Part shown: positions 1-64,000 of the stretch, in pieces
Layout of the letters: the number at the start of each line of letters is the position of its first letter
Position numbering within the stretch: the first letter of the stretch is position 1
From: Thiorhodovibrio frisius
Lineage (GTDB): Bacteria > Pseudomonadota > Gammaproteobacteria > Chromatiales > Chromatiaceae
Assembly (NCBI RefSeq): GCF_033954835.1
Contig: NZ_CP121471.1
Span: 4,210,501-4,274,500 of the forward strand
Length of the DNA stretch: 64,000 nt
Direction of reading: 5' to 3'
The notes under the pieces: generated by a model
Database searches by the model: none
Told to the model about the DNA's origin: nothing
Seen by the model: the letters and a program-made list of their open reading frames with translations, nothing else
Translations under genes and position numbers: made by a program

Positions 1-2
1 CC

Positions 3-137
3 CTGGTCGCATTGATCGAAAGCGCTATTCTGGTGCTGCTACTCAATTTGGTGCAAACGCGTGAGGAGCGGGTATTGAATCAAGCGGGACACTACACCCT
101 GGTCAATCTCGTCAATCGGCTCTATGCCGGGCATTGA
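3..137 (+). CDS. 3' end of an unknown protein (5' truncated by the window edge)
   Basis: An open frame runs from the window start to a TGA at 135-137 and gives the last 44 residues of a protein. The fragment opens with a hydrophobic stretch (AILVLLLNLV) and continues with a basic/polar tail. It is too short to assign to a family. It ends 5 bases before the start chosen for the next gene, so the two may be cotranscribed. The reading rests on frame continuity only. Confidence 0.4.
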   Translation: MVALIESAILVLLLNLVQTREERVLNQAGHYTLVNLVNRLYAGH

Positions 138-142
138 GCGCA

Positions 143-370
143 ATGGAACATCGGCATTTGAATCATCAGAGGTTCACGCTCGCGGCCATTGATGACGTCA
201 TTTCCCGCGGGAATTTCAACGACTGGGCGGAACTAAGGCGCGCCGTGCTGGCTGATTCGGCTCTGTTGAACAAGGTCGAGCGGGTATGCGGTCAGTATGC
301 CTCGGACCCTTATGCCCAACGCCACCTATTCTGGCTGCGCTATGTCGAAGCACACCGAAAAACTGCCTGA
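143..370 (+). CDS. Small protein paired with an AbiEii-like nucleotidyltransferase
   Basis: A 75-residue, mostly helical, soluble protein without a recognisable motif. The ATG at 143 is preferred to the TTG at 134, which would overlap the upstream stop codon. It overlaps the next gene by 29 bases, which suggests translational coupling. A short gene directly before a nucleotidyltransferase is the usual layout of AbiE-type (type IV) and MNT-type toxin-antitoxin pairs, so an antitoxin or partner role is an inference from position. The sequence itself does not identify it as AbiEi. Confidence 0.55.
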   Translation: MEHRHLNHQRFTLAAIDDVISRGNFNDWAELRRAVLADSALLNKVERVCGQYASDPYAQRHLFWLRYVEAHRKTA

Positions 371-1034
371 TTGGGAACAGGTACTGTCCGCGGCAGCCAG
401 GCTTCAGCGCCTACTGCCAGAAGCCGTATTGGTCGGAGGAACCGCCGTGGCACTGGTTGCCGAGCACCGGTTTTCGCGCGATGCCGATCATGTTCTGACT
501 GACCTCAAATTTCACTTCGACACCGTTCTTGAACAACTCGAATCGGTCGCGGGGTGGAAAACGGCCCGCGTACAGCGTCCGGTGCAGATTCTTGGCCGAC
601 TTGACGGAATTGAGACAGGCATTAGGCAGTTGATTCGGGACGCGCCGCTTGAGACGCGGACGATTTCAATCCAAGAGCAACAAATTCGCCTACCAACGGA
701 AGCCGAAATTCTTCGCATCAAAGGGATTCTGATCCTCAAGCGCAATGCCACGCGGGACTATCTGGACTTTGTCGCATTGGCTGATTGTATGAGTATCGAA
801 GACCTGACCGCCGCTCTTGACCCTTTTGACCAACTCTATCCGCAGAGCAATGGGGAATCCCCTTTACAGCAGTTAGAAATTCAACTCGCCAACCCGATGC
901 CTTATGATCTTGAAGAAACCGAGCTAGCCGAATACAAAGGGCTGAAATCACCGTGGCAAGATTGGCCGTCGGTGAAAGCCGTTTGCTCCCGAGTCGCCCT
1001 ACTGATTTTCGACCGGATTTGCGATGCGAGTTGA
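342..1034 (+). CDS. AbiEii/AbiGii-type nucleotidyltransferase (putative toxin or transferase)
   Basis: A 230-residue protein with the nucleotidyltransferase signature of the AbiEii family near residues 35-55: GGTAVAL, then an H-R-x-S-x-D-x-D block (HRFSRDADH), whose two aspartates would bind the catalytic metal. The ATG at 342 places this signature at the family's normal distance from the N terminus; the longer frame from 297 would add 15 residues and overlap the upstream gene more. Known AbiEii toxins transfer nucleotides to tRNA or other targets to arrest growth. Whether this one is a toxin or a housekeeping-like transferase cannot be decided from sequence. Confidence 0.7.
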   Translation: MSKHTEKLPDWEQVLSAAARLQRLLPEAVLVGGTAVALVAEHRFSRDADHVLTDLKFHFDTVLEQLESVAGWKTARVQRPVQILGRLDGIETGIRQLIRDAPLETRTISIQEQQIRLPTEAEILRIKGILILKRNATRDYLDFVALADCMSIEDLTAALDPFDQLYPQSNGESPLQQLEIQLANPMPYDLEETELAEYKGLKSPWQDWPSVKAVCSRVALLIFDRICDAS

Positions 1035-1113
1035 TCTGGTTGTCATTAAATCCAGAATACCTGCGTAGTAAGCAATCCACCCAATCGCATTAAAACCTGC
1101 CAAGGATAGCCGC

Positions 1114-3102
1114 ATGACGGCCGCCCCGGATCAACTTTGCCCAGGTTGTTTCAAGCCAAAGGGTACCGCGAATCCCTGCCCGCACTGCGGCTTTGATGAA
1201 GCCGCCCCGCGCCCGGTGCAGGCGCTCCCGCTGCAAACACTGCTCAACAATCAGTTTGTTGTTGGCCGCGTGCTTGGCAAACCGGGCGGCTTTGGCATCA
1301 CCTATCTCGCCTGGGACCAGATGCTCGAGGCGACGGTCGCCATCAAGGAGTATCTGCCACGCGAGTTGGCCGTCCGCGCCCAGGACAGCCGCACCTTGCG
1401 TCCTCACAGTAGCGACGAAACGGAACTCTTCAGTTACGGGCTTGAGCAATTCCTGGCCGAGGCCCGCACGCTCGCCAAGCTTGATCATCCCAACCTGGTT
1501 CGCGTACGCCAGTTCTTCAAAGCAAACGGCACCGCCTATCTGGTAATGGACTACTACCAAGGCTGCTCGCTGCAAGAGCACCTCGACAGCCTGCCCGGCA
1601 GTCGCATGTCCGAGGCGGATGCGCTGGCACTGATGCAGCCGATTCTCGATGGTCTGCGCGCAGTCCATGCCGCAGGTTTTCTGCATCGGGACATCAAGCC
1701 GCAGAACATCTACCTCGCCCAGACCAATACCGGCGGCGTGCGCCCGATTCTGCTCGACTTCGGAGCCGCGCGGCAGGCGATGGGGGAGCGCTCGCGGTCA
1801 TTGTCGGTAGTGATCAGTCCGGGGTATGCCCCTTTTGAGCAGTATCATCGTAAAGGCCAGCAAGGACCGGCGACCGACATCTATGGCGCGGCAGCGGTGC
1901 TGTATCGGATGCTGACGGGATTCGTGCCGCCCGAGGCGACCGAGCGCATGGCGGGTGATGACCTGCGCCCGGCCTCCGACTTTGGTATCCGCTCACCGAT
2001 CAGCACGGCTCTGACGCAGGCATTGGCAATCAATATGGACGAGCGACCTGCGTCGGTAAGGGCGTTTCAGCAGGGACTCGACTTGCTAGTTGTGCCTCTC
2101 GTCGCCCAATCGCCAGCGGTGCCAAATGACGCGCAACTTCTAACTGAGCCATCACAACCCCAAGCTGCGCCACCAACGGACGGGCGCCGCCGGTCCCGTG
2201 TTGGCGTGGGCGTACAAGTTAGTACGCTGGCGGGTGTTCTTATCGCGATTGCGCTGCTGTCTCAATTCAAGTCGCCACCGGCCGATTACGAGCCATTGGC
2301 AACAGGGATGATCCAACCAGAAGAACCGGTTACCGAGCAATCAAAATCGACGGGGCAAACCGAGCTGTCGTTAACATCTGAAACGAAGCCTGACAGGACT
2401 GCCGCGAGTGAACCATCATCGCTGCCTGCAGTTAAGGCTGAATCGCAACCTGAAGTTGAAACGTCGCCACCATTCGCAGCAGTAGACGCTGAGTTACTCG
2501 CGACTTGCCGTGAGCACATGAGGAACATGCGTTATACTCATCCGGGAGATGACAATGCGTTCCTTTGTTTTCGAAAACTACTGGAAAACGACGCGGATAA
2601 TCAAGAAGCACAACAAGCTTTTAAAAAAATGATTGAATTTTATGAAAATAGTGCGCATGAGGCATTTAGATCATCGAATCTTGAGCGAGTGAAAGATCGA
2701 ATTGAACGTTTGCGTCAAATTGAACCAGGCAATCATGTTGCAATGGTTTTAGAAAGACGCATAAACGCCAACAAAAGAAAATCAGGAATCTACACGACTG
2801 GGTATATAAAAAACTTTTACGGGGTCGATTACCAGATTGAAGCCAATATCGACGCACAGATTACAGGCTTATTCTTCAAAGTAAAGATTTTTCAGAATAG
2901 GTGTATCGGCGAATTAAGTGGCAAAGCTAGTTGGATTTCTGAGAGCGAAGCTCTATTTGAAGACGAAAAAGAAAGCTCTGATTGCAATTTAGCGTTTCGT
3001 TTTTCTGATGACATTCTTGTAATAAAAGAGTTTTCTTGTTCTTATTACCATGGAGCTGAGTGTGGTTTTTCCGGCTCATTGCGCAGAATTGGTGCGAACT
3101 AA
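1114..3102 (+). CDS. Zinc-ribbon Ser/Thr protein kinase with one membrane segment
   Basis: A 662-residue Hanks-type kinase. It begins with a zinc ribbon (Cys9, Cys12, Cys22, Cys25), then has a kinase domain at about residues 48-320: a glycine loop (GKPGGFG), the catalytic Lys in VAIK (about 78), HRDIKPQN (about 191) and DFG (about 215). A single hydrophobic segment lies at about 363-384, so the kinase should face the cytoplasm and the C-terminal third the periplasm. That third has TPR-like helices followed by a beta-rich stretch and resembles nothing I can name. DNA from about 2500 to 3060 is clearly more AT-rich than the kinase part. The FHA and PP2C genes downstream suggest one phosphosignalling unit. 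Confidence 0.9.
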   Translation: MTAAPDQLCPGCFKPKGTANPCPHCGFDEAAPRPVQALPLQTLLNNQFVVGRVLGKPGGFGITYLAWDQMLEATVAIKEYLPRELAVRAQDSRTLRPHSSDETELFSYGLEQFLAEARTLAKLDHPNLVRVRQFFKANGTAYLVMDYYQGCSLQEHLDSLPGSRMSEADALALMQPILDGLRAVHAAGFLHRDIKPQNIYLAQTNTGGVRPILLDFGAARQAMGERSRSLSVVISPGYAPFEQYHRKGQQGPATDIYGAAAVLYRMLTGFVPPEATERMAGDDLRPASDFGIRSPISTALTQALAINMDERPASVRAFQQGLDLLVVPLVAQSPAVPNDAQLLTEPSQPQAAPPTDGRRRSRVGVGVQVSTLAGVLIAIALLSQFKSPPADYEPLATGMIQPEEPVTEQSKSTGQTELSLTSETKPDRTAASEPSSLPAVKAESQPEVETSPPFAAVDAELLATCREHMRNMRYTHPGDDNAFLCFRKLLENDADNQEAQQAFKKMIEFYENSAHEAFRSSNLERVKDRIERLRQIEPGNHVAMVLERRINANKRKSGIYTTGYIKNFYGVDYQIEANIDAQITGLFFKVKIFQNRCIGELSGKASWISESEALFEDEKESSDCNLAFRFSDDILVIKEFSCSYYHGAECGFSGSLRRIGAN

Positions 3103-4053
3103 CCCCCGAAATCTCAATTACAAAGAACTCTTCAGCCATCCCGAGCTTGTCCAACAGCTCATCGAAGGCTTCGCGCCGCCCGAGGTGGCGACGATGATGG
3201 ACTTTGCGATCCTGACCAACCACAGCGGGCATTACATTACGCCTTTGTTTGAAGAAAAGATCGATGACGTGGTCTGGTCGGTCGAGGTGGCTTGGCAAGG
3301 GCTGCGCCAGCGTGTGTTTCTGTTTCTGCTTCTGGAGTTCCAGTCCAGCGTCGATGCGCGCGTGGCGATTCGGCTGCTGCACTATGTGGCCTGTTTTTAT
3401 GATCACCTGCTCAAGACCAAGGTAACCTCGCTCAAGCAGGGCCTGCCGCCGCTGTTGCCCATCGTGCTCTACAATGGCGTCGGACGCTGGACTGCGGCGC
3501 GGACATTCATGGGCTGGTGCGCCCCAAGCCGCCGGCGTTCTTGCGCCATTATCAGCCGCATCTGCGCTATCTGGTCATCGACGAGGGACGCTACAGCCAA
3601 GATGAGCTGGCGGCGATCAACAGCCCCCTGACGGGTCTGTTCGAGGTCGAGAACGCTTCAAGCGACTGGGCGAGCTTGCAGGCGGCCGTGGATCGGCTGG
3701 CGGCGCTGATTCGCGCCGATCCCAACAAAGAACGTCTCGACCGCTTGATCACCCGTTGGCTGAAGCGCCACCTAAAACGGCTGGGCAACCGAATCGATCT
3801 CGGGCAAGTTCACTCTCTCACCGAGGACAAAGCAATGTTGGTGGAAAATCTTGAACATTTAGTGAAACGGGAACGCCAGGATGGCCGCAAAGCCGGTCAC
3901 AAAGCGGGCCGCAAGGAAGGTCGTGAGGAATCGGCACGCGAGACGGCGCGGAATTTCATTAAGCTTGGCCTCTTGACCGACGAGCAGATCGCGCAGACGA
4001 CCCGTCTGCCGCTTCAGCAGGTGCGTGCGCTGCATGGCAATTATGACGACTAG
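3092..4053 (+). pseudogene. Rpn-family recombination-promoting nuclease (transposase_31/YhgA-like), frameshifted
   Basis: The first frame (from a GTG at 3092) encodes the family start NYKELFSHPELV, a PD-(D/E)XK-like region (LLLEFQSSVD) and PIVLYNG. Near 3503-3508 the match jumps to another frame, which continues with FLRHYQPHLRYLVIDEG, a C-terminal part and a lysine/glycine-rich tail (RKAGHKAGRKEGREE) typical of these proteins. One base appears missing in an otherwise well-kept gene, so this is a recent frameshift, a sequencing error or, less likely, recoding. The 5' end overlaps the kinase stop by 11 bases. It interrupts the kinase/FHA/phosphatase set. Confidence 0.75.
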
Positions 4054-4168
4054 ACCAAGACGTTATGGCACTTCACCGATTTGCCGCGCCGCCTGACCCT
4101 GGTTGAACATCGCTGCCGACAGCTGCGGCACTTCCCTGACAGCAACACTTGATCACTGGCCAGTCTTC

Positions 4169-5872
4169 ATGAAAAGAATCATCGCCTCGCATCATCTGAT
4201 CGCCGCCGCGCTTTTTTTGCCTCTATTCATGGCAGGCATTGCGTCGGCAACGGCCGCGGCGACGGAGCCAGCCGAACTGCGACTGTCACAGAGCTGGCAG
4301 GATGGGACCGAGCTCACCTCCTATCTCGATGTGCGCGATGCGCATGGGGAGCCTGTCGGAGATCTCGACCCGGAGCGTTTGCACGTCACCATCGGTCCCC
4401 ATGCCGGCGCCATTGAAAGCGTCGAGCCTTTCGCGGCGACAGAGGAAGGCGTGCTCTACCTGTTTTTGGTTGACCGTTCGCGATCACTCTCCGCCGCCCG
4501 CTTCGCGCAGATTCGCGCGGCCCTGATGGCCTGGGTCGCGGCACTCCAGCCGAATGACTTGGCCGGCATTATCACCTTCGGTGAGCGGGTTGAGACCGTC
4601 CTGGCACCGACAGCCGATCGGTCGGCGCTGGATGAGGCGATCGGGCGTCTCGCGCCGACGGACCAGCAGACCGCGTTGCATCAGGGGCTGGTGCGCGCGA
4701 TCACGCTTGGTCAGCAACAGCGCGCCGATTGGCCGCGGCGGCGCGCGATTGTGATTCTGAGCGATGGACTGGAGGATGCTCCCGGCGGCATGACGGCGGA
4801 CGAGGTGCATGCAAGGCTGGCGGAGAATCCCGCCCCCATTTATGCCATCGGACTGAGCACCGGGGGGAGCGCGGAGCGGCGCACGGCTGGGCTGGCGGCA
4901 CTGGGCCGTTTTGCACGCGAGTCCGGCGGGCTGTTTTTGGATGCGAATCGCGCGGAGGACTTGTCCGCGCCCTATGCCGAGATGCGCGATCACATTCGCG
5001 CTGTCTGGCGGCTGCGACTGCAATGCCCGGATTGCACCCTGGACGGGAACCGCTACCGGCTGCAGATCACGTTGCTGAGCGACGATGGCCTTCGCTTGAC
5101 GGATGGGAGCGATCTGCGTTTGTTGCCCCCACCGGTCAGCACCGAAGAGCCTGAGGACGCGGAAGAAGACATCGCCGATTCTTCCGGCACGGAATCTGAA
5201 CCCGAAGCAGCGGACACTGCGGATGCGGGAGAAACCGCATCGGAAGAAGCAGCAGAGACTGGCATCACGGGCATTCTCCACAGTAACGAGCGCTGGGTGC
5301 TCGCGGCAGGTGGCATCGCTTTGGTGGTGCTGCTCATCATCCTGGCGGTTGTCTTGCGCGCCCGGGGCCGCCAGTTAGCTCAGACCACTGCAGCGACAAT
5401 GACAGACCAGGCTGAACTGGCGATACCCGCAACCGCGTCAGATAAGGCGGGCGAGCCGTCGCTGAGCCTGGATGCGGACGCCTTGGTTACCGAGCGCGGA
5501 CAGATGCCTGCGGCTCCCAGCGTTCCCCCGGCGGATCATGCGACCCCGCAAGCCCCTCCGGTCAATATCTTGCCCCAGCTGCGGCTGGCCTTTGTCACCG
5601 GCCCGCGGCGCGGAGAGGTTGTGGAACTGTCCGTGATGCAGCCAGCACGACTTGGTCGGTCCGCCGATTGTGCCTTAGTGCTTTCCGGCGACGATGAAAT
5701 CTCCGGTCGTCATGCGGAGGTTTTGTGCCTAGACAATGGCCAGCGAGTGCTGCGCGACCTGAGCTCCACCAATGGCACCCGATTGAACGGCGTTGGCGTG
5801 CAGGGGACGCATCCGCTGCAAAATGGCGACCGCATCGGTGTGGGACAGACCGAGCTGCGAGTGCTGTCATGA
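4169..5872 (+). CDS. Exported vWA-domain protein with membrane anchor and cytoplasmic FHA domain
   Basis: 567 residues. The ATG at 4169 begins a signal peptide (MKRIIASHH, then a hydrophobic core ending near ATAAA); the upstream ATG at 4103 would hide it. A von Willebrand A domain follows, with a MIDAS-like DRSRS near residue 102. Then come an acidic Glu/Ala-rich linker, one transmembrane segment at about 375-398, and a C-terminal FHA domain (about 471-567) with GRS, SGRHAEV and SSTNGT, the phosphothreonine-binding signature. The topology puts vWA outside and FHA inside, so the protein could link a periplasmic ligand to kinase-dependent phosphorylation. It overlaps the phosphatase gene by ATGA. 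Confidence 0.88.
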   Translation: MKRIIASHHLIAAALFLPLFMAGIASATAAATEPAELRLSQSWQDGTELTSYLDVRDAHGEPVGDLDPERLHVTIGPHAGAIESVEPFAATEEGVLYLFLVDRSRSLSAARFAQIRAALMAWVAALQPNDLAGIITFGERVETVLAPTADRSALDEAIGRLAPTDQQTALHQGLVRAITLGQQQRADWPRRRAIVILSDGLEDAPGGMTADEVHARLAENPAPIYAIGLSTGGSAERRTAGLAALGRFARESGGLFLDANRAEDLSAPYAEMRDHIRAVWRLRLQCPDCTLDGNRYRLQITLLSDDGLRLTDGSDLRLLPPPVSTEEPEDAEEDIADSSGTESEPEAADTADAGETASEEAAETGITGILHSNERWVLAAGGIALVVLLIILAVVLRARGRQLAQTTAATMTDQAELAIPATASDKAGEPSLSLDADALVTERGQMPAAPSVPPADHATPQAPPVNILPQLRLAFVTGPRRGEVVELSVMQPARLGRSADCALVLSGDDEISGRHAEVLCLDNGQRVLRDLSSTNGTRLNGVGVQGTHPLQNGDRIGVGQTELRVLS

Positions 5873-7080
5873 CAGCGAGTGCCGCAACCAAGAACAAAGT
5901 GTTCCTGACACCTGGCAACGCCCAATGGATCGGCACGCGCGGCGAGCAGCAGGATGCCTTTGGCTTTCACGGCTTTGACGACCTCGAATTCAGCACCCAT
6001 GGCGGGATGCTCGCAGTCCTCGCCGATGGCATGGGCGGGCTGCAGAACGGACGTGCCGCCGCCCAGACAGCGGTTGCGATCCTGCGCCAAGCCTATGCCG
6101 AGAAAGCACCAGAGGAATCGATTCCAGACGCCTTGCAGCGCGCGCTCGAAGCGGCGAATGCCGCCGTCTACCAACTGGCGATCACTTCGGATGGAGAAGG
6201 CCAGGTGGGCACCACGCTGGTGGCAGCCGTCGCCCATCACGAAGGGATTTACTGGGTCGCGGCAGGTGATAGCCGTCTCTATGGCTATCGTGCTGACACG
6301 GACAACTTGAGCCTGTTGAGTCAGGAGCATAACTACGCCGCCATCCTGCAAGCCCGGGTTGCCCAGGGGGCGGTCGATCAGGCAGACGCCGACGAGAACC
6401 CGGAGCGCGACGCGCTGACCAGCTTTCTTGGTTTGGAGGACATTCCTCTGATCGATTCAGGCACCGATCTCGTTCCGCTCAGCATGGGTGATCGCCTGCT
6501 GCTATGCAGCGATGGCGTTCATGGGAGCCTGGATGCTGAAGACTTGCGGCAACTGATTCGCCAGCCTGCCCAGCAGGCCGCCGAGGCCATTGTCTCCAGC
6601 TTGAAAGCTGTCGCGAAGCCGACTCAGGATAATGCAACCCTCGCCATTCTGGCCGCAGAGGCGTCCCCACCCGATCAGATCGAGCTCCAATCTCCGGGTC
6701 CGCAACATGGTGCAATGACCAGTCCTCGCCAGGAGATGACTGGGACGCGCCAATTCGCGTCGCGCTTAAGCAAGCTGATCATTGGCATTGGGCTTGCGTT
6801 AGTGCTGGTTCTGATCGGCATCGCCATCGGCATGTCACTGCGCAACCCCGGGAAGCAAGAGCCAGCAAAGCCGCCAGAGGATGCGACTCAGATGCCAGAG
6901 TCTTCAGTGCCGAATTCCGAGGCTGGCGCCTCCATGCGAGATAGCGGGGCATTGGAAGCCGCTGACGCACAACCCCAGCCAGTAGACTCACAGATACGGC
7001 CTCCAGCGGTTCCGCCATCGAAAACTACAAACATGGAAGCTGAGAAGTCCGTGCCCGCACCCGAGCCGGAGGATGAATAG
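5869..7080 (+). CDS. PP2C-type Ser/Thr protein phosphatase with C-terminal membrane segment
   Basis: 403 residues starting at the ATG that overlaps the FHA gene's stop (5869-5872). PP2C metal-site motifs are all present: RGEQQDAF, LADGMGG, AAGDSRLYGY, LCSDGVHG and a late DNAT. A hydrophobic segment near residues 300-325 and a Pro/Glu-rich tail follow, so the catalytic domain would be membrane-tethered in the cytoplasm. It is the natural counterpart of the Ser/Thr kinase at 1114-3102. Similar kinase/FHA/PP2C sets control type VI secretion in some bacteria, but no T6SS gene is visible here. Confidence 0.9.
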   Translation: MTASAATKNKVFLTPGNAQWIGTRGEQQDAFGFHGFDDLEFSTHGGMLAVLADGMGGLQNGRAAAQTAVAILRQAYAEKAPEESIPDALQRALEAANAAVYQLAITSDGEGQVGTTLVAAVAHHEGIYWVAAGDSRLYGYRADTDNLSLLSQEHNYAAILQARVAQGAVDQADADENPERDALTSFLGLEDIPLIDSGTDLVPLSMGDRLLLCSDGVHGSLDAEDLRQLIRQPAQQAAEAIVSSLKAVAKPTQDNATLAILAAEASPPDQIELQSPGPQHGAMTSPRQEMTGTRQFASRLSKLIIGIGLALVLVLIGIAIGMSLRNPGKQEPAKPPEDATQMPESSVPNSEAGASMRDSGALEAADAQPQPVDSQIRPPAVPPSKTTNMEAEKSVPAPEPEDE

Positions 7081-7110
7081 AGCGCATGAAACAAAGCCCG
7101 GGCGCTCGGA

Positions 7111-9450
7111 TCAGGCGGTGTCTCCTGTGCCGTTCGGATCGAGCAGCGCATGCAGGTTATCGCTGTCGGCGGCTCGCTGGCGCAGGCGCTTGGCGTAACT
7201 GGCCTGATTTTTGGTGCAAACCAGAGTATAAGGTCGGCCACGCTTATCTGTCGTCAAGTCCAAATCGCATTGGGCCGTGCGGATTTGGTGGCTGACGTGG
7301 TCGCGGGCCTGTTGCCCGGCCTTCAATCGCCAGGTGGAATCGCTCGGCGATTCGAGGAAGCGGCTCAGCTCCTGGCAATGGGTGCACTGGCACTTGAGCT
7401 TGGCCGGACGGCGCCAGTCGGCGGGTGGCTCGAGCGCTTCGGCAATGCGCTGGCGCAAGAGCGCAATCATGGCGTCCTTGAGTTGCTCAGCCAGAGGAGT
7501 GTTGGCAGCCAGTGGGGCCTCGCCGGTCTGCACTGCGCGCGCGGCTGGGATCAGGATTTGGTCGGGATCATAGGTTTCCGGGTGTGTGAGAAAGCGCTCG
7601 AGTGCCTGTTGCGCGAGCGGATTGACTGATGCCGTGTCAAGTGCCCCGTCGAGGTGCTGGAAAGCCGCCAGGGTCGCGGTAACCAGTTCGGGCGTCATCT
7701 TTTCTGGCGCACCATAGTAGCTCCGGGCAGGGGGCGCGATCGGCAGCCCGTCGAGGAGTACCATGGCCGCGGGCTTTACCGTCTCGCCGGTCAACTCCGG
7801 CTTGCCGGCGAGCACCTTGGCGAGCAGTTCGGCACAGGCACTGGGGTCGCGCTGGGCATTGCCGGTGATCAGGCTGCTCAAAATCGCCCCGGCGTGCTCG
7901 GCGGGCAGTTCATCGAGGATGGCTAGCACTGGTACGTTGTCCTGCGCGCTGTAGCCGCCAGCGGCGGCGACCTTGGCGATGAAATCAACCGTGGTGCGGG
8001 TATCGCCAAGCCGATGCAGGGCGCTTAGAAAGCGCGCGCTCTTGCCATTGCGGCTGGCAAAGTATGCTGAATGGTCGGACGCTGGCCAACCGGCGCAGAT
8101 GGCTTGTGCGAGTTGGCGCGCCTCGGCCAGTATCTCGGCATCGGCCCCCGCGCTAGCATCCGCGTCCCCGATTAGCTCGCTCAGCCGAGGCAGGCTGACA
8201 TCCAGTCCGCCAGCGGCAAGCACGGCACTGCGTTGCCGGCGCGGCCAGAGCACCAGGGCCGCGCACTGGTACTGACGCTCGAAGCTGGCGCCCGCGTTAC
8301 CGGTGGCTTCGTGGAATTCCGCCTCGGCATCGGCGATCTCCTCGAGCATCGAGGGCGGACAAAGCTCGTGATCGGTGAAGGGCAAGGCCCCCATGGCCGA
8401 CGAGCGACCATCCGGTCGGCGCCAACTGTGCAGTTCCTGCACCCGCTCGTCCACCTCGCCGACCTCGAGGTCGTCACCCCAGCGACTGTAGCCCGTGTAT
8501 TCCGCCCAGCCGGTTTCTTGCACACTGAGCATGGCCAGATGCAGATCGCATTCAGAGGCGGCGGCCGCATCCCGCACCACGGCCGCGAGCGTGGCATCGA
8601 TGGCCTTGAGCGCGCGAAAGCCGAGCTCGGCCTCGGTGTAGGCGTACTCCAGGGGTAGCACCAGCTTGCGCGGCCAGTTGGCTTGATCCTGATGGCCGCC
8701 CTGCCCTTCGCCCCGAGCCTGGCCCTGATCGGGCCTTTCGCTCCACAGGCTGAGCAGCCGGGTCAGCTCGGTGCGCGCGCTGTCATGATCCGGTGCTTGG
8801 GGCAGCGGGCCGCCATCCCGGCGGACCAAGTTGTAGATCAACGCCAGCCGGCAGCCGTCGGTGATGGGCAACACCTGATGGCGGCAGTCGGCATAGAAGG
8901 CGGCGTAGGCGATGGCGGCTGGATCATCGCGGCGCAGATCCAGGCGCACTTCGCGGTCTTGGTGCTGCACGATCAGCTCGCCGCCGCTGAACTCAGAGGG
9001 CAAGATCATCACCAGGGTGGCGAACATGCCGGGGCATTTCTCGGTGTCGCGGTGCCGCACAAAAAAGCTGCCGGCATCGTAGATCAGCAGCTTGTAGAGC
9101 TCGGCCTCGACCTGACCGGTAACGCCCAAGCCCTCGGCAATGCACGGGAGCAGGGTGGCGAGATCATCTTGCCAGCGTTGCCCCTCGAGCGACAGCTGGG
9201 CGGCATCGATCTGCCAGGTGCGTCGCACCTCGGTATCGACCAGGGTCTCGCTGCCACGACCATAGGGCGCTTGCTCGGCGACGCCGATCAGTTGTTGCGC
9301 CTGCACCGGCAACAAGGGCAGCGCGATGGTGCCGATACCCTCCACCCGCAGTCGTGGTGGGTGCATGTCGAGCGTGCCGGTGGCATAGAAGTCGCCGGGA
9401 CGGTCGATACGCTCGAGCAGCGCGGCAAGTTGCTCTTGGATGTTTAGCAT
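7111..9450 (-). CDS. Large 2-oxoglutarate/Fe(II) oxygenase-like protein
   Basis: 779 residues. The first about 215 fit a prolyl-4-hydroxylase-type 2OG-Fe(II) dioxygenase: an H-x-D pair (His133, Asp135 in VRHRDTEK), a distal His191 (CRHQVLPI) and Arg201 (CRLALIYN) in the expected place for 2-oxoglutarate binding. The remaining about 560 residues are helical, lack a known domain and end in a Cys/His cluster (CQCTHC near 690) that may bind metal. The substrate is unknown. The gene is monocistronic and convergent with the phosphatase gene, 30 bases away. Confidence 0.75.
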   Translation of the reverse strand: MLNIQEQLAALLERIDRPGDFYATGTLDMHPPRLRVEGIGTIALPLLPVQAQQLIGVAEQAPYGRGSETLVDTEVRRTWQIDAAQLSLEGQRWQDDLATLLPCIAEGLGVTGQVEAELYKLLIYDAGSFFVRHRDTEKCPGMFATLVMILPSEFSGGELIVQHQDREVRLDLRRDDPAAIAYAAFYADCRHQVLPITDGCRLALIYNLVRRDGGPLPQAPDHDSARTELTRLLSLWSERPDQGQARGEGQGGHQDQANWPRKLVLPLEYAYTEAELGFRALKAIDATLAAVVRDAAAASECDLHLAMLSVQETGWAEYTGYSRWGDDLEVGEVDERVQELHSWRRPDGRSSAMGALPFTDHELCPPSMLEEIADAEAEFHEATGNAGASFERQYQCAALVLWPRRQRSAVLAAGGLDVSLPRLSELIGDADASAGADAEILAEARQLAQAICAGWPASDHSAYFASRNGKSARFLSALHRLGDTRTTVDFIAKVAAAGGYSAQDNVPVLAILDELPAEHAGAILSSLITGNAQRDPSACAELLAKVLAGKPELTGETVKPAAMVLLDGLPIAPPARSYYGAPEKMTPELVTATLAAFQHLDGALDTASVNPLAQQALERFLTHPETYDPDQILIPAARAVQTGEAPLAANTPLAEQLKDAMIALLRQRIAEALEPPADWRRPAKLKCQCTHCQELSRFLESPSDSTWRLKAGQQARDHVSHQIRTAQCDLDLTTDKRGRPYTLVCTKNQASYAKRLRQRAADSDNLHALLDPNGTGDTA

Positions 9451-9486
9451 GGCAGGTTTCCAGTGTGTCGTTACAAACGCTGGGCC

Positions 9487-12400
9487 TCACAGCAGGACCC
9501 GTTCGATGCCTCGGGACGCTAAATCCTTGATGAACCCCTGCTGCCAGCCCTCGCCAAGCTGGCGACGGGCGAGCTCGACCACAACGTAGTCCGTGTCAAG
9601 CCCGGTCTGGTCGGTGAACTTGGCCAAGCCCTGCTGGCAGGCGGGGCAGGAGGTCAGCAGTTTTGCCTGGCCATCAGTTGCGCGCGTTTCGCCGGTTAGC
9701 GTTTTCAGCCCAGCCGCCAGTTCCTCGGCCTTGCGCAAGCGCACCTGGTTGGCGATGTCGGGCCTGGCGGTGCCCAGGGTGCCGGCTTCACCGCAGCAGC
9801 GCTCAGAGAGTGCCACCGGCTGGCCCATGAGTTTGCTGGCCACCGAGATGGGCTGGTAGGCCTTCATCGGCGTGTGGCAGGGGTCGTGGTAGAGGTATTG
9901 CGTCCCGTCGGTCGGGGTGAGCGCCACCTTTTGTTCCATCAGATATTCATGGATGTCGAGCAGTCGGCAGCCGGGGAAGATGCGCTCGAACTGGTAGCGC
10001 GTGAGCTGGTCCATGCAGGTGCCGCAGGAGACTAGCACGGTGTGAATGTCGAGATAATTGAGCGTGTGGGCGACGCGGTGGAATAACACCCGGTTTTCCA
10101 TGGTGATGCGCTGACCGCGCTGTTCTAATCCCGCACCGCGTTGTGGATAGCCGCAGCAGAGATAACCCGGTGGCAGAATGACCCGCTCGCCCTGGTGGTA
10201 GAGCATGGCCAGAGTCGCCAGGCCGATGTCCGAGAACAGCCGCTCCGAACCGCAGCCGGGGAAGTAGAACACCGCCTGTTCGTCCTCGCCGTGGGCGCCC
10301 TGGGGATCGCACAGAATAGGGATGCGGGTTTTGTCCTCAAGCTGCAGCACCTCCCGATAACCCTGCTTGGGCAGCTCGACCCGGATCGGCCGGCTGACCA
10401 GTTGCCGCACCTGATCGACTGGTTGCGGCCGACCGGTGGTGGCGCCGGGGGCCATGGTCGGCCCTTTGGTCAGGCCCAGGCGCGCCGCAAACCGATGCGC
10501 CAGGTTGAGACCGGCGAAACCGCCCCGACCCAGCACTCGGCGCAGCAGGCGCACCAGGCGCGGGTCGTGCGCGTTGAGGAACTGCATCGCCGCCCAGGCG
10601 CCGGGGTTGCTGCGCTTCTTGCCGCGCTCGACCAGCATGCGGCGCAGACGCATGGTGAGATCGCCAAAGTCGATATTCACCGGACAGGGCGGCTGGCAGT
10701 GATGGCAGATGGTGCAATGGTCGGCGATGTCGTTCATCTCGGCGAAATGCCGCTGGGACAGCCCGCGACGGGTCTGCTCCTCGTACAAAAAAGCCTCGAT
10801 AATCAGGCCGGTGCCGAGAATCTTGTTGCGCGGCGAGTAGGACAGATTGGCGCGCGGCACATGGGTCATGCACTTGGGCTTGCATTTGCCGCAGCGCAGA
10901 CAGTGTTTGACGTCATCATTCAGCGCGCCGAGCTCAGTCTCTTCCAGAATGATGGCCTCGCGCTCGACCAGCCGCAGCGAGGGGGTGTAGGCCAGCTCCA
11001 GTCCGCTACCGGCAAGCAGCTTGCCGGGATTGAAGCGCCCCTGGGGGTCGACCCGCTCCTTGTACGCGGCAAAGGCGGCGAGCCGTTCGGGCTCCAGATA
11101 GCGCACCTTGGTGAGCCCAATGCCATGCTCGCCGGAGATGACGCCGCCCAAGTCGGACGCCAGCGTCATGATGCGATCGACGATGCGGTCGGCCTCGTGC
11201 AGCATCTCGTAGTCGGCGGAATGCACCGGGATGTTGGTGTGCACATTGCCGTCACCGGCGTGCATGTGCAGGGCAACGAACAGGCGCGCGTCGCGAATCT
11301 TGCGATGAATGCCGGCGAGATGCTCGCGCACCGGTTGCAGTTCCTGCCCGGCGAAGAGTTCATTGAGCCGATTGGCGACCTCCTTGCGATAGCTCTGGCG
11401 CAGATCGCGGCGCAGCAGCATGGCGAGCAGAGTGTCACCGCGATCGTCATCGGCGCGGATCAAGCCGCGTTCCTTCTCGCGCAGCAACTCGAGGTGGTCG
11501 GCGGCCGGTTCGTCGAGTGCGGCGAGTATTTGCTGCCAGCGAGTCCGTGCCTGACTGACAGCCTCCCGCGCCGCCTCGCATTTGGCGGCCACAATGGCCT
11601 GCCCTTCGGCCGAGTCTTCGTGGTCCAGGGGTGCCGCCTGCGGCATGGGGCCGGACAGATACTCCAGCACGGCAGCCAGGATGCGGTCCTTGTTGCCAAT
11701 GGACTGCTCGATATTGATGCGCTCAATGGCGCGACTGTAGTCGGCCAGGCGCCCGAGCGGGATGACCACGTCCTCGTTGATCTTGAAGGCATTGGTATGG
11801 CGCGAGATGGCCGCGGTGCGGGCGCGGTCGAGCCAGAAGCGCCGGCGCGCCTCGGGGCTGGTGGCGATGAAGCTCTCGCCATCGCGCGCGGTGACGCTTT
11901 CGCGCACGGCCGCAGCCGCAGCTCCCAACGCCGCATCGTCATCGGACACCAGGTCGGCGAGCAGCACCATCTTGGGCAGCTCGCGCCGCGCGGCCTTGGT
12001 GGAATAGTTGACCGCACGGATGTAGCGCTCATCCAGATGCTCCAGCCCGGCGATCTGCACCTCAGGCAGGCCATCGATCATGTCCTTGATCTCGACGATG
12101 GCCGGCACCGCGCGCTCGAGATCGGCGCCGAAGAACTCCAGGCACAGCGTCAGGGTATGCGCTGGCATGCGATGCAGGATGAAGCGTGCGGAGGTGATAA
12201 TGCCGTCGCAGCCCTCCTTCTGGACCCCGGGCAGGTTGCTCAGCGCCTTGTCGGTCACATCCTTGCCAAGACCGGCCTTGCGGAAGCTGCCGCCCGGCAC
12301 ATCAATCAGCTCCGGCTCGCCAATAGGCGTCTGGCCATCGGTGGCAAAACGCTGGATACGAAAGCGCACCCGTTCGGCGTCCTGGAGCTTGCCGAGGTTA

Positions 12401-13389
12401 TGGTCCAGGCGCTCAACCTCCAGCCACTGCGCCTCGGGTGTCACCATGCGCCAGGAGGCAAGATTATCGAGCGCCGTCCCCCAGATGACGGCCTTCTTGC
12501 CGCCGGCATTCATGGCTACATTGCCGCCGATGCAGGAGGCATCCTGGGAGGTCGGATCGACCGCGAAGGCGAGGCCCTGGGCTTCCGCTCGCTCCGCCAC
12601 CCGGCGCGTCACCACGCCGGCGCCGCAAAGCACCGTTGGCACAGGCTCGGCCACGCCGGTCAGGACCATGGTCTCGACTTGTGACAGCGTATCGAGCTTC
12701 TCGGTGTCGATCACCGCTGTACGCGCAGATAAGGGCACACCCGAGCCGGTATAGCCGGTGTTACCGCCATGGGCAATCAGCGACAGCCCGCAATCGATGC
12801 AGGCGGCGACAATGGGCGCGACCTCGGCCTCGGCATCCGGGCTGATGACCACAAAGGGCAGCTCCACGCGCCAGTCGGTCGCGTCCGTGGCATGGGAAAC
12901 CCGCGCCAGGCCGCCGAACTGAATATTATCCCGCCGGGTCACCTCGGCCAGGCGCTTTTCGATACGCCCGCGCAGCGCCAGATCCTGCTGAAAACCCTCG
13001 GCAAAACGCCGCACAGCCTCCCGCCCGGCGTCCAGCAAAGCAGCGGCTTTTTGGTTTTGATTCAGGCGCTGTTCGAACAGATCCAGGCGCTGCTCAAGCC
13101 CCTCGATCAACTGCCGCAGGCGTCGCGGGCTATCGAGCAAATCCTCCTGCAAATAAGGATTGCGGCTGACCACCCACATGTCGCCCAGCACCTCAAACAG
13201 CATCTGCGCCGAACGCCCGGTGCGCCTTGAGCCGCGCAGCTCTTCGATCAGTCGCCAGCTTGACTCGCCAAGAAAGCGGATCACAATCTCGCGATCAGAA
13301 AAGGAGGTGTAATTGTAGGGAATTTCGCGAATACGCCAGGCTGGTGCGGTGGGAGCCATCGGAGCGACGGTGGATGCGGGCTGAGTCAT
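9487..13389 (-). CDS. DUF3683-FAD/FMN dehydrogenase fused to Fe-S/CCG domains (D-lactate/glycolate dehydrogenase-like)
   Basis: A 1300-residue fusion. The N-terminal about 120 residues resemble DUF3683 (EIPYNYTSFSDREIV). An FAD-binding PCMH domain follows (IAHGGNTGYTGSG, near 220), then a GlcD/Dld-type FAD oxidase C-terminal domain (HMHAGDGNVHTN, SGEHGIGL). Next are two 4Fe-4S motifs (CLRCGKCKPKC; CTICHHCQPPC) and two CCG heterodisulfide-reductase-type modules (FPGCGSE with CCGYP; HDPCHTP with CCGEAG). The family oxidises 2-hydroxy acids and passes electrons to quinone or another membrane acceptor; the exact substrate is not visible. It is intact and of the usual size for this fusion. Confidence 0.88.
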   Translation of the reverse strand: MTQPASTVAPMAPTAPAWRIREIPYNYTSFSDREIVIRFLGESSWRLIEELRGSRRTGRSAQMLFEVLGDMWVVSRNPYLQEDLLDSPRRLRQLIEGLEQRLDLFEQRLNQNQKAAALLDAGREAVRRFAEGFQQDLALRGRIEKRLAEVTRRDNIQFGGLARVSHATDATDWRVELPFVVISPDAEAEVAPIVAACIDCGLSLIAHGGNTGYTGSGVPLSARTAVIDTEKLDTLSQVETMVLTGVAEPVPTVLCGAGVVTRRVAERAEAQGLAFAVDPTSQDASCIGGNVAMNAGGKKAVIWGTALDNLASWRMVTPEAQWLEVERLDHNLGKLQDAERVRFRIQRFATDGQTPIGEPELIDVPGGSFRKAGLGKDVTDKALSNLPGVQKEGCDGIITSARFILHRMPAHTLTLCLEFFGADLERAVPAIVEIKDMIDGLPEVQIAGLEHLDERYIRAVNYSTKAARRELPKMVLLADLVSDDDAALGAAAAAVRESVTARDGESFIATSPEARRRFWLDRARTAAISRHTNAFKINEDVVIPLGRLADYSRAIERINIEQSIGNKDRILAAVLEYLSGPMPQAAPLDHEDSAEGQAIVAAKCEAAREAVSQARTRWQQILAALDEPAADHLELLREKERGLIRADDDRGDTLLAMLLRRDLRQSYRKEVANRLNELFAGQELQPVREHLAGIHRKIRDARLFVALHMHAGDGNVHTNIPVHSADYEMLHEADRIVDRIMTLASDLGGVISGEHGIGLTKVRYLEPERLAAFAAYKERVDPQGRFNPGKLLAGSGLELAYTPSLRLVEREAIILEETELGALNDDVKHCLRCGKCKPKCMTHVPRANLSYSPRNKILGTGLIIEAFLYEEQTRRGLSQRHFAEMNDIADHCTICHHCQPPCPVNIDFGDLTMRLRRMLVERGKKRSNPGAWAAMQFLNAHDPRLVRLLRRVLGRGGFAGLNLAHRFAARLGLTKGPTMAPGATTGRPQPVDQVRQLVSRPIRVELPKQGYREVLQLEDKTRIPILCDPQGAHGEDEQAVFYFPGCGSERLFSDIGLATLAMLYHQGERVILPPGYLCCGYPQRGAGLEQRGQRITMENRVLFHRVAHTLNYLDIHTVLVSCGTCMDQLTRYQFERIFPGCRLLDIHEYLMEQKVALTPTDGTQYLYHDPCHTPMKAYQPISVASKLMGQPVALSERCCGEAGTLGTARPDIANQVRLRKAEELAAGLKTLTGETRATDGQAKLLTSCPACQQGLAKFTDQTGLDTDYVVVELARRQLGEGWQQGFIKDLASRGIERVLL

Positions 13390-13635
13390 GCGAACAGATT
13401 AGGGTTGCTAAAGGGAGTCTCAGTGTAACCCAGGGTTCGGGCAGCCCCCAATGCGATCCGGCAGCCGCAAAGTCAGCCCGCAGCGGGACTGGTCGCACAT
13501 CGGGTTTGCGAGCGCACCGCTGGCGCATTACCCTATCGCAGCAATGGCCAATGCGTCCCCCCTGGATTCTTTGGCTTAAGGTTTCCCGGCAATCCTGCCG
13601 CTTCCACGCTTTATTAGAATGGAGTTTCTTAGCTC

Positions 13636-14187
13636 ATGCGCACCTTCAACCTGATCCCCAACCTGTTGACCACCTCACTCGCGACCCTAGTGCTCGCCAC
13701 CAGCGCCCTGGCCCAAGAGCCACCCGCCGATGGGCCAACGACACCGACCGCTGCCTTTATGAAAGAACTCGACAAAAATGGCGATGGCCAGGTGTCCGTC
13801 GATGAAATCAAGACCCCGCAACAGCAACGCTTCACAGAGACCGACGCCAATGGCGACGGCGCCATCTCCACTGAAGAAGCCAGCGAAGCCTTTGCCAAGC
13901 AGGCGCCGCCGGAGATGATGGCAGAGATGAAAAAGCGCGGCATGCCAGACCCAGGCGAAACCTTTGTTCAAAATCTCGACACCGACAAAAACGGACAGGT
14001 GAGCGCGGACGAATTCATGCAGCCCGCACTAGACTCTTTCGGGCGCATGGACGCCAACAGCGATGGCGTGGCCAGTGCCGAAGAAGCCACCGCTTTCTTC
14101 GATGAGTTGCAGCAGGAAATGCAAAGACGCATGGAAGAAATGCAGCAACAGCACGGGGACATGGCGGCACCACCGGCACAGCAATAA
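13636..14187 (+). CDS. Exported EF-hand calcium-binding protein
   Basis: 183 residues with an N-terminal signal peptide (hydrophobic core TTSLATLVLA, cleavage near ALA-QE). Four EF-hand-type loops follow: DKNGDGQVSVDE, DANGDGAISTEE, DTDKNGQVSADE and DANSDGVASAEE, arranged as two pairs. The C terminus is Gln/Met-rich and coiled-coil-like. It should bind calcium in the periplasm; the partner is unknown. It is followed by a stem-loop at 14206-14230 and by cytochrome b561 on the same strand. Confidence 0.88.
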   Translation: MRTFNLIPNLLTTSLATLVLATSALAQEPPADGPTTPTAAFMKELDKNGDGQVSVDEIKTPQQQRFTETDANGDGAISTEEASEAFAKQAPPEMMAEMKKRGMPDPGETFVQNLDTDKNGQVSADEFMQPALDSFGRMDANSDGVASAEEATAFFDELQQEMQRRMEEMQQQHGDMAAPPAQQ

Positions 14188-14205
14188 CGCAACACCTTGC
14201 CACCT

Positions 14206-14230
14206 GGGCCTTGGCTTACCGCCAAGGTCC
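14206..14230 (+). terminator. Stem-loop after the EF-hand gene
   Basis: A ten-pair stem (GGGCCTTGGC / GCCAAGGTCC, one G-U pair) with a five-base loop begins 18 bases after the EF-hand stop. No U-run follows, so it is only a candidate terminator. Confidence 0.4.
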
Positions 14231-14358
14231 AGCGCTGAACCAATCTATTCGGCAAACAACAGCCTGGGGCGTGACTTGCGATTCAGCCATGACGAAGGTC
14301 GGGCTTCTTTTGCAAACTCGCCGCCTTAGTTAACCGAGTCACCACGAGGACCATCGTC

Positions 14359-14922
14359 ATGAGCACCGAATCGGCTTCGGACATTCGAAAATACGGCATC
14401 ATCGCCCAAGGTTTCCACTGGCTAGTGGCGCTGCTGCTGGTGGGCCTGCTAATCACCAACGCCCTGCGCAGCGGGTCGGCGGAAGACTCAGATGCCTTCA
14501 AGTTCTGGCTTGGGCTGCACATGTCCTTCGGGATTTTGGTCTTTGGGCTGACCTTCGCGCGCATTTTCTGGGCCAAGATCGCTCCCCCTCCTGAGCTGCT
14601 GGATGCACCCCAGTGGTCGGTGCTGGCGGCCAAGGCCGCGCACATGCTGCTGAATCTCTCTACCCTGGCCATTCCCATTTTTGGCTATTTGCGTGTTGCC
14701 TCCAAGGACATCCCGGCCAACTTCTTTGGCATACCCGTGCCATCTCTGGTCGGCGATCAGCCCTGGCTGCATCATGTGATGGAGATTCTGCACGGCTCGC
14801 CAATGGCGATTTATCTGCTGAGCCTGGTTGGGCTGCATATCGCCGCAGCTCTGTGGCATCAGTATGTGCGCAAGGATCATGCGCTTGAGCGCATGCTGCC
14901 CTGGAGCCCGCCAAGAACCTGA
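14359..14922 (+). CDS. Cytochrome b561 family membrane protein
   Basis: 187 residues with four hydrophobic segments and paired histidines suited to two b-type hemes: His19 (QGFHW), a second near residue 54 (GLHMS), and later ones in WLHHVME and GLHIAAALWHQ. This is the CybB-like family of inner-membrane cytochromes that move electrons between quinol and soluble or periplasmic partners. It sits directly after the EF-hand gene, but a 171-base gap with a stem-loop suggests a separate transcript. Confidence 0.88.
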   Translation: MSTESASDIRKYGIIAQGFHWLVALLLVGLLITNALRSGSAEDSDAFKFWLGLHMSFGILVFGLTFARIFWAKIAPPPELLDAPQWSVLAAKAAHMLLNLSTLAIPIFGYLRVASKDIPANFFGIPVPSLVGDQPWLHHVMEILHGSPMAIYLLSLVGLHIAAALWHQYVRKDHALERMLPWSPPRT

Positions 14923-14941
14923 GCATTCCAGCATTGGCCTT

Positions 14942-14961
14942 GGGCGACCTGGAGGTCGCCC
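14942..14961. terminator. Stem-loop between convergent cytochrome b561 and ABC1-kinase genes
   Basis: GGGCGACC, a four-base loop and GGTCGCCC form a perfect 8-bp stem in the 77-base gap between two convergent genes. It could act in both directions. There is no clear U-run on either side. Confidence 0.45.
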
Positions 14962-14999
14962 CTAGCAACCATCTCTCGCAGCTCACTCGTCGCGCGCTG

Positions 15000-16325
15000 T
15001 TATAGATGCCGCGTCATCATGGCGCGGAAATCAATGCGCGCACGCAGCCGCCGGCACAGCATGAAGGTGCCAACAAACTTCCGGTGCAGGAACAAACTGG
15101 ACGGATCGGGCAGCTCGCTGAAGGCACCGGCCAGGTATAGCTCGCGCCCGCGCTGATAAATGCGTTCGAACAGATCCGAGGTGCCAAAGTCGTAAATACC
15201 CTCAGTACGCAGCATCTCGCCGGACAGGCGCATGAGTTCGGTCAGGGCATCGACATTCTGGCGCGGCGCATCGGCCCTGAGATAACCGAGATCAATGATC
15301 GCTTGGTGCATGGCGGGCACATCGTCGGCCATGCCAGCGGCGGCGAGGCGGCGAAACCCCGCGACCAGCGAAGGCGCAATGCGCGCGGTAGCGCCAAAGT
15401 CCAGCAACACCACCCGCCCGGACTCCGGCTGATAGAAATAGTTGCCGAAATTCGGGTCCGTCTGTGCGAGCTGAAAGCCAAACAGCTCGCGCAAGGTCAG
15501 GTCCGTCAGCGCACTGGAGACGCGATCACGCTCTTGGCGGCTGAATCCTGTCTCTGACAGCCGATCAATCGACACCCCCTCGATATAATCCATCGCCAGC
15601 ACCTGGGCGGTACTGATATCCCGATGCACCGCCGGCACCAAAAAGGCGGGATCATCGCCAATGCGCGCGCGATAGGCCTCCAGTGCCTCGGCTTCGGCCT
15701 GGTAGTCGGCCTCCTGGTGCAGCTGGCGGCGCGCCTCATCAAGCAGCGGCTGCGGATCCATCCCTTTAGGCGCCATGCCTAAGGTGCGGGCGAGAAAGCC
15801 CAGATTGTCGATGTCGCTATCGATGCTCTCACGCACACCCGGGAACTGAATCTTCAGCGCCAGTTGGCGCCCGTCCTTGGTCTCGGCGCGATGCACCTGG
15901 CCAATGGAAGCCGCTGCGATGGGGGTGAAGTCAAAGCGACGAAAGTTCTTGTTCCAATCCGCCCCCCATTCTCGTTCCAGCACCTGCGCGAGTTGACTGA
16001 GCGGCATCGGCTCGGCACGCTCACGCAGGCTGCCCATAATGGCGGCCGCCTCGGGCGTAAACACATCGGCGCCGTCCATGGACATCATCTGGCCCATTTT
16101 CATCACCGCGCCGCGCATGCGCGCGAGGCGGTCGGTAAAACGCTGGGTGGCGACCGGACTGAGACGAATGCGGTTGGACTCAGAACCACGCGAGCGCGCC
16201 AGTTCCATCAGACCGCGCACGCCAACACCAGCGGCCAGATCAGTGGTGGCGCGACCGAGATGCCACAGGCGACTCAAACGCTGACTGGGAACGGCGCGAC
16301 CGCCGCTTTCTGAAAAGTGACTCAT
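15000..16325 (-). CDS. ABC1/ADCK (AarF/UbiB-like) atypical kinase
   Basis: 441 residues with the hallmarks of the ABC1 family: the KxGQ motif (MKMGQMMSMDG, about residues 76-86), the alanine-rich loop AAASIGQVHRA, the catalytic-type Lys in LALKIQ, and a late DFG-like LLDFGA. There is no C-terminal transmembrane pair, unlike classical UbiB, so it is closer to the COQ8/ADCK3 branch. These proteins support ubiquinone synthesis through ATPase or lipid-linked activity. Neighbouring genes do not point to a pathway. Confidence 0.82.
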   Translation of the reverse strand: MSHFSESGGRAVPSQRLSRLWHLGRATTDLAAGVGVRGLMELARSRGSESNRIRLSPVATQRFTDRLARMRGAVMKMGQMMSMDGADVFTPEAAAIMGSLRERAEPMPLSQLAQVLEREWGADWNKNFRRFDFTPIAAASIGQVHRAETKDGRQLALKIQFPGVRESIDSDIDNLGFLARTLGMAPKGMDPQPLLDEARRQLHQEADYQAEAEALEAYRARIGDDPAFLVPAVHRDISTAQVLAMDYIEGVSIDRLSETGFSRQERDRVSSALTDLTLRELFGFQLAQTDPNFGNYFYQPESGRVVLLDFGATARIAPSLVAGFRRLAAAGMADDVPAMHQAIIDLGYLRADAPRQNVDALTELMRLSGEMLRTEGIYDFGTSDLFERIYQRGRELYLAGAFSELPDPSSLFLHRKFVGTFMLCRRLRARIDFRAMMTRHL

Positions 16326-16799
16326 TGTTGGGTTCCCTAAATTCCGTTGAATGCTTCAGTAAATAGTGCGCCAGTCTGCCCTTTTCGAGTCACCCCCGCC
16401 ATGACATTCCCCAGTAGCCTGGTCGGAATTCCCTCCTCGCGCGAACACTCCCGCTGCCCCCCCAATGAGCGGGAGTGTCTCTACCGCATGGCGTCTCCTG
16501 GGATGGCGGATCTGCGTTCGCGCCCCCGTGCGCGCGGTGCTATCCCAATCGCAAACTGGTTGTCAGTTTGGGTACGGGTAGCGGCCACGGGGGTCTCGGC
16601 AGCAGGACGCCCCTGGGAAGCCTACAGGGATGTATTCACGGCGTCCCCCGTGGCCGTCACCCGACCCAGAACGAGCCAAAATCTCAAAGGGTTTTGGTAT
16701 ATAGTCGGGTCATAGCAAAGTGGCAAAGAGCAACAGCCGCCGGAACCGCGCGCGCACTGGAGAAGTTTTCTGGACAAGTCATCCTCTCTGAACCCAGAT
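16326..16799. other. Gene-free gap with a strong hairpin and a dispersed repeat
   Basis: This 474-base gap between divergent genes holds no convincing ORF. It contains a perfect 11-bp stem (ACACTCCCGCT at 16445-16455, AGCGGGAGTGT at 16468-16478) and a copy of the TA-flanked palindromic repeat at 16541-16702. Promoters for both flanking genes must lie here, but none is clear. Confidence 0.6.
16541..16702 (+). repeat. TA-flanked palindromic repeat, copy A
   Basis: 162 bases from TATCCCAATCGC to GGTTTTGGTATA. It matches the reverse complement of copies B (21010) and C (29268), sharing the core GTGGCCGTCACCCGAC and the CCTACAGGGATGTATTCACG block, but its centre is slightly shorter. Confidence 0.85.
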
Positions 16800-18608
16800 A
16801 TGGACCCGGAACTCAGGCATCTGATCGGGGCCGACACCAACAAGGCGCTCGAAATCGCCGAGCGGGTCTGGTGGGTCGGGCATGTGCTGCCGGATGACCC
16901 CTTTCAGTGCCATGTTTATCTGCTCGAACAGGGCGATCAGTCTGTGCTGTTCGACCCCGGCTCGCGCCTGACCTTTCCCAGTACTCTGCGCAAAATCGAG
17001 CAGGTGATTCCCTTCACCCAGATTCGTTACTTTGTCTGTCACCATCAGGACCCCGACATTACCGCCGCGCTGCCCTTGATCGACGCCATCACCGAGCGTG
17101 AGGATGCCGTGGTGGTCACCCACTGGCGTGCCCATGCCCTGCTGCGCCATTACGGACTCAAAATGCCCTTCTGGCTGGTCGATCAAAACGACTGGCGCCT
17201 GCCGCTGGTTGATCGGGAGTTGAAGTTCATTTTCACGCCCTATGCGCATTTTCCCGGCGCCATCTGCACCTTTGACCCCAAGACCGGGGTGCTGTTTTCC
17301 AGCGATCTATTCGGCGGCTTTACCGAACAACCCACCCTGGTCGCGCGCGGGGAATCCCATATCGAGGCGCTCAAACCCTTTCATGAGCATTACATGCCAA
17401 GCAATGACATTCTTGGCTATGCCATGGCGCAGATTGAGCGCTATCCGGTGGAGATCATTGCCGCGCAGCATGGCTCCATTATTCCGCGCTCCCTGGTCCC
17501 ATTTCTGATCGAACAGCTCAAGCAGCTCGATTGCGGCATTTATCTGCTCGGTCAGGATGACAGCGATATTCGGCGGCTCTCGCGACTCAATGCCACCCTG
17601 CGCGACATTGCCGAGACCATGCTGCTGTATCGGGATTTCCGCGACATCGCCACCCGCCTGCTAGAACTGGTGCAGCGCAGTCTGCCAGCGGAGCGCATCG
17701 ATTATTACACTGCTCTGCCGGATGGGAACATGCTGGTACTCAATCCAGAAAATCGCTTCTCCGGCAGCATTGAATGCGAATCCCCGGAGTTCTGCCAATT
17801 CATCGGCCAGGATCGCGAGCAGTGGGTAAGCGCCCATCAGGTCGATCCGGCTTTTATCGATCATCACCAATGCGCTGGCGCCTTTTGTGAGGAATACAGC
17901 GGCTCCGGCACGGGATCGCGCATTGCCATTCCGCTGATTGGCCCCTCGCAACAGCGCATCGATGGCTTTGCCATCATCACCCTGCGCGAGCGTATTCCGG
18001 TCACCAAGGGTGTCGAGCAGATCGTCAAGCAGCTCGCCGATCCGCTACAGGTGGCCTTGGAGCGCGAGGTTATTTATCGGGAAATCGATCAGGAGCGGGA
18101 AAAAGCCTATCAGCGCTCCATTCGGGATGCTTTAACGGGGCTTTTTACCCGCTTTTACATGCAGGATGTGATGAGCCGCCATTGTGCCCTGCATGATCGC
18201 GACCCTAAGGCGGAATTCGCCGCCATTATGCTCGATGTCGATCATTTCAAGCGCATCAACGACACCTATGGCCACGGCATTGGGGATCGCGTACTGCAAA
18301 GCGTCGCGGCCCTGCTGACCACCTCCAGCCGCGCAACCGATATTGCCGTGCGCTATGGTGGCGAGGAATTCATTGTCTTTGTGGTGGGCCAAGGCCAGCA
18401 AACGGCCATGGCCACCGCCGAGCGCCTGCGTGCCTGTCTGATGGCTGCTCCCATTGATACAGGCGGCAAAGAGCCACTCGCCATTACCGCCAGCTTCGGT
18501 GTGGCCACACGAGCCCCAGCCGAAAGCCTAGATCAACTCATCAAACGGGCCGATACCGCGCTCTATCGCGCCAAGGAGAATGGCCGTAATCGGGTCGAGG
18601 CGGCTTGA
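16800..18608 (+). CDS. ODP (diiron beta-lactamase-fold) sensor, GAF-like region and GGDEF diguanylate cyclase
   Basis: 602 residues. Residues 1-235 have the fold signature of the oxygen-binding diiron (ODP) domain of flavodiiron proteins: H82-x-D84-x-D86 (HHQDPD), His150 (YAHFPG), Asp169 (FSSDLFGG) and His224 (AAQHGS) can form the di-metal site. The residue after D86 is Ile where classical enzymes have His. Residues about 250-420 look like a GAF domain. The C terminus is an active-type GGDEF domain (GGEEF at 520) with an RxxD inhibitory site (RATD, 511-514). No flavodoxin domain is present. The likely role is control of c-di-GMP synthesis by O2, NO or redox state; the ligand is inferred. Confidence 0.88.
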   Translation: MDPELRHLIGADTNKALEIAERVWWVGHVLPDDPFQCHVYLLEQGDQSVLFDPGSRLTFPSTLRKIEQVIPFTQIRYFVCHHQDPDITAALPLIDAITEREDAVVVTHWRAHALLRHYGLKMPFWLVDQNDWRLPLVDRELKFIFTPYAHFPGAICTFDPKTGVLFSSDLFGGFTEQPTLVARGESHIEALKPFHEHYMPSNDILGYAMAQIERYPVEIIAAQHGSIIPRSLVPFLIEQLKQLDCGIYLLGQDDSDIRRLSRLNATLRDIAETMLLYRDFRDIATRLLELVQRSLPAERIDYYTALPDGNMLVLNPENRFSGSIECESPEFCQFIGQDREQWVSAHQVDPAFIDHHQCAGAFCEEYSGSGTGSRIAIPLIGPSQQRIDGFAIITLRERIPVTKGVEQIVKQLADPLQVALEREVIYREIDQEREKAYQRSIRDALTGLFTRFYMQDVMSRHCALHDRDPKAEFAAIMLDVDHFKRINDTYGHGIGDRVLQSVAALLTTSSRATDIAVRYGGEEFIVFVVGQGQQTAMATAERLRACLMAAPIDTGGKEPLAITASFGVATRAPAESLDQLIKRADTALYRAKENGRNRVEAA

Positions 18609-18629
18609 TGCCCCCTTTTTTGAACGGCG

Positions 18630-18646
18630 GCCGGACTTGGTCCGGC
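18630..18646 (+). terminator. Stem-loop after the ODP-GGDEF gene
   Basis: GCCGGAC, loop TTG and GTCCGGC form a perfect 7-bp hairpin 21 bases after the stop codon. A T-rich but broken run follows, so termination is plausible, not proven. Confidence 0.5.
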
Positions 18647-18689
18647 TTCAATACCCTTGTTTATTGAGCGGACCAAAGCTCCCAAAATG

Positions 18690-18718
18690 CAAGAACCCGG
18701 CGGAAAGCCGGGTTCTTG
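18690..18718. terminator. Strong bidirectional stem-loop
   Basis: CAAGAACCCGGC, loop GGAAA and GCCGGGTTCTTG form a perfect 12-bp stem. It lies between the end of the diguanylate cyclase gene and the end of the small membrane-peptide gene, which converge on it, so it could terminate both. Only short T runs flank it. Confidence 0.65.
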
Positions 18719-18789
18719 GGTTTCACATTACCGCCCCTTTTTTAGCCTAGAAAAACATCTTCATCTCTCGGAGCGGCCAGGACTATGAA

Positions 18790-18894
18790 TCAGGACCCGG
18801 CATGCATGGCATAGGGCACCAGTGGCAGCAGACAGACTGCTGCCGTCATCCAAAAGCCCAGACGATTTTTTCTACGCAGTGCTTCATCGCTCAT
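18790..18894 (-). CDS. 34-residue single-pass membrane peptide
   Basis: This short gene reads MSDEALRRKNRLGFW followed by a hydrophobic helix (about residues 14-30) and ends MHAGS. A ribosome-binding sequence (GAGGG) lies about 8 bases before the ATG on the minus strand, and a strong stem-loop follows downstream, so it looks like a complete small transcription unit. The charged N terminus and single helix fit a subunit or regulator of a membrane complex, as with CydX- or CcoQ-like peptides, but it matches none of those that I know. No function is assigned. Confidence 0.55.
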   Translation of the reverse strand: MSDEALRRKNRLGFWMTAAVCLLPLVPYAMHAGS

Positions 18895-19068
18895 AGTCTT
18901 ACCCTCTAGTGAAAGTGACGCTTTACCGAAAGGCCGATAACAGATTAACCGACCGTCGGGGTAGGAAATTGGCGCTCTTGCGCAGACTTCAACAAATACC
19001 CGATTTTCTGAACCGTTTTTCCGGGTCCTGAGGGGCGAGGTACGGGAGATCGAACGGGAGGGCGTGCT

Positions 19069-20847
19069 TCAGTCAGAAAGGGGTCGAAACACCAGCCGCT
19101 CCACCCCTAGGGCGACCACGGCGAAAGCGCGCAGGTCGGTCAGGCCATGGCGTTTCGTCAGGGTGCCGCCGTAGTCGCGGGCCTGGGCTTCGGCCTCATC
19201 GAGCTTGGCGGCTACCGCCGGTTGTTTGACCAATGCCTCGCGGGATTCCTGCCGCACTCGCGCGCCGCTCATGCCCAGTTCCTTCAGGCTCAGATATTTG
19301 AATTCCAGCAGCAGATCAAGTGCCTGAAAGCGACGCATGTCCGGGCGGACGATCAAGGCAAGATCGGCATAGCCGCGCTCGGTCTCCAGCTCAGAGACGG
19401 CCATGTAGAGACGGTCGTCGAACAAGAGGGTCAGGAAGGCGAATTTCACCAGCAACTCGTTGGTCCAGCGATAATCTCGGTTAGACAGCACGGCGAAATA
19501 GCTCTGTTCGATCAGCGCGCACAGGGGCGCGAGATCGCCTTGCTGGCCAAGGGCGCGCACGGCGTCGGGCAGCTCGCGTGCGCGTCCGCTCGGCGGCAGC
19601 CAGCGTTCGCGCAAACGCTCCACATAGAGCCCGCGCGCCACCAGATTGGGAATGCGCATCTGGCACTCGTTAAAGGAGTTCAAGCCTGCCAAGGTGAGAA
19701 TGCCAAAGAAATACAGCAAGGACACCATGAAGGGCTGATCCTTCACTGCCGCCAGTACATCGGCGACGCCAAAGCGCTGCACCAGTTCCGGCACCAGCAC
19801 TCGGTCATCGCCACTTAGCGCTTCGATCAATAGCTCCTCGCCATGGGGTAGCGAGGCGATATAAATCAGCTTGTTGCGATCCATGGCCAGGTTTTCATCG
19901 AGCATCTGCCGGGGGTATTTGCCTTGGGTGAACAGCGCGTCGAAAAAGTACAGGCTCAGAGTGGGGTTGTAGAGACTTTCCTCGGCCTCCTCGCTAAAGC
20001 GATAACCGTTGTAGAAGGTGCGCATGGTCGCCAGCGCCTTGTCCGCAGACCAATCGCCTCCTTCTTGGGTAAGCTGGTTCAAAACGGCAGCCACTTCCCC
20101 CTCGGTAAAGCCGCACAGGTCGTTGAATTGGGGCAGCAGGAAAATATCCTTGCCCACGTTGTAGCCGCTGGTCATGTCGCTCAAGACCACGGGCGAGACG
20201 CCGGTGATGAACACCCGATCAAGTCCCTGCCCGCCAGCAGCGGCCTTAACGGACTTGAACACCGTTTTCATCAAGCCTTCGCCCTGGAGCAGCGTTTGGT
20301 AACGATCCTGCCCGCCGGGCTGGGCGGCCATCAGTACCTCGTTGGCGAAGTTGTCGTATTCGTCGATCAGCAGATAGAGTTTGTGGGGAGTTTGGGAAAG
20401 GACACTCAAGAGTGTCTCCCAAGAGGTGAGGGAATCCTCGGGATGGATCTGAATCGGTTCTGGCAATCGCTCGCGATAGCGCCGGGCGAAGGCACGAATG
20501 CGCCCGTTGATGTGCCGATGCAGCGCCACTTCAATATCGCCGATCTCCCCATGCGCAGCGACCAGCGAGAAATCCCATTTGAGCACGAAAAACTGATTGC
20601 GCAGAGGCGTCGGGTTCTGCCCCACCGCCAGGGTGGCGAACAACGCATCGAATTGCTCGGAGCGGTTCAGATCGTAATAGTGCTCCAACATGGAGAGCAG
20701 CAGGCTTTTGCCGAAGCGGCGCGGGCGCAGGAAGATAAGCTGCCGCCCGGTGTTCTCGAGCGCGGCCAGACGGTCGGTGCGGTCGAGGTACCAGTAACCC
20801 TCCTGCCTCAGGGTGCCAAAATCGCTCAGACCATAGGGAAAGTGCAT
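19069..20847 (-). CDS. AAA-ATPase-like protein with PD-(D/E)XK nuclease-like C terminus, copy 1
   Basis: 592 residues from the ATG at 20847 (MHFPYGLSDFG). The N terminus shows the family block YLDRTDRLAALE and FLRPRRFGKSLLL, a Walker A-like P-loop, followed by LLIDEYDN (Walker B) and FITGVSPVVLSD. The C-terminal about 120 residues (DLLLEFKYLSLKE) match the PD-(D/E)XK region that follows this ATPase in the DUF1703/PDDEXK_9 family. Such proteins occur in many copies in Chromatiaceae and other bacteria; their role is unknown, and defence or mobile-DNA functions have been suggested. A second family member lies at 47134-48681. Confidence 0.8.
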   Translation of the reverse strand: MHFPYGLSDFGTLRQEGYWYLDRTDRLAALENTGRQLIFLRPRRFGKSLLLSMLEHYYDLNRSEQFDALFATLAVGQNPTPLRNQFFVLKWDFSLVAAHGEIGDIEVALHRHINGRIRAFARRYRERLPEPIQIHPEDSLTSWETLLSVLSQTPHKLYLLIDEYDNFANEVLMAAQPGGQDRYQTLLQGEGLMKTVFKSVKAAAGGQGLDRVFITGVSPVVLSDMTSGYNVGKDIFLLPQFNDLCGFTEGEVAAVLNQLTQEGGDWSADKALATMRTFYNGYRFSEEAEESLYNPTLSLYFFDALFTQGKYPRQMLDENLAMDRNKLIYIASLPHGEELLIEALSGDDRVLVPELVQRFGVADVLAAVKDQPFMVSLLYFFGILTLAGLNSFNECQMRIPNLVARGLYVERLRERWLPPSGRARELPDAVRALGQQGDLAPLCALIEQSYFAVLSNRDYRWTNELLVKFAFLTLLFDDRLYMAVSELETERGYADLALIVRPDMRRFQALDLLLEFKYLSLKELGMSGARVRQESREALVKQPAVAAKLDEAEAQARDYGGTLTKRHGLTDLRAFAVVALGVERLVFRPLSD

Positions 20848-21308
20848 GGTTGCTCTGCTCCATGGCGGGGACAAGTTGCCTCAGCATAGCACTGCTGCGG
20901 CCTCGGCTGGCTGGCTGGCCGGCCCGGATTACACATGCAAGACCTTGCGGATGATCATTACCAACCCATGAGCAAAATGGGCCGGCTGGCACTTCAGGCA
21001 CGCAACGCCTATACCGAAACCCTTTGAGATTTCGGCTCGTTTTGGGCCGGGTGACGGCCACGGGGGACGCCGTGAATACCTCCCTGTAGGCTTCCCGGCG
21101 GCGTCCCTGATCCGATCAAGGGCCGCCGAGACCCCCGTGGCCGTCACCCGACCCAAAACCGATAACCAGTTTGCGATTGGTATAACTCGCGTCCGGCGGT
21201 CAGCTGACGAGTGCTGAGGATATTGCCGAAGAATTGCGCCAGCGCGGAGGCGAACGACCCGATGCCTGAAATTCGCACCAGCGATTCTGTCGCACGATTG
21301 GTGCGCGA
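20848..21308. other. Gene-free gap holding repeat copy B and possible small-ORF remnants
   Basis: The gap separates an AAA-ATPase gene from a permease gene. Outside the repeat (21010-21184) there is a plus-strand reading frame from an ATG at 20936 that runs into the repeat (MQDLADDHYQPM, then LALQARNAY), and a coding-like stretch after it (QLTSAEDIAEELRQRGGE, ending at 21272). Neither has family support. Confidence 0.45.
21010..21184 (-). repeat. TA-flanked palindromic repeat, copy B
   Basis: 175 bases beginning TATACCGAAACCC and ending GATTGGTATA. Inside, GGGTGACGGCCACGGGGG and CCCCCGTGGCCGTCACCC form a perfect 18-bp inverted repeat. It is the full-length form shared with copy C at 29268-29442. 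Confidence 0.9.
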
Positions 21309-22229
21309 TCAAGCCCGCCCAATGCGCGGGTCGATCCATAAATACAACACATCTGTTAGGGTATTGACGCCGACATAGATCAGGCTGATCAGCAGCACGC
21401 AGCCCTGCACCACGGGGTAGTCGCGGGCTTTGATGGCGTCGACCAGCAGGCTGCCAATGCCGGGCCAGGAGAAGACGGTCTCGGTGATGACGGCACCGCC
21501 GAGCAGGCCGCCGAGTTGCAGACCGAGCAGGGTCAGGATGGGCAGGGCGGCGTTGCGCAGGGCATGACGCCAAAGCACGGCGGATTCATTCAGGCCCTTG
21601 GCGCGAGCGGTGCGGATGTAGTCCTCGCCCAGCACCTCCAGCAGGCTAGCGCGCACCATGCGGGCCAGCAGCGCGGCCAGTCCGGTGCCAAGTGTCAGCG
21701 CCGGCAGGATGAGGCTATTCCAGCCCTCGCGGCCACTGACTGGCGTCCAGCCAAGCCACAGGGAGAACACCAGTATCAGCATGGGGCCGAGCCAGAAATT
21801 GGGCACTGCCATCCCGAGCACCGAGAAGCCCATGGCGGCAGAGTCGAGTGGCCCGCCCTGGTGGCGCGCCGCCAGCACGCCGAGCGGCAGGGCGATGAGG
21901 ACTGCCAGTGTCAGCGCGGCCAAAGTCAGTTGCAGGGTGGCGGGAAAGCGCTCGGCGATCATGTCAGCAACCGGGCGCTGGTCGGTCAGGGACTGGCCCA
22001 GGTCGAGCCGCGTCAGCCCGGCGAGATAATCCAGGTATTGCACCGACAGTGGGCGGTCCAGTCCCAGATGGGCGCGTAGCGCGGCCAGGTCGGCGGGGCG
22101 AGCACTCTCGCCGAGCATCGCCTCGACCGGATCGCCCGGCACCAGATGCAGGAGCAAAAACACCAGGGTGGAGACGCCCAGCATCACCACCAGGGTGGCG
22201 CCCAGACGCCCGAACAGCGCCCCGGCCAT
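21309..22229 (-). CDS. Oligopeptide/dipeptide ABC transporter permease (OppB/DppB-like)
   Basis: 306 residues with the OppB/DppB architecture: an N-terminal membrane helix, a conserved start (LVFLLLHLVPGDPVEAMLG) and the permease EAA-like loop (YIRTARAKGLNESAVLWRHA). It starts with an ATGA overlap with the L,D-transpeptidase stop codon. Such permeases normally sit with a second permease, two ATPases and a binding protein; none is here, because the downstream side is a repeat and an unrelated ATPase gene. The partner subunits must be elsewhere, or this is a relic of a broken operon. Confidence 0.85.
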   Translation of the reverse strand: MAGALFGRLGATLVVMLGVSTLVFLLLHLVPGDPVEAMLGESARPADLAALRAHLGLDRPLSVQYLDYLAGLTRLDLGQSLTDQRPVADMIAERFPATLQLTLAALTLAVLIALPLGVLAARHQGGPLDSAAMGFSVLGMAVPNFWLGPMLILVFSLWLGWTPVSGREGWNSLILPALTLGTGLAALLARMVRASLLEVLGEDYIRTARAKGLNESAVLWRHALRNAALPILTLLGLQLGGLLGGAVITETVFSWPGIGSLLVDAIKARDYPVVQGCVLLISLIYVGVNTLTDVLYLWIDPRIGRA

Positions 22230-22837
22230 CAGAGGCAGCCTCCCCAGCCGAGATCAAGCGGAAAGGGACCTGGCTCAATGCGCACCGGAGTGCCCATGGG
22301 CGTGCGCGCGAAGAGCTCCAGCAGGTCGGGGTCGCGCATACGGATGCAGCCATGGGAGCGCGGCACACCCATGGGCTCGGCGTCCGCGCAACCGTGAATG
22401 TAAATGAAACGACGCAGCGTATCGCAGTCGCCACCGCGATTGCGACCGGGCTCCTGCCCGCTAAGCCATAGAATACGGGTGAGAATCCAGTCCCGGTTCG
22501 GATAACTCGCCGCCAGCTCGGGGCTGTAGATTTCTCCGGTCGGCCGCCGGGCGCGAAACACGGTGCCGGGTGGGCAACCATCGCCAATTTTTAACCGCAC
22601 TCGGTGCAGGCCGAGCGGCGTGCAGCCGCTGCCGTTGCGCTCGCCGGGTCCGTTCACGGCGGTTGAGATGGGGTAAAAATGGCGCAACCCGTCGCGACCA
22701 AGCAAGGCGAGCCGCTGCTCGGCAAGCGAGATCCACAGCGCCACGGCTAGCTCAGGTTGGCCCCCCTGCACTCCCTGCCCAGCTTGCTGCTTGAGCCCCT
22801 GCCCTGGTCCGCGCTTTGGCGAAATCTGCTCACCCAT
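22229..22837 (-). CDS. L,D-transpeptidase (YkuD/ErfK family)
   Basis: 202 residues from the ATG at 22837, 7 bases after the pepN stop; longer starts would lie inside pepN. The catalytic block of the YkuD family is present near residue 165: IHGC, then PRSHGCIRM, with the nucleophilic Cys in SHGCIR. It has no obvious signal peptide in this frame, so it may be exported with help or annotated from the wrong start. The family crosslinks peptidoglycan or attaches proteins to it. It is coupled by ATGA to the permease gene, which suggests a peptide/murein recycling link. Confidence 0.78.
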   Translation of the reverse strand: MGEQISPKRGPGQGLKQQAGQGVQGGQPELAVALWISLAEQRLALLGRDGLRHFYPISTAVNGPGERNGSGCTPLGLHRVRLKIGDGCPPGTVFRARRPTGEIYSPELAASYPNRDWILTRILWLSGQEPGRNRGGDCDTLRRFIYIHGCADAEPMGVPRSHGCIRMRDPDLLELFARTPMGTPVRIEPGPFPLDLGWGGCL

Positions 22838-22844
22838 GGCCGGC

Positions 22845-25532
22845 TCAGGCATCGAGACACTTGCCCAGCACCTCGAACAAATCAGGCGAGATGCCATCGC
22901 GCGCACGCAGCCCTTCCAGCTCGGCGCGCATCAGCGCCTGACGGCTGGCATCATGGCGGCGCCACTGGGTGAGCGGATGCAAAAGCCGCGAGGCCAGTTG
23001 CGGGTTGAGCGGATCGAGGCGCGCGACTTGTTCGGCCAACAACCGATAACCGCCGCCGTCGGCAGCGTGGAAGCAGACCGGATTGCCAGCGGCGAAGGCG
23101 CCAATCAGACTGCGCACCCGGTTGGGGTTGCCGATGGAAAAATTCGCGTGCCTGAGCAGTTGCTTGACGCGGCCCAAGGTGCCCGGCGCGCTGGCCTGAG
23201 CCTGAATCGCAAACCATTTGTCCAGCACCAGCGCGTCCTGCGACCAGCGTTGATAGAAATCGGTCAGCGCTTGCTCGGCCAGTTCGGCTTGATCGGTGTC
23301 GCGCAGGCGGATGAGCCCACGCAGTCCGGCGATGCGGTCAGTCATGGTGGCGGCGGTCGCATACTGGCGTTGGCATAGGGCAAGAACCGCATCATCGGGC
23401 GCGCGCATCAAGTAGCCCAGACACAGGTTCTTGAGCGCGCGCCGGCCCATGGCAGCAGGGGAAAGATCCGGCTCGCGATCGGTCGAAGCTGCGGCCTGAT
23501 CCGTCACCGGCTCGAATCGATGCAGCGCATGATAGCGCTCGAGCAGATCGGCGCGCAGGGCAGTGGCGACCTGCACCATCAGCGCCTCGCGCGCGCGGTG
23601 GATGCCATCGACATCCACCGCTTGCATTTGATCCCCCAGATAGGACTCTGAAGGCAGTGCCAGCACCTCGGCGAGCAGCGCCGGATCGGCCTCTTGGTCA
23701 CCCAGCGCGGCGGCAAAGGCGTCGATGAAGGCTTGCGGGGGCGGCGTGTCGGGTGTCACGACCATGGCCAGCAGCACCCGCTCGGCCAGTTGCTGGGCGG
23801 CATTCCAGCGCGCCACGCCGTCTGGGTCCGCAGCCATCAGGCGAGTCAGTTCCTCGTCAGAATAGGGAAAACGCAGCTTAACTGGTGCTGAGAAGCCGCG
23901 CAGCAGCGAGGGCACCGGGCGCTCGCTGAGCCCCACGAACTCAAACACCTGCCGCGCCTCGCGCAGCTCCAGTACCCGGGTACCGGGCCCGATTGGCGCG
24001 GGCTCGCCGGCCAGTTGCACCGGGAGTTCTCGTCCGTCGGTACCGATCAGCCCGAGCGCGAGCGGCATGTGCCGCGGTGACTTCTCGGGCTGGCCCGGGG
24101 TGGGGTCGGTGTGCTGGCGCACTTCCAGCCGATAAGTGCCCTGCCCTGCCTCCCAGTCCGCCGTGCACTCGAGCACCGGCGTGCCGGCCTGCTCATACCA
24201 GCGGCGGAATTGGGTCAGGTCCAGGCCGCTCGCGTCTTCCATGCAGCGCACGAAATCTTCAGTTGTCACCGCCTGGCCGTCGTGGCGTTGAAAATACAGA
24301 TCGGTGGCAGCACGGAAACGCTCGGGACCAAGCAGTCGCGCCTGCATGCGCACCAGCTCGGCGCCCTTCTCGTAAACGGTCGTGGTGTAGAAATTATTAA
24401 TCTCAATATAACTGCTCGGGCGCACCGGATGCGCCATGGGCCCGGCATCTTCCGGGAACTGGCGCGCGCGCAGGGCACGGACATCAGCGATGCGTTGGAC
24501 ATCGCGCCCGCCCTGGTCGGCGCTGAATTCCTGATCCCGAAACACAGTAAAGCCTTCTTTCAGGCTCAACTGGAACCAGTCGCGGCAGGTGATGCGGTTA
24601 CCGGTCCAGTTGTGAAAATATTCGTGCGCCACCACCGACGCGATGCCGGCAAAATCCTGATCGGTCGCGGTCTCGGGGCTCGCCAGGACATACTTGGCAT
24701 TGAAGACATTGAGCCCCTTGTTCTCCATGGCGCCCATGTTGAAATGGCTGACGGCAACAATCATGAACAAATCCAGATCGTACTCGCGGCCATAGTGCTC
24801 CTCGTCCCAGCGCATGGCGGCTTTCAGCGAGCGCATGGCATGGCCGCATTTATCGCGATTTCGCGGCTCCATATAAAGGTGCAGCGCGACCTCACGACCG
24901 GAGGCAGTGGTGAAGCTGTCCTCGATGCGCGCCAGATCGCCGGCCACCAGGGCGAAGAGGTAGCTCGGCTTGGGGAAGGGGTCTTCCCAGCGCGCCAGAT
25001 GGCGGCCACCGGGTAGAGTCTCTTGGTCGATGGGATTACCATTGGACAGCAGCACCGGATAGCGCGTCGCATCAGCGACCAGAGTGACGGCAAAGCGCGC
25101 CATCACATCCGGGCGGTCGAGAAAATAGGTCATCCGCCGAAAGCCCTCGGCCTCGCACTGAGTGCAAAGCATGTCGCCGGAGATATATAGCCCCTCAAGC
25201 GCGGTGTTGGCGGCAGGATGAATGCGCACACGGGTGCGCAACTGGAAGCGATCCGGCACCCGTTGTACGACCAGCGTCCGCTCGTCGACAACATACTCGA
25301 CCGGCGGCAGCGCCCGGTCATCAAGCGCGATTTCCAGCAACTCCAGCTGTTCACCATCCAGGCGCAGCGAGCCATCGCCGCGCTTGGCAGCCGGATTGCG
25401 GCGAATCTCAAGCGCTGCGCTGACCAGGGTCTCGACGGCGTCGAGATCAAAGCGCAGTTCGGCGCGGTCGATCAGGAACTCGGGCGGCTGGTAATCTTCC
25501 AGCCGGGTTGGCTTGGGGGTGTCGCGATACAT
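22845..25532 (-). CDS. pepN: Aminopeptidase N
   Basis: 895 residues, normal for gammaproteobacterial PepN (M1 family). The exopeptidase motif GAMEN and zinc site HEYFHNWTGNR (HExxH) are intact near residues 260-310, followed by the downstream Glu in LKEGFTVFRDQEFS. The C-terminal helical domain is complete. It is a cytoplasmic broad-specificity aminopeptidase. It is first in a tight minus-strand unit pepN-ldt-permease and is divergent from grxC, with 102 bases between. Confidence 0.95.
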   Translation of the reverse strand: MYRDTPKPTRLEDYQPPEFLIDRAELRFDLDAVETLVSAALEIRRNPAAKRGDGSLRLDGEQLELLEIALDDRALPPVEYVVDERTLVVQRVPDRFQLRTRVRIHPAANTALEGLYISGDMLCTQCEAEGFRRMTYFLDRPDVMARFAVTLVADATRYPVLLSNGNPIDQETLPGGRHLARWEDPFPKPSYLFALVAGDLARIEDSFTTASGREVALHLYMEPRNRDKCGHAMRSLKAAMRWDEEHYGREYDLDLFMIVAVSHFNMGAMENKGLNVFNAKYVLASPETATDQDFAGIASVVAHEYFHNWTGNRITCRDWFQLSLKEGFTVFRDQEFSADQGGRDVQRIADVRALRARQFPEDAGPMAHPVRPSSYIEINNFYTTTVYEKGAELVRMQARLLGPERFRAATDLYFQRHDGQAVTTEDFVRCMEDASGLDLTQFRRWYEQAGTPVLECTADWEAGQGTYRLEVRQHTDPTPGQPEKSPRHMPLALGLIGTDGRELPVQLAGEPAPIGPGTRVLELREARQVFEFVGLSERPVPSLLRGFSAPVKLRFPYSDEELTRLMAADPDGVARWNAAQQLAERVLLAMVVTPDTPPPQAFIDAFAAALGDQEADPALLAEVLALPSESYLGDQMQAVDVDGIHRAREALMVQVATALRADLLERYHALHRFEPVTDQAAASTDREPDLSPAAMGRRALKNLCLGYLMRAPDDAVLALCQRQYATAATMTDRIAGLRGLIRLRDTDQAELAEQALTDFYQRWSQDALVLDKWFAIQAQASAPGTLGRVKQLLRHANFSIGNPNRVRSLIGAFAAGNPVCFHAADGGGYRLLAEQVARLDPLNPQLASRLLHPLTQWRRHDASRQALMRAELEGLRARDGISPDLFEVLGKCLDA

Positions 25533-25634
25533 ATCGGGCGGCTTCCTAAACTTGTTATCCTGAGGCGGGGTCGCACGCGCTGAGCGAGCGCGGCCTCATG
25601 GGTATTAAACCAGATCAGTCGAATCGAACGCACG

Positions 25635-25901
25635 ATGGTCAAAATTGAAATGTACAGCACCGCCTTCTGCCCGTACTGCGTGCGCGCCCGGCGGCTGCTG
25701 ACTAAAAAAGGGGTGGAATTCGAGGAAATCCGCATCGATCAAGACCCCTCGCAGGAGGCGGTGATGATCCAGCGCAGCGAGCGCCTGACGGTGCCGCAGA
25801 TTTTCATCAATGGGCACCATATCGGTGGCTATGATGACATGGCCGAGCTCGACATGGATGAGCGGCTCGACCCGCTGCTGCTCGGGGAAGACCCGGCATG
25901 A
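25635..25901 (+). CDS. grxC: Glutaredoxin 3
   Basis: 88 residues with the dithiol active site CPYCVRA at residues 13-16, TVPQIFINGHHIGGYDD (cis-Pro and GSH-binding loop) and the usual length of GrxC. It reduces disulfides with glutathione in the cytoplasm. It overlaps hslR by ATGA at 25898-25901, so the two are translationally coupled. Confidence 0.95.
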   Translation: MVKIEMYSTAFCPYCVRARRLLTKKGVEFEEIRIDQDPSQEAVMIQRSERLTVPQIFINGHHIGGYDDMAELDMDERLDPLLLGEDPA

Positions 25902-26311
25902 GCGCAACGCCCGATGCGCCCGGAGCCAGCCAGCGGCTGGACAAATGGCTGTGGGCTGCGCGATTTTTTAAAACCCGGCAACTCGCGATCACCGCCGTGA
26001 GTGGTGGCAAGGTGCAGGTGGACGGCCAACGCTGCAAGCCAAGCCGCGCGCTGCGCCCCGGCAGCCGCGTGCACATCCAAAAAGGCGAACTGGCCTGGGA
26101 GATCGAAGTTCGCGCTCTGGCCAAACAACGCCGCCCGGCAAGCGAGGCAGCGCTTTTGTACGCCGAGGACGAGGCCAGCCGATTGCGCCGCCAGGAACTC
26201 GCCCGCGCCGCGCGCGAGAATGCCCAGCACGGCCCACGCCCACAGGGTCGCCCCACCAAACGCGACCGGCGCCAGTTGCAGGCCTTTCGAGAAACGCGCC
26301 GCGAGGAGTGA
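25898..26311 (+). CDS. hslR: Heat-shock protein 15, S4-domain RNA-binding protein
   Basis: 137 residues. The S4 domain starts at about residue 11 (RLDKWLWAARFFKTRQLA), which is the typical Hsp15 opening, and is followed by VQVDGQRCKPSRALRPG. A basic C-terminal tail carries many Arg residues. Hsp15 binds stalled 50S subunits that hold a nascent chain. Its coupling to grxC suggests a shared stress response. Confidence 0.9.
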   Translation: MSATPDAPGASQRLDKWLWAARFFKTRQLAITAVSGGKVQVDGQRCKPSRALRPGSRVHIQKGELAWEIEVRALAKQRRPASEAALLYAEDEASRLRRQELARAARENAQHGPRPQGRPTKRDRRQLQAFRETRREE

Positions 26312-26389
26312 GAAACGCCTACCACGCCCACACACTCATCACTCCTCTCCAGGCACTCTTCCGCTCCCTGACACCAGATCCGAAACAGC

Positions 26390-26845
26390 ATGGACTCCCA
26401 GGCACTGCGCGAAACCTACGATGAAATCAACGAATGTGCCTGCCCCTATGAAAAGGCGATTCTGACCGGCCAGTGCGACTGTTCGCGCGCCAGTCGCTTC
26501 TGCCTGGCCGAGCGCGAAGGGGTGCGTTGCAATGCCGAGCCGGCGCGAACGCGCTGTGCGGCGCTGCTCGAGATTCTGCGCACCCAGGCCCGCTTTACCC
26601 TAAAAACCCTGGATCAGCAGTCCGCACTGGCTCACAACAAGGCCCTGCGGGTCCAGGTTGGCGGTCTGCAAGGCCTGCACAAGGCGCTCTGGCCGGCACG
26701 CAAACTGCCCTTGATGGTCGGCGACATCGACGCCTTGATCGAACGCGCCATTGCCGAATTTGGCCGTCTTGACGCCCTGCCCTTCGGCCAGATCGTGCAG
26801 CAGATCGCCGCTTATCAGGCACGACGCCGGCGGCGGTCGCGCTAG
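26390..26845 (+). CDS. Cys-rich conserved hypothetical protein
   Basis: 151 residues. The N-terminal 60 carry seven cysteines in pairs (C-x-C-PYEKAIL at 16-18, C-x-C at 29-31, then 38, 47 and 56), a pattern suited to a metal or Fe-S site. The rest is helical with a strongly basic end (RRRRRSR). It has no signal peptide or membrane segment. I do not recognise the family. It follows hslR by 78 bases on the same strand and could be the last gene of that unit. Confidence 0.65.
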   Translation: MDSQALRETYDEINECACPYEKAILTGQCDCSRASRFCLAEREGVRCNAEPARTRCAALLEILRTQARFTLKTLDQQSALAHNKALRVQVGGLQGLHKALWPARKLPLMVGDIDALIERAIAEFGRLDALPFGQIVQQIAAYQARRRRRSR

Positions 26846-26898
26846 TTTTCTGACCGGAAGTGCCGGTTATCAAAGCGCCCCAATTATGAGAAACCATC

Positions 26899-26982
26899 AT
26901 GGCATCGAATGACGAAACGTTTTTCAGCTTCAACCGCTATGCCCTGGTTGGTCCTGGATCAATTGGCGGGAGCGGGGGCTAG
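26899..26982 (+). pseudogene. Possible truncated N terminus of a CoA-binding-type protein
   Basis: A 27-codon plus-strand frame (MASNDETFFSFNRYALVG, then a glycine-rich end) overlaps the 3' end of the DUF1566 gene. The F-F-S-x-x-x-Y-A-L-V-G start resembles the opening of small CoA-binding proteins, but the rest of such a gene is absent. It may be a relic cut off at this junction or pure chance. Confidence 0.2.
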
Positions 26983-27993
26983 GGGCGCAATTGGGGGCAA
27001 TGCTGGGGGCTCAGCCGGAGGCGCAATTGGGGGCGGACCTGGCAGCAGTCCAGGTTCCTGAGCAGCGGCGCCGGCAGCGGGTTGCTCGGCTGGCTGATCG
27101 GGATTCTCAGCGGTTCCCTGGGCGGCTGCGGGTTCTGGAGTTTGGTCGCCAGCCTGATCAGCGACCGGTTCTCCGGCCTGATCAGCGACAGGTGCGCCAG
27201 GCTGATCAGCCGCTGCGTCCGCCGGCTCGGGCTCGGCGGCCTGTCCGTCAGCTCCGGCAGCGCCTGCTGCATTCTGACCAGCTTCGGCAGCGCCCGGTTC
27301 TCCCGCAGGCGGCTCCGCACCGGCATCTGGTGCCTCTGCGTCTGGCGCGGGCTCTTGAGCTGCGGCGTCCGCCTCGGCTTCGCCTTCTTCGGGAAGCTCC
27401 CGGACCAGGCGCAGATGGACGATATTGCGCTGATTGCCGCTAAACTCCTTGCCAAAAGCGAAACCAAGCTGGCCAGCGCGAGGGGAATTGTCCGCCTCAG
27501 CGGAGTCGAACCAAAACCAGCCCGAAGGTGTGTTGGGGAAGAGCGACAAATTCACGGCCGGGAAAAAGCAGCCGGGCTGGATGATCTGGCGCAGTTCGTC
27601 GAGCTTGGGGATACGCCAGTCATCAAAGCCCGCGAAGGTGCTGTTCTCGGCGATCTCGAGCGCACGCTCCCAGGACAAATAGGCCAGACGACCCTCACGA
27701 CAGCGCTCGCCATGCAGACCTTCGGGGCATTGCTTCCAGACAAGGCGATTTTGCTCGTCGCCGACGATCCCGTCTTCGCTCAGTTTCCAGCGTTCTTCAT
27801 CGAACTTGTCCTCTGGTCCGCGACCACAGTCGAGTCCCTGGGCCGGAGCGCCAGGCTGGGCCTGGGCGCCGGGCTGGGGCTGAGCCCGGCCTTGGGCTGC
27901 GACCAGGGTCGGCAGCAACCAGAGCCCGATCAGCAGCACTGCGCGCAGTCTGAACGCGCGCCCTGGTGACAGACAGAAAAGCTGACTAGGCAA
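26959..27993 (-). CDS. Exported DUF1566 (Lcl-type) protein with low-complexity Pro/Ala/Glu tail
   Basis: 344 residues. An N-terminal signal peptide (LLIGLWLLPTLVAAQG) precedes a DUF1566 domain at about residues 70-205, recognised by the pattern RLVWKQC, then LSWERALEIAE, GFDDWRIPKLDELRQII and WFWFDS. The last about 130 residues are repetitive (VADQAGEPVADQAGDQ) and rich in Pro, Ala, Glu and Gln. The only in-frame start before the signal peptide is a TTG at 27993. It begins 17 bases after dsrS, so it is probably cotranscribed with the dsr operon. Its function is unknown; many DUF1566 proteins are cell-surface or adhesive. Confidence 0.75.
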   Translation of the reverse strand: MPSQLFCLSPGRAFRLRAVLLIGLWLLPTLVAAQGRAQPQPGAQAQPGAPAQGLDCGRGPEDKFDEERWKLSEDGIVGDEQNRLVWKQCPEGLHGERCREGRLAYLSWERALEIAENSTFAGFDDWRIPKLDELRQIIQPGCFFPAVNLSLFPNTPSGWFWFDSAEADNSPRAGQLGFAFGKEFSGNQRNIVHLRLVRELPEEGEAEADAAAQEPAPDAEAPDAGAEPPAGEPGAAEAGQNAAGAAGADGQAAEPEPADAAADQPGAPVADQAGEPVADQAGDQTPEPAAAQGTAENPDQPAEQPAAGAAAQEPGLLPGPPPIAPPAEPPALPPIAPLAPAPAN

Positions 27994-28010
27994 TTGACAT
28001 CCCCGGCGTT

Positions 28011-29195
28011 TCAGTCACGCGCGGTGCGCAAGCAGGCAATGGCCGCCTGCAAGGGTTCGACCACTGGCATGAGCTTGCGCCGCATCAGGGTGCCGAGAGT
28101 GGTTGGGTCCGGCAGCACCGGGCGCAGAGTGGCGTAGCTAACACCCGAGAGCAGGCGCAAGGCAGACATCTCAGGGCCAATGCGCGGCAGGCATGCCAGG
28201 CAGACGGCGCACGCGGCTTTGACCTCAGCTTCGGCTGCAGTAGCACTCGATTCAGCGCCATTGGATGCAGCACGACTGGATGCATCTTCTTTGGCGAAGG
28301 CATCCGCCTCGGCCTGGAGTTCGGCTAGCGATAGCCTGGGCTCGCCTTCCGGGCGCATCGGGCTGAAATACTCACGCATAAGGTCAAAGGTGGCAGTGAC
28401 CACGTCCTGGTTGGGCGGCTTGGCCAGCACCCGTGAGAGACTGTCAAGAAACCGCTGGCCGCCACCGCTGGCGCAGCGCAACAGCAGACGCGCGACCGGG
28501 TTGCCCTCTGCGGCGAGCGGGGCCAGCACCTGGTCGAGTTGCTCAATGTCGGGTCGCGGCGGCAGCGGTTCAGGCAGGTCATCCGGCAGCGCGCGCAAGA
28601 ACCCGAGCAGATAGGCCTGTTTGCGCGCGGCTTTCTGCCATAGATCCTGGCGCTCCTCGGGGCTAATCAGGCCCGGCTGCAACACCAAGCACACGGACTC
28701 CATCATCCGGTCGCTTTCGGTCTCGAACGGCAGAAATTCAATCAGATAGGTGGCCAGTTCGCCGCCCAGCCCACTGCCGGCGATGACCGGGTTGGCAAGC
28801 ATTCGCCGGGCGTTCTCGGCGTCTTCCATCGCCCACCAGGCGCGGCGGGCAAGTTCCTCTGTCAGCCCAGGCGAGCAAACCGCCGCAACCACGGCCTCGG
28901 GCTCGCCGAGCATTAGCAGTTGCTCCAGGCTTTCATCGCGCATCTGGCCCATGCGCGTCCAGCGGCGCAGGTAGACCGGATAGCCGCCGGGGGAGCCCAG
29001 AATATTGCCTGAGATCAACTCGCGCACGGCGCGCAAGTAGGGCTCTGGACGGCCGGTAGGATGCAAGGAGACACTAAGCTCGCCTTTGTCCGACAGGCAG
29101 GAGACGATAAGTTTTGACTCATCAATGCGAATGGCGCGCGGCTTGTTGGCGAGCAGCACATTAAGGCGCAGATTGTCTTCGCTCGACAAGTCCAA
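28011..29195 (-). CDS. dsrS: Sulfur oxidation protein DsrS
   Basis: 394 residues, soluble, no signal peptide, about the size reported for DsrS of Allochromatium vinosum. It opens MDLSSEDNLRLNVLLANKP from a TTG codon. It is helical, with a low-complexity Ala/Ser/Glu stretch near residue 290. DsrS is the last gene of the A. vinosum dsr operon and is a cytoplasmic protein whose role is still unclear. Identification rests on position, size and general character, not on a catalytic motif. A repeat-filled gap of 268 bases separates it from dsrR. Confidence 0.8.
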   Translation of the reverse strand: MDLSSEDNLRLNVLLANKPRAIRIDESKLIVSCLSDKGELSVSLHPTGRPEPYLRAVRELISGNILGSPGGYPVYLRRWTRMGQMRDESLEQLLMLGEPEAVVAAVCSPGLTEELARRAWWAMEDAENARRMLANPVIAGSGLGGELATYLIEFLPFETESDRMMESVCLVLQPGLISPEERQDLWQKAARKQAYLLGFLRALPDDLPEPLPPRPDIEQLDQVLAPLAAEGNPVARLLLRCASGGGQRFLDSLSRVLAKPPNQDVVTATFDLMREYFSPMRPEGEPRLSLAELQAEADAFAKEDASSRAASNGAESSATAAEAEVKAACAVCLACLPRIGPEMSALRLLSGVSYATLRPVLPDPTTLGTLMRRKLMPVVEPLQAAIACLRTARD

Positions 29196-29208
29196 GGGTG
29201 GGAACCTT

Positions 29209-29263
29209 ACTGTGAATCACAGGAATTCATTATCCGGGATGGCCGGGGTCATGAGCCTTAGGA
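29209..29263 (-). repeat. Dsr-locus short repeat, copy E1
   Basis: On the minus strand it reads CCTAAGGCTCATGACCCCGG, then CCATCCCGGATAATGAATTC and CTGTGATTCAC. It matches E2 and E3 almost base for base and abuts copy C of the larger repeat in the dsrR-dsrS gap. Confidence 0.8.
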
Positions 29264-29267
29264 TGGT

Positions 29268-29442
29268 TATAACGAAACCCTTTGAAATTTCGCCTCGTTC
29301 TGGGCCGGGTGACGGCCACGGGGGACGCCGTGAATACTTCCCTGTAGGCTTCCCGGCGGCATCCCTGATCCGATCAAGGGCCGCCGAGACCCCCGTGGCC
29401 GTCACCCGACTCAAAACCGAAAACTCCTTTGCGATTGGTATA
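29268..29442 (-). repeat. TA-flanked palindromic repeat, copy C
   Basis: 175 bases between dsrR and dsrS, nearly identical to copy B (ACGGCCACGGGGGACGCCGT shared). The perfect 18-bp internal inverted repeat should form a large hairpin in the dsr transcript and may reduce read-through to dsrS. Confidence 0.9.
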
Positions 29443-29463
29443 GCCGGTGCAGTGCCCCCGCGC

Positions 29464-29778
29464 TCAGGCGTCGCTCGGAGGCTTGTAGGTTGGATCCTTG
29501 GGGTTGAGAAAAATGAAGTGCTGATTTCCGTCATCCAGGGTGACAAAATCCATCACCGCCGTATCGAGCAGGGGCACGAACTCGGGCGCCATAACGATAT
29601 CCACGCCCTCGGAGGTGAAGCGGATGTCATCCTCGCCGATCTCATCGAATCCCATGCGGTAATCGATGGAGCCGTCCGGTTTCTGCACGGCTGCCAGTCG
29701 CAGGGAGAACCCCTCGGTTCCCCCTTGTTTCGCGGCTTTCGCGACCTGTTCAGCCGCTGTTGGAGTCACTTTGAACAT
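29464..29778 (-). CDS. dsrR: DsrR, A-type-scaffold-like protein without cysteines
   Basis: 104 residues from the ATG at 29778 (MFKVTPTAAEQV), which is the size known for DsrR; the frame's upstream extension is not family-like. It has the IscA/HesB fold pattern (LRLAAV, YRMGFDE, PEFVPLLD) but no cysteine at all, which is the defining trait of DsrR. In A. vinosum it is needed for full sulfur oxidation and affects expression of other dsr genes after transcription. It is separated from dsrN by 253 bases and from dsrS by 268, both gaps with repeats. Confidence 0.9.
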   Translation of the reverse strand: MFKVTPTAAEQVAKAAKQGGTEGFSLRLAAVQKPDGSIDYRMGFDEIGEDDIRFTSEGVDIVMAPEFVPLLDTAVMDFVTLDDGNQHFIFLNPKDPTYKPPSDA

Positions 29779-29935
29779 ACGCCGGATTTCCTGTCGTCTG
29801 TCACTGAGTCCTGCCCGGGCCTCCGCAACGGGCAGCCACCCGAAGAAACCACAGGTGGAGTGCAAAAGGTTGTTGGTGGCATGGCCATTTTCAACCGTGC
29901 CGGAGCGCGCGTTCGCACGGGTATATTGTTCCTGA

Positions 29936-30000
29936 CTCTCATGGCCCCGGCGACACCGGAGAATGATTCCATATGATTCACGGTCACCATTGTCTCAGGC
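29936..30000 (+). repeat. Dsr-locus short repeat, copy E2
   Basis: Reads CTCATGGCCCCGGCGACACC, then GGAGAATGATTCCATATGAT, then TCACGGTCACC. It shares the CCGG-n-CCGG hairpin and the GATTCACGGTCA end with E1 and E3. It sits in the dsrN-dsrR gap. Confidence 0.8.
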
Positions 30001-30031
30001 GATGGTGTCCCGAGCAATCAGCCGCAGCGCT

Positions 30032-31429
30032 TCAGCCACCAAGCGCGCGTTGAATGCTGGTGACAAAACGCTGCGGCCAGCAATTGCCCCCCACTCCGCG
30101 CAGATGGGCATAGCTGGCCAACAGGTGTTTGTGCACAATGCCGTCATGTTGACCGTCCACCCCGGTGCCGCGCAAGACCTGATAGGCATAGCTCCAGTCT
30201 GGATCGGGGCTGACCACGGCGGAATGATGGAACTCATGTGCGTTAACATCGCCCTTGTCGCCCGCGCCCGGCCAAGGACAGGCTCCGGTCTCGCGCAGGC
30301 GCACATAGCCGCGTCCCTGGGGCTTGGCATGCATGGCCACATCGGCATTGAGCACGGCACACATATCCGCCGAGCGGCCGTTCCAGTGCAGCTGGCGGCA
30401 AAGGTACATCAGCCCCCCGCATTCGGCATAAACCGGCTTGCCAGAGGCGATGAAATCGGCCACAGCAGTGCGCAAACTGCGATTGGCGGCAAGTGCCTCC
30501 ATGTGAAATTCCGGAAAGCCACCGCCGATCAACAAGGCATCCACGCCCGGCAGCTCGGATGATTGCAGCGGACTAAAGCTCAGCAGTTCCGCACCGGCTT
30601 GCTCAAGCGCAGCAAGATCGTCCGGATAATAAAAGCCGAAGGCAGCATCGCGCGCGATGCCGATTTTGATCCCTGATATCGGCTTGGCATCGGCCCCGGC
30701 TGCCGGCGTTGCACTAGCAGACGCGGTTTGGGCTAGCGGTCCAGGCTGCTCGGTTGCCGCAATCGCCAGCAGAGCGTCGCAGTCGACATGCTCGGCAACA
30801 CGGGCGCGAATCTGCTCAACCTTGTGGCCGGTGGCCTGAGCCTCGTTGCTCGGCACCAACCCGAGATGGCGCTCGTCGATATCCAGCTCCGCCAGGCGCG
30901 GCAGCATGCCGAGCACGGGTAGATCAGTGTAATGCTCGACCACCCGAAGCAGATTTGCGCCATGACGGCCACCGCCGATGCGGTTCAAAATCACCCCGGC
31001 AATGGGCAGCTGGGGGTCGAACGCCTGGAAGCCCAACAGCAGGGGCGCGATGCCACGGCCCAGGCCCTTACAGTCGATCACTAACACCAGGGGCACGCCC
31101 AGCAGCTTAACCAACTCGGCATTGCTGCCGGCGCCATTCATGTGGACGCTGTCGTAGAGGCCGACGTTGCCCTCAATCAAGCGCAGATCGCTGCCCCGGC
31201 CATCGCGCTGAAAAGATGCGCGAATCTCATCGGCAGCCATGGTGTGAAAATCGAGATTGAAGCAGGCGCGCCCGGCGGCCAGCGCGAGCCACATGGGGTC
31301 GATGTAGTCAGGGCCTTTCTTGAAGGGGCTGACCTTCAGGCCGCAACGCCGCAGCTCAGCCGTGAGGCCGATGCTCAGCGTGGTCTTGCCGGAGGACTTG
31401 TGCGCTGCGGAGAAGTAGAGGCTAGGCAT
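30032..31429 (-). CDS. dsrN: DsrN, siroheme amidase (CbiA/CobB-type glutamine amidotransferase)
   Basis: 465 residues with an N-terminal P-loop ATPase (AHKSSGKTTLSIGL) and a C-terminal class-I glutamine amidotransferase-like domain (ALLIGGGFPE, then YAECGGLMYL with the nucleophilic Cys), as in cobyrinic acid a,c-diamide synthase. In the dsr operon this protein amidates siroheme to siroamide, the cofactor of DsrAB. Position between dsrP and dsrR is diagnostic; in a cobalamin context the same fold would be called CbiA. It starts 75 bases after dsrP. Confidence 0.92.
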   Translation of the reverse strand: MPSLYFSAAHKSSGKTTLSIGLTAELRRCGLKVSPFKKGPDYIDPMWLALAAGRACFNLDFHTMAADEIRASFQRDGRGSDLRLIEGNVGLYDSVHMNGAGSNAELVKLLGVPLVLVIDCKGLGRGIAPLLLGFQAFDPQLPIAGVILNRIGGGRHGANLLRVVEHYTDLPVLGMLPRLAELDIDERHLGLVPSNEAQATGHKVEQIRARVAEHVDCDALLAIAATEQPGPLAQTASASATPAAGADAKPISGIKIGIARDAAFGFYYPDDLAALEQAGAELLSFSPLQSSELPGVDALLIGGGFPEFHMEALAANRSLRTAVADFIASGKPVYAECGGLMYLCRQLHWNGRSADMCAVLNADVAMHAKPQGRGYVRLRETGACPWPGAGDKGDVNAHEFHHSAVVSPDPDWSYAYQVLRGTGVDGQHDGIVHKHLLASYAHLRGVGGNCWPQRFVTSIQRALGG

Positions 31430-31435
31430 TGAGGT

Positions 31436-31461
31436 CGGGCCGGTCGGCTCGGGCCGGCCCG
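31436..31461 (-). promoter_or_regulatory. GC-rich hairpin in the dsrP-dsrN gap
   Basis: CGGGCCGG and CCGGCCCG form an 8-bp stem with a 10-base loop just upstream of the dsrN start. It could protect or attenuate the message. No direct evidence of function. Confidence 0.4.
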
Positions 31462-31504
31462 AAACAAGCCGCGCATCCGTGTTTTACGGGAATTTGAGAT
31501 GAGG

Positions 31505-32743
31505 CTATTTCCCGCGGCTTTCGGCAGCGGCAATGTGAGGGTCCACCTCTCGGTCAGCTAAAGACTCTGGCAGGAACTGCAAAACCCGAATACCAACTGT
31601 GGTGATCAGCAGGGCCACGGCCACGCCGCCAATGCCAAGCAGGAACTCTGGCAGGCTTGGCCAGTAGGGCGCAACGGCGCCGCCAATATCGCCCGGGGCG
31701 CCGAACTCGACCACCGTTTTGCCAGGGAACATTTCCTGCGGGTAAGCCTGGCTGCCGATAATGATCACATACATGGCCGCCAGCCCACCAAAGATGACCA
31801 GCGCGCTGGCCAGGGCAATAGCTTTGGGATTCTTGTTGTGTTGCGGGTGATAGATGATACCTAGGGGCACCAGACTGCCGACAACAATCCAACCGAACCA
31901 GAAAGCCAGGGTGTAGATCCCGCCGCTCACCAGCAGGAAATGCTCGATATTCTGCGTCTGAGCACCATACAGGCGAGTCAGGTGATAGATGAGCGTGAAA
32001 TAGAGCACCCCAGCCACAAACAAGCCCAGGAGGTTTTTCAGCCGTTTGAGCATCAAGGCGCCGATGAGGCGGTCATCCTGCTCAAAGCTGTACATCAGCA
32101 CCAAAATGTAAATGGCAAGCCCGTAGGCGAAGGACATGACGACAAACATGGGCGCCAGAACCGCCGTGTCGTAAGCTTCGCGTCCAACCAGAAAGCCAAA
32201 GATTGACCCGGTACCAGTGGTCAGCGCCAGGCGCCACAGAAAAGCGAAAGACCCGACCGGCTTTTTGTAGGGGTCGCCCTTGCGATCAGCCATGGTCCAA
32301 AGGTAGGCGATAACTATGGCCACAAAGCCGGTATAGAGAAAAATGTTCCAAGCAAAGATGGAACTGAAATTGTAAGTGGTCATGGCCACGGCGAGCCGGT
32401 CCGGTCGACCAAGATCCAGCACCAGCACCAGCAGGCCACCGATCAGCAGGGCAGCTGCCAGCAGGCCGGACAGGCGGCCCAAGGGTTTATAGAAGGATTT
32501 GTCGAACACTGTGCCAATGGAGGCGACATTGAGCGCGCCCGAGGCCGAGACGATTAAGAAGACCGCAAATACATGCGGTGTTCCCCAGACCACCGAATTG
32601 GTCATGCCGGTAACCCAGTGGCCGTGGTGCTCCATATAGAGCGCGGCAAGCCCGCCAATGGCAATGACACCGGCCAGTATGGCCAGCAGGCTCCAGTAGC
32701 GCGATGATTCAATGCGCCATTCGCGATAGACGATTCTTCTCAT
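31505..32743 (-). CDS. dsrP: DsrP, polytopic NrfD-type quinone-interacting subunit
   Basis: 412 residues from the ATG at 32743 (MRRIVYREW), 19 bases after dsrO; a longer frame would overlap dsrO. About ten hydrophobic helices follow the NrfD/PsrC pattern. In the DsrMKJOP complex DsrP is the second membrane quinone/quinol module and partners the Fe-S protein DsrO and the cytochrome DsrJ. It is immediately followed by dsrN. Confidence 0.93.
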   Translation of the reverse strand: MRRIVYREWRIESSRYWSLLAILAGVIAIGGLAALYMEHHGHWVTGMTNSVVWGTPHVFAVFLIVSASGALNVASIGTVFDKSFYKPLGRLSGLLAAALLIGGLLVLVLDLGRPDRLAVAMTTYNFSSIFAWNIFLYTGFVAIVIAYLWTMADRKGDPYKKPVGSFAFLWRLALTTGTGSIFGFLVGREAYDTAVLAPMFVVMSFAYGLAIYILVLMYSFEQDDRLIGALMLKRLKNLLGLFVAGVLYFTLIYHLTRLYGAQTQNIEHFLLVSGGIYTLAFWFGWIVVGSLVPLGIIYHPQHNKNPKAIALASALVIFGGLAAMYVIIIGSQAYPQEMFPGKTVVEFGAPGDIGGAVAPYWPSLPEFLLGIGGVAVALLITTVGIRVLQFLPESLADREVDPHIAAAESRGK

Positions 32744-32762
32744 GACCGCTTGTCCTCGCGGG

Positions 32763-33575
32763 TTAGATGCCGGCATAGCGCACGCCGGTATTGAGTTCGA
32801 GATCCTGGCGGATCTGGCGGCTGTTGATCTGCCGCAGAGCCTCTCGCAACGGGCCGTGCGGCTCATTCAGGTCGCCGAAAAGGATAGCGGCATGGCCGGC
32901 CTCCTGGCAGGCGTCAGCACAAGCGGTGCTGGTTTCGCCGTTATCGAGGCGGTAGGCGCAGAGGTTACAACTCTCCACACAGCCCTGGCCGCGTGGAGAC
33001 CGGGTAAGCTTCTCAGCCACTTGCTCGTGGATAAATGAGCGCGCCTTGTAGGGACATGCCATCATGCAATAGCGGCAGCCGATGCAAGTATGACGGTTCA
33101 CCATCACTATGCCGTCAGCACGCTTAAATGATGCACCAGTCGGACACACGTCCACACAAGGCGGGTTCTCGCAGTGCTGACACATGAGCGGCAGATTGGT
33201 CATGCGTCCAGTCAGGTTGTCGCGCAGTTTGACTTTTCTGATCCAGGTTGCGCGCTGGTTGTCCCACTTGAGCGGCTTGATGCCTTCGGGCGCTTCTTGC
33301 AAATCGAGGCCGTTTTCGTGCTCGCATGCTTCAACACAGGCGTTACAGCCGTCGGCGCATTTCGCGGTGTCGATCAGCATACCCCAGCGCTTGATGTCGG
33401 TCACCGGGGTGGTGCGCGGAGCAGCAACCGCAGCCGTATGCAGCAACACTCCCGGAGCCACCGCTGCGGTAGCCACCCCGGCGGCGGTAGCGAGAAAGTC
33501 GCGCCGACTGCGGTCAGGCTGTTGCTCGAGATCTGGCTTTTGGTCGATATCTGAGTGTTTAATTTGCTCGCTCAT
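32763..33575 (-). CDS. dsrO: DsrO, Tat-exported ferredoxin-like Fe-S subunit
   Basis: 270 residues with a twin-arginine signal (SRRDFLATAAG) and four 4Fe-4S binding sets: CADGCNACVEAC, CQHCENPPCVDVC, CIGCRYCMMAC and CVESCNLC. It is the periplasmic electron-transfer subunit of DsrMKJOP, between DsrP and DsrJ. Its start overlaps the dsrJ stop by ATGA, which implies coupled translation. Confidence 0.95.
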   Translation of the reverse strand: MSEQIKHSDIDQKPDLEQQPDRSRRDFLATAAGVATAAVAPGVLLHTAAVAAPRTTPVTDIKRWGMLIDTAKCADGCNACVEACEHENGLDLQEAPEGIKPLKWDNQRATWIRKVKLRDNLTGRMTNLPLMCQHCENPPCVDVCPTGASFKRADGIVMVNRHTCIGCRYCMMACPYKARSFIHEQVAEKLTRSPRGQGCVESCNLCAYRLDNGETSTACADACQEAGHAAILFGDLNEPHGPLREALRQINSRQIRQDLELNTGVRYAGI

Positions 33576-34159
33576 GGCTCTTTAAAATCCTCCTGCCGAG
33601 CCGCCTCCGGCACCTGCACCAGTGCGGCGCCGAGTGGCCGAACGCCTGCTGGCCGGGTGGTGGATGACCTGGCGGCTGCTGGGTCTTGGGGCAACCCCTG
33701 CAAAGGGACGGATGTCTCTTCTTCGGTCACCTGATTCCAGCCTTCCCCGTCTGGAACAGTCGCATGGCAATCAAAGCAGTTCAGGGTCACTGCAGCCGTT
33801 TCGTGGCAGGCATTACAGAACTGCCCCTTGCCATTGACAGGAACTGGAGTCCCATCAGCGGTGTGTCCTGTATGACAGCCCACGCAGCCAGAAAGGCTGT
33901 ACTTGGTGTGTCGAATGCCGTTGTAGACAGTGGTATCGCGCTGATGGCGAATATACTCCATGTGGTAGCGACGCATTTCGCGGGTGGGCTCGACGCAGCG
34001 ATCAAGTTCCGCCGCCTTGGAGCCCGGCACAACAAAGCCGCCGATGGCCTCGGCGCGGGCCACCCCGGTACTCGTCAATGCGCTACCCATTACTGTCAGC
34101 ACCATCAGAGTGAAACAACCCGCGAACCACCAAGGGTTGGTGACTTTCGCTTCCGTCAT
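33572..34159 (-). CDS. dsrJ: DsrJ, triheme cytochrome c
   Basis: 195 residues with an N-terminal hydrophobic anchor/signal and three heme-c motifs: CVGCH, CNACH and CFDCH. A cysteine at position 55 (ELDRCVEP) is in the place of the unusual cysteine heme ligand described for DsrJ. The protein is longer than the about 150 residues usual for DsrJ because of a Pro/Ala/Arg-rich tail after the last heme. It acts on the periplasmic side of the DsrMKJOP complex. Confidence 0.92.
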   Translation of the reverse strand: MTEAKVTNPWWFAGCFTLMVLTVMGSALTSTGVARAEAIGGFVVPGSKAAELDRCVEPTREMRRYHMEYIRHQRDTTVYNGIRHTKYSLSGCVGCHTGHTADGTPVPVNGKGQFCNACHETAAVTLNCFDCHATVPDGEGWNQVTEEETSVPLQGLPQDPAAARSSTTRPAGVRPLGAALVQVPEAARQEDFKEP

Positions 34160-34259
34160 GAACGCCTCCGGATATCCTGTGTGATCTCGTCCGCCTTCCT
34201 AGAACATCGTCGGATCAAACATCTTGGCCTGTATCTGTCGTCCGGGTCAGCCCTGAGAT

Positions 34260-34288
34260 GGCGCGGTGTCAAAAGTTGACGCCGCGCC
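34260..34288 (-). promoter_or_regulatory. Strong hairpin in the dsrL-dsrJ gap
   Basis: GGCGCGG and GTCAA pair with TTGAC and CCGCGCC around a three-base loop, with one mismatch. It lies after the dsrJ upstream region and before the dsrL end, i.e. between the two genes in the message. No U-run follows, so RNA stabilisation or processing is more likely than termination. Confidence 0.5.
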
Positions 34289-34311
34289 CCCTCTAAGTGG
34301 ACTCGGTGGAC

Positions 34312-36270
34312 TTACTCGCCTAGCCCCATCTTGATGTAACCGGTCGGGCAGACATCGGCGCAAATATGACAACCAATGCACTTGGCATAGTCGGTATCGA
34401 CATAGCGACCGGTCGTGCTCTCGCTCTTATTGACGCGGAAGACAGCATCCTGCGGACAGAAGATCACGCAGTTATCGCACTCAAAGCACATGCCGCAGCT
34501 CATGCAACGTTTGGCCTCGTTGATGGCTTCTTCTTCGGCGTAACCGATCACCCGTTCCTTGAAGTGGCCCAGCACATCATCGGCGCTTGGGACTTCTTCC
34601 TTGCGATGAATGCGCGGGGTGTATTGGTAATGCCCCAAGAAAAGTTCGTCGTGCGGGATGACCTCGGCACCGGAGCGATCCTCATAATTGTGGATGGCAT
34701 ACTTGGCGTCAGAGGTACCGCGCAGATCGCCGTTGTGGGCGTCAAAGTGCTCAGGAGAAAGCTCGGCTTCGTTGAGTTTGGCGAGAAGATCGAAGTGATG
34801 GACATCGACCTTGGGTCGCCGCTTGTGCTCGGCCTGGCCCAGGTAGGCGTCAATCGACTCAACCGCGACCCAGGCCTGACCGATGGCCGTGGTCAGCAAA
34901 TGCGGGCGAATGATGTCGCCGGCAACAAAATGACCCGGCTTGTCGGGCACCTGGTAGAACTTATCGGAGTTCATCAGACCGCGACCGTTGTCGAACTGCT
35001 CTAAGCCAGTCAGATCGCCGCCTTGGCCGATGGCCGAGACGATGATGTCCGCATCTAGTACCCGCTCGGTCCCTTCCACCGGCGTTGGACGGCCGTCGGT
35101 CATCTGGCAGTCGGCAACTTTCAGGCCAATGGCGCGACCTGCGTCGTTCTTGATGACTTCTACCGGCATGACACCATCGAGCACGGTCACGCCTTCTTGC
35201 AGAGCGTCGTCAACTTCATGCTCGGCCGCAGTCATCTTGTCCCGGGTAAACAGTGAGGTCAGGGTCACTGTGGCGCCTTCTGCCGCAGCAGCCGTGGCCG
35301 CGTCATGGGCAACATAGCCGTCGTGAATCACAGTCTCGGGCAGATCGCTCTTGTTGGTCTTGGAGATATGACCAAGACGGCGTGCGACCGAGACCACGTC
35401 GATAGAGGTATCGCCGCCACCAACGCAGACCACCTTCTCGGCTGTCACTTTCATGCGGCCTTCGTTAAAGGCTTTGAGAAAGCCCACGCCCGAGACGCAG
35501 TTGGGCGTGCCGTCCCAGCCAGGCACTGGCAGACCGCGACCGCTCTGACAGCCGATGGCCCAGAGCACGGCGCCATAGTCTTTTTCGAGTTGTTCAACCG
35601 TAATATCCACACCCACCTTGGTGTTGAGCTTGACCTCAATCTTGCCCATGTCGAGGATACGGTTGATCTCGGAGTCCAGAGCGTCGCGCGGCACACGATA
35701 GCCAGGGATGCCGAAGCGGAACATGCCGCCGAGACCAGAATTGGCCTCGAAGATGACCACTGCATGGCCCTTGCGACGCAATTGATAGGCGGCCGCGAGA
35801 CCCGCTGGACCGCCACCGATGATAGCCACGGTCTTGCCCGTATCAGCCGGGGCAGACTCGAATTTGTAGCCGTTGGCAATAGCGGTGTCGCCGATGAACT
35901 GCTCGACCGCATTGATGCCGACGAAGTCTTCCACCTCGTTGCGGTTGCAACCGTCCTGACAGGGTGCGGGGCAGACGCGGCCCATCATCGACGGGAAAGG
36001 ATTGGCATCGGTGGAGCGGCGGAAGGCGTACTCTTGCCAAGTCACGTCCTGGGGTGGCTGCTCCAGCCCGCGCACAATCTGTAGCCAGCCACGGATGTCT
36101 TCGCCGGACGGACAGCTTCCCTGGCAGGGTGGCGTCTTGTGGACATAAGTCGGGCACTTGTGAGAAGTGTCCTGAACAAAAATCTTATCGGTCAGGCTGT
36201 CCCAGACATTGTCGCCGTCTTCATACCGGCGCCAGGAAAGCTTGGTCATTTCTTCACTTGAAGTCGCCAT
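34312..36270 (-). CDS. dsrL: DsrL, iron-sulfur flavoprotein NAD(P)H oxidoreductase
   Basis: 652 residues, as expected for DsrL. Order: an N-terminal cysteine-rich Fe-S region (CPTYVHKTPPCQGSC), an FAD-binding motif (IIGGGPAGLAAAY), an NAD(P)-binding motif (CVGGGDTSIDVV), and a C-terminal ferredoxin extension (CMSCGMCFECDNC; CIGCHICADVC). It resembles the small subunit of glutamate synthase. In sulfur oxidisers it takes electrons from DsrAB and passes them to NAD(P). The gap before it (207 bases) holds a MITE-like element. Confidence 0.95.
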   Translation of the reverse strand: MATSSEEMTKLSWRRYEDGDNVWDSLTDKIFVQDTSHKCPTYVHKTPPCQGSCPSGEDIRGWLQIVRGLEQPPQDVTWQEYAFRRSTDANPFPSMMGRVCPAPCQDGCNRNEVEDFVGINAVEQFIGDTAIANGYKFESAPADTGKTVAIIGGGPAGLAAAYQLRRKGHAVVIFEANSGLGGMFRFGIPGYRVPRDALDSEINRILDMGKIEVKLNTKVGVDITVEQLEKDYGAVLWAIGCQSGRGLPVPGWDGTPNCVSGVGFLKAFNEGRMKVTAEKVVCVGGGDTSIDVVSVARRLGHISKTNKSDLPETVIHDGYVAHDAATAAAAEGATVTLTSLFTRDKMTAAEHEVDDALQEGVTVLDGVMPVEVIKNDAGRAIGLKVADCQMTDGRPTPVEGTERVLDADIIVSAIGQGGDLTGLEQFDNGRGLMNSDKFYQVPDKPGHFVAGDIIRPHLLTTAIGQAWVAVESIDAYLGQAEHKRRPKVDVHHFDLLAKLNEAELSPEHFDAHNGDLRGTSDAKYAIHNYEDRSGAEVIPHDELFLGHYQYTPRIHRKEEVPSADDVLGHFKERVIGYAEEEAINEAKRCMSCGMCFECDNCVIFCPQDAVFRVNKSESTTGRYVDTDYAKCIGCHICADVCPTGYIKMGLGE

Positions 36271-36369
36271 CGGGTCACTCTCCTCCGGACTGGAACCCCA
36301 GAGGTTCCGTCTATCGCTATCCGTTACTCAAAGCGGGCCCGGTCAGAATTAACCGAAGCCCAGAATTAG

Positions 36370-36468
36370 GGAAGCGCTGATTTATTCAGTGTCTGAGAAT
36401 TTGAGCCGAGATGCATCAGTCACTTAGCAAGCGACCTCGGCCGAAAACTCGAATAAATCAGCGTCTCC
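36370..36468. mobile_element. 99-bp MITE-like element in the dsrK-dsrL gap
   Basis: The ends are imperfect inverted repeats: GGAAGCGCTGATTTATTC on the left and, on the other strand, GGAGACGCTGATTTATTC on the right, including a perfect 13-bp CGCTGATTTATTC. The 4-base direct repeat TTAG flanks both sides (36366-36369, 36469-36472), as expected of a target-site duplication. It has no coding capacity. Confidence 0.7.
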
Positions 36469-36477
36469 TTAGGTTGT

Positions 36478-38013
36478 TCAGGCCGTTGCCTGGGCCGACT
36501 CGCTGCTTTGCTCGTCGCTCTCCTTGCCGGTCAGGATGATTGCGTTCGACACTAACTGGTGAATACCCACGATCTGATCCATGTCCATGCCGTAGTAGGG
36601 CAGCACCTTGGTGAACTGAGTCTTGCAGATGGCGCAGATCGCGGCCATGTGGGTCACGGCCTTTTCCTGGATAACATGGTTCAGCGCCTCAATGCGCGGC
36701 TGCGCACCCTTGACGCGCACCTCCATCAGGTCGTCGGTCAGCAGACCACCGCCGCCGCCGCAGCAGAAGGTCCGATCACGGATGGTCTCTTCATCCATGT
36801 CGTAATAATGGTTGCAGACCTCGCGGATGATGGCGCGCGGAATATCGAACTGCCCGCCCGGTTTATCCCCCATGCGCGAGGCGCGCGCGACATTGCAGGA
36901 ATCGTGATAGGTCAGCACCTTGTCGTCGTTCTGCGACTTGTCGAACTTGAGCTTGCCTTGCTGGATAAGATCGTAGGTGAACTCGCAGATGTGCTGCGGG
37001 ATCGGATAACGCTGATCGAGAAAATCCCAGGGGCCGGCCAGCGTGTTCAAAAAGCTATAGGCCACACGCCAGGCATGGCCGCACTCGCCAAAGACGATGC
37101 GCTTGACACCAAGCTTAATGGCTGCCTCACGAATGCGCAGCGCCACTCGGCGCATGTTGTCGTAGGAGCCGATGAACATGCCGAAATTGGCGGCTTCAGA
37201 GGCATAAGTACTCATCGTCCAGCTCACACCGGCCTCGTGGAATACTTTGCCATAGCCAATTAAGCCATCGACATGGGGCTCAGCAAAGAAATCGGCCGAG
37301 GGGGTGACCAACAGAATCTCGGCACCCTCCTGGTCAACCGGGAATTTGACTTCAACCCCGGTATCGTCAAAAACGTCTTCCTCGAGTCCTTCAAGGGTGT
37401 CAATCAGCGCTGGGCCAGGCAGACCCAAGTTGTTGCCGATCTTGTAGACCTTGCCAATGATCTCGTTGCAGTACTTCTGCCCAACACCGATGTGATCCAT
37501 GATCTCGCGCGCTGCCATGGATATTTCTGCCGTATCAATGCCGTAGGGACAGAACACTGAACAGCGACGGCACTGAGAACATTGGTGGAAATAGTTGTAC
37601 CAGTCCCCGAGCACGTCCTCGGTCAGCTCAGTCGCGCCGACCAGATCCGGGAAAAACCGCCCGGCAAGGGTGAAATACCGCCGATAGACCTTTCGCAACA
37701 GATCCTGACGACCAACTGGCATGTTTTTGGGATCATGAGTGCCCAGGTAATAGTGGCACTTGTCGGTGCAGGCGCCGCACTTGACGCAAGAATCCAGGTA
37801 AACACGCAGCGATCGATAGCGTCCAAGCAGATCGCCCATCTTGTCGATGGCCTTTTTCTGCCAGTCCTCCACCAGTTCGCCGGGAAAACCCAGCGCATCC
37901 TGAAATTCCGGCTTGGACTTAAAGGTCTTGGAGTGCGCCATGACGCCCGGTTCAATCTCCGGGATTTCTGCGTACTCCTTGAGCTCGGGGACCTGAAAAT
38001 TTGCCTTAGCCAT
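36478..38013 (-). CDS. dsrK: DsrK, HdrD-like catalytic Fe-S subunit
   Basis: 511 residues. Two 4Fe-4S motifs (CVKCGACTDKC; CSQCRRCSVFC) are followed by the CCG-type residues that bind the noncubane cluster: GECGHAW, HDSCN, CCGGGGG and CAICKTQF. It is a cytoplasmic subunit of DsrMKJOP, homologous to heterodisulfide reductase HdrD, and acts on the DsrC disulfide or trisulfide. It is the usual length. Confidence 0.95.
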   Translation of the reverse strand: MAKANFQVPELKEYAEIPEIEPGVMAHSKTFKSKPEFQDALGFPGELVEDWQKKAIDKMGDLLGRYRSLRVYLDSCVKCGACTDKCHYYLGTHDPKNMPVGRQDLLRKVYRRYFTLAGRFFPDLVGATELTEDVLGDWYNYFHQCSQCRRCSVFCPYGIDTAEISMAAREIMDHIGVGQKYCNEIIGKVYKIGNNLGLPGPALIDTLEGLEEDVFDDTGVEVKFPVDQEGAEILLVTPSADFFAEPHVDGLIGYGKVFHEAGVSWTMSTYASEAANFGMFIGSYDNMRRVALRIREAAIKLGVKRIVFGECGHAWRVAYSFLNTLAGPWDFLDQRYPIPQHICEFTYDLIQQGKLKFDKSQNDDKVLTYHDSCNVARASRMGDKPGGQFDIPRAIIREVCNHYYDMDEETIRDRTFCCGGGGGLLTDDLMEVRVKGAQPRIEALNHVIQEKAVTHMAAICAICKTQFTKVLPYYGMDMDQIVGIHQLVSNAIILTGKESDEQSSESAQATA

Positions 38014-38117
38014 GTATCAACCCCATTTCTCAAACTCGGAATCCGGCGGCCTTGATCATTGCCTCATACTGCCAGCATGCGTGGGTGCCTAATTGCACTG
38101 CCGGGATGGCGCTGCCT

Positions 38118-38142
38118 GGGATTGCAATGGCGGGATTGCAAT
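38118..38142. repeat. Direct repeat in the dsrM-dsrK gap
   Basis: GGGATTGCAAT occurs at 38118-38128 and again at 38132-38142. It is a short local duplication in a 143-base gap without a gene. Confidence 0.6.
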
Positions 38143-38156
38143 CCTGATCACGCTCA

Positions 38157-38888
38157 TTACTCTTGCTCGAGCCGTTTCGCCCAAGGCGCAATATGGCGTT
38201 GCTCGCGCGGGTTATCGACCTGATTGCGCGTTGGGCTGAAAAACAGTCCTGGCGCATGGAGCAGTTTGCTGTAAGGGAAAATAATCATCAGCAGCGCGAC
38301 TAGCAACAGGTGCAGCAGCAGGACTGGATCGGCCGGCAGAACAAACACTTCAAACTGGTACAGGCCAGCAAAGAATTCTTTCACTCGGATGATATCGGTG
38401 TGCACCACAAAGCGCATCATTAGACCCGTCAGGCCAATGGCGATCAGCAGTCCCAGAATCAGGTGATCGGAGCGCGATGAAATGTAGCGCACCCGGTCAA
38501 CGAAAAAGCGTCGCGTCCAGAGCCCAGCAAGTCCGACGATCATGGCCATGCCACCATAAATGCCAAAGGGCTGAATCATCTGAATGGGCACAGGCACCGG
38601 GTCGATGAAATAGCGCAAATGGCGCAAGGTCACCAACAGCAGCCCAAAGTGAAACATCCAACTGAAGATCCAGGTCCATTTATTACCGCGAAACAGGCTC
38701 TCGAACAGCACCACTTCGCGCGTCATGCGCAGCGCCACACCGACGCGGGTGGTCGGAGCAGGCGTGGTCGGGATCTTCAGCGGCGCCGGCGTGCGCGCAT
38801 ATTGCAGAATCTTGAACGCCACACCGCCAAGCAACACCAGTGTCGCAAAGTAGAACAAATAGGCGTAGATATCCGAGATAAAGGACAT
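38157..38888 (-). CDS. dsrM: DsrM, NarI-like heme b membrane subunit
   Basis: 243 residues with five hydrophobic segments and the histidines of a NarI/HdrE-type diheme cytochrome b (FHFGLLLVTLRHLRY; LLHLLL). It is the quinone-interacting membrane partner of DsrK. Its ribosome-binding sequence (TGAGG) lies inside a 13-bp tandem duplication just upstream. Confidence 0.93.
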   Translation of the reverse strand: MSFISDIYAYLFYFATLVLLGGVAFKILQYARTPAPLKIPTTPAPTTRVGVALRMTREVVLFESLFRGNKWTWIFSWMFHFGLLLVTLRHLRYFIDPVPVPIQMIQPFGIYGGMAMIVGLAGLWTRRFFVDRVRYISSRSDHLILGLLIAIGLTGLMMRFVVHTDIIRVKEFFAGLYQFEVFVLPADPVLLLHLLLVALLMIIFPYSKLLHAPGLFFSPTRNQVDNPREQRHIAPWAKRLEQE

Positions 38889-38898
38889 AATCGCGCGA

Positions 38899-38924
38899 CC
38901 TCAGTCTTCAGCCTCAGTCTTCAG
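38899..38924. repeat. 13-bp tandem duplication before dsrM
   Basis: CCTCAGTCTTCAG occurs twice in a row. On the minus strand each unit carries TGAGG, so the dsrM ribosome-binding sequence is duplicated. Confidence 0.75.
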
Positions 38925-38931
38925 TCGTAAC

Positions 38932-38957
38932 GCTGCGGCGGTTCATCGAGCCGCAGC
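38932..38957 (-). promoter_or_regulatory. Hairpin downstream of dsrC
   Basis: GCTGCGGC and GCCGCAGC form a perfect 8-bp stem 87-112 bases after the dsrC stop. A second inverted repeat, GCTCTCCGG (38961-38969) with CCGGAGAGC (39020-39028), lies between it and dsrC. Such structures could stabilise the dsrC message or partly terminate transcription, giving more DsrC than downstream products. Confidence 0.5.
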
Positions 38958-39043
38958 ACGGCTCTCCGGCCCGGAGACGCTCACACCCAGTAAACCAAGG
39001 GGATGCGAACGCCCGATATCCGGAGAGCGCGCAGTTGCGCCGG

Positions 39044-39376
39044 TCAGACGCAGCCGGTTGGCTTAGGCAGACCCGCGTAACGGCAAGCCTGCTTGGCTGG
39101 GCCATACGGGAAGAGACCATACAGATACTTGCTGTTGCCCTTGTCCTTGCCCATCTTTTTGCCGACGGCCTTGGTCAGAACGCGCACGGCCGGAGCAATC
39201 TGGTATTCCTCGTAGTACTCACGCAGGAAGTTAATAATGTCCCAGTGCTCGTCGGTCAGTTCCAAGTCGTCCTCCTTGGACATGACTTCGGCAACGCCGG
39301 CCTCCCAGTCGTTGATATTGGCCAGATAGCCTTCTTCGTCAGTCTCAAAGCTCTTGCCATTGACTTCGATCGGCAT
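39044..39376 (-). CDS. dsrC: DsrC, sulfur-carrier protein with two C-terminal cysteines
   Basis: 110 residues ending CRYAGLPKPTGCV. The penultimate Cys109 and Cys98, eleven residues earlier, are the redox pair of true DsrC; both are present. DsrC receives sulfur from DsrEFH and carries it as persulfide or trisulfide to DsrAB, and DsrMKJOP handles the released form. A cysteine-free paralogue lies at 45832-46170. Confidence 0.97.
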   Translation of the reverse strand: MPIEVNGKSFETDEEGYLANINDWEAGVAEVMSKEDDLELTDEHWDIINFLREYYEEYQIAPAVRVLTKAVGKKMGKDKGNSKYLYGLFPYGPAKQACRYAGLPKPTGCV

Positions 39377-39424
39377 AGTCGTCTCCTGAGGTTCGTTTGA
39401 ATCAGTTGAATGAAGTGGTGAAAA

Positions 39425-39733
39425 TTACAACCAGGCCTGGACGGCATCGGCTTGCGCGGCGAGATCCACAAAGCCGCCGTAGTCCACGACGCTGATTCCA
39501 TTAATCAGGCGATCCTCGTCAAAGCCACGGGCTTTGAGATCCTCGCCCAGCACATACACTTTAACCGATGTGAGCGCGCGCTCGACAGTCTCGGCTGCGG
39601 CGGTACCTTTAAGCGCGCCATAAATGCCATCTTCAAACAGCAGCACGGCGGCACCCTCGCTAACATGCGCCAGACAGGACTCCAGCGAGGACTTCTCGAA
39701 GGGCGACTTGTTGACGGTGTGAAGCTTACTCAT
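39425..39733 (-). CDS. dsrH: DsrH, TusB-like sulfur-relay subunit
   Basis: 102 residues of the TusB/DsrH family. Cys20 (SSLESCLAH) matches the conserved active-type cysteine of DsrH. It forms a DsrE2F2H2 hexamer with its neighbours that mobilises sulfur towards DsrC. It lies 11 bases after dsrF. Confidence 0.95.
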   Translation of the reverse strand: MSKLHTVNKSPFEKSSLESCLAHVSEGAAVLLFEDGIYGALKGTAAAETVERALTSVKVYVLGEDLKARGFDEDRLINGISVVDYGGFVDLAAQADAVQAWL

Positions 39734-39744
39734 GCGGGGCTCCC

Positions 39745-40155
39745 TTAAAAGCTGAAGACAACGTCGGACTCATCCATCAGCGCGGCCATTTCGGCACGCG
39801 AGACGAGCGCGATGGAGTCTTTCTCGGCATAGTCCTCGTCCTCGTCCTCCCAGACTAGGTGCTGCAGGTCGTCAAGCGACAGGCCGCGCTCTTCGAGGGA
39901 TTCTTTCTCGACAAAGATCTTTTTTACGTCATAGTCTCCAAGGGCGGCGTAAGTCGGCGAGAAATTCTTCATGCCGATGCCGGCGGTCTCTTGGCCCTTG
40001 GTGAGCTGGTAAACACCATCGTCAACAAAGGCGAGGCTGACATCCTGGTCGAAAGCCGCGCCGATCAGGACGACCTCAAGCGACTCCCACGCATAAATGG
40101 TGCCGTAGGGCGCCTTGCGGTTGAGATACAGAAATTTTTTGACTGTTGCAGACAT
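39745..40155 (-). CDS. dsrF: DsrF, TusC-like sulfur-relay subunit
   Basis: 136 residues of the TusC/DsrF family (LEVVLIGAAFDQDVSLAFVDDGVYQL). It contains no cysteine, so it is likely a structural member of the DsrEFH hexamer. It is flanked by dsrE (46 bases) and dsrH (11 bases). Confidence 0.95.
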   Translation of the reverse strand: MSATVKKFLYLNRKAPYGTIYAWESLEVVLIGAAFDQDVSLAFVDDGVYQLTKGQETAGIGMKNFSPTYAALGDYDVKKIFVEKESLEERGLSLDDLQHLVWEDEDEDYAEKDSIALVSRAEMAALMDESDVVFSF

Positions 40156-40201
40156 ATTTTCGTGCTCCTATGGCTGGGCGCGGCTGCTAACTGGCACGGC
40201 C

Positions 40202-40594
40202 TCAGTCGCCGAAAACGACCAGACGTTCGGCCTGAATTGCCGCCTCGACCAACTGCCCCAGACCGGAAATGCGGAAGCGCGGGTGAATATTGGTCGCATC
40301 CTTGCCGTTACGCTTCGCCTCACCCTCATCCACCATGCCACGGCGCTGGGCTGCGGCTACGCACACCACCATGTCGAGATCGTGCTGCTCGGCCAGCGCG
40401 GCCCAGCGCTCGACGACATTGCGGTCATCTTGCGGCGGTGTGGTCAGCCGACTCGCGTTATCGACGCCGTCGTGATAGAAGAACACACGAAAAACCTCAT
40501 GCCCCTTATCGAGCGCCGCCTTGGTAAAAAAGTACGCGGAGTCCGACGCTTGGTGCTGGTAGGGTCCTTCGTTGATCTGAATGGCAAACTTCAT
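40202..40594 (-). CDS. dsrE: DsrE, TusD-like sulfurtransferase subunit
   Basis: 130 residues of the TusD/DsrE family. Cys78 (LDMVVCVAAAQRRG) is exactly at the position of the essential sulfur-binding cysteine reported for A. vinosum DsrE. It is the sulfur-accepting subunit of DsrEFH and donates to DsrC. A 148-base gap with short repeat E3 separates it from dsrB. Confidence 0.96.
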   Translation of the reverse strand: MKFAIQINEGPYQHQASDSAYFFTKAALDKGHEVFRVFFYHDGVDNASRLTTPPQDDRNVVERWAALAEQHDLDMVVCVAAAQRRGMVDEGEAKRNGKDATNIHPRFRISGLGQLVEAAIQAERLVVFGD

Positions 40595-40604
40595 GAACTA
40601 CCTC

Positions 40605-40671
40605 GCCTAAGGTTCATAGTCCCGGCCACCCCGGTAAATGAATCCATGAGATTCACGGTCAATTGCTCAGG
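40605..40671 (+). repeat. Dsr-locus short repeat, copy E3
   Basis: Reads CCTAAGGTTCATAGTCCCGG, CCACCCCGGTAAATGAATCC and ATGAGATTCACGGTCA. TGAATC and GATTCA form a perfect inverted repeat with a five-base loop. It lies in the dsrB-dsrE gap. Confidence 0.8.
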
Positions 40672-40742
40672 TCCGGAACATGGACCTGTGCCCTACTCTT
40701 GCCCGATGGCACAGCCCGCTGGCCGTGCCACCCGGCACCGCA

Positions 40743-41819
40743 TCAGAAGCGGATGTAGGACGATGAGTTAAAGCTGGCTCGCGCACCGCGCCAGGTATCG
40801 ATGTGATACTTGGTGAAGGGCAACTCGACTTCCTCGAAGAAGCGCGGCCAACCAATGCGCTCGATCCACTCGTTCACCCGCTCCCAGTCACGCGCACCTT
40901 CTTTATAAGCCTTAAGAATTTGCTTGACGATAGCGGTGGCCTCGGGCCAGCGCGGCGGATTATTGGGGATACCGGCTGCGACCAGCTTTTGGAAAGTCGG
41001 CTTGCCGCGTGCGTTGGAGTGATTACCGCCCACCCAGATCGCCAGCTTGGAGTGCTCGGCGTCGTTAATCTGCATCGGCGGACAGGGCGGATAGCAGGCA
41101 CCGCAGCAAATGCACTTGCGCTCGTCGACTTCGAGCGAGGGCTTGCCATTGACAATGGCCGGACGGATAGCTGCGACCGGGCAGCGCGCTACAACCGATG
41201 GCCGCTCGCACACATTAGCCACCAGATCGTGGTTGATTTTGGGCGGCTTGGTGTGTTGGATATTGATGGCGATATCGCCCTGGCCACCGCAGTTGATCTG
41301 GCAGCAAGAGGTGGTGATATGCACCCGGTTGGGCATGGTGGCGTTGCGGAACTCATCAATGAGTTCATCCATCATCGACTTGACCACGCCCGAGGCATCG
41401 GTGCCGGGAATGTCGCAGTGCAGCCAACCCTGGGTGTGGGAGATCATGGCGACCGAGTTTTGGGTACCGCCCACCACAAAGCCAGCATCTTCGAGCGCAC
41501 TGATCAGCGGCTGAACTCTGGCCTCTTCGGTCACCATGTACTCAATGTTAGAGCGCAGGGTGAAATGCACAAAGCCGTCAGCAAACTCATCGCCAATGTC
41601 ACACAACTTACGCAGCGTGAAAACATCCAGAATGCGCTGGGTGCCGGCCTTCACCGTCCATATTTCGTCGCCACTGTAGGCCACATGGCGCAGCACGCCG
41701 GGACGGGGATGCTCGTGGTACTTCCACTGGCCAAAGTTTTTACGCATCGTCGGATGCATGTACTGCCAGGGATCGGGACAGCCGGATTCAATCGGCTCAC
41801 GCATATCTTTTGCAGCCAT
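40743..41819 (-). CDS. dsrB: DsrB, reverse-type dissimilatory sulfite reductase beta subunit
   Basis: 358 residues. Siroheme-[4Fe-4S] ligands are present: Cys135, then the CC pair at 172-173 and Cys177 (TTSCCQINCGG), the spacing typical of DsrB. A ferredoxin insert follows (CICCGACYPPC). With DsrA it forms the cytoplasmic alpha2-beta2 enzyme that oxidises DsrC-bound sulfur to sulfite. It lies 107 bases after dsrA. Confidence 0.97.
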   Translation of the reverse strand: MAAKDMREPIESGCPDPWQYMHPTMRKNFGQWKYHEHPRPGVLRHVAYSGDEIWTVKAGTQRILDVFTLRKLCDIGDEFADGFVHFTLRSNIEYMVTEEARVQPLISALEDAGFVVGGTQNSVAMISHTQGWLHCDIPGTDASGVVKSMMDELIDEFRNATMPNRVHITTSCCQINCGGQGDIAINIQHTKPPKINHDLVANVCERPSVVARCPVAAIRPAIVNGKPSLEVDERKCICCGACYPPCPPMQINDAEHSKLAIWVGGNHSNARGKPTFQKLVAAGIPNNPPRWPEATAIVKQILKAYKEGARDWERVNEWIERIGWPRFFEEVELPFTKYHIDTWRGARASFNSSSYIRF

Positions 41820-41926
41820 CGACTTTCCTCCAGTTCGTTGGCTCCGCCGCCCGTTTCCGGGCAGCTGGAATTCTGTCGCGCCGGCCGCCCTTCAGTGGGC
41901 TGAGCCGGCATTACAAAGGGATTGGA

Positions 41927-43186
41927 TTAACCGGCCGCGCGTTGCTCGGACTGACGCTCGAACCACTGCTCCGCAGCCTCATCCCAGCCATCCAGTCGGA
42001 TGTAGGAACTCTGACGCGGATGTGCGAGCATGTTCGGGTCGGCCTCAATGCCGATGCCGTCGAGGAAGTTCGCCAAGCCGATACGCTCGATCATCTCACC
42101 GCAGCGCTCGTGCTCTAGACCGTTCTCCGCCCAGAAGTCGATGATGGTCTCGGCGAGCTCGACCATGCTCTCGTAGTCTTCCTCGGTCTCAAGCTTCTTG
42201 AAGGGAACCAGCACGGTCCCCATCAGATCGCCGATTTTGAGCGTGCGCTTACCGCCGATCAGGATGGTCACGCCCTTGTCGTCACCGGGGTGCAACGCCT
42301 TGGGCATGACATTCAGGCAGTGCATGCAGCGCACGCAGTCGCGGTTGTTGACTTCGATCGAATCGTCGTCGTTCAGCGACAGGGCATTGGTCGGACAACG
42401 GGTGATGACGTTATCAATGATGTACTGGCGGCCCTTGGTCTTGACGTACTTCTTGATCTCGTCCTGATCGACCTTCATATCGTCGCGCCAGGTGCCAAGA
42501 ACCGCGAAGTCGGAGCGCTCGATGGCGTTCTGGCAGTCGTTAGGGCAACCAGAGACCTTAAACTTAAATTTATACGGCAAGGCCGGGCGATGGACATCGT
42601 CGGTGAAGTTATTGACCAGCATGCGATGAGACTTCAGCTCATTGGTGCAGGACATTTCGCAGCGCGCCGAGCCGACGCAGGACATCGCGGTACGCACGCA
42701 GGGGCCAGCACCACCGAGGTCCCAGCCATAGTCGTTGACTTCGTCGAAAAAGTGCTGGGTCGCCGGCGTATCGGCACCGATAAACATGATGTTACCGGTC
42801 TGACCATGGAAGGTCACAAGGCCAGAGCCATGCTTTTCCCAGCTGTCGGCAAGCTGGCGCAGCATCTTGGTGCTGTAATGGTTACCTGCCGGCGGCTGCA
42901 CCCGCAGGGTATGGAATTCCTTGGACTTCGGGAAGGCAGCACCCACTTCAGAGAAGCGCGGGATAATGCCACCGCCGTAGCCAAAGACAGACACGGTGCC
43001 ACCTTTCCAGTAACCCTTGCGAGTTTCGTAAGAGTGCTCAAGCTGCCCGAGCAAGTCATTGGTCATCGAGTTGATGCGCTCTTCCGGGTGTTCGTCGCGC
43101 AGCCGCTTGATGCCAGAAATAAAGCTCGGCCAGGGCCCGGTCTCGAGCTGGTCGAGCATCGGGGTGTGGTGCTTCTCGATTGCCAT
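41927..43186 (-). CDS. dsrA: DsrA, reverse-type dissimilatory sulfite reductase alpha subunit
   Basis: 419 residues. Siroheme-cluster motifs C-x5-C (Cys170, Cys176 in SCVGSARC) and C-x3-C (Cys214, Cys218 in SGCPNDCQ) are intact, and a ferredoxin domain carries Cys264, 284, 287 and 290. It is first in the operon. A strong promoter match lies at 43467-43495, leaving a leader of about 270 bases. The type (oxidative) is inferred from the operon, which includes dsrEFH and dsrL. Confidence 0.97.
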   Translation of the reverse strand: MAIEKHHTPMLDQLETGPWPSFISGIKRLRDEHPEERINSMTNDLLGQLEHSYETRKGYWKGGTVSVFGYGGGIIPRFSEVGAAFPKSKEFHTLRVQPPAGNHYSTKMLRQLADSWEKHGSGLVTFHGQTGNIMFIGADTPATQHFFDEVNDYGWDLGGAGPCVRTAMSCVGSARCEMSCTNELKSHRMLVNNFTDDVHRPALPYKFKFKVSGCPNDCQNAIERSDFAVLGTWRDDMKVDQDEIKKYVKTKGRQYIIDNVITRCPTNALSLNDDDSIEVNNRDCVRCMHCLNVMPKALHPGDDKGVTILIGGKRTLKIGDLMGTVLVPFKKLETEEDYESMVELAETIIDFWAENGLEHERCGEMIERIGLANFLDGIGIEADPNMLAHPRQSSYIRLDGWDEAAEQWFERQSEQRAAG

Positions 43187-43245
43187 AGCGCAAATTCTCC
43201 CGAAACAGAAAAAAATTTGTCAGGGCTGCGGCAGCCTGCCGAACG

Positions 43246-43295
43246 CTCATGGTCCCGACCGCCCCGGAGGCTACAGCCGTTATTTCACGGTCATC
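43246..43295 (+). repeat. Dsr-locus short repeat, degenerate copy E4
   Basis: Shares GCTCATGGTCCCGACCGCCC and, after a diverged middle, TTTCACGGTCAT with E1-E3. It lies in the presumed dsrA leader, about 60 bases before the dsrA start. Confidence 0.45.
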
Positions 43296-43362
43296 CTGCC
43301 GGTTAATCCCTATCAGCCGCTACTTTAGTCCGACCAAAACGCTGGGTCTACTCCACCATTAG

Positions 43363-43379
43363 GAGGGGCTAGCCCCCTC
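43363..43379. promoter_or_regulatory. GC-rich palindrome in the dsr leader
   Basis: GAGGGGCTAGCCCCCTC contains the perfect 12-bp palindrome GGGGCTAGCCCC. It lies about 90 bases downstream of the predicted dsr promoter and 180 before dsrA. It could be an operator or an RNA hairpin. Confidence 0.45.
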
Positions 43380-43466
43380 ACCTATCCCTTTGGAGATAGT
43401 TGACAGAAAAGATTTTCCCCAGAGATTCAGACATCTAGGACTGTCAGCCGAAAACCTGAGACGGAA

Positions 43467-43495
43467 ATCTTAGCCGCGCGCTTGCGGAATGTCAA
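43467..43495 (-). promoter_or_regulatory. Predicted sigma70-type dsr promoter
   Basis: On the minus strand a perfect -35 box TTGACA and a -10-like TAAGAT are separated by 17 bases. The expected start point is near 43460, about 270 bases upstream of dsrA. No other site of this quality was found in the gap. Confidence 0.6.
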
Positions 43496-43757
43496 AATCC
43501 TCTAATATTAGCAATCTCTCATATAGCAGCCGCTAGCCGGCTTGGCCCTGAGCCGCGCGGGGCTTGTGTTCCGTTCCGGGCGCACTAATGTCACCTCAAA
43601 CGACAAAGATCGCCGCTTGCTCGACGAGCGTCCCACTGCTGCTCTGCCCATGGCCGCGACAGTTGTTTTCGATAAACCGCGACTGCATCTTGCGCCACAA
43701 GCGAAAGGCTGGCGCGGGCCAGATCACCGACCGGCACCATCGGGAGTCCCACCCCTT

Positions 43758-43949
43758 ATGTTGAAACTCAGCGAAATTCTCGTCGCCAATCAGGAGCTGG
43801 AAAGCTTCGATGACCTGCTCCCCATCATTCAGGCCATTGCCCGCGACGGCGAGCGTTTTTTCCGGATGGACGTCAAACCGCCCTTTCCCGACACCCCGGA
43901 GAATTGGGAAGACCGGCTCGAAGCCACCTTCAGCGGCCTGGTGCGCTAA
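43758..43949 (+). CDS. 63-residue hypothetical protein upstream of dsr
   Basis: Reads MLKLSEILVANQELESF from the ATG at 43758, followed by an acidic segment and a C terminus rich in Pro/Asp (PPFPDTPENWEDRLE). It is soluble and has no cysteine or known motif. The longer frame from 43542 adds 72 residues of low coding quality, so the short start is chosen. It is the first of four plus-strand genes that diverge from dsrA. Function unknown. Confidence 0.6.
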   Translation: MLKLSEILVANQELESFDDLLPIIQAIARDGERFFRMDVKPPFPDTPENWEDRLEATFSGLVR

Positions 43950-44031
43950 GGAGCCAGCCGACTTGCCCGACCTGACGTCGACAACCACCAGCGCCGCTAG
44001 CGCCCCCTGTCCGCCGCCCGAGGTTGCCACC

Positions 44032-44775
44032 ATGGATTTTCACGACATCACCCGGTCGCACTTGGCCGATACCGCCGCCGACTCCGTGCGTCCCCGCTCG
44101 GCCGAGGAAGCCGCACTCGAAAGCCACCTGAGCACCCTGCAGGAACAATACCGCGACCTCGAGCGCGCCAAAGCCAAAACCGGCGCCAGCGTCCATGCGA
44201 GTCACGAACAAGGCGCCGAACTCCAACTTCAAATCGCGCGCACCCTGGTCAGCCTTGAACGCGGAGCAGAAGCCTGGCCCATGGCGCGCGAGGCGCTCGA
44301 CAGCCTGATCAGGGCACGAGATTTCGAATCCGCCGCCGATTGCTGTGATGTGCTCTTCCGCGCCGAACAGCCGCAGTCGCTCTCGGCGCTCGGCCAGGGC
44401 ATCTGGCTGGCTGTCACCTACCCAATCGATCCCGAGCTATCCATGGAACTGCTGAGCCATGTGATCGAAGACACCCCGGACGACGCCGACGGCGCGGCGG
44501 TAGCGGCCACCACGGCGCTTTTTCTTGCCGATGTGCGTGCTCAGGGTAGCCAGCGCGATAACCTGATGTTCTTCGCCTCCCAGCAACTCGGGGAAGTTGC
44601 ACGCCGTCACAGCCAAATTGACAATCAAGACGCCTTCGACGCTTGGCGCGACCGCCTGGAATTGCGCGAGCCGGAGAAATTTCTGGTCCGACTGCGCAAT
44701 ATCGTCGATGTGCTTGTGCAGGACGACTGGTGGTTCGACCGCGAGGCGTTGCAATCCGAACTGCCACTAAATTAA
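44032..44775 (+). CDS. Helical hypothetical protein in the dsr-adjacent cluster
   Basis: 247 residues from the ATG at 44032 (MDFHDITRSHL). It is mostly alpha-helical, with TPR-like pairs in the middle (ELQLQIARTLVSLERG, then LDSLIRARDFESAADCC), and has no signal peptide. It lies 82 bases after the 63-residue gene. I do not recognise the family. The longer open frame upstream overlaps the preceding gene and is not used. A truncated copy of the large palindromic repeat follows. Confidence 0.65.
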   Translation: MDFHDITRSHLADTAADSVRPRSAEEAALESHLSTLQEQYRDLERAKAKTGASVHASHEQGAELQLQIARTLVSLERGAEAWPMAREALDSLIRARDFESAADCCDVLFRAEQPQSLSALGQGIWLAVTYPIDPELSMELLSHVIEDTPDDADGAAVAATTALFLADVRAQGSQRDNLMFFASQQLGEVARRHSQIDNQDAFDAWRDRLELREPEKFLVRLRNIVDVLVQDDWWFDREALQSELPLN

Positions 44776-44780
44776 CCCTC

Positions 44781-44861
44781 TATACCAATCGCAAACTGGC
44801 TAACGGTTTTGGGCCAGATGACGGCCCAGAACAAACCAAAATCTCAAAGGGTCTCGGTATA
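44781..44861 (+). repeat. TA-flanked palindromic repeat, short copy D
   Basis: 81 bases from TATACCAATCGCAAACTGG to CTCAAAGGGTCTCGGTATA. Both ends match copies A-C, but the central hairpin and the CTGTAGGC block are missing, so it is an internal-deletion form. Confidence 0.85.
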
Positions 44862-44930
44862 ATCGCTGCTCGAGGGAAACCAAACACCCGACTTGACCTC
44901 TTTCACCCCGCCTTTGCCGGTGAAGTCCTT

Positions 44931-45629
44931 ATGACCCAAAACTTTTGGCAGGAAGACACTCACGAACAAGCACCATCCACCCACGATGAAGTGGTCGACC
45001 TGCTTTTTTCCCTGAAATGCCGCGCGCTGCCGGTCGATCACGCCGAGGCACTGGCGCAAGCCCTGCTTGGCGCCGCGCCATGGATCAGCGAAGAGCCCTG
45101 CTGCGGCATCCACAGCATTCATGTCGCCGGCTCGCAGAACGGCTGGCAGCGACCTGACGCCGATGCCGGTCAGCCGCTGATCCTGTCGCGCCGCACCAAA
45201 CTTGGCGTCCGGGTGCCCAAACATCGCGTTCCTGAGTTGCGCGCAGCGCTTGAGCATCGGGATTTCGACATCGCCGGCCATGCGCTGCATCTTGAGGCTG
45301 CCAAGGAACGCCTGCTGAGCCGCGAGACCACCATCTTCTCGCGCCATGTCTGCTGCGAAGGGGACAACAACGAGAGCGAATTTCTCGACTGGGCGGCCGC
45401 AGCCCTGGCCAAACTGGATATCAAAATCCGCAAAGCCCTGTGCGGCAAATCGGTCAAACTGCGTACCTCGGCCGGCTGGCTAGCGACCCGCAGCCTGATG
45501 CTGGCCGATCTCAGCCTGGAAGAATCCCTGCGCTTGCAGCAACATGGCATCGGCCCACACCGCGAGCTTGGCTGCGGGTTGTTCATCCCGCACAAGGGCA
45601 TAGAGGCTGCTGGACCGACCAAGGGCTGA
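44931..45629 (+). CDS. Stand-alone Cas6/Cmx6-like protein
   Basis: 232 residues from the ATG at 44931. The pattern follows the MYXAN-type Cas6 (Cmx6) family: VDLLFSLKCRALPVDHAEAL at the start (with the family DHA), IHSIHVAG, LSRRTKLGVRVP, a mid LHLEAAKERLL, and the C-terminal glycine-rich LQQHGIGPHRELGCGLFIP. Cas6 proteins bind and cut CRISPR repeat RNA. No CRISPR array or other cas gene is in the window. It lies between the dsr side genes and the DsrC paralogue, on the same strand. The link to sulfur metabolism is from position only. Confidence 0.8.
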   Translation: MTQNFWQEDTHEQAPSTHDEVVDLLFSLKCRALPVDHAEALAQALLGAAPWISEEPCCGIHSIHVAGSQNGWQRPDADAGQPLILSRRTKLGVRVPKHRVPELRAALEHRDFDIAGHALHLEAAKERLLSRETTIFSRHVCCEGDNNESEFLDWAAAALAKLDIKIRKALCGKSVKLRTSAGWLATRSLMLADLSLEESLRLQQHGIGPHRELGCGLFIPHKGIEAAGPTKG

Positions 45630-45635
45630 TCTGAT

Positions 45636-45677
45636 CCGGTCTGTCAGGTCCGGTCTGTCAGGTCAGATTTTTCAGGT
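45636..45677. repeat. 14-bp tandem repeat
   Basis: CCGGTCTGTCAGGT occurs twice in a row (45636-45649, 45650-45663), followed by a third diverged unit (CAGATTTTTCAGGT). It lies just after the Cas6-like gene. Confidence 0.8.
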
Positions 45678-45831
45678 CAAATCTGGTCGAGTCCGGCTTA
45701 ATGTGACCACATCCGAGCAGGGCCACACCGCCCACTAGTGACGGCATTAGAAATATTAAATATAATGATGCACTTACCGGCAACCAGCCAAAGGTTGCAT
45801 CCCAAGCAATAACAACAAGAGGATCATCGAC

Positions 45832-46170
45832 ATGGCGATCGAGGTCAATGGCACTAGTATCGAGACAACCGACAGCGGTTTTCTGGTCAATTACACCGAC
45901 TGGAACGAAGATGTCGCGCGCAAGCTTGCCGAGATCGAAGGCATTGAGCTGACCGAGCAGCACTGGGACATCATCAACCATCTGCGCGACGAATACATCA
46001 ACAACAACCAAAACCAGCCGATGGAACGCGCGCTGCTGAAAGACATGGGCAAGAAATGGGGCTCCAAACCCAGCAGCAAGGACGTCTACAAGCTCTTCCC
46101 CCTCGCCCCCACCAAACAGGGCACCAAGATCGCGGGCCTGCCTGCGGTCATGCGCAAAGGCGGCTACTGA
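45832..46170 (+). CDS. DsrC/TusE-family protein without cysteines (RspA type)
   Basis: 112 residues, aligned to DsrC over its whole length (EQHWDIINHLRDEY, then KDVYKLFPLAPTKQGTKIAGLP), but it ends AVMRKGGY. Neither of the two DsrC cysteines is present, nor any other cysteine. Cysteine-free members of this family have been termed RspA and are thought to be regulatory. It starts after an AT-rich upstream stretch and follows the Cas6-like gene by 202 bases. Confidence 0.85.
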   Translation: MAIEVNGTSIETTDSGFLVNYTDWNEDVARKLAEIEGIELTEQHWDIINHLRDEYINNNQNQPMERALLKDMGKKWGSKPSSKDVYKLFPLAPTKQGTKIAGLPAVMRKGGY

Positions 46171-46183
46171 GACGGGCTCTCTC

Positions 46184-46426
46184 CTACCACAGCGCATACC
46201 CCGCTTTGTTGATCTTTTCTTCCGCCTGCGGCGCAACGCCAAAGGCGGATGCAAACCGCCCTCCCATTCGTTTCGAGAAAGCAGCCAGCGCCCAAACAGC
46301 GCCGAGCAGCCCAACAAGGGCATCTCCGAGAATACAGGCATCACCGACCTGACAGCAGCACTCCTGTTGCGCAACAACCCTGCGAATAGCTGAAAAATCC
46401 CGCCCTGTGCACGCAACTGCGCCCAA
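46184..46426 (-). CDS. Possible 80-residue membrane protein
   Basis: A minus-strand frame with a Cys-rich front (CTGRDFSAIRRVVAQQECCC), a hydrophobic segment (ALVGLLGAVWALAAF) and a charged end. It converges with the DsrC paralogue 13 bases away. Without homologues it may be a chance frame; if so, 46171-46532 is empty of genes. Confidence 0.3.
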   Translation of the reverse strand: MGAVACTGRDFSAIRRVVAQQECCCQVGDACILGDALVGLLGAVWALAAFSKRMGGRFASAFGVAPQAEEKINKAGYALW

Positions 46427-46532
46427 TGGATTTCCACAACTATGACAAATATGTTAAAAATCCGGGCGCGTGGTGAACCGGCCTGCTAGGCTCAGTCTCT
46501 CATTCATTGCATCCACCGATAAACCTGCCCCA

Positions 46533-47054
46533 ATGTCCCGCGAATTGCTCATCATGCGCCACGCCAAGTCCGACTGGGACAGTTCGGCACGTAGCGACTT
46601 CGACCGCCCGCTCGCCAAGCGCGGCAAGCGCGATGCACCGCGAGTCGGTGCCTGGCTGTATCGCGAGGGGTTGGTGCCGGACCTTATTCTAAGCTCCCCG
46701 GCCGAGCGCGCTCGCGCCACCGTGATCAAGGTCTGCAAGCGTCTGGATATCAACAAACAGAATATTCACTGGGACGAGCGCATTTACGAGGCCAGGGCTG
46801 CCACTCTCCTTGAGTTACTCGATCAATGCCCGCCGCAGTCTGGCACTGTACTGCTGGTGGGCCATAATCCCGGACTCGAATCCCTGCTCCAACACCTCAC
46901 AGACAATGACTTCGACCCACCGTCCGATGGCAAGCTGCTACCAACCGCCGCCATCGCGCGCTTGGAGATGCCGACCGACTGGTCACAACTCACACGCGGC
47001 TGCGCCAATCTCATCTCCCTGACCCGCCCAAAAAACCTGCCCGACTCGGACTGA
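46533..47054 (+). CDS. sixA: Phosphohistidine phosphatase SixA
   Basis: 173 residues from the ATG at 46533 (MSRELLIMRHAKSDW). The RHG-type motif LIMRHAKSDWD and the second histidine motif VGHNPGLE are intact, as in SixA, a short histidine-phosphatase family member that dephosphorylates phosphohistidine proteins such as those of the nitrogen PTS. It stands alone, 80 bases before a convergent ATPase-like gene. Confidence 0.88.
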   Translation: MSRELLIMRHAKSDWDSSARSDFDRPLAKRGKRDAPRVGAWLYREGLVPDLILSSPAERARATVIKVCKRLDINKQNIHWDERIYEARAATLLELLDQCPPQSGTVLLVGHNPGLESLLQHLTDNDFDPPSDGKLLPTAAIARLEMPTDWSQLTRGCANLISLTRPKNLPDSD

Positions 47055-47133
47055 ACGCGAGTTCACATCCGCGCCAGCATCACGAAAAAGAGGGACGCCC
47101 CCGGACTTGCCGCCAGAAACTGCTCCGCGCGCG

Positions 47134-48681
47134 TCAGTCGAGACGCTCGAACTCAAAGTCCTGGATTTGCCGCTGCTGTTCACTAAAGGCGATACCGATT
47201 AGGAAAATCGGCTGCCCGAGCGCGCGGTATTTGTCGGCATAGCCTTTGTCCTTGATCTGTTGCAGCGCACTGCCAGTAGGAGAGCGCTCGGCGACCTTAA
47301 ACTCGAACAGCCAGATTTGGTGGTTGAACTTGAGCGTCAGGTCGATGCGCCCGTGGTGGGTAATGTCTTCGGCGATCAGCTCCAAGCCAAGCGCGGCCAG
47401 ATGGCTGTAGAAGACGCTGGCCCAGTAGCCTTCGTAATGGGCAATGGGCGTGTTGTCATGCCAATGATGCGGGATAGCAGCGAACAGGCTGTGCAGATGC
47501 TCGCGCAGCGGTTCGGGGTCGCCAGCCTGGAGGATGTCGTAGAGCTGCCCGGACAGTCGGCTGGCCTGACTGGCGTTGCCCATCAATGCCTTGGCCAGCA
47601 CGTCATTCAGGGCGCTTTGGACTTCCAGGTTGGGAAAGGTCAAGCGGTAGCGCGCGCGGGCGCCGATGCGTTGCACCTCAGCGAAGGTGAGATAACCAGT
47701 CTGCCACAGCAGGGCTTCGGTGGCGATATGATCGACATCGAAGCTCGATAGCAGTTCATCGTCGGCGATGGTCTGGGATAGATCGGGGGTGAAAATTCCG
47801 CGCTGCATCAGCAGGTCAATCAGCCCGGTGGGTGAGCCGGTCTCGAACCAGAACGAACGCAGCTCGCGTTTCTGGAACAGCAGCAGCAGGTCGAAGGGGT
47901 TGTAGACTGCATCGCCCAGCCAGTTGTAGCCGTTGTACCACTGGCGAATCTCGGCGCGATCCAAATCGCGTAGCTCGGGCGCAAAGACGGTGTCCAGATC
48001 GGTCTCGGTATAGCCGCACAGCGCCGAATAAGGTGCATCAACGGTGATGTCGTTTAAATTATTCAGCCCCGAGAACAGACTCACCCGGCTGAACTTGCTC
48101 ACTCCGGTGATGAAGACAAAGCGCACGTCGGCTTCGCGGTCCTTGATCACGGAGTAGAGATTGCGCAGCCCGTCGCGCAGCTCGCGCGCCAGCTCAGGGC
48201 GGGTCAGGTTGTCGAGGATGGGCTTGTCGTATTCGTCCACCAGCACCACGGCGCGCTGGCCGCTCTTTTGGCGCGCAAGGCCAATCAGTTCGGCGAGACA
48301 GGCTTCCGGCTCTGGCTCGGTGCATTCGACATCCAGCCGGGCCATGTTCAGACGCAACTGCTCGCCAATCTTGGTATCGAGCCGCGCGCGAGAGCGCACC
48401 ACCCCGCCGCCGAAGCTCAAGCGGATAACCGGGTAACGCACCGACCAGTCCCAGTCGGGATGAATCGCCAGCCCGCGAAACAGCGGCTCGTTACCGGCAA
48501 ACAGCTCGCCGATGGTGTCGATCAGCAGAGATTTGCCGAAGCGGCGCGGACGGGAGAGAAAGTAAAAGCTGCCCTCGTCGATCAACCGGGCGATGAAGCC
48601 GGTTTTATCGACGTAGTAATAATCCTCCTCGCGCATCTTGGCGAAGGTCTGTATGCCAATGGGCAGTTTGCGGCGGGGCAT
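47134..48681 (-). CDS. AAA-ATPase-like protein with PD-(D/E)XK nuclease-like C terminus, copy 2
   Basis: 515 residues from the ATG at 48681; two more codons from a GTG are possible. Family block YYYVDKTGFIARLI and P-loop LSRPRRFGKSLLI are at the start, then VLVDEYDKPIL and FITGVSKFSRVS. The C terminus (HHGRIDLTLKFNHQIWLFEFKV) has the D-x(n)-E-x-K core of a PD-(D/E)XK fold. It is a diverged paralogue of 19069-20847, as the two differ in length and in most linker positions. Confidence 0.85.
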   Translation of the reverse strand: MPRRKLPIGIQTFAKMREEDYYYVDKTGFIARLIDEGSFYFLSRPRRFGKSLLIDTIGELFAGNEPLFRGLAIHPDWDWSVRYPVIRLSFGGGVVRSRARLDTKIGEQLRLNMARLDVECTEPEPEACLAELIGLARQKSGQRAVVLVDEYDKPILDNLTRPELARELRDGLRNLYSVIKDREADVRFVFITGVSKFSRVSLFSGLNNLNDITVDAPYSALCGYTETDLDTVFAPELRDLDRAEIRQWYNGYNWLGDAVYNPFDLLLLFQKRELRSFWFETGSPTGLIDLLMQRGIFTPDLSQTIADDELLSSFDVDHIATEALLWQTGYLTFAEVQRIGARARYRLTFPNLEVQSALNDVLAKALMGNASQASRLSGQLYDILQAGDPEPLREHLHSLFAAIPHHWHDNTPIAHYEGYWASVFYSHLAALGLELIAEDITHHGRIDLTLKFNHQIWLFEFKVAERSPTGSALQQIKDKGYADKYRALGQPIFLIGIAFSEQQRQIQDFEFERLD

Positions 48682-48779
48682 GATCACGACCCTGGGGACG
48701 CTGTTGATAGAATACGATCATCAAACAACAGTGCGAGAAAGTCGAATCTGTTCCCAGATAGAGGGGAAGGAGGCAAAGG

Positions 48780-49253
48780 TCAGGACATGGGCTCCAGGTG
48801 CAGATGCCGCGCTGATCCGTGCGCATCCCCGTGGCTGTGAGCCTGCTCGGATGTCCTGACCGGTAGCAGGAAGAGTCTGGCATGGCGCACGCCGGTTTCG
48901 GCGCTGACCACATCCGCGAAGGCCCGCACCCGCTGCGCCGAGCCGCGCAGCACCACGGTTTCCATGCAGTTGTCATGGTCTAGGTGCACATGCAGGGTGG
49001 AGACGGCCAGGTCGTGATGATCATGCGAGAGCCGGGTCATGCGCGCCGCCAGCTCGCGCTGGTGATGGTTGTAGACGTAGGTGAGGGTGGCGAGACAGTC
49101 GCTGGCCTCCGGCCGGGCGAGTTCCTCAGCCCCCAAGCGGTCGCGGATCAGATCCCGCAGCGCCTCGGAGCGGTTGTCATAGCCGCGACTTTTCCGATAA
49201 GTCTCAAACTGCTCGGCCAGGTCATCGTCGATCGTAATGGTGACTCGTTGCAT
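48780..49253 (-). CDS. nikR: Nickel-responsive regulator NikR
   Basis: 157 residues: an N-terminal ribbon-helix-helix (MQRVTITIDDDLAEQF) and an ACT-like metal domain with His77, His88, His90 and Cys96, which correspond to the nickel ligands His76, His87, His89 and Cys95 of E. coli NikR. A His-rich tail (HSHGDAHGSARHLHLE) is unusual and may bind more metal. It is divergent from the cobalamin genes and no nik transporter is in the window. Confidence 0.9.
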   Translation of the reverse strand: MQRVTITIDDDLAEQFETYRKSRGYDNRSEALRDLIRDRLGAEELARPEASDCLATLTYVYNHHQRELAARMTRLSHDHHDLAVSTLHVHLDHDNCMETVVLRGSAQRVRAFADVVSAETGVRHARLFLLPVRTSEQAHSHGDAHGSARHLHLEPMS

Positions 49254-49347
49254 TGATGCTTGCTGCTCCTCCCGGCTGCTATCCCCTCAGGTGTCTCGGG
49301 CCCTATTATTTACCACCAAGACAGCCATTGGTTATCGTTGTCGAAAA

Positions 49348-49369
49348 TTATCATGCCGCTTGATCATAA
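49348..49369. promoter_or_regulatory. Imperfect palindrome between nikR and cobL
   Basis: TTATCAT and ATCATAA, eight bases apart, are inverted repeats with one mismatch. It lies in the divergent gap and could be a NikR site, but it does not match the E. coli NikR consensus closely. Confidence 0.3.
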
Positions 49370-49391
49370 ATCACTCGATGTCTGCCCTGCC

Positions 49392-50630
49392 ATGAGCGAC
49401 CTACCCCACAAAGACTCCCCCTCCCCTTGGCTGACCATTATCGGCATCGGCGAGGATGGTCTGGCCGGCCTTGGCGAGGCCGCGTGTCAGGCCCTGGCGC
49501 AAGCGCGGGTAGTCTTCGGCGGCGCTCGCCATCTGGCACTGCTGCCGCTAAAGCCCGAACAAACCCGGCACAACTGGCCAAGTCCCTTCGCGGCTACCCA
49601 TGAGCGACTGCTCGCCTATCGCGGCCAGCCGGTGGTAGCGTTGGCCAGTGGTGATCCCATGTTTCATGGGGTTGGCGCGACCCTGGCGAAGTGGTTCGAT
49701 GCCGCCGAACTGCGCGTGCTGCCGGCGCCCTCGGCGGTCTCCCTGGCGGCAGCGCGGCTGGGCTGGGCGCTGCATGAGGTAGAGGTGATTCCCGCCCATC
49801 GCGAGCCGTTGGAAAGCGTCGCCCTGCATCTGGCACCCTCGGCCCAGCTGCTGGTGCTGAGCCGCGATGGCGACACCCCCGCGCAACTGGCCGAGTTGCT
49901 GGTCGCGCAAGGCTATGGCAATAGCCGTATGGTGCGCCTTGAACGTCTGGGCGGTCCCGGGGAGCGCATCAGCCAAGGTCAGGCGGTCAGCTGGGATCAT
50001 CCATCAGGAGCCGCGCTCAACCTGGTGGCAGTCGCATGCTGCGCTGATGCGAGCACTCCGCGCCTAGCGCGCCGCGCGGGACTGCCCGATAGCGCCTTCG
50101 CGCATGACGGCCAACTCACCAAGCAGGACATGCGCGCCATTGTGCTGGCGCGACTAGCGCCTGATCATGGCGAGCTGCTGTGGGATGTCGGCGCCGGCTG
50201 CGGCTCCATCGGCATCGAATGGCTGCGCGCTGGCACTCGATGCCAGACCATTGCCATCGAGTCCCACCCTGAGCGCTGCGCGCTGATCCGGGCCAATCGC
50301 GCGCGCCTCGGCGTGCCGGAGCTTAAGCTAATTGAAGGCCGCGCGCCCGCTGCACTCGCGGGATTGGAACGCCCCGATGCCATCTTCATCGGTGGCGGCC
50401 TCACTGCCACCGGCCTGGTCGAGCATTGCTGGGACGCACTCAAACCCGGCGGCCGCCTGCTCGCCACGGCCGTGACCCTAGAGAGCGAACTGCTGCTCAC
50501 CACTCTCTATCAGCACCACGGCGGCGAGCTGATCCGGGTCGCCCTGGCCCAGGCCGGGCCGCTCGGCGGCTTTCAGTCGTGGGAGCCGGCGCGGCCGCTG
50601 ACGCTTCTTGCCATCACCAAGCCCGTTTAG
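49392..50630 (+). CDS. cobL: CobL, precorrin-6Y C5,15-methyltransferase (decarboxylating), CbiE-CbiT fusion
   Basis: 412 residues from the ATG at 49392; an alternative ATG at 49353 adds 13. The N-terminal half is a CbiE-type SAM methyltransferase (IGIGEDGLAGL, ALASGDPMFHGVG), and the C-terminal half is CbiT-like (LLWDVGAGCGSIGIEWL). The fusion methylates precorrin-6B at C5 and C15 and decarboxylates ring C, giving precorrin-8. It is first in the plus-strand cob set, 42 bases before cobF. Confidence 0.93.
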   Translation: MSDLPHKDSPSPWLTIIGIGEDGLAGLGEAACQALAQARVVFGGARHLALLPLKPEQTRHNWPSPFAATHERLLAYRGQPVVALASGDPMFHGVGATLAKWFDAAELRVLPAPSAVSLAAARLGWALHEVEVIPAHREPLESVALHLAPSAQLLVLSRDGDTPAQLAELLVAQGYGNSRMVRLERLGGPGERISQGQAVSWDHPSGAALNLVAVACCADASTPRLARRAGLPDSAFAHDGQLTKQDMRAIVLARLAPDHGELLWDVGAGCGSIGIEWLRAGTRCQTIAIESHPERCALIRANRARLGVPELKLIEGRAPAALAGLERPDAIFIGGGLTATGLVEHCWDALKPGGRLLATAVTLESELLLTTLYQHHGGELIRVALAQAGPLGGFQSWEPARPLTLLAITKPV

Positions 50631-50672
50631 CCCGTTGCGCGCTGGCACCATGCAGGCGATGATCGAAACAGC

Positions 50673-51455
50673 ATGAAAAACATCTCTTTAATCGGCATAG
50701 GCCCCGGCGGCCCGGATCTTGTCACCACCGAGGCCATCGCAGCCATGCGCGCGGTGGATGTCTTCTTTTTGCTCGACAAGGATGGCCCTGGCAAGGAGAG
50801 CCTGATTGCCGCGCGCGAGGCCATCATGGCAAGCTACCTTGAGCCTGGCAGCTATCGCGTGGCACGCGCGCCGAGTCCAGCACGCGCACGCACCGCCGAG
50901 GGCTATCTGGAAGTGGTGCAAGACTGGCACGCGCGCAAGCGGGCGCTCTTTGCCGAGCTGATCGCGCGCGAACTCAAGAATGGCCAGACAGGCGCGTTAC
51001 TGATCTGGGGCGACCCCTCACTCTATGACCAGAGCGTCAGCCTGTTCGCGGAGCTGGTTGCCGAGCAGCCGCCCGGAAGCCCTGACGCGCTGCGCCTTGA
51101 GGTAATCCCCGGCCTGACTGCGGTGCAAGTGCTGACTGCACGCCATGCCATCGCGCTGAACCGCATCGGCGAACCCATTGTCATCACCACCGGCCGCCAG
51201 CTCGAACAAGCTGATCCGGCCACTGTCGATAACACAGTGGTCATGCTCGATGGCCGGGGCGCCTTCCGCCATTGCCTCGGCCAAGGGCTTTTCATCCATT
51301 GGGGCGCCAACCTGGGCACCGCCGATGAGGTGCTCATCGCCGGCCCGCTCGATACCGTTGCCGAAGACATCATCACCACGCTTGAACGCCTGCGCGGCGA
51401 ACGCGGCTGGCTGATGGATATTTATCTGCTGCGACGGCCCGAGCGCCAGCCTTAG
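50673..51455 (+). CDS. cobF: CobF, precorrin-6A synthase (deacetylating)
   Basis: 260 residues with a SAM-methyltransferase glycine motif (IGIGPGGPDLVT) and the CobF-typical ALLIWGDPSLYDQS and EVIPGLTAVQVL. CobF belongs to the aerobic (late cobalt insertion) pathway: it methylates C1 and releases the acetyl group of precorrin-5. Its presence marks the cluster as aerobic-type despite the anaerobic lifestyle expected of the host. Confidence 0.92.
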   Translation: MKNISLIGIGPGGPDLVTTEAIAAMRAVDVFFLLDKDGPGKESLIAAREAIMASYLEPGSYRVARAPSPARARTAEGYLEVVQDWHARKRALFAELIARELKNGQTGALLIWGDPSLYDQSVSLFAELVAEQPPGSPDALRLEVIPGLTAVQVLTARHAIALNRIGEPIVITTGRQLEQADPATVDNTVVMLDGRGAFRHCLGQGLFIHWGANLGTADEVLIAGPLDTVAEDIITTLERLRGERGWLMDIYLLRRPERQP

Positions 51456-51631
51456 CCGGCCTCTTGGTACTGGCCTTTGATTGCTCACCGGCTAAAGCCC
51501 GCCCAGAAAGCCAGCCGAAAATGCTCATGCTATCCTGCGAACCTTGTCAGTGCGCAGCGGAGCGCCGAGGGGCATTGCCTCCTAACCCCGATTCACAATC
51601 CACTATCCACTTTCTAATATCCACCAGCCGA

Positions 51632-52264
51632 ATGCATTACCAACGCGCCCCAGACGCCATTTACCGCGAATCCTTCGCCATCATCCGCGCCGAAGCGGAT
51701 TTGTCCTGCATCCCGCCCGATCTCGAAGCCCTTGCGGTGCGTGTCGCCCACTCTTGCGGCATGCCAGATATCGTCGATGATTTGCAGTTCTCGCCCAATG
51801 CTGGCACTGCCGGTCGCGCGGCGCTGGATGCCGGCGCGCCTATTCTGTGCGATAGCCGCATGGTGGCCTATGGCATCACCCGCGCGCGTCTGCCGGCGGA
51901 CAATGCCATCCTCTGCACCCTGGATGATCCGCATGTGCCGGAGTTGGCCCGCCAAATTGACAACACCCGCTCCGCCGCCGCGCTCGAGCTGTGGCGGGAA
52001 CACTTGGAGGGCGCCCTGGTGGCCATCGGCAATGCACCGACCGCGCTCTTCAGGCTGCTGGAGATGCTCGATGATGGCTGTCCGCGCCCAGCGCTCATTC
52101 TGGGTTTTCCGGTCGGCTTCGTCGGCGCGGCCGAGTCCAAGGCCGAGCTGGTTGCCAACAGTCGCGGCATTCCTTTTGTCGCCGTGCGCGGGCGGCGTGG
52201 CGGCAGCGCCATGGCCACCGCCGCCATCAATGCTTTGGGTCGCGATCCTCATGCCAGCGTCTGA
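51632..52264 (+). CDS. cobH: CobH, precorrin-8X methylmutase
   Basis: 210 residues from the ATG at 51632. The family core ([15 protein letters not shown], then [27 protein letters not shown] and [13 protein letters not shown]) is intact. It moves a methyl group from C11 to C12 to give hydrogenobyrinic acid. The next gene overlaps its 3' end. The upstream 176 bases hold no gene. Confidence 0.95.
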
Positions 52265-54008
52265 CCGCCACCAGTCCGGTATGGCCAGCCACCAGCCAGA
52301 GCAAGCGCCAGGCCGCCTGATCGGCCTCGGCGTCGGCCCCGGCGACCCCGAGCTCATGACACTCAAAGCCCTGCGCCGGCTGCGCGAGGCCCCCGTGGTG
52401 GCCTACTATGCCGCCGAGAACAAACGCGGCAATGCGCTGACCACCGTGGCCGAATATCTGCGCCCGGAGCAACGGCTGATTCCGCTGATTTATCCCATCA
52501 CCGGCAAAATCCCGCCGCCCCCCTTCGACTACGAAGGTGTGATGCGCGCCTTCTACGACCACAGCGCCGAAACGCTGGCCGAGCACCTGAGCACTGGCAT
52601 TGATGTCGCCGTGCTGTGCGAGGGTGATCCCTTCTTCTACGGCTCTTTCATGTACCTGCACGACCGCCTGGTCGGACGCTTCCCGACCGAAGTGGTCGCC
52701 GGCGTCTGCTCGGTGGTGGCCAGTGCCTCGGCACTGCGCACGCCCCTGGTGTATCGCGACCAAAGCCTGCTGGTACTCTCCGGCACCCTGCCGGAAGCCG
52801 AGCTTCGCAGCCGCCTCACCGGCTGCGAAGCGGCTGCGGTAATGAAGCTCGGCACCAACTTCGCCAAGGTGCGGCGGGTCATCACTGAGCTTGGCCTGCT
52901 TGAGCGCGCGCGCTATGTCGAGCGCGCCACCATGAGCGAAGAACGTATCCGCCCGCTGCCGGACATCACCCCCGCGAGCGTGCCCTATTTCGCCATGATC
53001 CTGATTCCAGGCGAAACCTGGCCGGCAATTCAATCAGGCGCCGCGCTAGTGCCAGTGACCACTCCCGAAGAACAGCGTGAGGCATTGGCGGACGAGGCTT
53101 GCCCGGACAAACCGACTGAGGTCGCACCCGATGCCAGAGACGACAGGGGAGACTATCGCGCGTCACGCCGGTCCCTCGACTCTCGCCCCTTGCCCTTGAT
53201 GACAAGCACAGCAGGCGGCCAACTCACGGTGGTGGGCCTGGGCCCAGGCGCGCAGGAATGGCTCACACCGCAGGCGCGCGCGGCCATCGACCAGGCCGAG
53301 GACCTTCTCGGATACGAAACCTATCTGCGCCTGGCTGGCCCCTTCCGCCCCGAACAGCGCGTGCACCCCTCCGATAACCGCCAAGAGCTGGATCGCGCCC
53401 GCGCCGCATTGGAACTCGCGGCCAGCGGCCGGCGGGTGGCGCTGCTCTCCTCCGGTGACCCCGGCATTTTCGCCATGGCCAGCGCAGTCTTTGAGGTGCT
53501 CGACCGCGGCCCGCAGCCCGAGCAGCAGCCTGCTCAAAATTCGGCTTGGAACCCAGCTTGGCAACAGGTCACACTTGAGATTCTGCCCGGCATCTCAGCG
53601 GCTCAAGCACTGGCCGCCAGGGTCGGCGCGCCGCTCGGGCACGATTTCTGCATCCTGTCCCTGTCCGACAACCTCAAACCCTGGACGCTAATCGAACAGC
53701 GCCTGCGCCTGGCCGCCGAGGCAGATCTGGTCCTCGCCCTCTACAACCCGCGTTCACGGGCGCGCCCCGACACCCTTGGGCAAGCACTGGAAATTCTGCG
53801 CGCACTGAAAGCCCCCACCACCCCGGTCGCGCTCGGCCATGATGTCGGCCGCGCCGACGAGCGCACCCGGGTGCTAACACTCGCAACCCTGGACCCGGAA
53901 ACCGTCGACATGCGCACAGTGCTGATCATCGGCTCCTCGCGCAGCCGCGTGCTGCCCCGCGCAGAAGGTGGCGACTGGCTCTATACACCGCGCTGGAGCC
54001 AGGGGTGA
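52251..54008 (+). CDS. cobIJ: CobI-CobJ fusion: precorrin-2 C20-methyltransferase and precorrin-3B C17-methyltransferase
   Basis: 585 residues. The first about 275 residues are CobI/CbiL ([30 protein letters not shown]-like [12 protein letters not shown]), and after a variable linker the last about 260 are CobJ/CbiH ([38 protein letters not shown]). Two enzymes in one chain catalyse non-adjacent steps separated by the CobG/CobZ reaction. The ATG at 52251 overlaps cobH by 14 bases; an ATG at 52281 is the alternative. It ends before an 11-G tract. Confidence 0.93.
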
Positions 54009-54010
54009 AC

Positions 54011-54021
54011 GGGGGGGGGGG
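54011..54021. repeat. Run of 11 G between convergent cob genes
   Basis: A homopolymer of 11 G lies 2 bases after the cobIJ stop, between the convergent cobIJ and cobK genes. It may vary by slippage or be a sequencing artefact and does not affect either frame. Confidence 0.85.
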
Positions 54022-54055
54022 AATCTAGCGGCAAATTTTTTCGCCGAGTCGCGCT

Positions 54056-54808
54056 TCAGCCAGGTTGATCGCAAAGCCAATCCAGAGCCCCGGCAACTGT
54101 TGCAACGCTCGGCAGCGACGGACGCTGTGGGCGCTCGCGCATGATGACCGCGATTCCCAACTCCCGAGCCGCCGCCAGCTTGGCGGCCGCGCCTTCACCA
54201 CCGCTATTGCGGCACACGATGGTGTCGATCTCATGCCGGCGCAGCAGTTCAAGCTCCTGCTCCAGCGTAAAAGGACCGCGCGCGACCAGAAGCTCGGCCG
54301 CAGTGAAGGGCGGCATGGGGTCTGGCTGGGTCACGGTGCGCAGCAGAAACCAGGTATCGAACAGTGTGCTGAAAGGTGCCAGCTCGCGCGCCCCCAGTGC
54401 CAGCAAGACCCGACGCGCACCCTGAATTTGCAAGAATGCGACCGCCTGCTCCCAATCCGCCACTGGATGCCAGCAGTCGCCTGGTTGAGGCATCCAGGCC
54501 GGCCGTTCCAGGCGCAGCAACGGCACTTTCGCCTGATCGCAGGCCAGGGCCGCGTGCTGGCCCATGGTGTCTGCGAAGGGATGCGTGGCATCCACCACCG
54601 CATCGATGGCACGCTCGAGCAGAAAGGCGTGCAAGCCCTCCACACCACCAAAGCCGCCGATGCGGGTTTCTCCCACCGGCGGGCGCGGATGCTGGGTCCG
54701 CCCCGCCAGCGAGCTAATGGGGTGGAACGGCTCCCGACTCGCCAGTTCCTCGGCGAGGATGTAGCCCTCGGTGACACCGCCGAGGATTAATATCTTTTTG
54801 GTTTTCAT
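54056..54808 (-). CDS. cobK: CobK, precorrin-6A reductase
   Basis: 250 residues with the CobK/CbiJ opening ILILGGVTEGYILAEEL, then VDATHPFADTMGQHA, LLRLERPAW and TIVCRNSGGEGAAAKL. It reduces precorrin-6A to precorrin-6B with NAD(P)H. It is on the minus strand, facing cobIJ, and 119 bases downstream of the Fe-S subunit gene. Confidence 0.93.
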   Translation of the reverse strand: MKTKKILILGGVTEGYILAEELASREPFHPISSLAGRTQHPRPPVGETRIGGFGGVEGLHAFLLERAIDAVVDATHPFADTMGQHAALACDQAKVPLLRLERPAWMPQPGDCWHPVADWEQAVAFLQIQGARRVLLALGARELAPFSTLFDTWFLLRTVTQPDPMPPFTAAELLVARGPFTLEQELELLRRHEIDTIVCRNSGGEGAAAKLAAARELGIAVIMRERPQRPSLPSVATVAGALDWLCDQPG

Positions 54809-54927
54809 ACCAGATACGTCTCAGAAGCCCGCTCGGAGCGGGTCTTGGTCAGCAATCAAGTGATGCCCAGCGGACCGGGACTTTCGGCTTGTTTCGGACC
54901 AGGCCGCAGTCACCTGGACGCTGTGGG

Positions 54928-56085
54928 TCAGTCTGCTCCCGGCGCCCTTCGCTCCAGCCGCAACCGCAGCACCGCCAGCAGCCGATAACCGGCATGGACA
55001 AATTTGCTCACCGGCAGCAGCAGAAAAAACCCGTAGACAGCGCCCAGATGCGCCAGCAGCAGCATCCCCATGGCCGGAGTTGAGCGCCCAATCAGCAGCG
55101 CCAGTCCGCTCAGCACCACGGCCAGCAGCCACAGGCTCGCCGAGGTCTCGCCGCCCTGCACTTCCGGCGCCAGCACCTTCGGGTTAGTCCGACGCCGCAG
55201 CCACCAAAGGCCCAGCCCAGCCGGCAGCATCAGCAGCCCGCCGAGCAGCCCAAGCACCACCGGCAGGCTGTCCGCCGCATAGGGTGCAGCGCGCTCCAAC
55301 CCATGATGCCAGAAGGCGGCGATCAGGGTAGCGGCCAGACAGAACAGAAAGCCAAGCACCAACAACTGATGCAGCCAGCGCCGCATGGGCGCGAGCCGGG
55401 TGTGGGAATCGGTGCAGCCCGGTCCGCCGCCGTCGAGATGGCGCAGGCTGGCAATATCCCACAGGGCCGCGCGCAGACCGGACCAGGTCAGCCGCGCCGG
55501 CGGCCGCCCAAGGCTGATCGCGCGCCAGAAGCTGACCAGGCTGATGCCAATCGACAGCAGCGCCCAGCCAAGGGTCAGCAGGCCCAGTCCCACCATCACC
55601 GAAAACGGCACGATGCGATAAAAATCTCCCGATGCCAGCGCCGATTGCGTGAGCTGCGACCAGGGCAACAACCAGATGCCCAGCAGCGCCGGTGCCAGCA
55701 TGGCAAGACCCGGTGCCAGACCCAGTGCCAGAGCGGGTGCCAGCCCCGTCCGCCATGCGCCATCAGAGGCGCGCATCAGGCTCGCCAGTCCCTTCGGCCA
55801 GGCGAAATCGGCATAATCCCGCCAGCGCAGCCGCTCCAGAGTGCGCGGCACATTGACGCTAAATGCGTGCGGCGGCGCGTACTGGCAGGCTTCCAGGCAA
55901 CTGCGGCAGGCATGGCAGAGATGAGCCAGATAGGCCAGATCGCCGGCGCGCAAGACCGGACGCTCGCGCGCCGCGTCGAATACCGGGCAAAAGCCGTTGC
56001 AATAGCCGCAAATGTTGCAGATGGCGAGCATCCGTCGGGCTTCATCGCGAGGGGAGTTGCTCGCGCCGGGCTCAGTTTCGAACAT
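54928..56085 (-). CDS. TcuB/CobZ C-terminal-type membrane Fe-S cytochrome b subunit
   Basis: 385 residues. Two 4Fe-4S motifs come first (CNICGYCNGFC near 23; CHACRSCLEAC near 57), followed by about six hydrophobic helices with histidines for heme b. The pattern is that of TcuB of tricarballylate oxidation and of the C-terminal half of Rhodobacter capsulatus CobZ. Located inside a cob cluster, the CobZ role (electron handling in precorrin-3A to 3B oxidation) is more likely. The start overlaps the flavoprotein gene by 14 bases. Confidence 0.85.
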   Translation of the reverse strand: MFETEPGASNSPRDEARRMLAICNICGYCNGFCPVFDAARERPVLRAGDLAYLAHLCHACRSCLEACQYAPPHAFSVNVPRTLERLRWRDYADFAWPKGLASLMRASDGAWRTGLAPALALGLAPGLAMLAPALLGIWLLPWSQLTQSALASGDFYRIVPFSVMVGLGLLTLGWALLSIGISLVSFWRAISLGRPPARLTWSGLRAALWDIASLRHLDGGGPGCTDSHTRLAPMRRWLHQLLVLGFLFCLAATLIAAFWHHGLERAAPYAADSLPVVLGLLGGLLMLPAGLGLWWLRRRTNPKVLAPEVQGGETSASLWLLAVVLSGLALLIGRSTPAMGMLLLAHLGAVYGFFLLLPVSKFVHAGYRLLAVLRLRLERRAPGAD

Positions 56086-57472
56086 GGCGCGCGGCCTCCT
56101 CGCCAGCGAGACAGCCGAACACCAGCCCGATGGTCAGCATCAGGCCTGAGAGATAGCCCTGGGGGCAGAGATTCGGCGCCATCAGAGTACCGGCCGCGAA
56201 CAGATTGATGATGGGCTCGCCGCTGGCCAGTCGCACCCTTGCTTGGGTATCAACCGCCAGACCATGGTAAGTAAAGGTCAGCCCAGGGCGCATGGGATAA
56301 GCGGCAAAGGGTGAGGTCGCGAGCGGACGCGCTGGCTGCGTGCGCGGCGGGTCAAGCGGCGGCGAGTGGCTGGCGGGAAAAGCGCGCATGGCCGCATTGT
56401 AGGTCAGCCAGGTGGTTTCGAGCGCATCGGCATCCATCCCGAGCAGCCGCGCGAGTCTCGGCAGGTCAGGGGCGGACAGGGGCGGATAAAGCGCAGCGGG
56501 TGCTGCCTTCAGCCCCTCAGCATCCAGCAGCAGATAGCCGATCTGGCCGGGATAGTCCGCCAGCCGCTGGCCCCAGAGGGCATAGCGGGTCGAGCCCTGA
56601 TCGGCACCTTCGTCATGCCGACGCCGGCCGTCGCCGTCCACCACCAGCCCCAGCGGCATGCCGCGAATGCGGGTCACAATGCCACCATCGTCCACCGGCG
56701 AGCGCGCGTCCACCGCGACCAGATACAGCCGGCGCGGATCGCCCACCGCTTGAGCACCTTTGGCCAGCAAATCGATCAAAAGCTCGCCGCGTGCCTCGGG
56801 CGTGCCGCGATTGATGAAGCCCTCCGCGCGCTCACCGCAATGCTGGCGCAGCCAGTCCGCATTGCCTTGGGCACCGCCGCAGGCGAGCACCACGGCACCT
56901 GGCGCCAATGTCTCGCCCGGCGTCTCACCCGCCATTTCACCAGGCACCCCAGGCTGACAGGGCGAACGCAGATCAATACCCGTCAGCCGGTTGCCTTGGA
57001 GGCGCGGCTTACTCGCTGCGCACTCATAGCGGATATCCACACCCAGGCGTTCGGCCCGGGCATAGAGCGCATTGACCATCGCCTGGCCGCCGCCGAGCAA
57101 AAAGGCGGTCTTGCGCGAAAAAGGCAGCTGCCCCCTGGCCCGCGCTTGCAAAGCCACACCCGCCTCCAGCAGCCAGCGCGGCGCGGCGCGCGAACGGTTA
57201 ATCAGCACGCACGCAAGTGCTGCATCCCCGTTGCCATCGGTGGCGCGCGTCAGATCGGCGGCGAACTCATCGGCCGGATAACTCCCGGCCACCAGCGCGC
57301 TCGGCTGGTCATGAAAAAAGCGAAAATTGCGCCCATGCCGACTGTTACCTCCCCGACGCCAGCGCGGCGCGCTCTCGATGAGCAGCACCCGCGCACCAGC
57401 GCGCCGCGCGCTGATCGCCGCACAGAGTCCAGCGATGCCGCCGCCGATGACCAAGACCTGGGGAGATTTCAT
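56072..57472 (-). CDS. TcuA/CobZ N-terminal-type FAD protein
   Basis: 466 residues from the ATG at 57472 (MKSPQVLVIGGG); an upstream TTG adds 8. It shows the FAD dinucleotide motif IGGGIAGLCAAISARRAG, GGNSRHGRNFRF, LACGGAQGN and a C-terminal NLFAAGTLM typical of fumarate-reductase-like flavoproteins of the TcuA family. In R. capsulatus one polypeptide, CobZ, joins this domain to the Fe-S/cytochrome part; here they are separate and overlap by 14 bases. The predicted job is oxidation of precorrin-3A to 3B in place of CobG. Confidence 0.82.
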   Translation of the reverse strand: MKSPQVLVIGGGIAGLCAAISARRAGARVLLIESAPRWRRGGNSRHGRNFRFFHDQPSALVAGSYPADEFAADLTRATDGNGDAALACVLINRSRAAPRWLLEAGVALQARARGQLPFSRKTAFLLGGGQAMVNALYARAERLGVDIRYECAASKPRLQGNRLTGIDLRSPCQPGVPGEMAGETPGETLAPGAVVLACGGAQGNADWLRQHCGERAEGFINRGTPEARGELLIDLLAKGAQAVGDPRRLYLVAVDARSPVDDGGIVTRIRGMPLGLVVDGDGRRRHDEGADQGSTRYALWGQRLADYPGQIGYLLLDAEGLKAAPAALYPPLSAPDLPRLARLLGMDADALETTWLTYNAAMRAFPASHSPPLDPPRTQPARPLATSPFAAYPMRPGLTFTYHGLAVDTQARVRLASGEPIINLFAAGTLMAPNLCPQGYLSGLMLTIGLVFGCLAGEEAARHVRN

Positions 57473-57528
57473 CGGAGCTGGAACGCAAGCGAGCAAATAG
57501 CGAATTGAAGTTGGATGTCGCTTCCACC

Positions 57529-58263
57529 TTAGAGCCGCCGAAACAGCAGATCCCGCGCTGGCTGCCCAAGACGCACGCCACGGCGCTCGAAACGGGTCAG
57601 TGGGCGATCATCCGGGCGCGAAACAAAATCCCCGGTCGGCGACAGGTTCTCGAACTGGTTCGACACCGCGCACAGGTGTTCGAGCATCCAGTCAGCATAG
57701 GGTGCCCAGTCGGTCGCGGCATGGAAGACACCACCCCTGACCAGCACCCGCGCCAGATCCTCGATAAAAGCCGGCTGCACGATGCGGCGCTTGTGATGGC
57801 GCTTCTTTGGCCAGGGGTCGGGGAAAAAGAGACAAACGCCTGCCAGGCTTGCCGGTGCCAACCCGTGCGCCAATAACGCGGTGGCATCTTCGCGTAACAC
57901 CCGGACATTGTTCAGGCCAGTGCGCTCCAACTCCAGCAGTAGATGGCCAATGCCGGGGCGATGGACTTCAAGCCCCAGATAATTGCGCTCTGGATGGCGT
58001 GCGGCCATGTGCAGCAGGGCCTCGCCATTGCCGAAGCCGATTTCGAGCACCACCGGGCGATTATTGCCAAACAGCGCTGGCAAGTCGAGCACCCGATCCG
58101 GCGACCAGGCGCATCCGTAGCGCGACCACAGAGTCTCGAAGGCACGGGCTTGCGCCGCTGTCAGCCGCCCTTCGCGCAAGACGAAGCTACGCACCGGGCG
58201 ACGGCGAATGTCCGCCGGGGAATCAGCCTCTGCGGGCGGAAAGATCAGCGGCTCGGGGGGCAT
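57529..58263 (-). CDS. trmB: tRNA (guanine46-N7)-methyltransferase
   Basis: 244 residues with SAM motif LEIGFGNGEALLHMA, then NYLGLEVHRPGIG, FFPDPWPKKRHHKRRI and a C-terminal TRFERRG, all classical TrmB marks. It methylates G46 in the tRNA variable loop. It lies 23 bases after thiG and 56 before the flavoprotein gene, so it is likely in the same minus-strand transcript. Confidence 0.96.
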   Translation of the reverse strand: MPPEPLIFPPAEADSPADIRRRPVRSFVLREGRLTAAQARAFETLWSRYGCAWSPDRVLDLPALFGNNRPVVLEIGFGNGEALLHMAARHPERNYLGLEVHRPGIGHLLLELERTGLNNVRVLREDATALLAHGLAPASLAGVCLFFPDPWPKKRHHKRRIVQPAFIEDLARVLVRGGVFHAATDWAPYADWMLEHLCAVSNQFENLSPTGDFVSRPDDRPLTRFERRGVRLGQPARDLLFRRL

Positions 58264-58286
58264 GCGCCCGGAACTGGCGCCAGTAC

Positions 58287-59084
58287 TCAGAAAAAAGTCC
58301 CCTCAATCGGCGAGGAGGCCGAAGCATAGCGCTTGGCCGGCATGCGACCCGCCAGATAGGCCTCGCGCCCGGCTTCGATCGCCTTACGCATGGCGCTGGC
58401 CATCAGGATAGGATCGCGGGCTGCGGCGATGGCGGTATTCATTAGCACGCCGTCGCAGCCAAGCTCCATGGCCACGGAGGCATCCGAGGCGGTGCCGACC
58501 CCGGCATCGACCAGAATGGGCACCTTGGCGTTTTCGACAATGGTGAGAATATTTAGCCGATTGCGGATGCCGAGTCCAGAGCCGATGGGCGCGGCCAGGG
58601 GCATCACGGCGACACAGCCGACCTCTTCGAGCCGCTTGGCCATGATGGGATCATCGTTGGTGTAGACCATCACCTCAAAGCCTTCTTTCACCAGCACCTC
58701 GGCAGCCTGCAGGGTGGCGACCACATCGGGAAACAGGGTCTTCTCGTCTCCCAGCACCTCAAGCTTGACCAGATTGTGGCCGTCGAGCAACTCGCGCGCC
58801 AGGCGGCAGGTGCGCAACGCGGTCTCGGCGTCATAGCAGCCGGCAGTGTTGGGCAGAATGGTGTAACGCTCGGGCGGGAGCAGGTCGAGGATGTTCGGCT
58901 CGTTCGCGTTCTGGCCGATATTGGTCCGGCGCACGGCGACGGTCACGATCTCGGCGCCGCTCGCCTCGATGGCGCGCGCGGTTTCGTCAAGGTCGCGGTA
59001 CTTGCCGGTACCAACGAGCAGGCGGGACTGGTAGTTCCGACCGGCAATGGTGAGGGCGTCGGATGCTTGAATTGATGCAGTCAT
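58287..59084 (-). CDS. thiG: Thiazole synthase
   Basis: 265 residues. The ThiG core is intact: [53 protein letters not shown] (with the Schiff-base lysine) and [12 protein letters not shown]. It makes the thiamine thiazole ring from deoxyxylulose phosphate, dehydroglycine and ThiS thiocarboxylate. The sulfur carrier gene thiS, often next to thiG, is not beside it. No TPP riboswitch is visible in the 102 bases upstream. Confidence 0.96.
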
Positions 59085-59186
59085 AATGGGAGCTGAGTCT
59101 TAATCAATAGCTTGTCTTTGAAAAACCGAAAGTTTAGGCACCTCCGCGATGACGGCCAAGAATGGCCGTCGCTGAAGTGGCAACGC

Positions 59187-59795
59187 TCAGACATCGGCAA
59201 CGCCATCGGTCTTGGCAACGGGAATGAATTCAACCTTATCATAGACCTCCGACAGCGGCAGGCTGACATCAAGCCAGGGCAAATCAATGGATTGATCGAG
59301 CTGATTGTAGTCCCTTAGGAACCAGCGCCCATCACCATCGCGCTGGAATAGCTCCGCGCTCACCTGCTGTTGCGACAACAGCAGATAGCCTTGCAGACTG
59401 GGCAGTTTCCGGTAGTGCTCGAACTTCTTACCGCGATCATAGAGCTCAGTGCTGTCCGACAGCACCTCGACAATCAGACTGGGATTGGTCACCACATCCC
59501 GCCGCCCATCCCGGAACTCACGCTCACCACAGATCACCATGGCGTCAGGATATGCACCGAGCTCGACCGATGCGATCCAGACTTTCATGTCGCTCGTGTA
59601 GGCATAGCAGGGGCGCCCTTTGAAGCTGGCGCGCAACTCTGCATGCACGTTGCCCGCGATCAAATTGTGCGCTTCCGAGCCACCGGCCATCGCAAAAACT
59701 TCGCCGCCGAAATACTCGGTCTTTCCCTCCAGAGAAGCGCGCTCGGCTTCGAGCCATTCCTCGAAACTCAGCGATTGTTTTTCCAAAGGCTGCAT
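59187..59795 (-). CDS. Uma2-family (DUF820) PD-(D/E)XK endonuclease-like protein
   Basis: 202 residues. The start at 59795 is set by a GGAGGT ribosome-binding sequence five bases before its ATG. The Uma2 pattern is clear: SFEEWLEAE, TEYFGGEVFAMAGG, HNLIAGNVHAEL, the core PDAMVICG and PSLIVEVLSDSTELYDRGKK (E-x(n)-K). The family has many copies in Chromatiaceae and cyanobacteria; its role is not settled. It sits between tsaD and thiG. Confidence 0.85.
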   Translation of the reverse strand: MQPLEKQSLSFEEWLEAERASLEGKTEYFGGEVFAMAGGSEAHNLIAGNVHAELRASFKGRPCYAYTSDMKVWIASVELGAYPDAMVICGEREFRDGRRDVVTNPSLIVEVLSDSTELYDRGKKFEHYRKLPSLQGYLLLSQQQVSAELFQRDGDGRWFLRDYNQLDQSIDLPWLDVSLPLSEVYDKVEFIPVAKTDGVADV

Positions 59796-59889
59796 CGCGA
59801 CCTCCATTATTCGATTGAACCTTGAACACTTTCTCGGCTTGGGGCCTACCGCCAAGCCTCGCCTGAAAGACCCCAAACCGCGCCACCAC

Positions 59890-60921
59890 TCAGCCAGCCA
59901 GAGGCGCAAGCTCCTCCAGCGACCAGCGTGGACGCGGCCGAAACGCCAGCGGCTCACGCTGACCGGCTTTAAGCCTGTACCAGCCAGCATAAGCAATCAT
60001 GGCGCCATTGTCGGTGCACAGCGCCGGGCGTGGGAAGAATGCCCGGCCGCCAATAGCTTCAATCGCCTCTGTCATGCGCTCGCGCAAGCGGCAGTTGGCG
60101 CTGACGCCACCAGCCAGCACCAGACGCTGCAGGCCGCTGTGTTGCAGCGCGCGTCGGCATTTGATCACCAGAGTATCGACCACGGCATCTTCAAACGCGC
60201 GGGCAATATCAGCATAGCCCTGAGTTGAATCCTCGCCCGATGTCTGAAGCTGATGCAGGGTATTGAGTGCAAAGGTCTTGAGCCCGCTGAAGCTGAATTC
60301 CAGCCCCGGCCTGTCGGTCATCGGACGGGGAAAGCGATAGCGCGTAGGATCGCCCTGCTCGGCTAGGCGCGCGAGCGCCGGACCGCCGGGATAGGGCAGC
60401 CCGAGAATCTTGGCCGTCTTGTCGAAGGCCTCACCGGCGGCGTCGTCGACTGACTCGCCAAGCAGCCGGTATTGCCCGACAGCCTGGACCTCGACGAGCT
60501 GGGTATGCCCACCGGAAACCAGCAACGCGACGAAGGGAAAGTCTGGCGCCGGGTCTTCGAGCAGGGGCGCGAGCAAATGCCCTTCCATGTGATGCACGCC
60601 AATAGCCGGCACATCCCAGGCCCAGGCCAGACTGCGCCCGAGCGCGGAACCAACCAGCAGAGCGCCGATTAACCCCGGCCCCGCCGTGTAGGCCAGGCCA
60701 TCAATGTCATTCGCACCCAGCCCGGCCTCATCAAGCACCTGATGGATTAGCGGCAGCGTCTTGCGGATATGATCGCGCGAGGCCAGCTCCGGCACCACGC
60801 CGCCGTATTCCGCATGAATCTCGGTCTGGCTGTAAACCGCGTGAGCAGCCAGACCCATGTCGTCGCCATAAATGGCCACGCCGGTCTCATCGCAGGACGT
60901 TTCAATGCCGAGGACGCGCAT
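59890..60921 (-). CDS. tsaD: tRNA t6A synthesis protein TsaD
   Basis: 343 residues from the ATG at 60921 ([18 protein letters not shown]), the canonical TsaD start. The metal-binding histidines are in [14 protein letters not shown], and [13 protein letters not shown] and [13 protein letters not shown] are intact. With TsaB, TsaC and TsaE it makes threonylcarbamoyladenosine-37 on ANN-decoding tRNAs. It diverges from the agmatine deiminase gene. Confidence 0.97.
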
Positions 60922-61100
60922 TATTGTTAGTTCGATAATTGCCGGTGATTGTTGAGGATTGTTGGTCAGTGCGTCATGCACGGGGTAGCGGATGGCAAAC
61001 GAAATGCCAGATTCTCGCTTCACCTTCCGGTTGCCGTGCTTTGCCTGCGCGGGGTCAGCATTTAGACTGCCACATTCAGAGCCACAAATCTTGCGCCATC

Positions 61101-62165
61101 ATGAAAACCCTGCCTGCCGAATGGTACCCCCAAAGCGCCCTGATGCTGACCTGGCCGCATCCTGATACAGACTGGTGCGACCAGCTCGATGCGGTCGAGG
61201 CGGTCTATGTCGAGATGGTGTGCGCGCTCTGCCGCTATCAGCCGGCGCTCATTCTCTGCCCGGATACCGCCTGGCAGGCGCGGGTGGCGGGAATGCTGGC
61301 CGATGCCGGCGTGCCATCATCGCAGCTCATCTTTGCTTTGGCGCGCAGCAATGATACCTGGACCCGGGATCATGGTCCCATCACCGTCTTGGAGACCCAA
61401 GGGCTGGGCGCTCCGGGGCAGCCCTGTCTGCTGGATTTTCGCTTCAACGGCTGGGGCGGCAAATATGCCAGCGAGCTGGACGATGCCATCAATGCCCGCC
61501 TGCAAGAGCAGGGCGTTTTTGGCAACAGCACCTGGCAGCGCAGCGAGCTGCTGCTCGAAGGCGGCGCCATCGACAGCGACGGTGCCGGCAGCCTGCTGCT
61601 GGTGCGGCGCACGCTGCTTGATCCGGCGCGCAATCCCGGCTGGAGCCAGGATGACATTGAGCAGGAATTGCATCAGCGACTCGGCATCCGCCATTTTCTG
61701 TGGCTGGAGCATGGCCAGTTGAGCGGCGACGATACCGACGGTCATATCGACACCCTCGCCCGCTTTATCGATCAGCGCACCATTGCCCATGTGACCTGCG
61801 ATGATCCGGCGGACCCCGATCATGACCCCATCGCACAGATGACCGCCGAGCTGCGGGCTCTGCGCGACTCCAGCGGCCAACCCTATCGCCTGTTGCCGCT
61901 GCCCCAGCCGCGCCCCCTATTCGCCGCCGACGGCCAGCGCTTACCCGCTGGCTATGCCAATTTTGCACTCATCAATGGCGCCCTGCTGCTGCCGGTTTAC
62001 CAGGACCCTGCCGATGCCGAGGCGACGCGCCTCCTGCAAGCGGCTTTTCCGCAGCGCCAGGTTCATGCCATTGACTGTCGCGCACTGGTCGCCCAAGGCG
62101 GCAGCCTGCACTGCGCCTGCATGCAGTTACCGGCCGGCTTGACCATCCGCGCGCCCCAGGTCTAA
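61101..62165 (+). CDS. aguA: Agmatine deiminase
   Basis: 354 residues from the ATG at 61101 (MKTLPAEWYPQSALMLTWP). The family motifs WTRDHGPI, FNGWGGKY, LEGGAIDSDGAG and the C-terminal catalytic cysteine in GGSLHCACMQLP are present. It converts agmatine to N-carbamoylputrescine and ammonia in polyamine synthesis. The partner carbamoylputrescine amidase gene is not adjacent. It lies 9 bases before mnmA. Confidence 0.92.
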   Translation: MKTLPAEWYPQSALMLTWPHPDTDWCDQLDAVEAVYVEMVCALCRYQPALILCPDTAWQARVAGMLADAGVPSSQLIFALARSNDTWTRDHGPITVLETQGLGAPGQPCLLDFRFNGWGGKYASELDDAINARLQEQGVFGNSTWQRSELLLEGGAIDSDGAGSLLLVRRTLLDPARNPGWSQDDIEQELHQRLGIRHFLWLEHGQLSGDDTDGHIDTLARFIDQRTIAHVTCDDPADPDHDPIAQMTAELRALRDSSGQPYRLLPLPQPRPLFAADGQRLPAGYANFALINGALLLPVYQDPADAEATRLLQAAFPQRQVHAIDCRALVAQGGSLHCACMQLPAGLTIRAPQV

Positions 62166-62174
62166 GCAAGCGCC

Positions 62175-63266
62175 ATGTCCGCATCCCAGCGCGTTCTGGT
62201 TGGCCTCTCGGGTGGAGTCGACTCCGCCGTCGCCACGCATCTGCTGATCGAGCAGGGCTACCAGGTCGAAGCGCTCTTTATGAAGAACTGGGAAGAGGAC
62301 GACGCCCCCGGCTACTGCGCGGCAGCGGAGGATCTGGCCGATGCCCAAGCGGTTACCGAGCGCCTTGGTATCCCCTTGCGCACAGTGAACTTCGCGACCG
62401 AATACTGGGACCGGGTATTTGAGCAGTTTCTGGCCGAATACCGCGCGCTGCGCACCCCGAACCCAGATATCCTGTGCAACAGCGAGATCAAGTTCCGCGC
62501 CTTTCTCGATCATGCCCTGACACTGGGTGCGGACTGGATCGCCACTGGGCATTATGCGCGGGTGATGCACCAGGCTGATCGCGCCAGCCTGTACCTTGCC
62601 CGGGATGCGAACAAAGACCAGACCTATTTCCTGCACCGGCTCGATCGGGAGCAGCTCGGGCGCGTGCTTTTTCCGTTGGCAGATCTGACCAAACCCGAGA
62701 TCCGCGCAATGGCCGAGAGCTTGGGGCTGGCCAATGCGAGTAAAAAAGACAGCACCGGGATTTGCTTCATCGGCGAGCGACGTTTTGCCGACTTCCTCGC
62801 CCGCTACCTGCCCCGCGAGCCGGGGCCCATCGAGACGCCCGAAGGCCAGGTGCTGGGCGAACATCAGGGGCTCGCGTACTACACCATCGGCCAGCGCCAG
62901 GGGCTTGGTATCGGTGGCCAAGCCGGCGCCGCCGAGGCGCCCTGGTTCGTCGCCGCCAAAGATCCCGCCAAGAATGTCCTGATCGTCGTGCAGGGTGGCA
63001 ATCACCCGCTGCTGTTCGCTGAAGGCTTAAGCGGCGAGCAGCTGCATTGGATCAGCGGAGCCCCGCCCGCTCCTGCCCCATTCGACTGCCTGTGCCGCCT
63101 CCGTCATCGCCAGCCGCTGCAAGCCTGCACCCTGGTCGAGTACCATAAGGGCCATTGCCAAGTGCATTTCGCCACCCCGCAGCGCGCCGTAACGCCTGGC
63201 CAGTCAGCCGTCTTTTACTACGGCGACCGATGCCTGGGAGGCTGTATCATCACCAGCGCAATCTGA
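62175..63266 (+). CDS. mnmA: tRNA-specific 2-thiouridylase
   Basis: 363 residues. The PP-loop [24 protein letters not shown], the catalytic cysteine in [11 protein letters not shown] and the second cysteine in [10 protein letters not shown] are intact. It thiolates U34 of Lys, Glu and Gln tRNAs with sulfur relayed by TusABCDE, whose relatives DsrEFH and DsrC are encoded elsewhere in this window. hflD follows, the usual order. Confidence 0.97.
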
Positions 63267-63348
63267 ATCCGGCTCGCGCACAGCCCATCGGCAGTGCAGC
63301 GACTGAATTGACTGATCACCGATCACTGACAACTGACCACTTCTTCTA

Positions 63349-63990
63349 ATGGGACATAACGATACCGAGCGCGTCATCGCCCTGGCCGGTCTGCACCAGG
63401 TTGCTCACTGCGTCCAATTCATTGCCAATCGCGGCGTGGTGGATGTCGAGGCCATGGAACCCTGCATCCATAGCCTGTTCCAAATCGACGCACCAGACAC
63501 GCCCTCGGTTTATGGCCCGCCGGGCGCGGTGGCCCTTGGTATGCGCGCCCTCATCGGGCAAATCACCGGGCAGCCGGACCGCGATCTGGAAATGACCCGC
63601 TATTTGATCAGCCTGCTGAAACATGGCCGCACCCTGAGTGAAAACCCGGAGTTGCTGCGGCGTATCAGCATCGGCATTGAGATCACCGACGCCAAGCACC
63701 GGCAGGGAAGCAACCAGGCCGCCCTGGTTTCTCCGGAGATGCTGGCCGCCCTAGCCGCGCTCTACACCGAGAACGTCAGCTCGCTGGAGCCACGCATTCT
63801 GGTGCGCGGTAATCCGCTCTATCTCAAAAACAACGAGAATCAGGACCGCATCCGTGCCCTATTGCTTGCCGGTATCCGCTCGGCTATCTTGTGGCAACAA
63901 CTCGGTGGCACTCGCTGGCAAATTCTGTTTGGGCGCAAACGTTTACTGGGCGCCGCGCGCGACTACCTGACACGCCACGAGACAGCCTGA
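63349..63990 (+). CDS. hflD: High-frequency lysogenization protein HflD homologue
   Basis: 213 residues, helical and soluble to membrane-associated, with the family start (ALAGLHQVAHCVQFIANRG) and the C-terminal LLAGIRSAILWQQLGGTRWQ. It typically follows mnmA and precedes purB; purB would lie past the window edge. In E. coli it affects phage lambda CII; the general function is not clear. The start at 63349 follows an 82-base gap. Confidence 0.92.
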   Translation: MGHNDTERVIALAGLHQVAHCVQFIANRGVVDVEAMEPCIHSLFQIDAPDTPSVYGPPGAVALGMRALIGQITGQPDRDLEMTRYLISLLKHGRTLSENPELLRRISIGIEITDAKHRQGSNQAALVSPEMLAALAALYTENVSSLEPRILVRGNPLYLKNNENQDRIRALLLAGIRSAILWQQLGGTRWQILFGRKRLLGAARDYLTRHETA

Positions 63991-64000
63991 TCCACCCCTA

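Follow-up and report, generated by a model that had tools for sequence, protein, structure and literature searches.

A Cas6 subfamily linked to the dsr sulfur oxidation genes, and not to CRISPR, in Gammaproteobacteria

A subfamily of Cas6 that is independent of CRISPR is a near-universal neighbour of the dsr genes in the Gammaproteobacteria checked. The member studied here is encoded in a stretch of 64,000 nucleotides of the Thiorhodovibrio frisius genome (the whole of which is termed the window), between the divergent dsr operon and a gene for a DsrC homologue (Table 1). Comparative genomics makes it very highly probable that this domesticated subfamily is a core accessory of the reverse-dissimilatory-sulfite-reductase (dsr) region in Gammaproteobacteria. 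The fuller explanation, in which such a CRISPR-independent accessory would still act on host RNA in the manner of Cas6, has about an even chance of being right. Cas6 is usually treated as a hallmark of CRISPR, and among the Gammaproteobacteria with dsr-based sulfur oxidation are purple sulfur bacteria as well as symbionts of animals. A protein of a CRISPR family was, it seems, recruited long ago into sulfur metabolism.

Both independence from CRISPR and dedication to dsr are strongly supported, since co-occurrence, the divergent neighbourhood, a separate clade, purifying selection, retention in genomes of about 1 Mb and carriers without detectable Cas1 all point the same way.

Table 1. The dsr operon and the genes facing it in the window
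Feature	Coordinates	Strand	Product or nature	Basis
dsrM + dsrK	36478..38888	-		
dsrC	39044..39376	-	true DsrC, ends TGCV	
dsrE, dsrF, dsrH	39425..40594	-		
dsrB	40743..41819	-		
dsrA	41927..43186	-	first gene of divergent dsr operon	
Palindrome CTATCCC-NNNN-GGGATAG	43382..43399	.	between divergent dsrA and u1	k-mer enrichment
u1	43758..43949	+	63-aa conserved acidic protein	alignment, 14 invariant columns
u2	44032..44775	+	247-aa all-helical solenoid (TPR/SNAP-like), predicted	alignment, AlphaFold model
dsr-linked Cas6-like gene	44931..45629	+	232 aa	PF09559, TIGR02807, AlphaFold + Foldseek, 46-row alignment
RspA-type DsrC/TusE homologue	45832..46170	+	ends RKGGY, not TGCV	PF04358, TIGR03342

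Identity, fold and conserved residues

The Cas6-like reading frame is open throughout, and its product matches the Pfam Cas6 family PF09559 with 211 bits (cut-off 26.7) and the NCBIfam model TIGR02807, 'type I-MYXAN Cas6/Cmx6', with 118.5 bits, above the curated cut-off of 98.85. The motifs DHAEAL, LSRRTKLGVRVP and ELGCGLFIP are all present, and with these matches the MYXAN-type pattern that the initial annotation had read from the letters is borne out. An AlphaFold model built from 46 orthologues has a pLDDT of 88.5, and the top Foldseek matches to it are all Cas6 (8fcj at E 1e-16 and TM 0.72/0.77, then Cas6 and Cas6e), so that model and structure search, with E down to 1e-16, place the protein in the double ferredoxin-like RAMP fold of Cas6. 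By sequence model, predicted fold, the histidine of helix 1 and the glycine-rich loop it is a genuine member of the Cas6/Cmx6 family.

The general-base histidine of Cas6 enzymes sits at the N-terminus of helix 1. Going by the model and by the CRISPR-linked members, the corresponding position would be His37, and a catalytic role for it is suggested by analogy with known Cas6 enzymes. All 68 dsr-linked proteins have His37, and so do all eight CRISPR-linked Cmx6 proteins that cover the site; Arg94 is equally constant (68/68 and 9/9). In the C-terminal loop, G206, G208, G214 and G216 are nearly invariant and common to both groups. Peculiar to the dsr clade are three invariant residues, R88, E148 and G172, and two nearly invariant ones, W6 and K168.

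The charge is another matter. The pI of the product is 6.5, which is not that of a basic RNA-binding protein, and the median is 6.3 in the 68 dsr-linked proteins as against 9.5 in nine CRISPR-linked Cmx6 proteins. Judged from their sequences, the dsr-linked proteins would thus have retained the catalytic residues and lost the strong positive charge of CRISPR Cmx6. With this combination, cutting of one defined RNA, RNA binding without cutting, and protein binding are all possible.

Linkage to dsr across genomes

The location of the gene among dsr and DsrC-family genes, which had also been noticed at the outset, is as described: dsrA starts at 43186 and is read leftwards, away from the Cas6-like gene, and an RspA-type gene adjoins on the other side. 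The same layout recurs in relatives, with dsrK-M-C-H-F-E-B-A on one strand and u1-u2-Cas6-like-RspA divergent from dsrA. The 55 relatives searched include 34 of the same family, 32 of which matched TIGR02807. Among 369 Gammaproteobacteria (in the GTDB sense, with betaproteobacteria counted in), the subfamily profile matches 118 genomes and a strong dsrA is present in 119. Both occur together in 111, the Cas6-like gene only in seven, dsrA only in eight and neither in 243 (Fisher p 7e-75, kinship between genomes not being corrected for). Where both are on one contig they are divergent and within 6 kb of each other in 82 of 84 genomes. The proposed survey of the neighbourhood in sulfur oxidisers has come out in favour of a conserved association, with RspA also downstream in most loci (below).

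The mismatches are mostly due to contig breaks or incomplete genomes. In six of the seven genomes with the Cas6-like gene only, the contig ends on the dsrA side (one has a dsrA fragment at its edge), and the seventh, 91% complete, belongs to a family whose members do not have the two genes linked. A contig end lies within about 2 kb of the 5′ side of dsrA in seven of the eight genomes with dsrA only, one of which keeps u1; the eighth, G243, has a better dsrA copy for which a contig end is no explanation. In a phylum-wide sample the Cas6-like gene adjoins dsr in four of four dsrA-positive Gammaproteobacteria, and the subfamily was found in none of 47 dsrA-positive Pseudomonadota of other classes. 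Reading of 92 distinct loci gave a divergent dsrA within 5.5 kb in 43 of the 53 that could be judged.

Distances between Cas6-like proteins correlate with those between DsrA proteins (Mantel r 0.64, above all 2000 permutations). The gene, with a dN/dS of about 0.1–0.25, is under purifying selection, and it is retained together with TauD-like, u1 and RspA neighbours in genomes of 1.0–1.1 Mb (L140, L158, L160, L161, L167). It is an old, vertically inherited host gene. A mobile origin was considered and rejected, as phage and plasmid collections hold no dsr-linked relative; their single plasmid match is a CRISPR Cmx6.

Independence from CRISPR

The initial annotation had seen neither a repeat-spacer array nor another cas gene in the window, and the searches agree: no array and no Cas1 match were found there, and the genome's only matches to the Cas6 family PF10040 lie outside it. 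Neither in the window nor in the sampled dsr loci are cas3, cas8a1/cmx8, cas7, cas5 or a CRISPR array beside the gene. As to INDEPENDENCE from CRISPR, 41 of the 80 carriers with a completeness of 90% or more gave no Cas1 match. These 41 include nine single-contig genomes (G052, G067, G077, G113, G115, G142, G165, G343 and G627), and with Cas1 undetected in so many carriers the gene is not tied to CRISPR adaptation genes.

A genome-wide look for CRISPR had been suggested as a check, and its outcome has two sides. Arrays, looked for around cas1 loci, do exist in the genome, far from the window, with I-C-like, I-E-like, type III-like or RT-Cas1 loci (the type names of L092 and L095 being read from gene sizes and repeats). 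These loci have a PF10040 Cas6 of their own, a Cas6-RT-Cas1 fusion, or an I-C-like or I-E-like layout, and those with neither of these genes belong to types that process otherwise. [One of them, L094, has at 9378-12020 a gene for an 880-aa protein with a Cas1 match and a Cas6-like N-terminal match, putatively of the Cas6-RT-Cas1 type.]

One branch of a 76-protein tree (support 99/93) separates the dsr-linked from the CRISPR-linked Cmx6 proteins. A genome of the same genus has two TIGR02807 copies, a dsr-linked one of 110 bits and a CRISPR-type one of 195 bits (L056), and the latter falls on the CRISPR side of the tree. [In that genome, G002, the CRISPR-type Cmx6 gene is at 8763-9380 of L056, about 46 kb from the dsr-linked copy, with cas1 some 8 kb further on.]

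The dsr-facing cassette

The Cas6-like gene belongs to an operon-like cassette that faces dsr, (TauD-like)-u1-(u2)-Cas6-like-RspA. The first of its small partners, u1, has no match in Pfam, NCBIfam or PDB, and accompanies the Cas6-like gene in 72 of 85 loci. It constitutes a new family of gammaproteobacterial and alphaproteobacterial oxidative dsr loci, usually adjoins the TauD-like oxygenase gene, and is also present in four alphaproteobacterial dsr loci (L162, L164, L165, L166).

The product of u2, present in 50 of 85 loci, is modelled with 11 helices at a pLDDT of 92, and Foldseek gives weak matches, mostly to helical-repeat proteins of TPR and SNAP-like kinds; to judge from the model, it is likely a scaffold. 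A weak Pfam hint (E 0.01, in 2 of 30) that it might be a Cse2/Cas11 small subunit was not upheld, since the structure search yields helical repeats instead.

Directly downstream of the Cas6-like gene in 65 of 85 loci is the gene for a protein of the DsrC family that lacks the C-terminal cysteines, presumably the RspA of the DsrC literature.

The TauD-like gene (2-oxoglutarate oxygenase family) is absent from the cassette in the window and precedes u1 in many relatives. Lying between dsrA and u1, it is seen at 8407-9321 of L061, 6154-7083 of L016 and 12192-13151 of L162. Where u1 is lacking (L070, L141, L155-L157), the gene before the Cas6-like one encodes a DUF6967 protein. This small protein is dsr-linked (L070 10170-10397, L141 9432-9833, L155-L157 and L165 5981-6196) and in alphaproteobacteria its gene adjoins u1 and a cysG-like gene. 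Several alphaproteobacterial dsr loci have u1 and the TauD-like gene with DUF6967 and without the Cas6-like gene. Downstream of the cassette in the window, at 47134-48687, an AAA-ATPase-like/PDDEXK_9 gene is beside nikR and a run of cobalamin biosynthesis genes.

Search for an RNA target

The initial annotation had proposed that a Cas6-fold protein was reused on a non-CRISPR RNA. Its first part, reuse outside CRISPR and in association with dsr, stands on the co-occurrence, neighbourhood, clade and Cas1-less carriers described above; the RNA target was not found. Folding of the intergenic regions of 59 dsr loci showed only the gap between dsrC and dsrM to be often unusually structured; the dsrA leader, the u1 leader and the gap between the Cas6-like gene and rspA are not. 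The dsrC-dsrM hairpin is equally frequent in alphaproteobacterial dsr loci without the Cas6-like protein, and for that reason was rejected as its specific target. [Strong hairpins of varied sequence occur at this position, 38889-39043 in the window, in both gammaproteobacteria and alphaproteobacteria, perhaps as a transcript end or a stabiliser that sets the level of dsrC apart.] No RNA element confined to loci with the Cas6-like gene emerged from scans of the intergenic regions of dsr and the cassette, and an Rfam search of the window gave nothing.

The palindrome between dsrA and u1, with arms of 7 bp and a loop of 4 nt, resembles a Cas6 hairpin. It is the sole intergenic copy in the genome. 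Most gammaproteobacterial dsr loci with the Cas6-like gene have the palindrome, the alphaproteobacterial dsr loci do not, and the betaproteobacterial L155-L157 have the gene and lack the palindrome. In 38 sites, deviations from the stem are symmetric, with nine G-U and nine A-C cells; compensatory changes are almost absent, pairing being fully preserved in just one substitution, a C-G/A-T exchange at a site of low score; and the palindrome keeps a near-fixed distance to promoter-like elements. On these three grounds the idea that the leader of dsr forms an RNA hairpin of the Cas6 type was rejected, and a DNA operator is the likelier identity; the sequence comparison suggests that it is probably the operator of the divergent dsrA and u1 promoters.

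Proposed role and alternatives

Binding or cutting of RNA is, from the residues that sequence comparison shows to be retained, the most likely role of the Cas6-like protein, which would serve Dsr-based sulfur oxidation. The chances are about even that it would be a single-site RNA binder, or metal-independent endoribonuclease, specific for sequence and structure. His37 and the C-terminal glycine-rich loop would act on one host RNA tied either to the expression of dsr or to sulfur relay. The protein would be held or steered by u2, as a helical scaffold, and by the small, acidic u1, and sulfur oxidation would be adjusted after transcription. What counts against an RNA role is the loss of basic charge, the lack of an RNA target in the searches and the families of the neighbours, which are not those of RNA enzymes. 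A bolder form, to be entertained only tentatively, is that Gammaproteobacteria recruited a CRISPR Cas6 before most sulfur-oxidising lineages split, as a dedicated endoribonuclease for an RNA-processing step of the rDsr pathway that would be essential and free of CRISPR.

The main rival to an RNA role is one in which only proteins are involved. The Cas6 fold would be reused as a binding or maturation factor of the Dsr system, in complex with u1, u2 and RspA. Loss of the positive charge, the nature of the partners (a helical solenoid, a small acidic protein and a DsrC homologue), the failure to find an RNA element, and the presence of u1 and the TauD-like gene with dsr even where the Cas6-like gene is missing are what such a factor might predict. 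However, the residues with a part in the RNA chemistry of Cas6 (His37, Arg94, the glycine-rich loop) are conserved no less strictly than in the CRISPR enzymes, and a pure scaffold need not retain them; the protein-only role is possible but doubtful. Another alternative has the Cas6-like protein present a tRNA or other sulfur-relay RNA, with RspA and, in many genomes, the TauD-like oxygenase taking part in its modification or in the control of that modification. While the kinship of RspA to TusE/DsrC, its place downstream in 65 of 85 loci and the TauD-like gene of many related cassettes accord with this, the missing reactive cysteines of RspA, the cassette of the window without a TauD-like gene and the absence of any tRNA gene from the window make it unlikely.

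Two other proposals fare worse. That the protein, alone or with u1 or u2, binds the CTATCCC-N4-GGGATAG operator and so controls the divergent promoters would suit the unique position of the palindrome between the two operons and its distribution among gammaproteobacterial and alphaproteobacterial loci. It is quite improbable, however: family searches of u1, u2 and the Cas6-like protein turn up no DNA-binding domain, duplex DNA is not a known ligand of the Cas6 fold, and the betaproteobacterial loci L155-L157 have the gene without the palindrome. Least probable of all, and very much so, is processing of crRNA in trans for arrays elsewhere in the genome, though such arrays and cas1 loci do exist and TIGR02807 is a CRISPR equivalog model. 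As a main role it was rejected on the carriers without detectable Cas1, half of the near-complete ones with single-contig genomes among them, and on the near 1:1 tie to dsrA; in addition the same-genus genome has its separate CRISPR-type Cmx6 and the CRISPR loci of T. frisius carry other Cas6 genes or the Cas6-RT-Cas1 fusion.

Implications

No description of a dsr-linked Cas6 was found in the open-access literature in connection with dsr, RspA, A. vinosum, or solo or domesticated Cas6, most subscription journals being outside the scope of that search. Databases label the gene 'CRISPR-associated', but it is a vertically inherited partner of the main gammaproteobacterial pathway of sulfur oxidation. 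As TIGR02807 names the dsr-linked proteins 'type I-MYXAN CRISPR-associated', annotation-based counts of CRISPR in sulfur oxidisers are inflated, and calls of CRISPR presence that rely on Cas6 are unsafe in these gammaproteobacterial genomes. If the protein does act on RNA, core metabolism would have acquired a CRISPR enzyme, potentially a missing dsr regulator. Even without an RNA role, u1, u2, the Cas6-like gene and RspA are added as candidate dsr accessory genes.

Relation to known systems

The nearest known relatives are the type I-MYXAN Cas6/Cmx6 proteins, as in the cyanobacterial plasmid loci L173-L180, with which the dsr-linked protein shares family, fold, the His37 column, Arg94 and the glycine-rich C-terminal loop. 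Most true type I-MYXAN members are adjoined by cas3, cas8a1/cmx8, cas7 and cas5 and an array; the dsr-linked gene, unlike them, lacks such neighbours and forms a separate clade, and its proteins are acidic to neutral and not basic. They also have invariants of their own (R88, E148, G172 and an N-terminal W), and all but the betaproteobacterial branch show an inserted NGW motif.

Among solved structures the best match is Cas6 of the type I-B CAST Cascade (PDB 8fcj chain B; profile E 4e-23, TM 0.72/0.77), which is part of a Cascade-transposon complex and, in the sequence alignment, shows Asn where the dsr-linked protein has His37. The likeness to RspA-type DsrC homologues, of the DsrC/TusE fold family, is that of the neighbouring gene and not of the Cas6-like gene itself. 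Non-defence use of CRISPR components is known from CreTA modules and ectopic CRISPR repeats (PMC9458426). Those depend on Cascade and repeat-like RNAs, whereas the dsr-linked Cas6-like gene neither requires a repeat, Cascade or Cas1 nor is linked to any of them.
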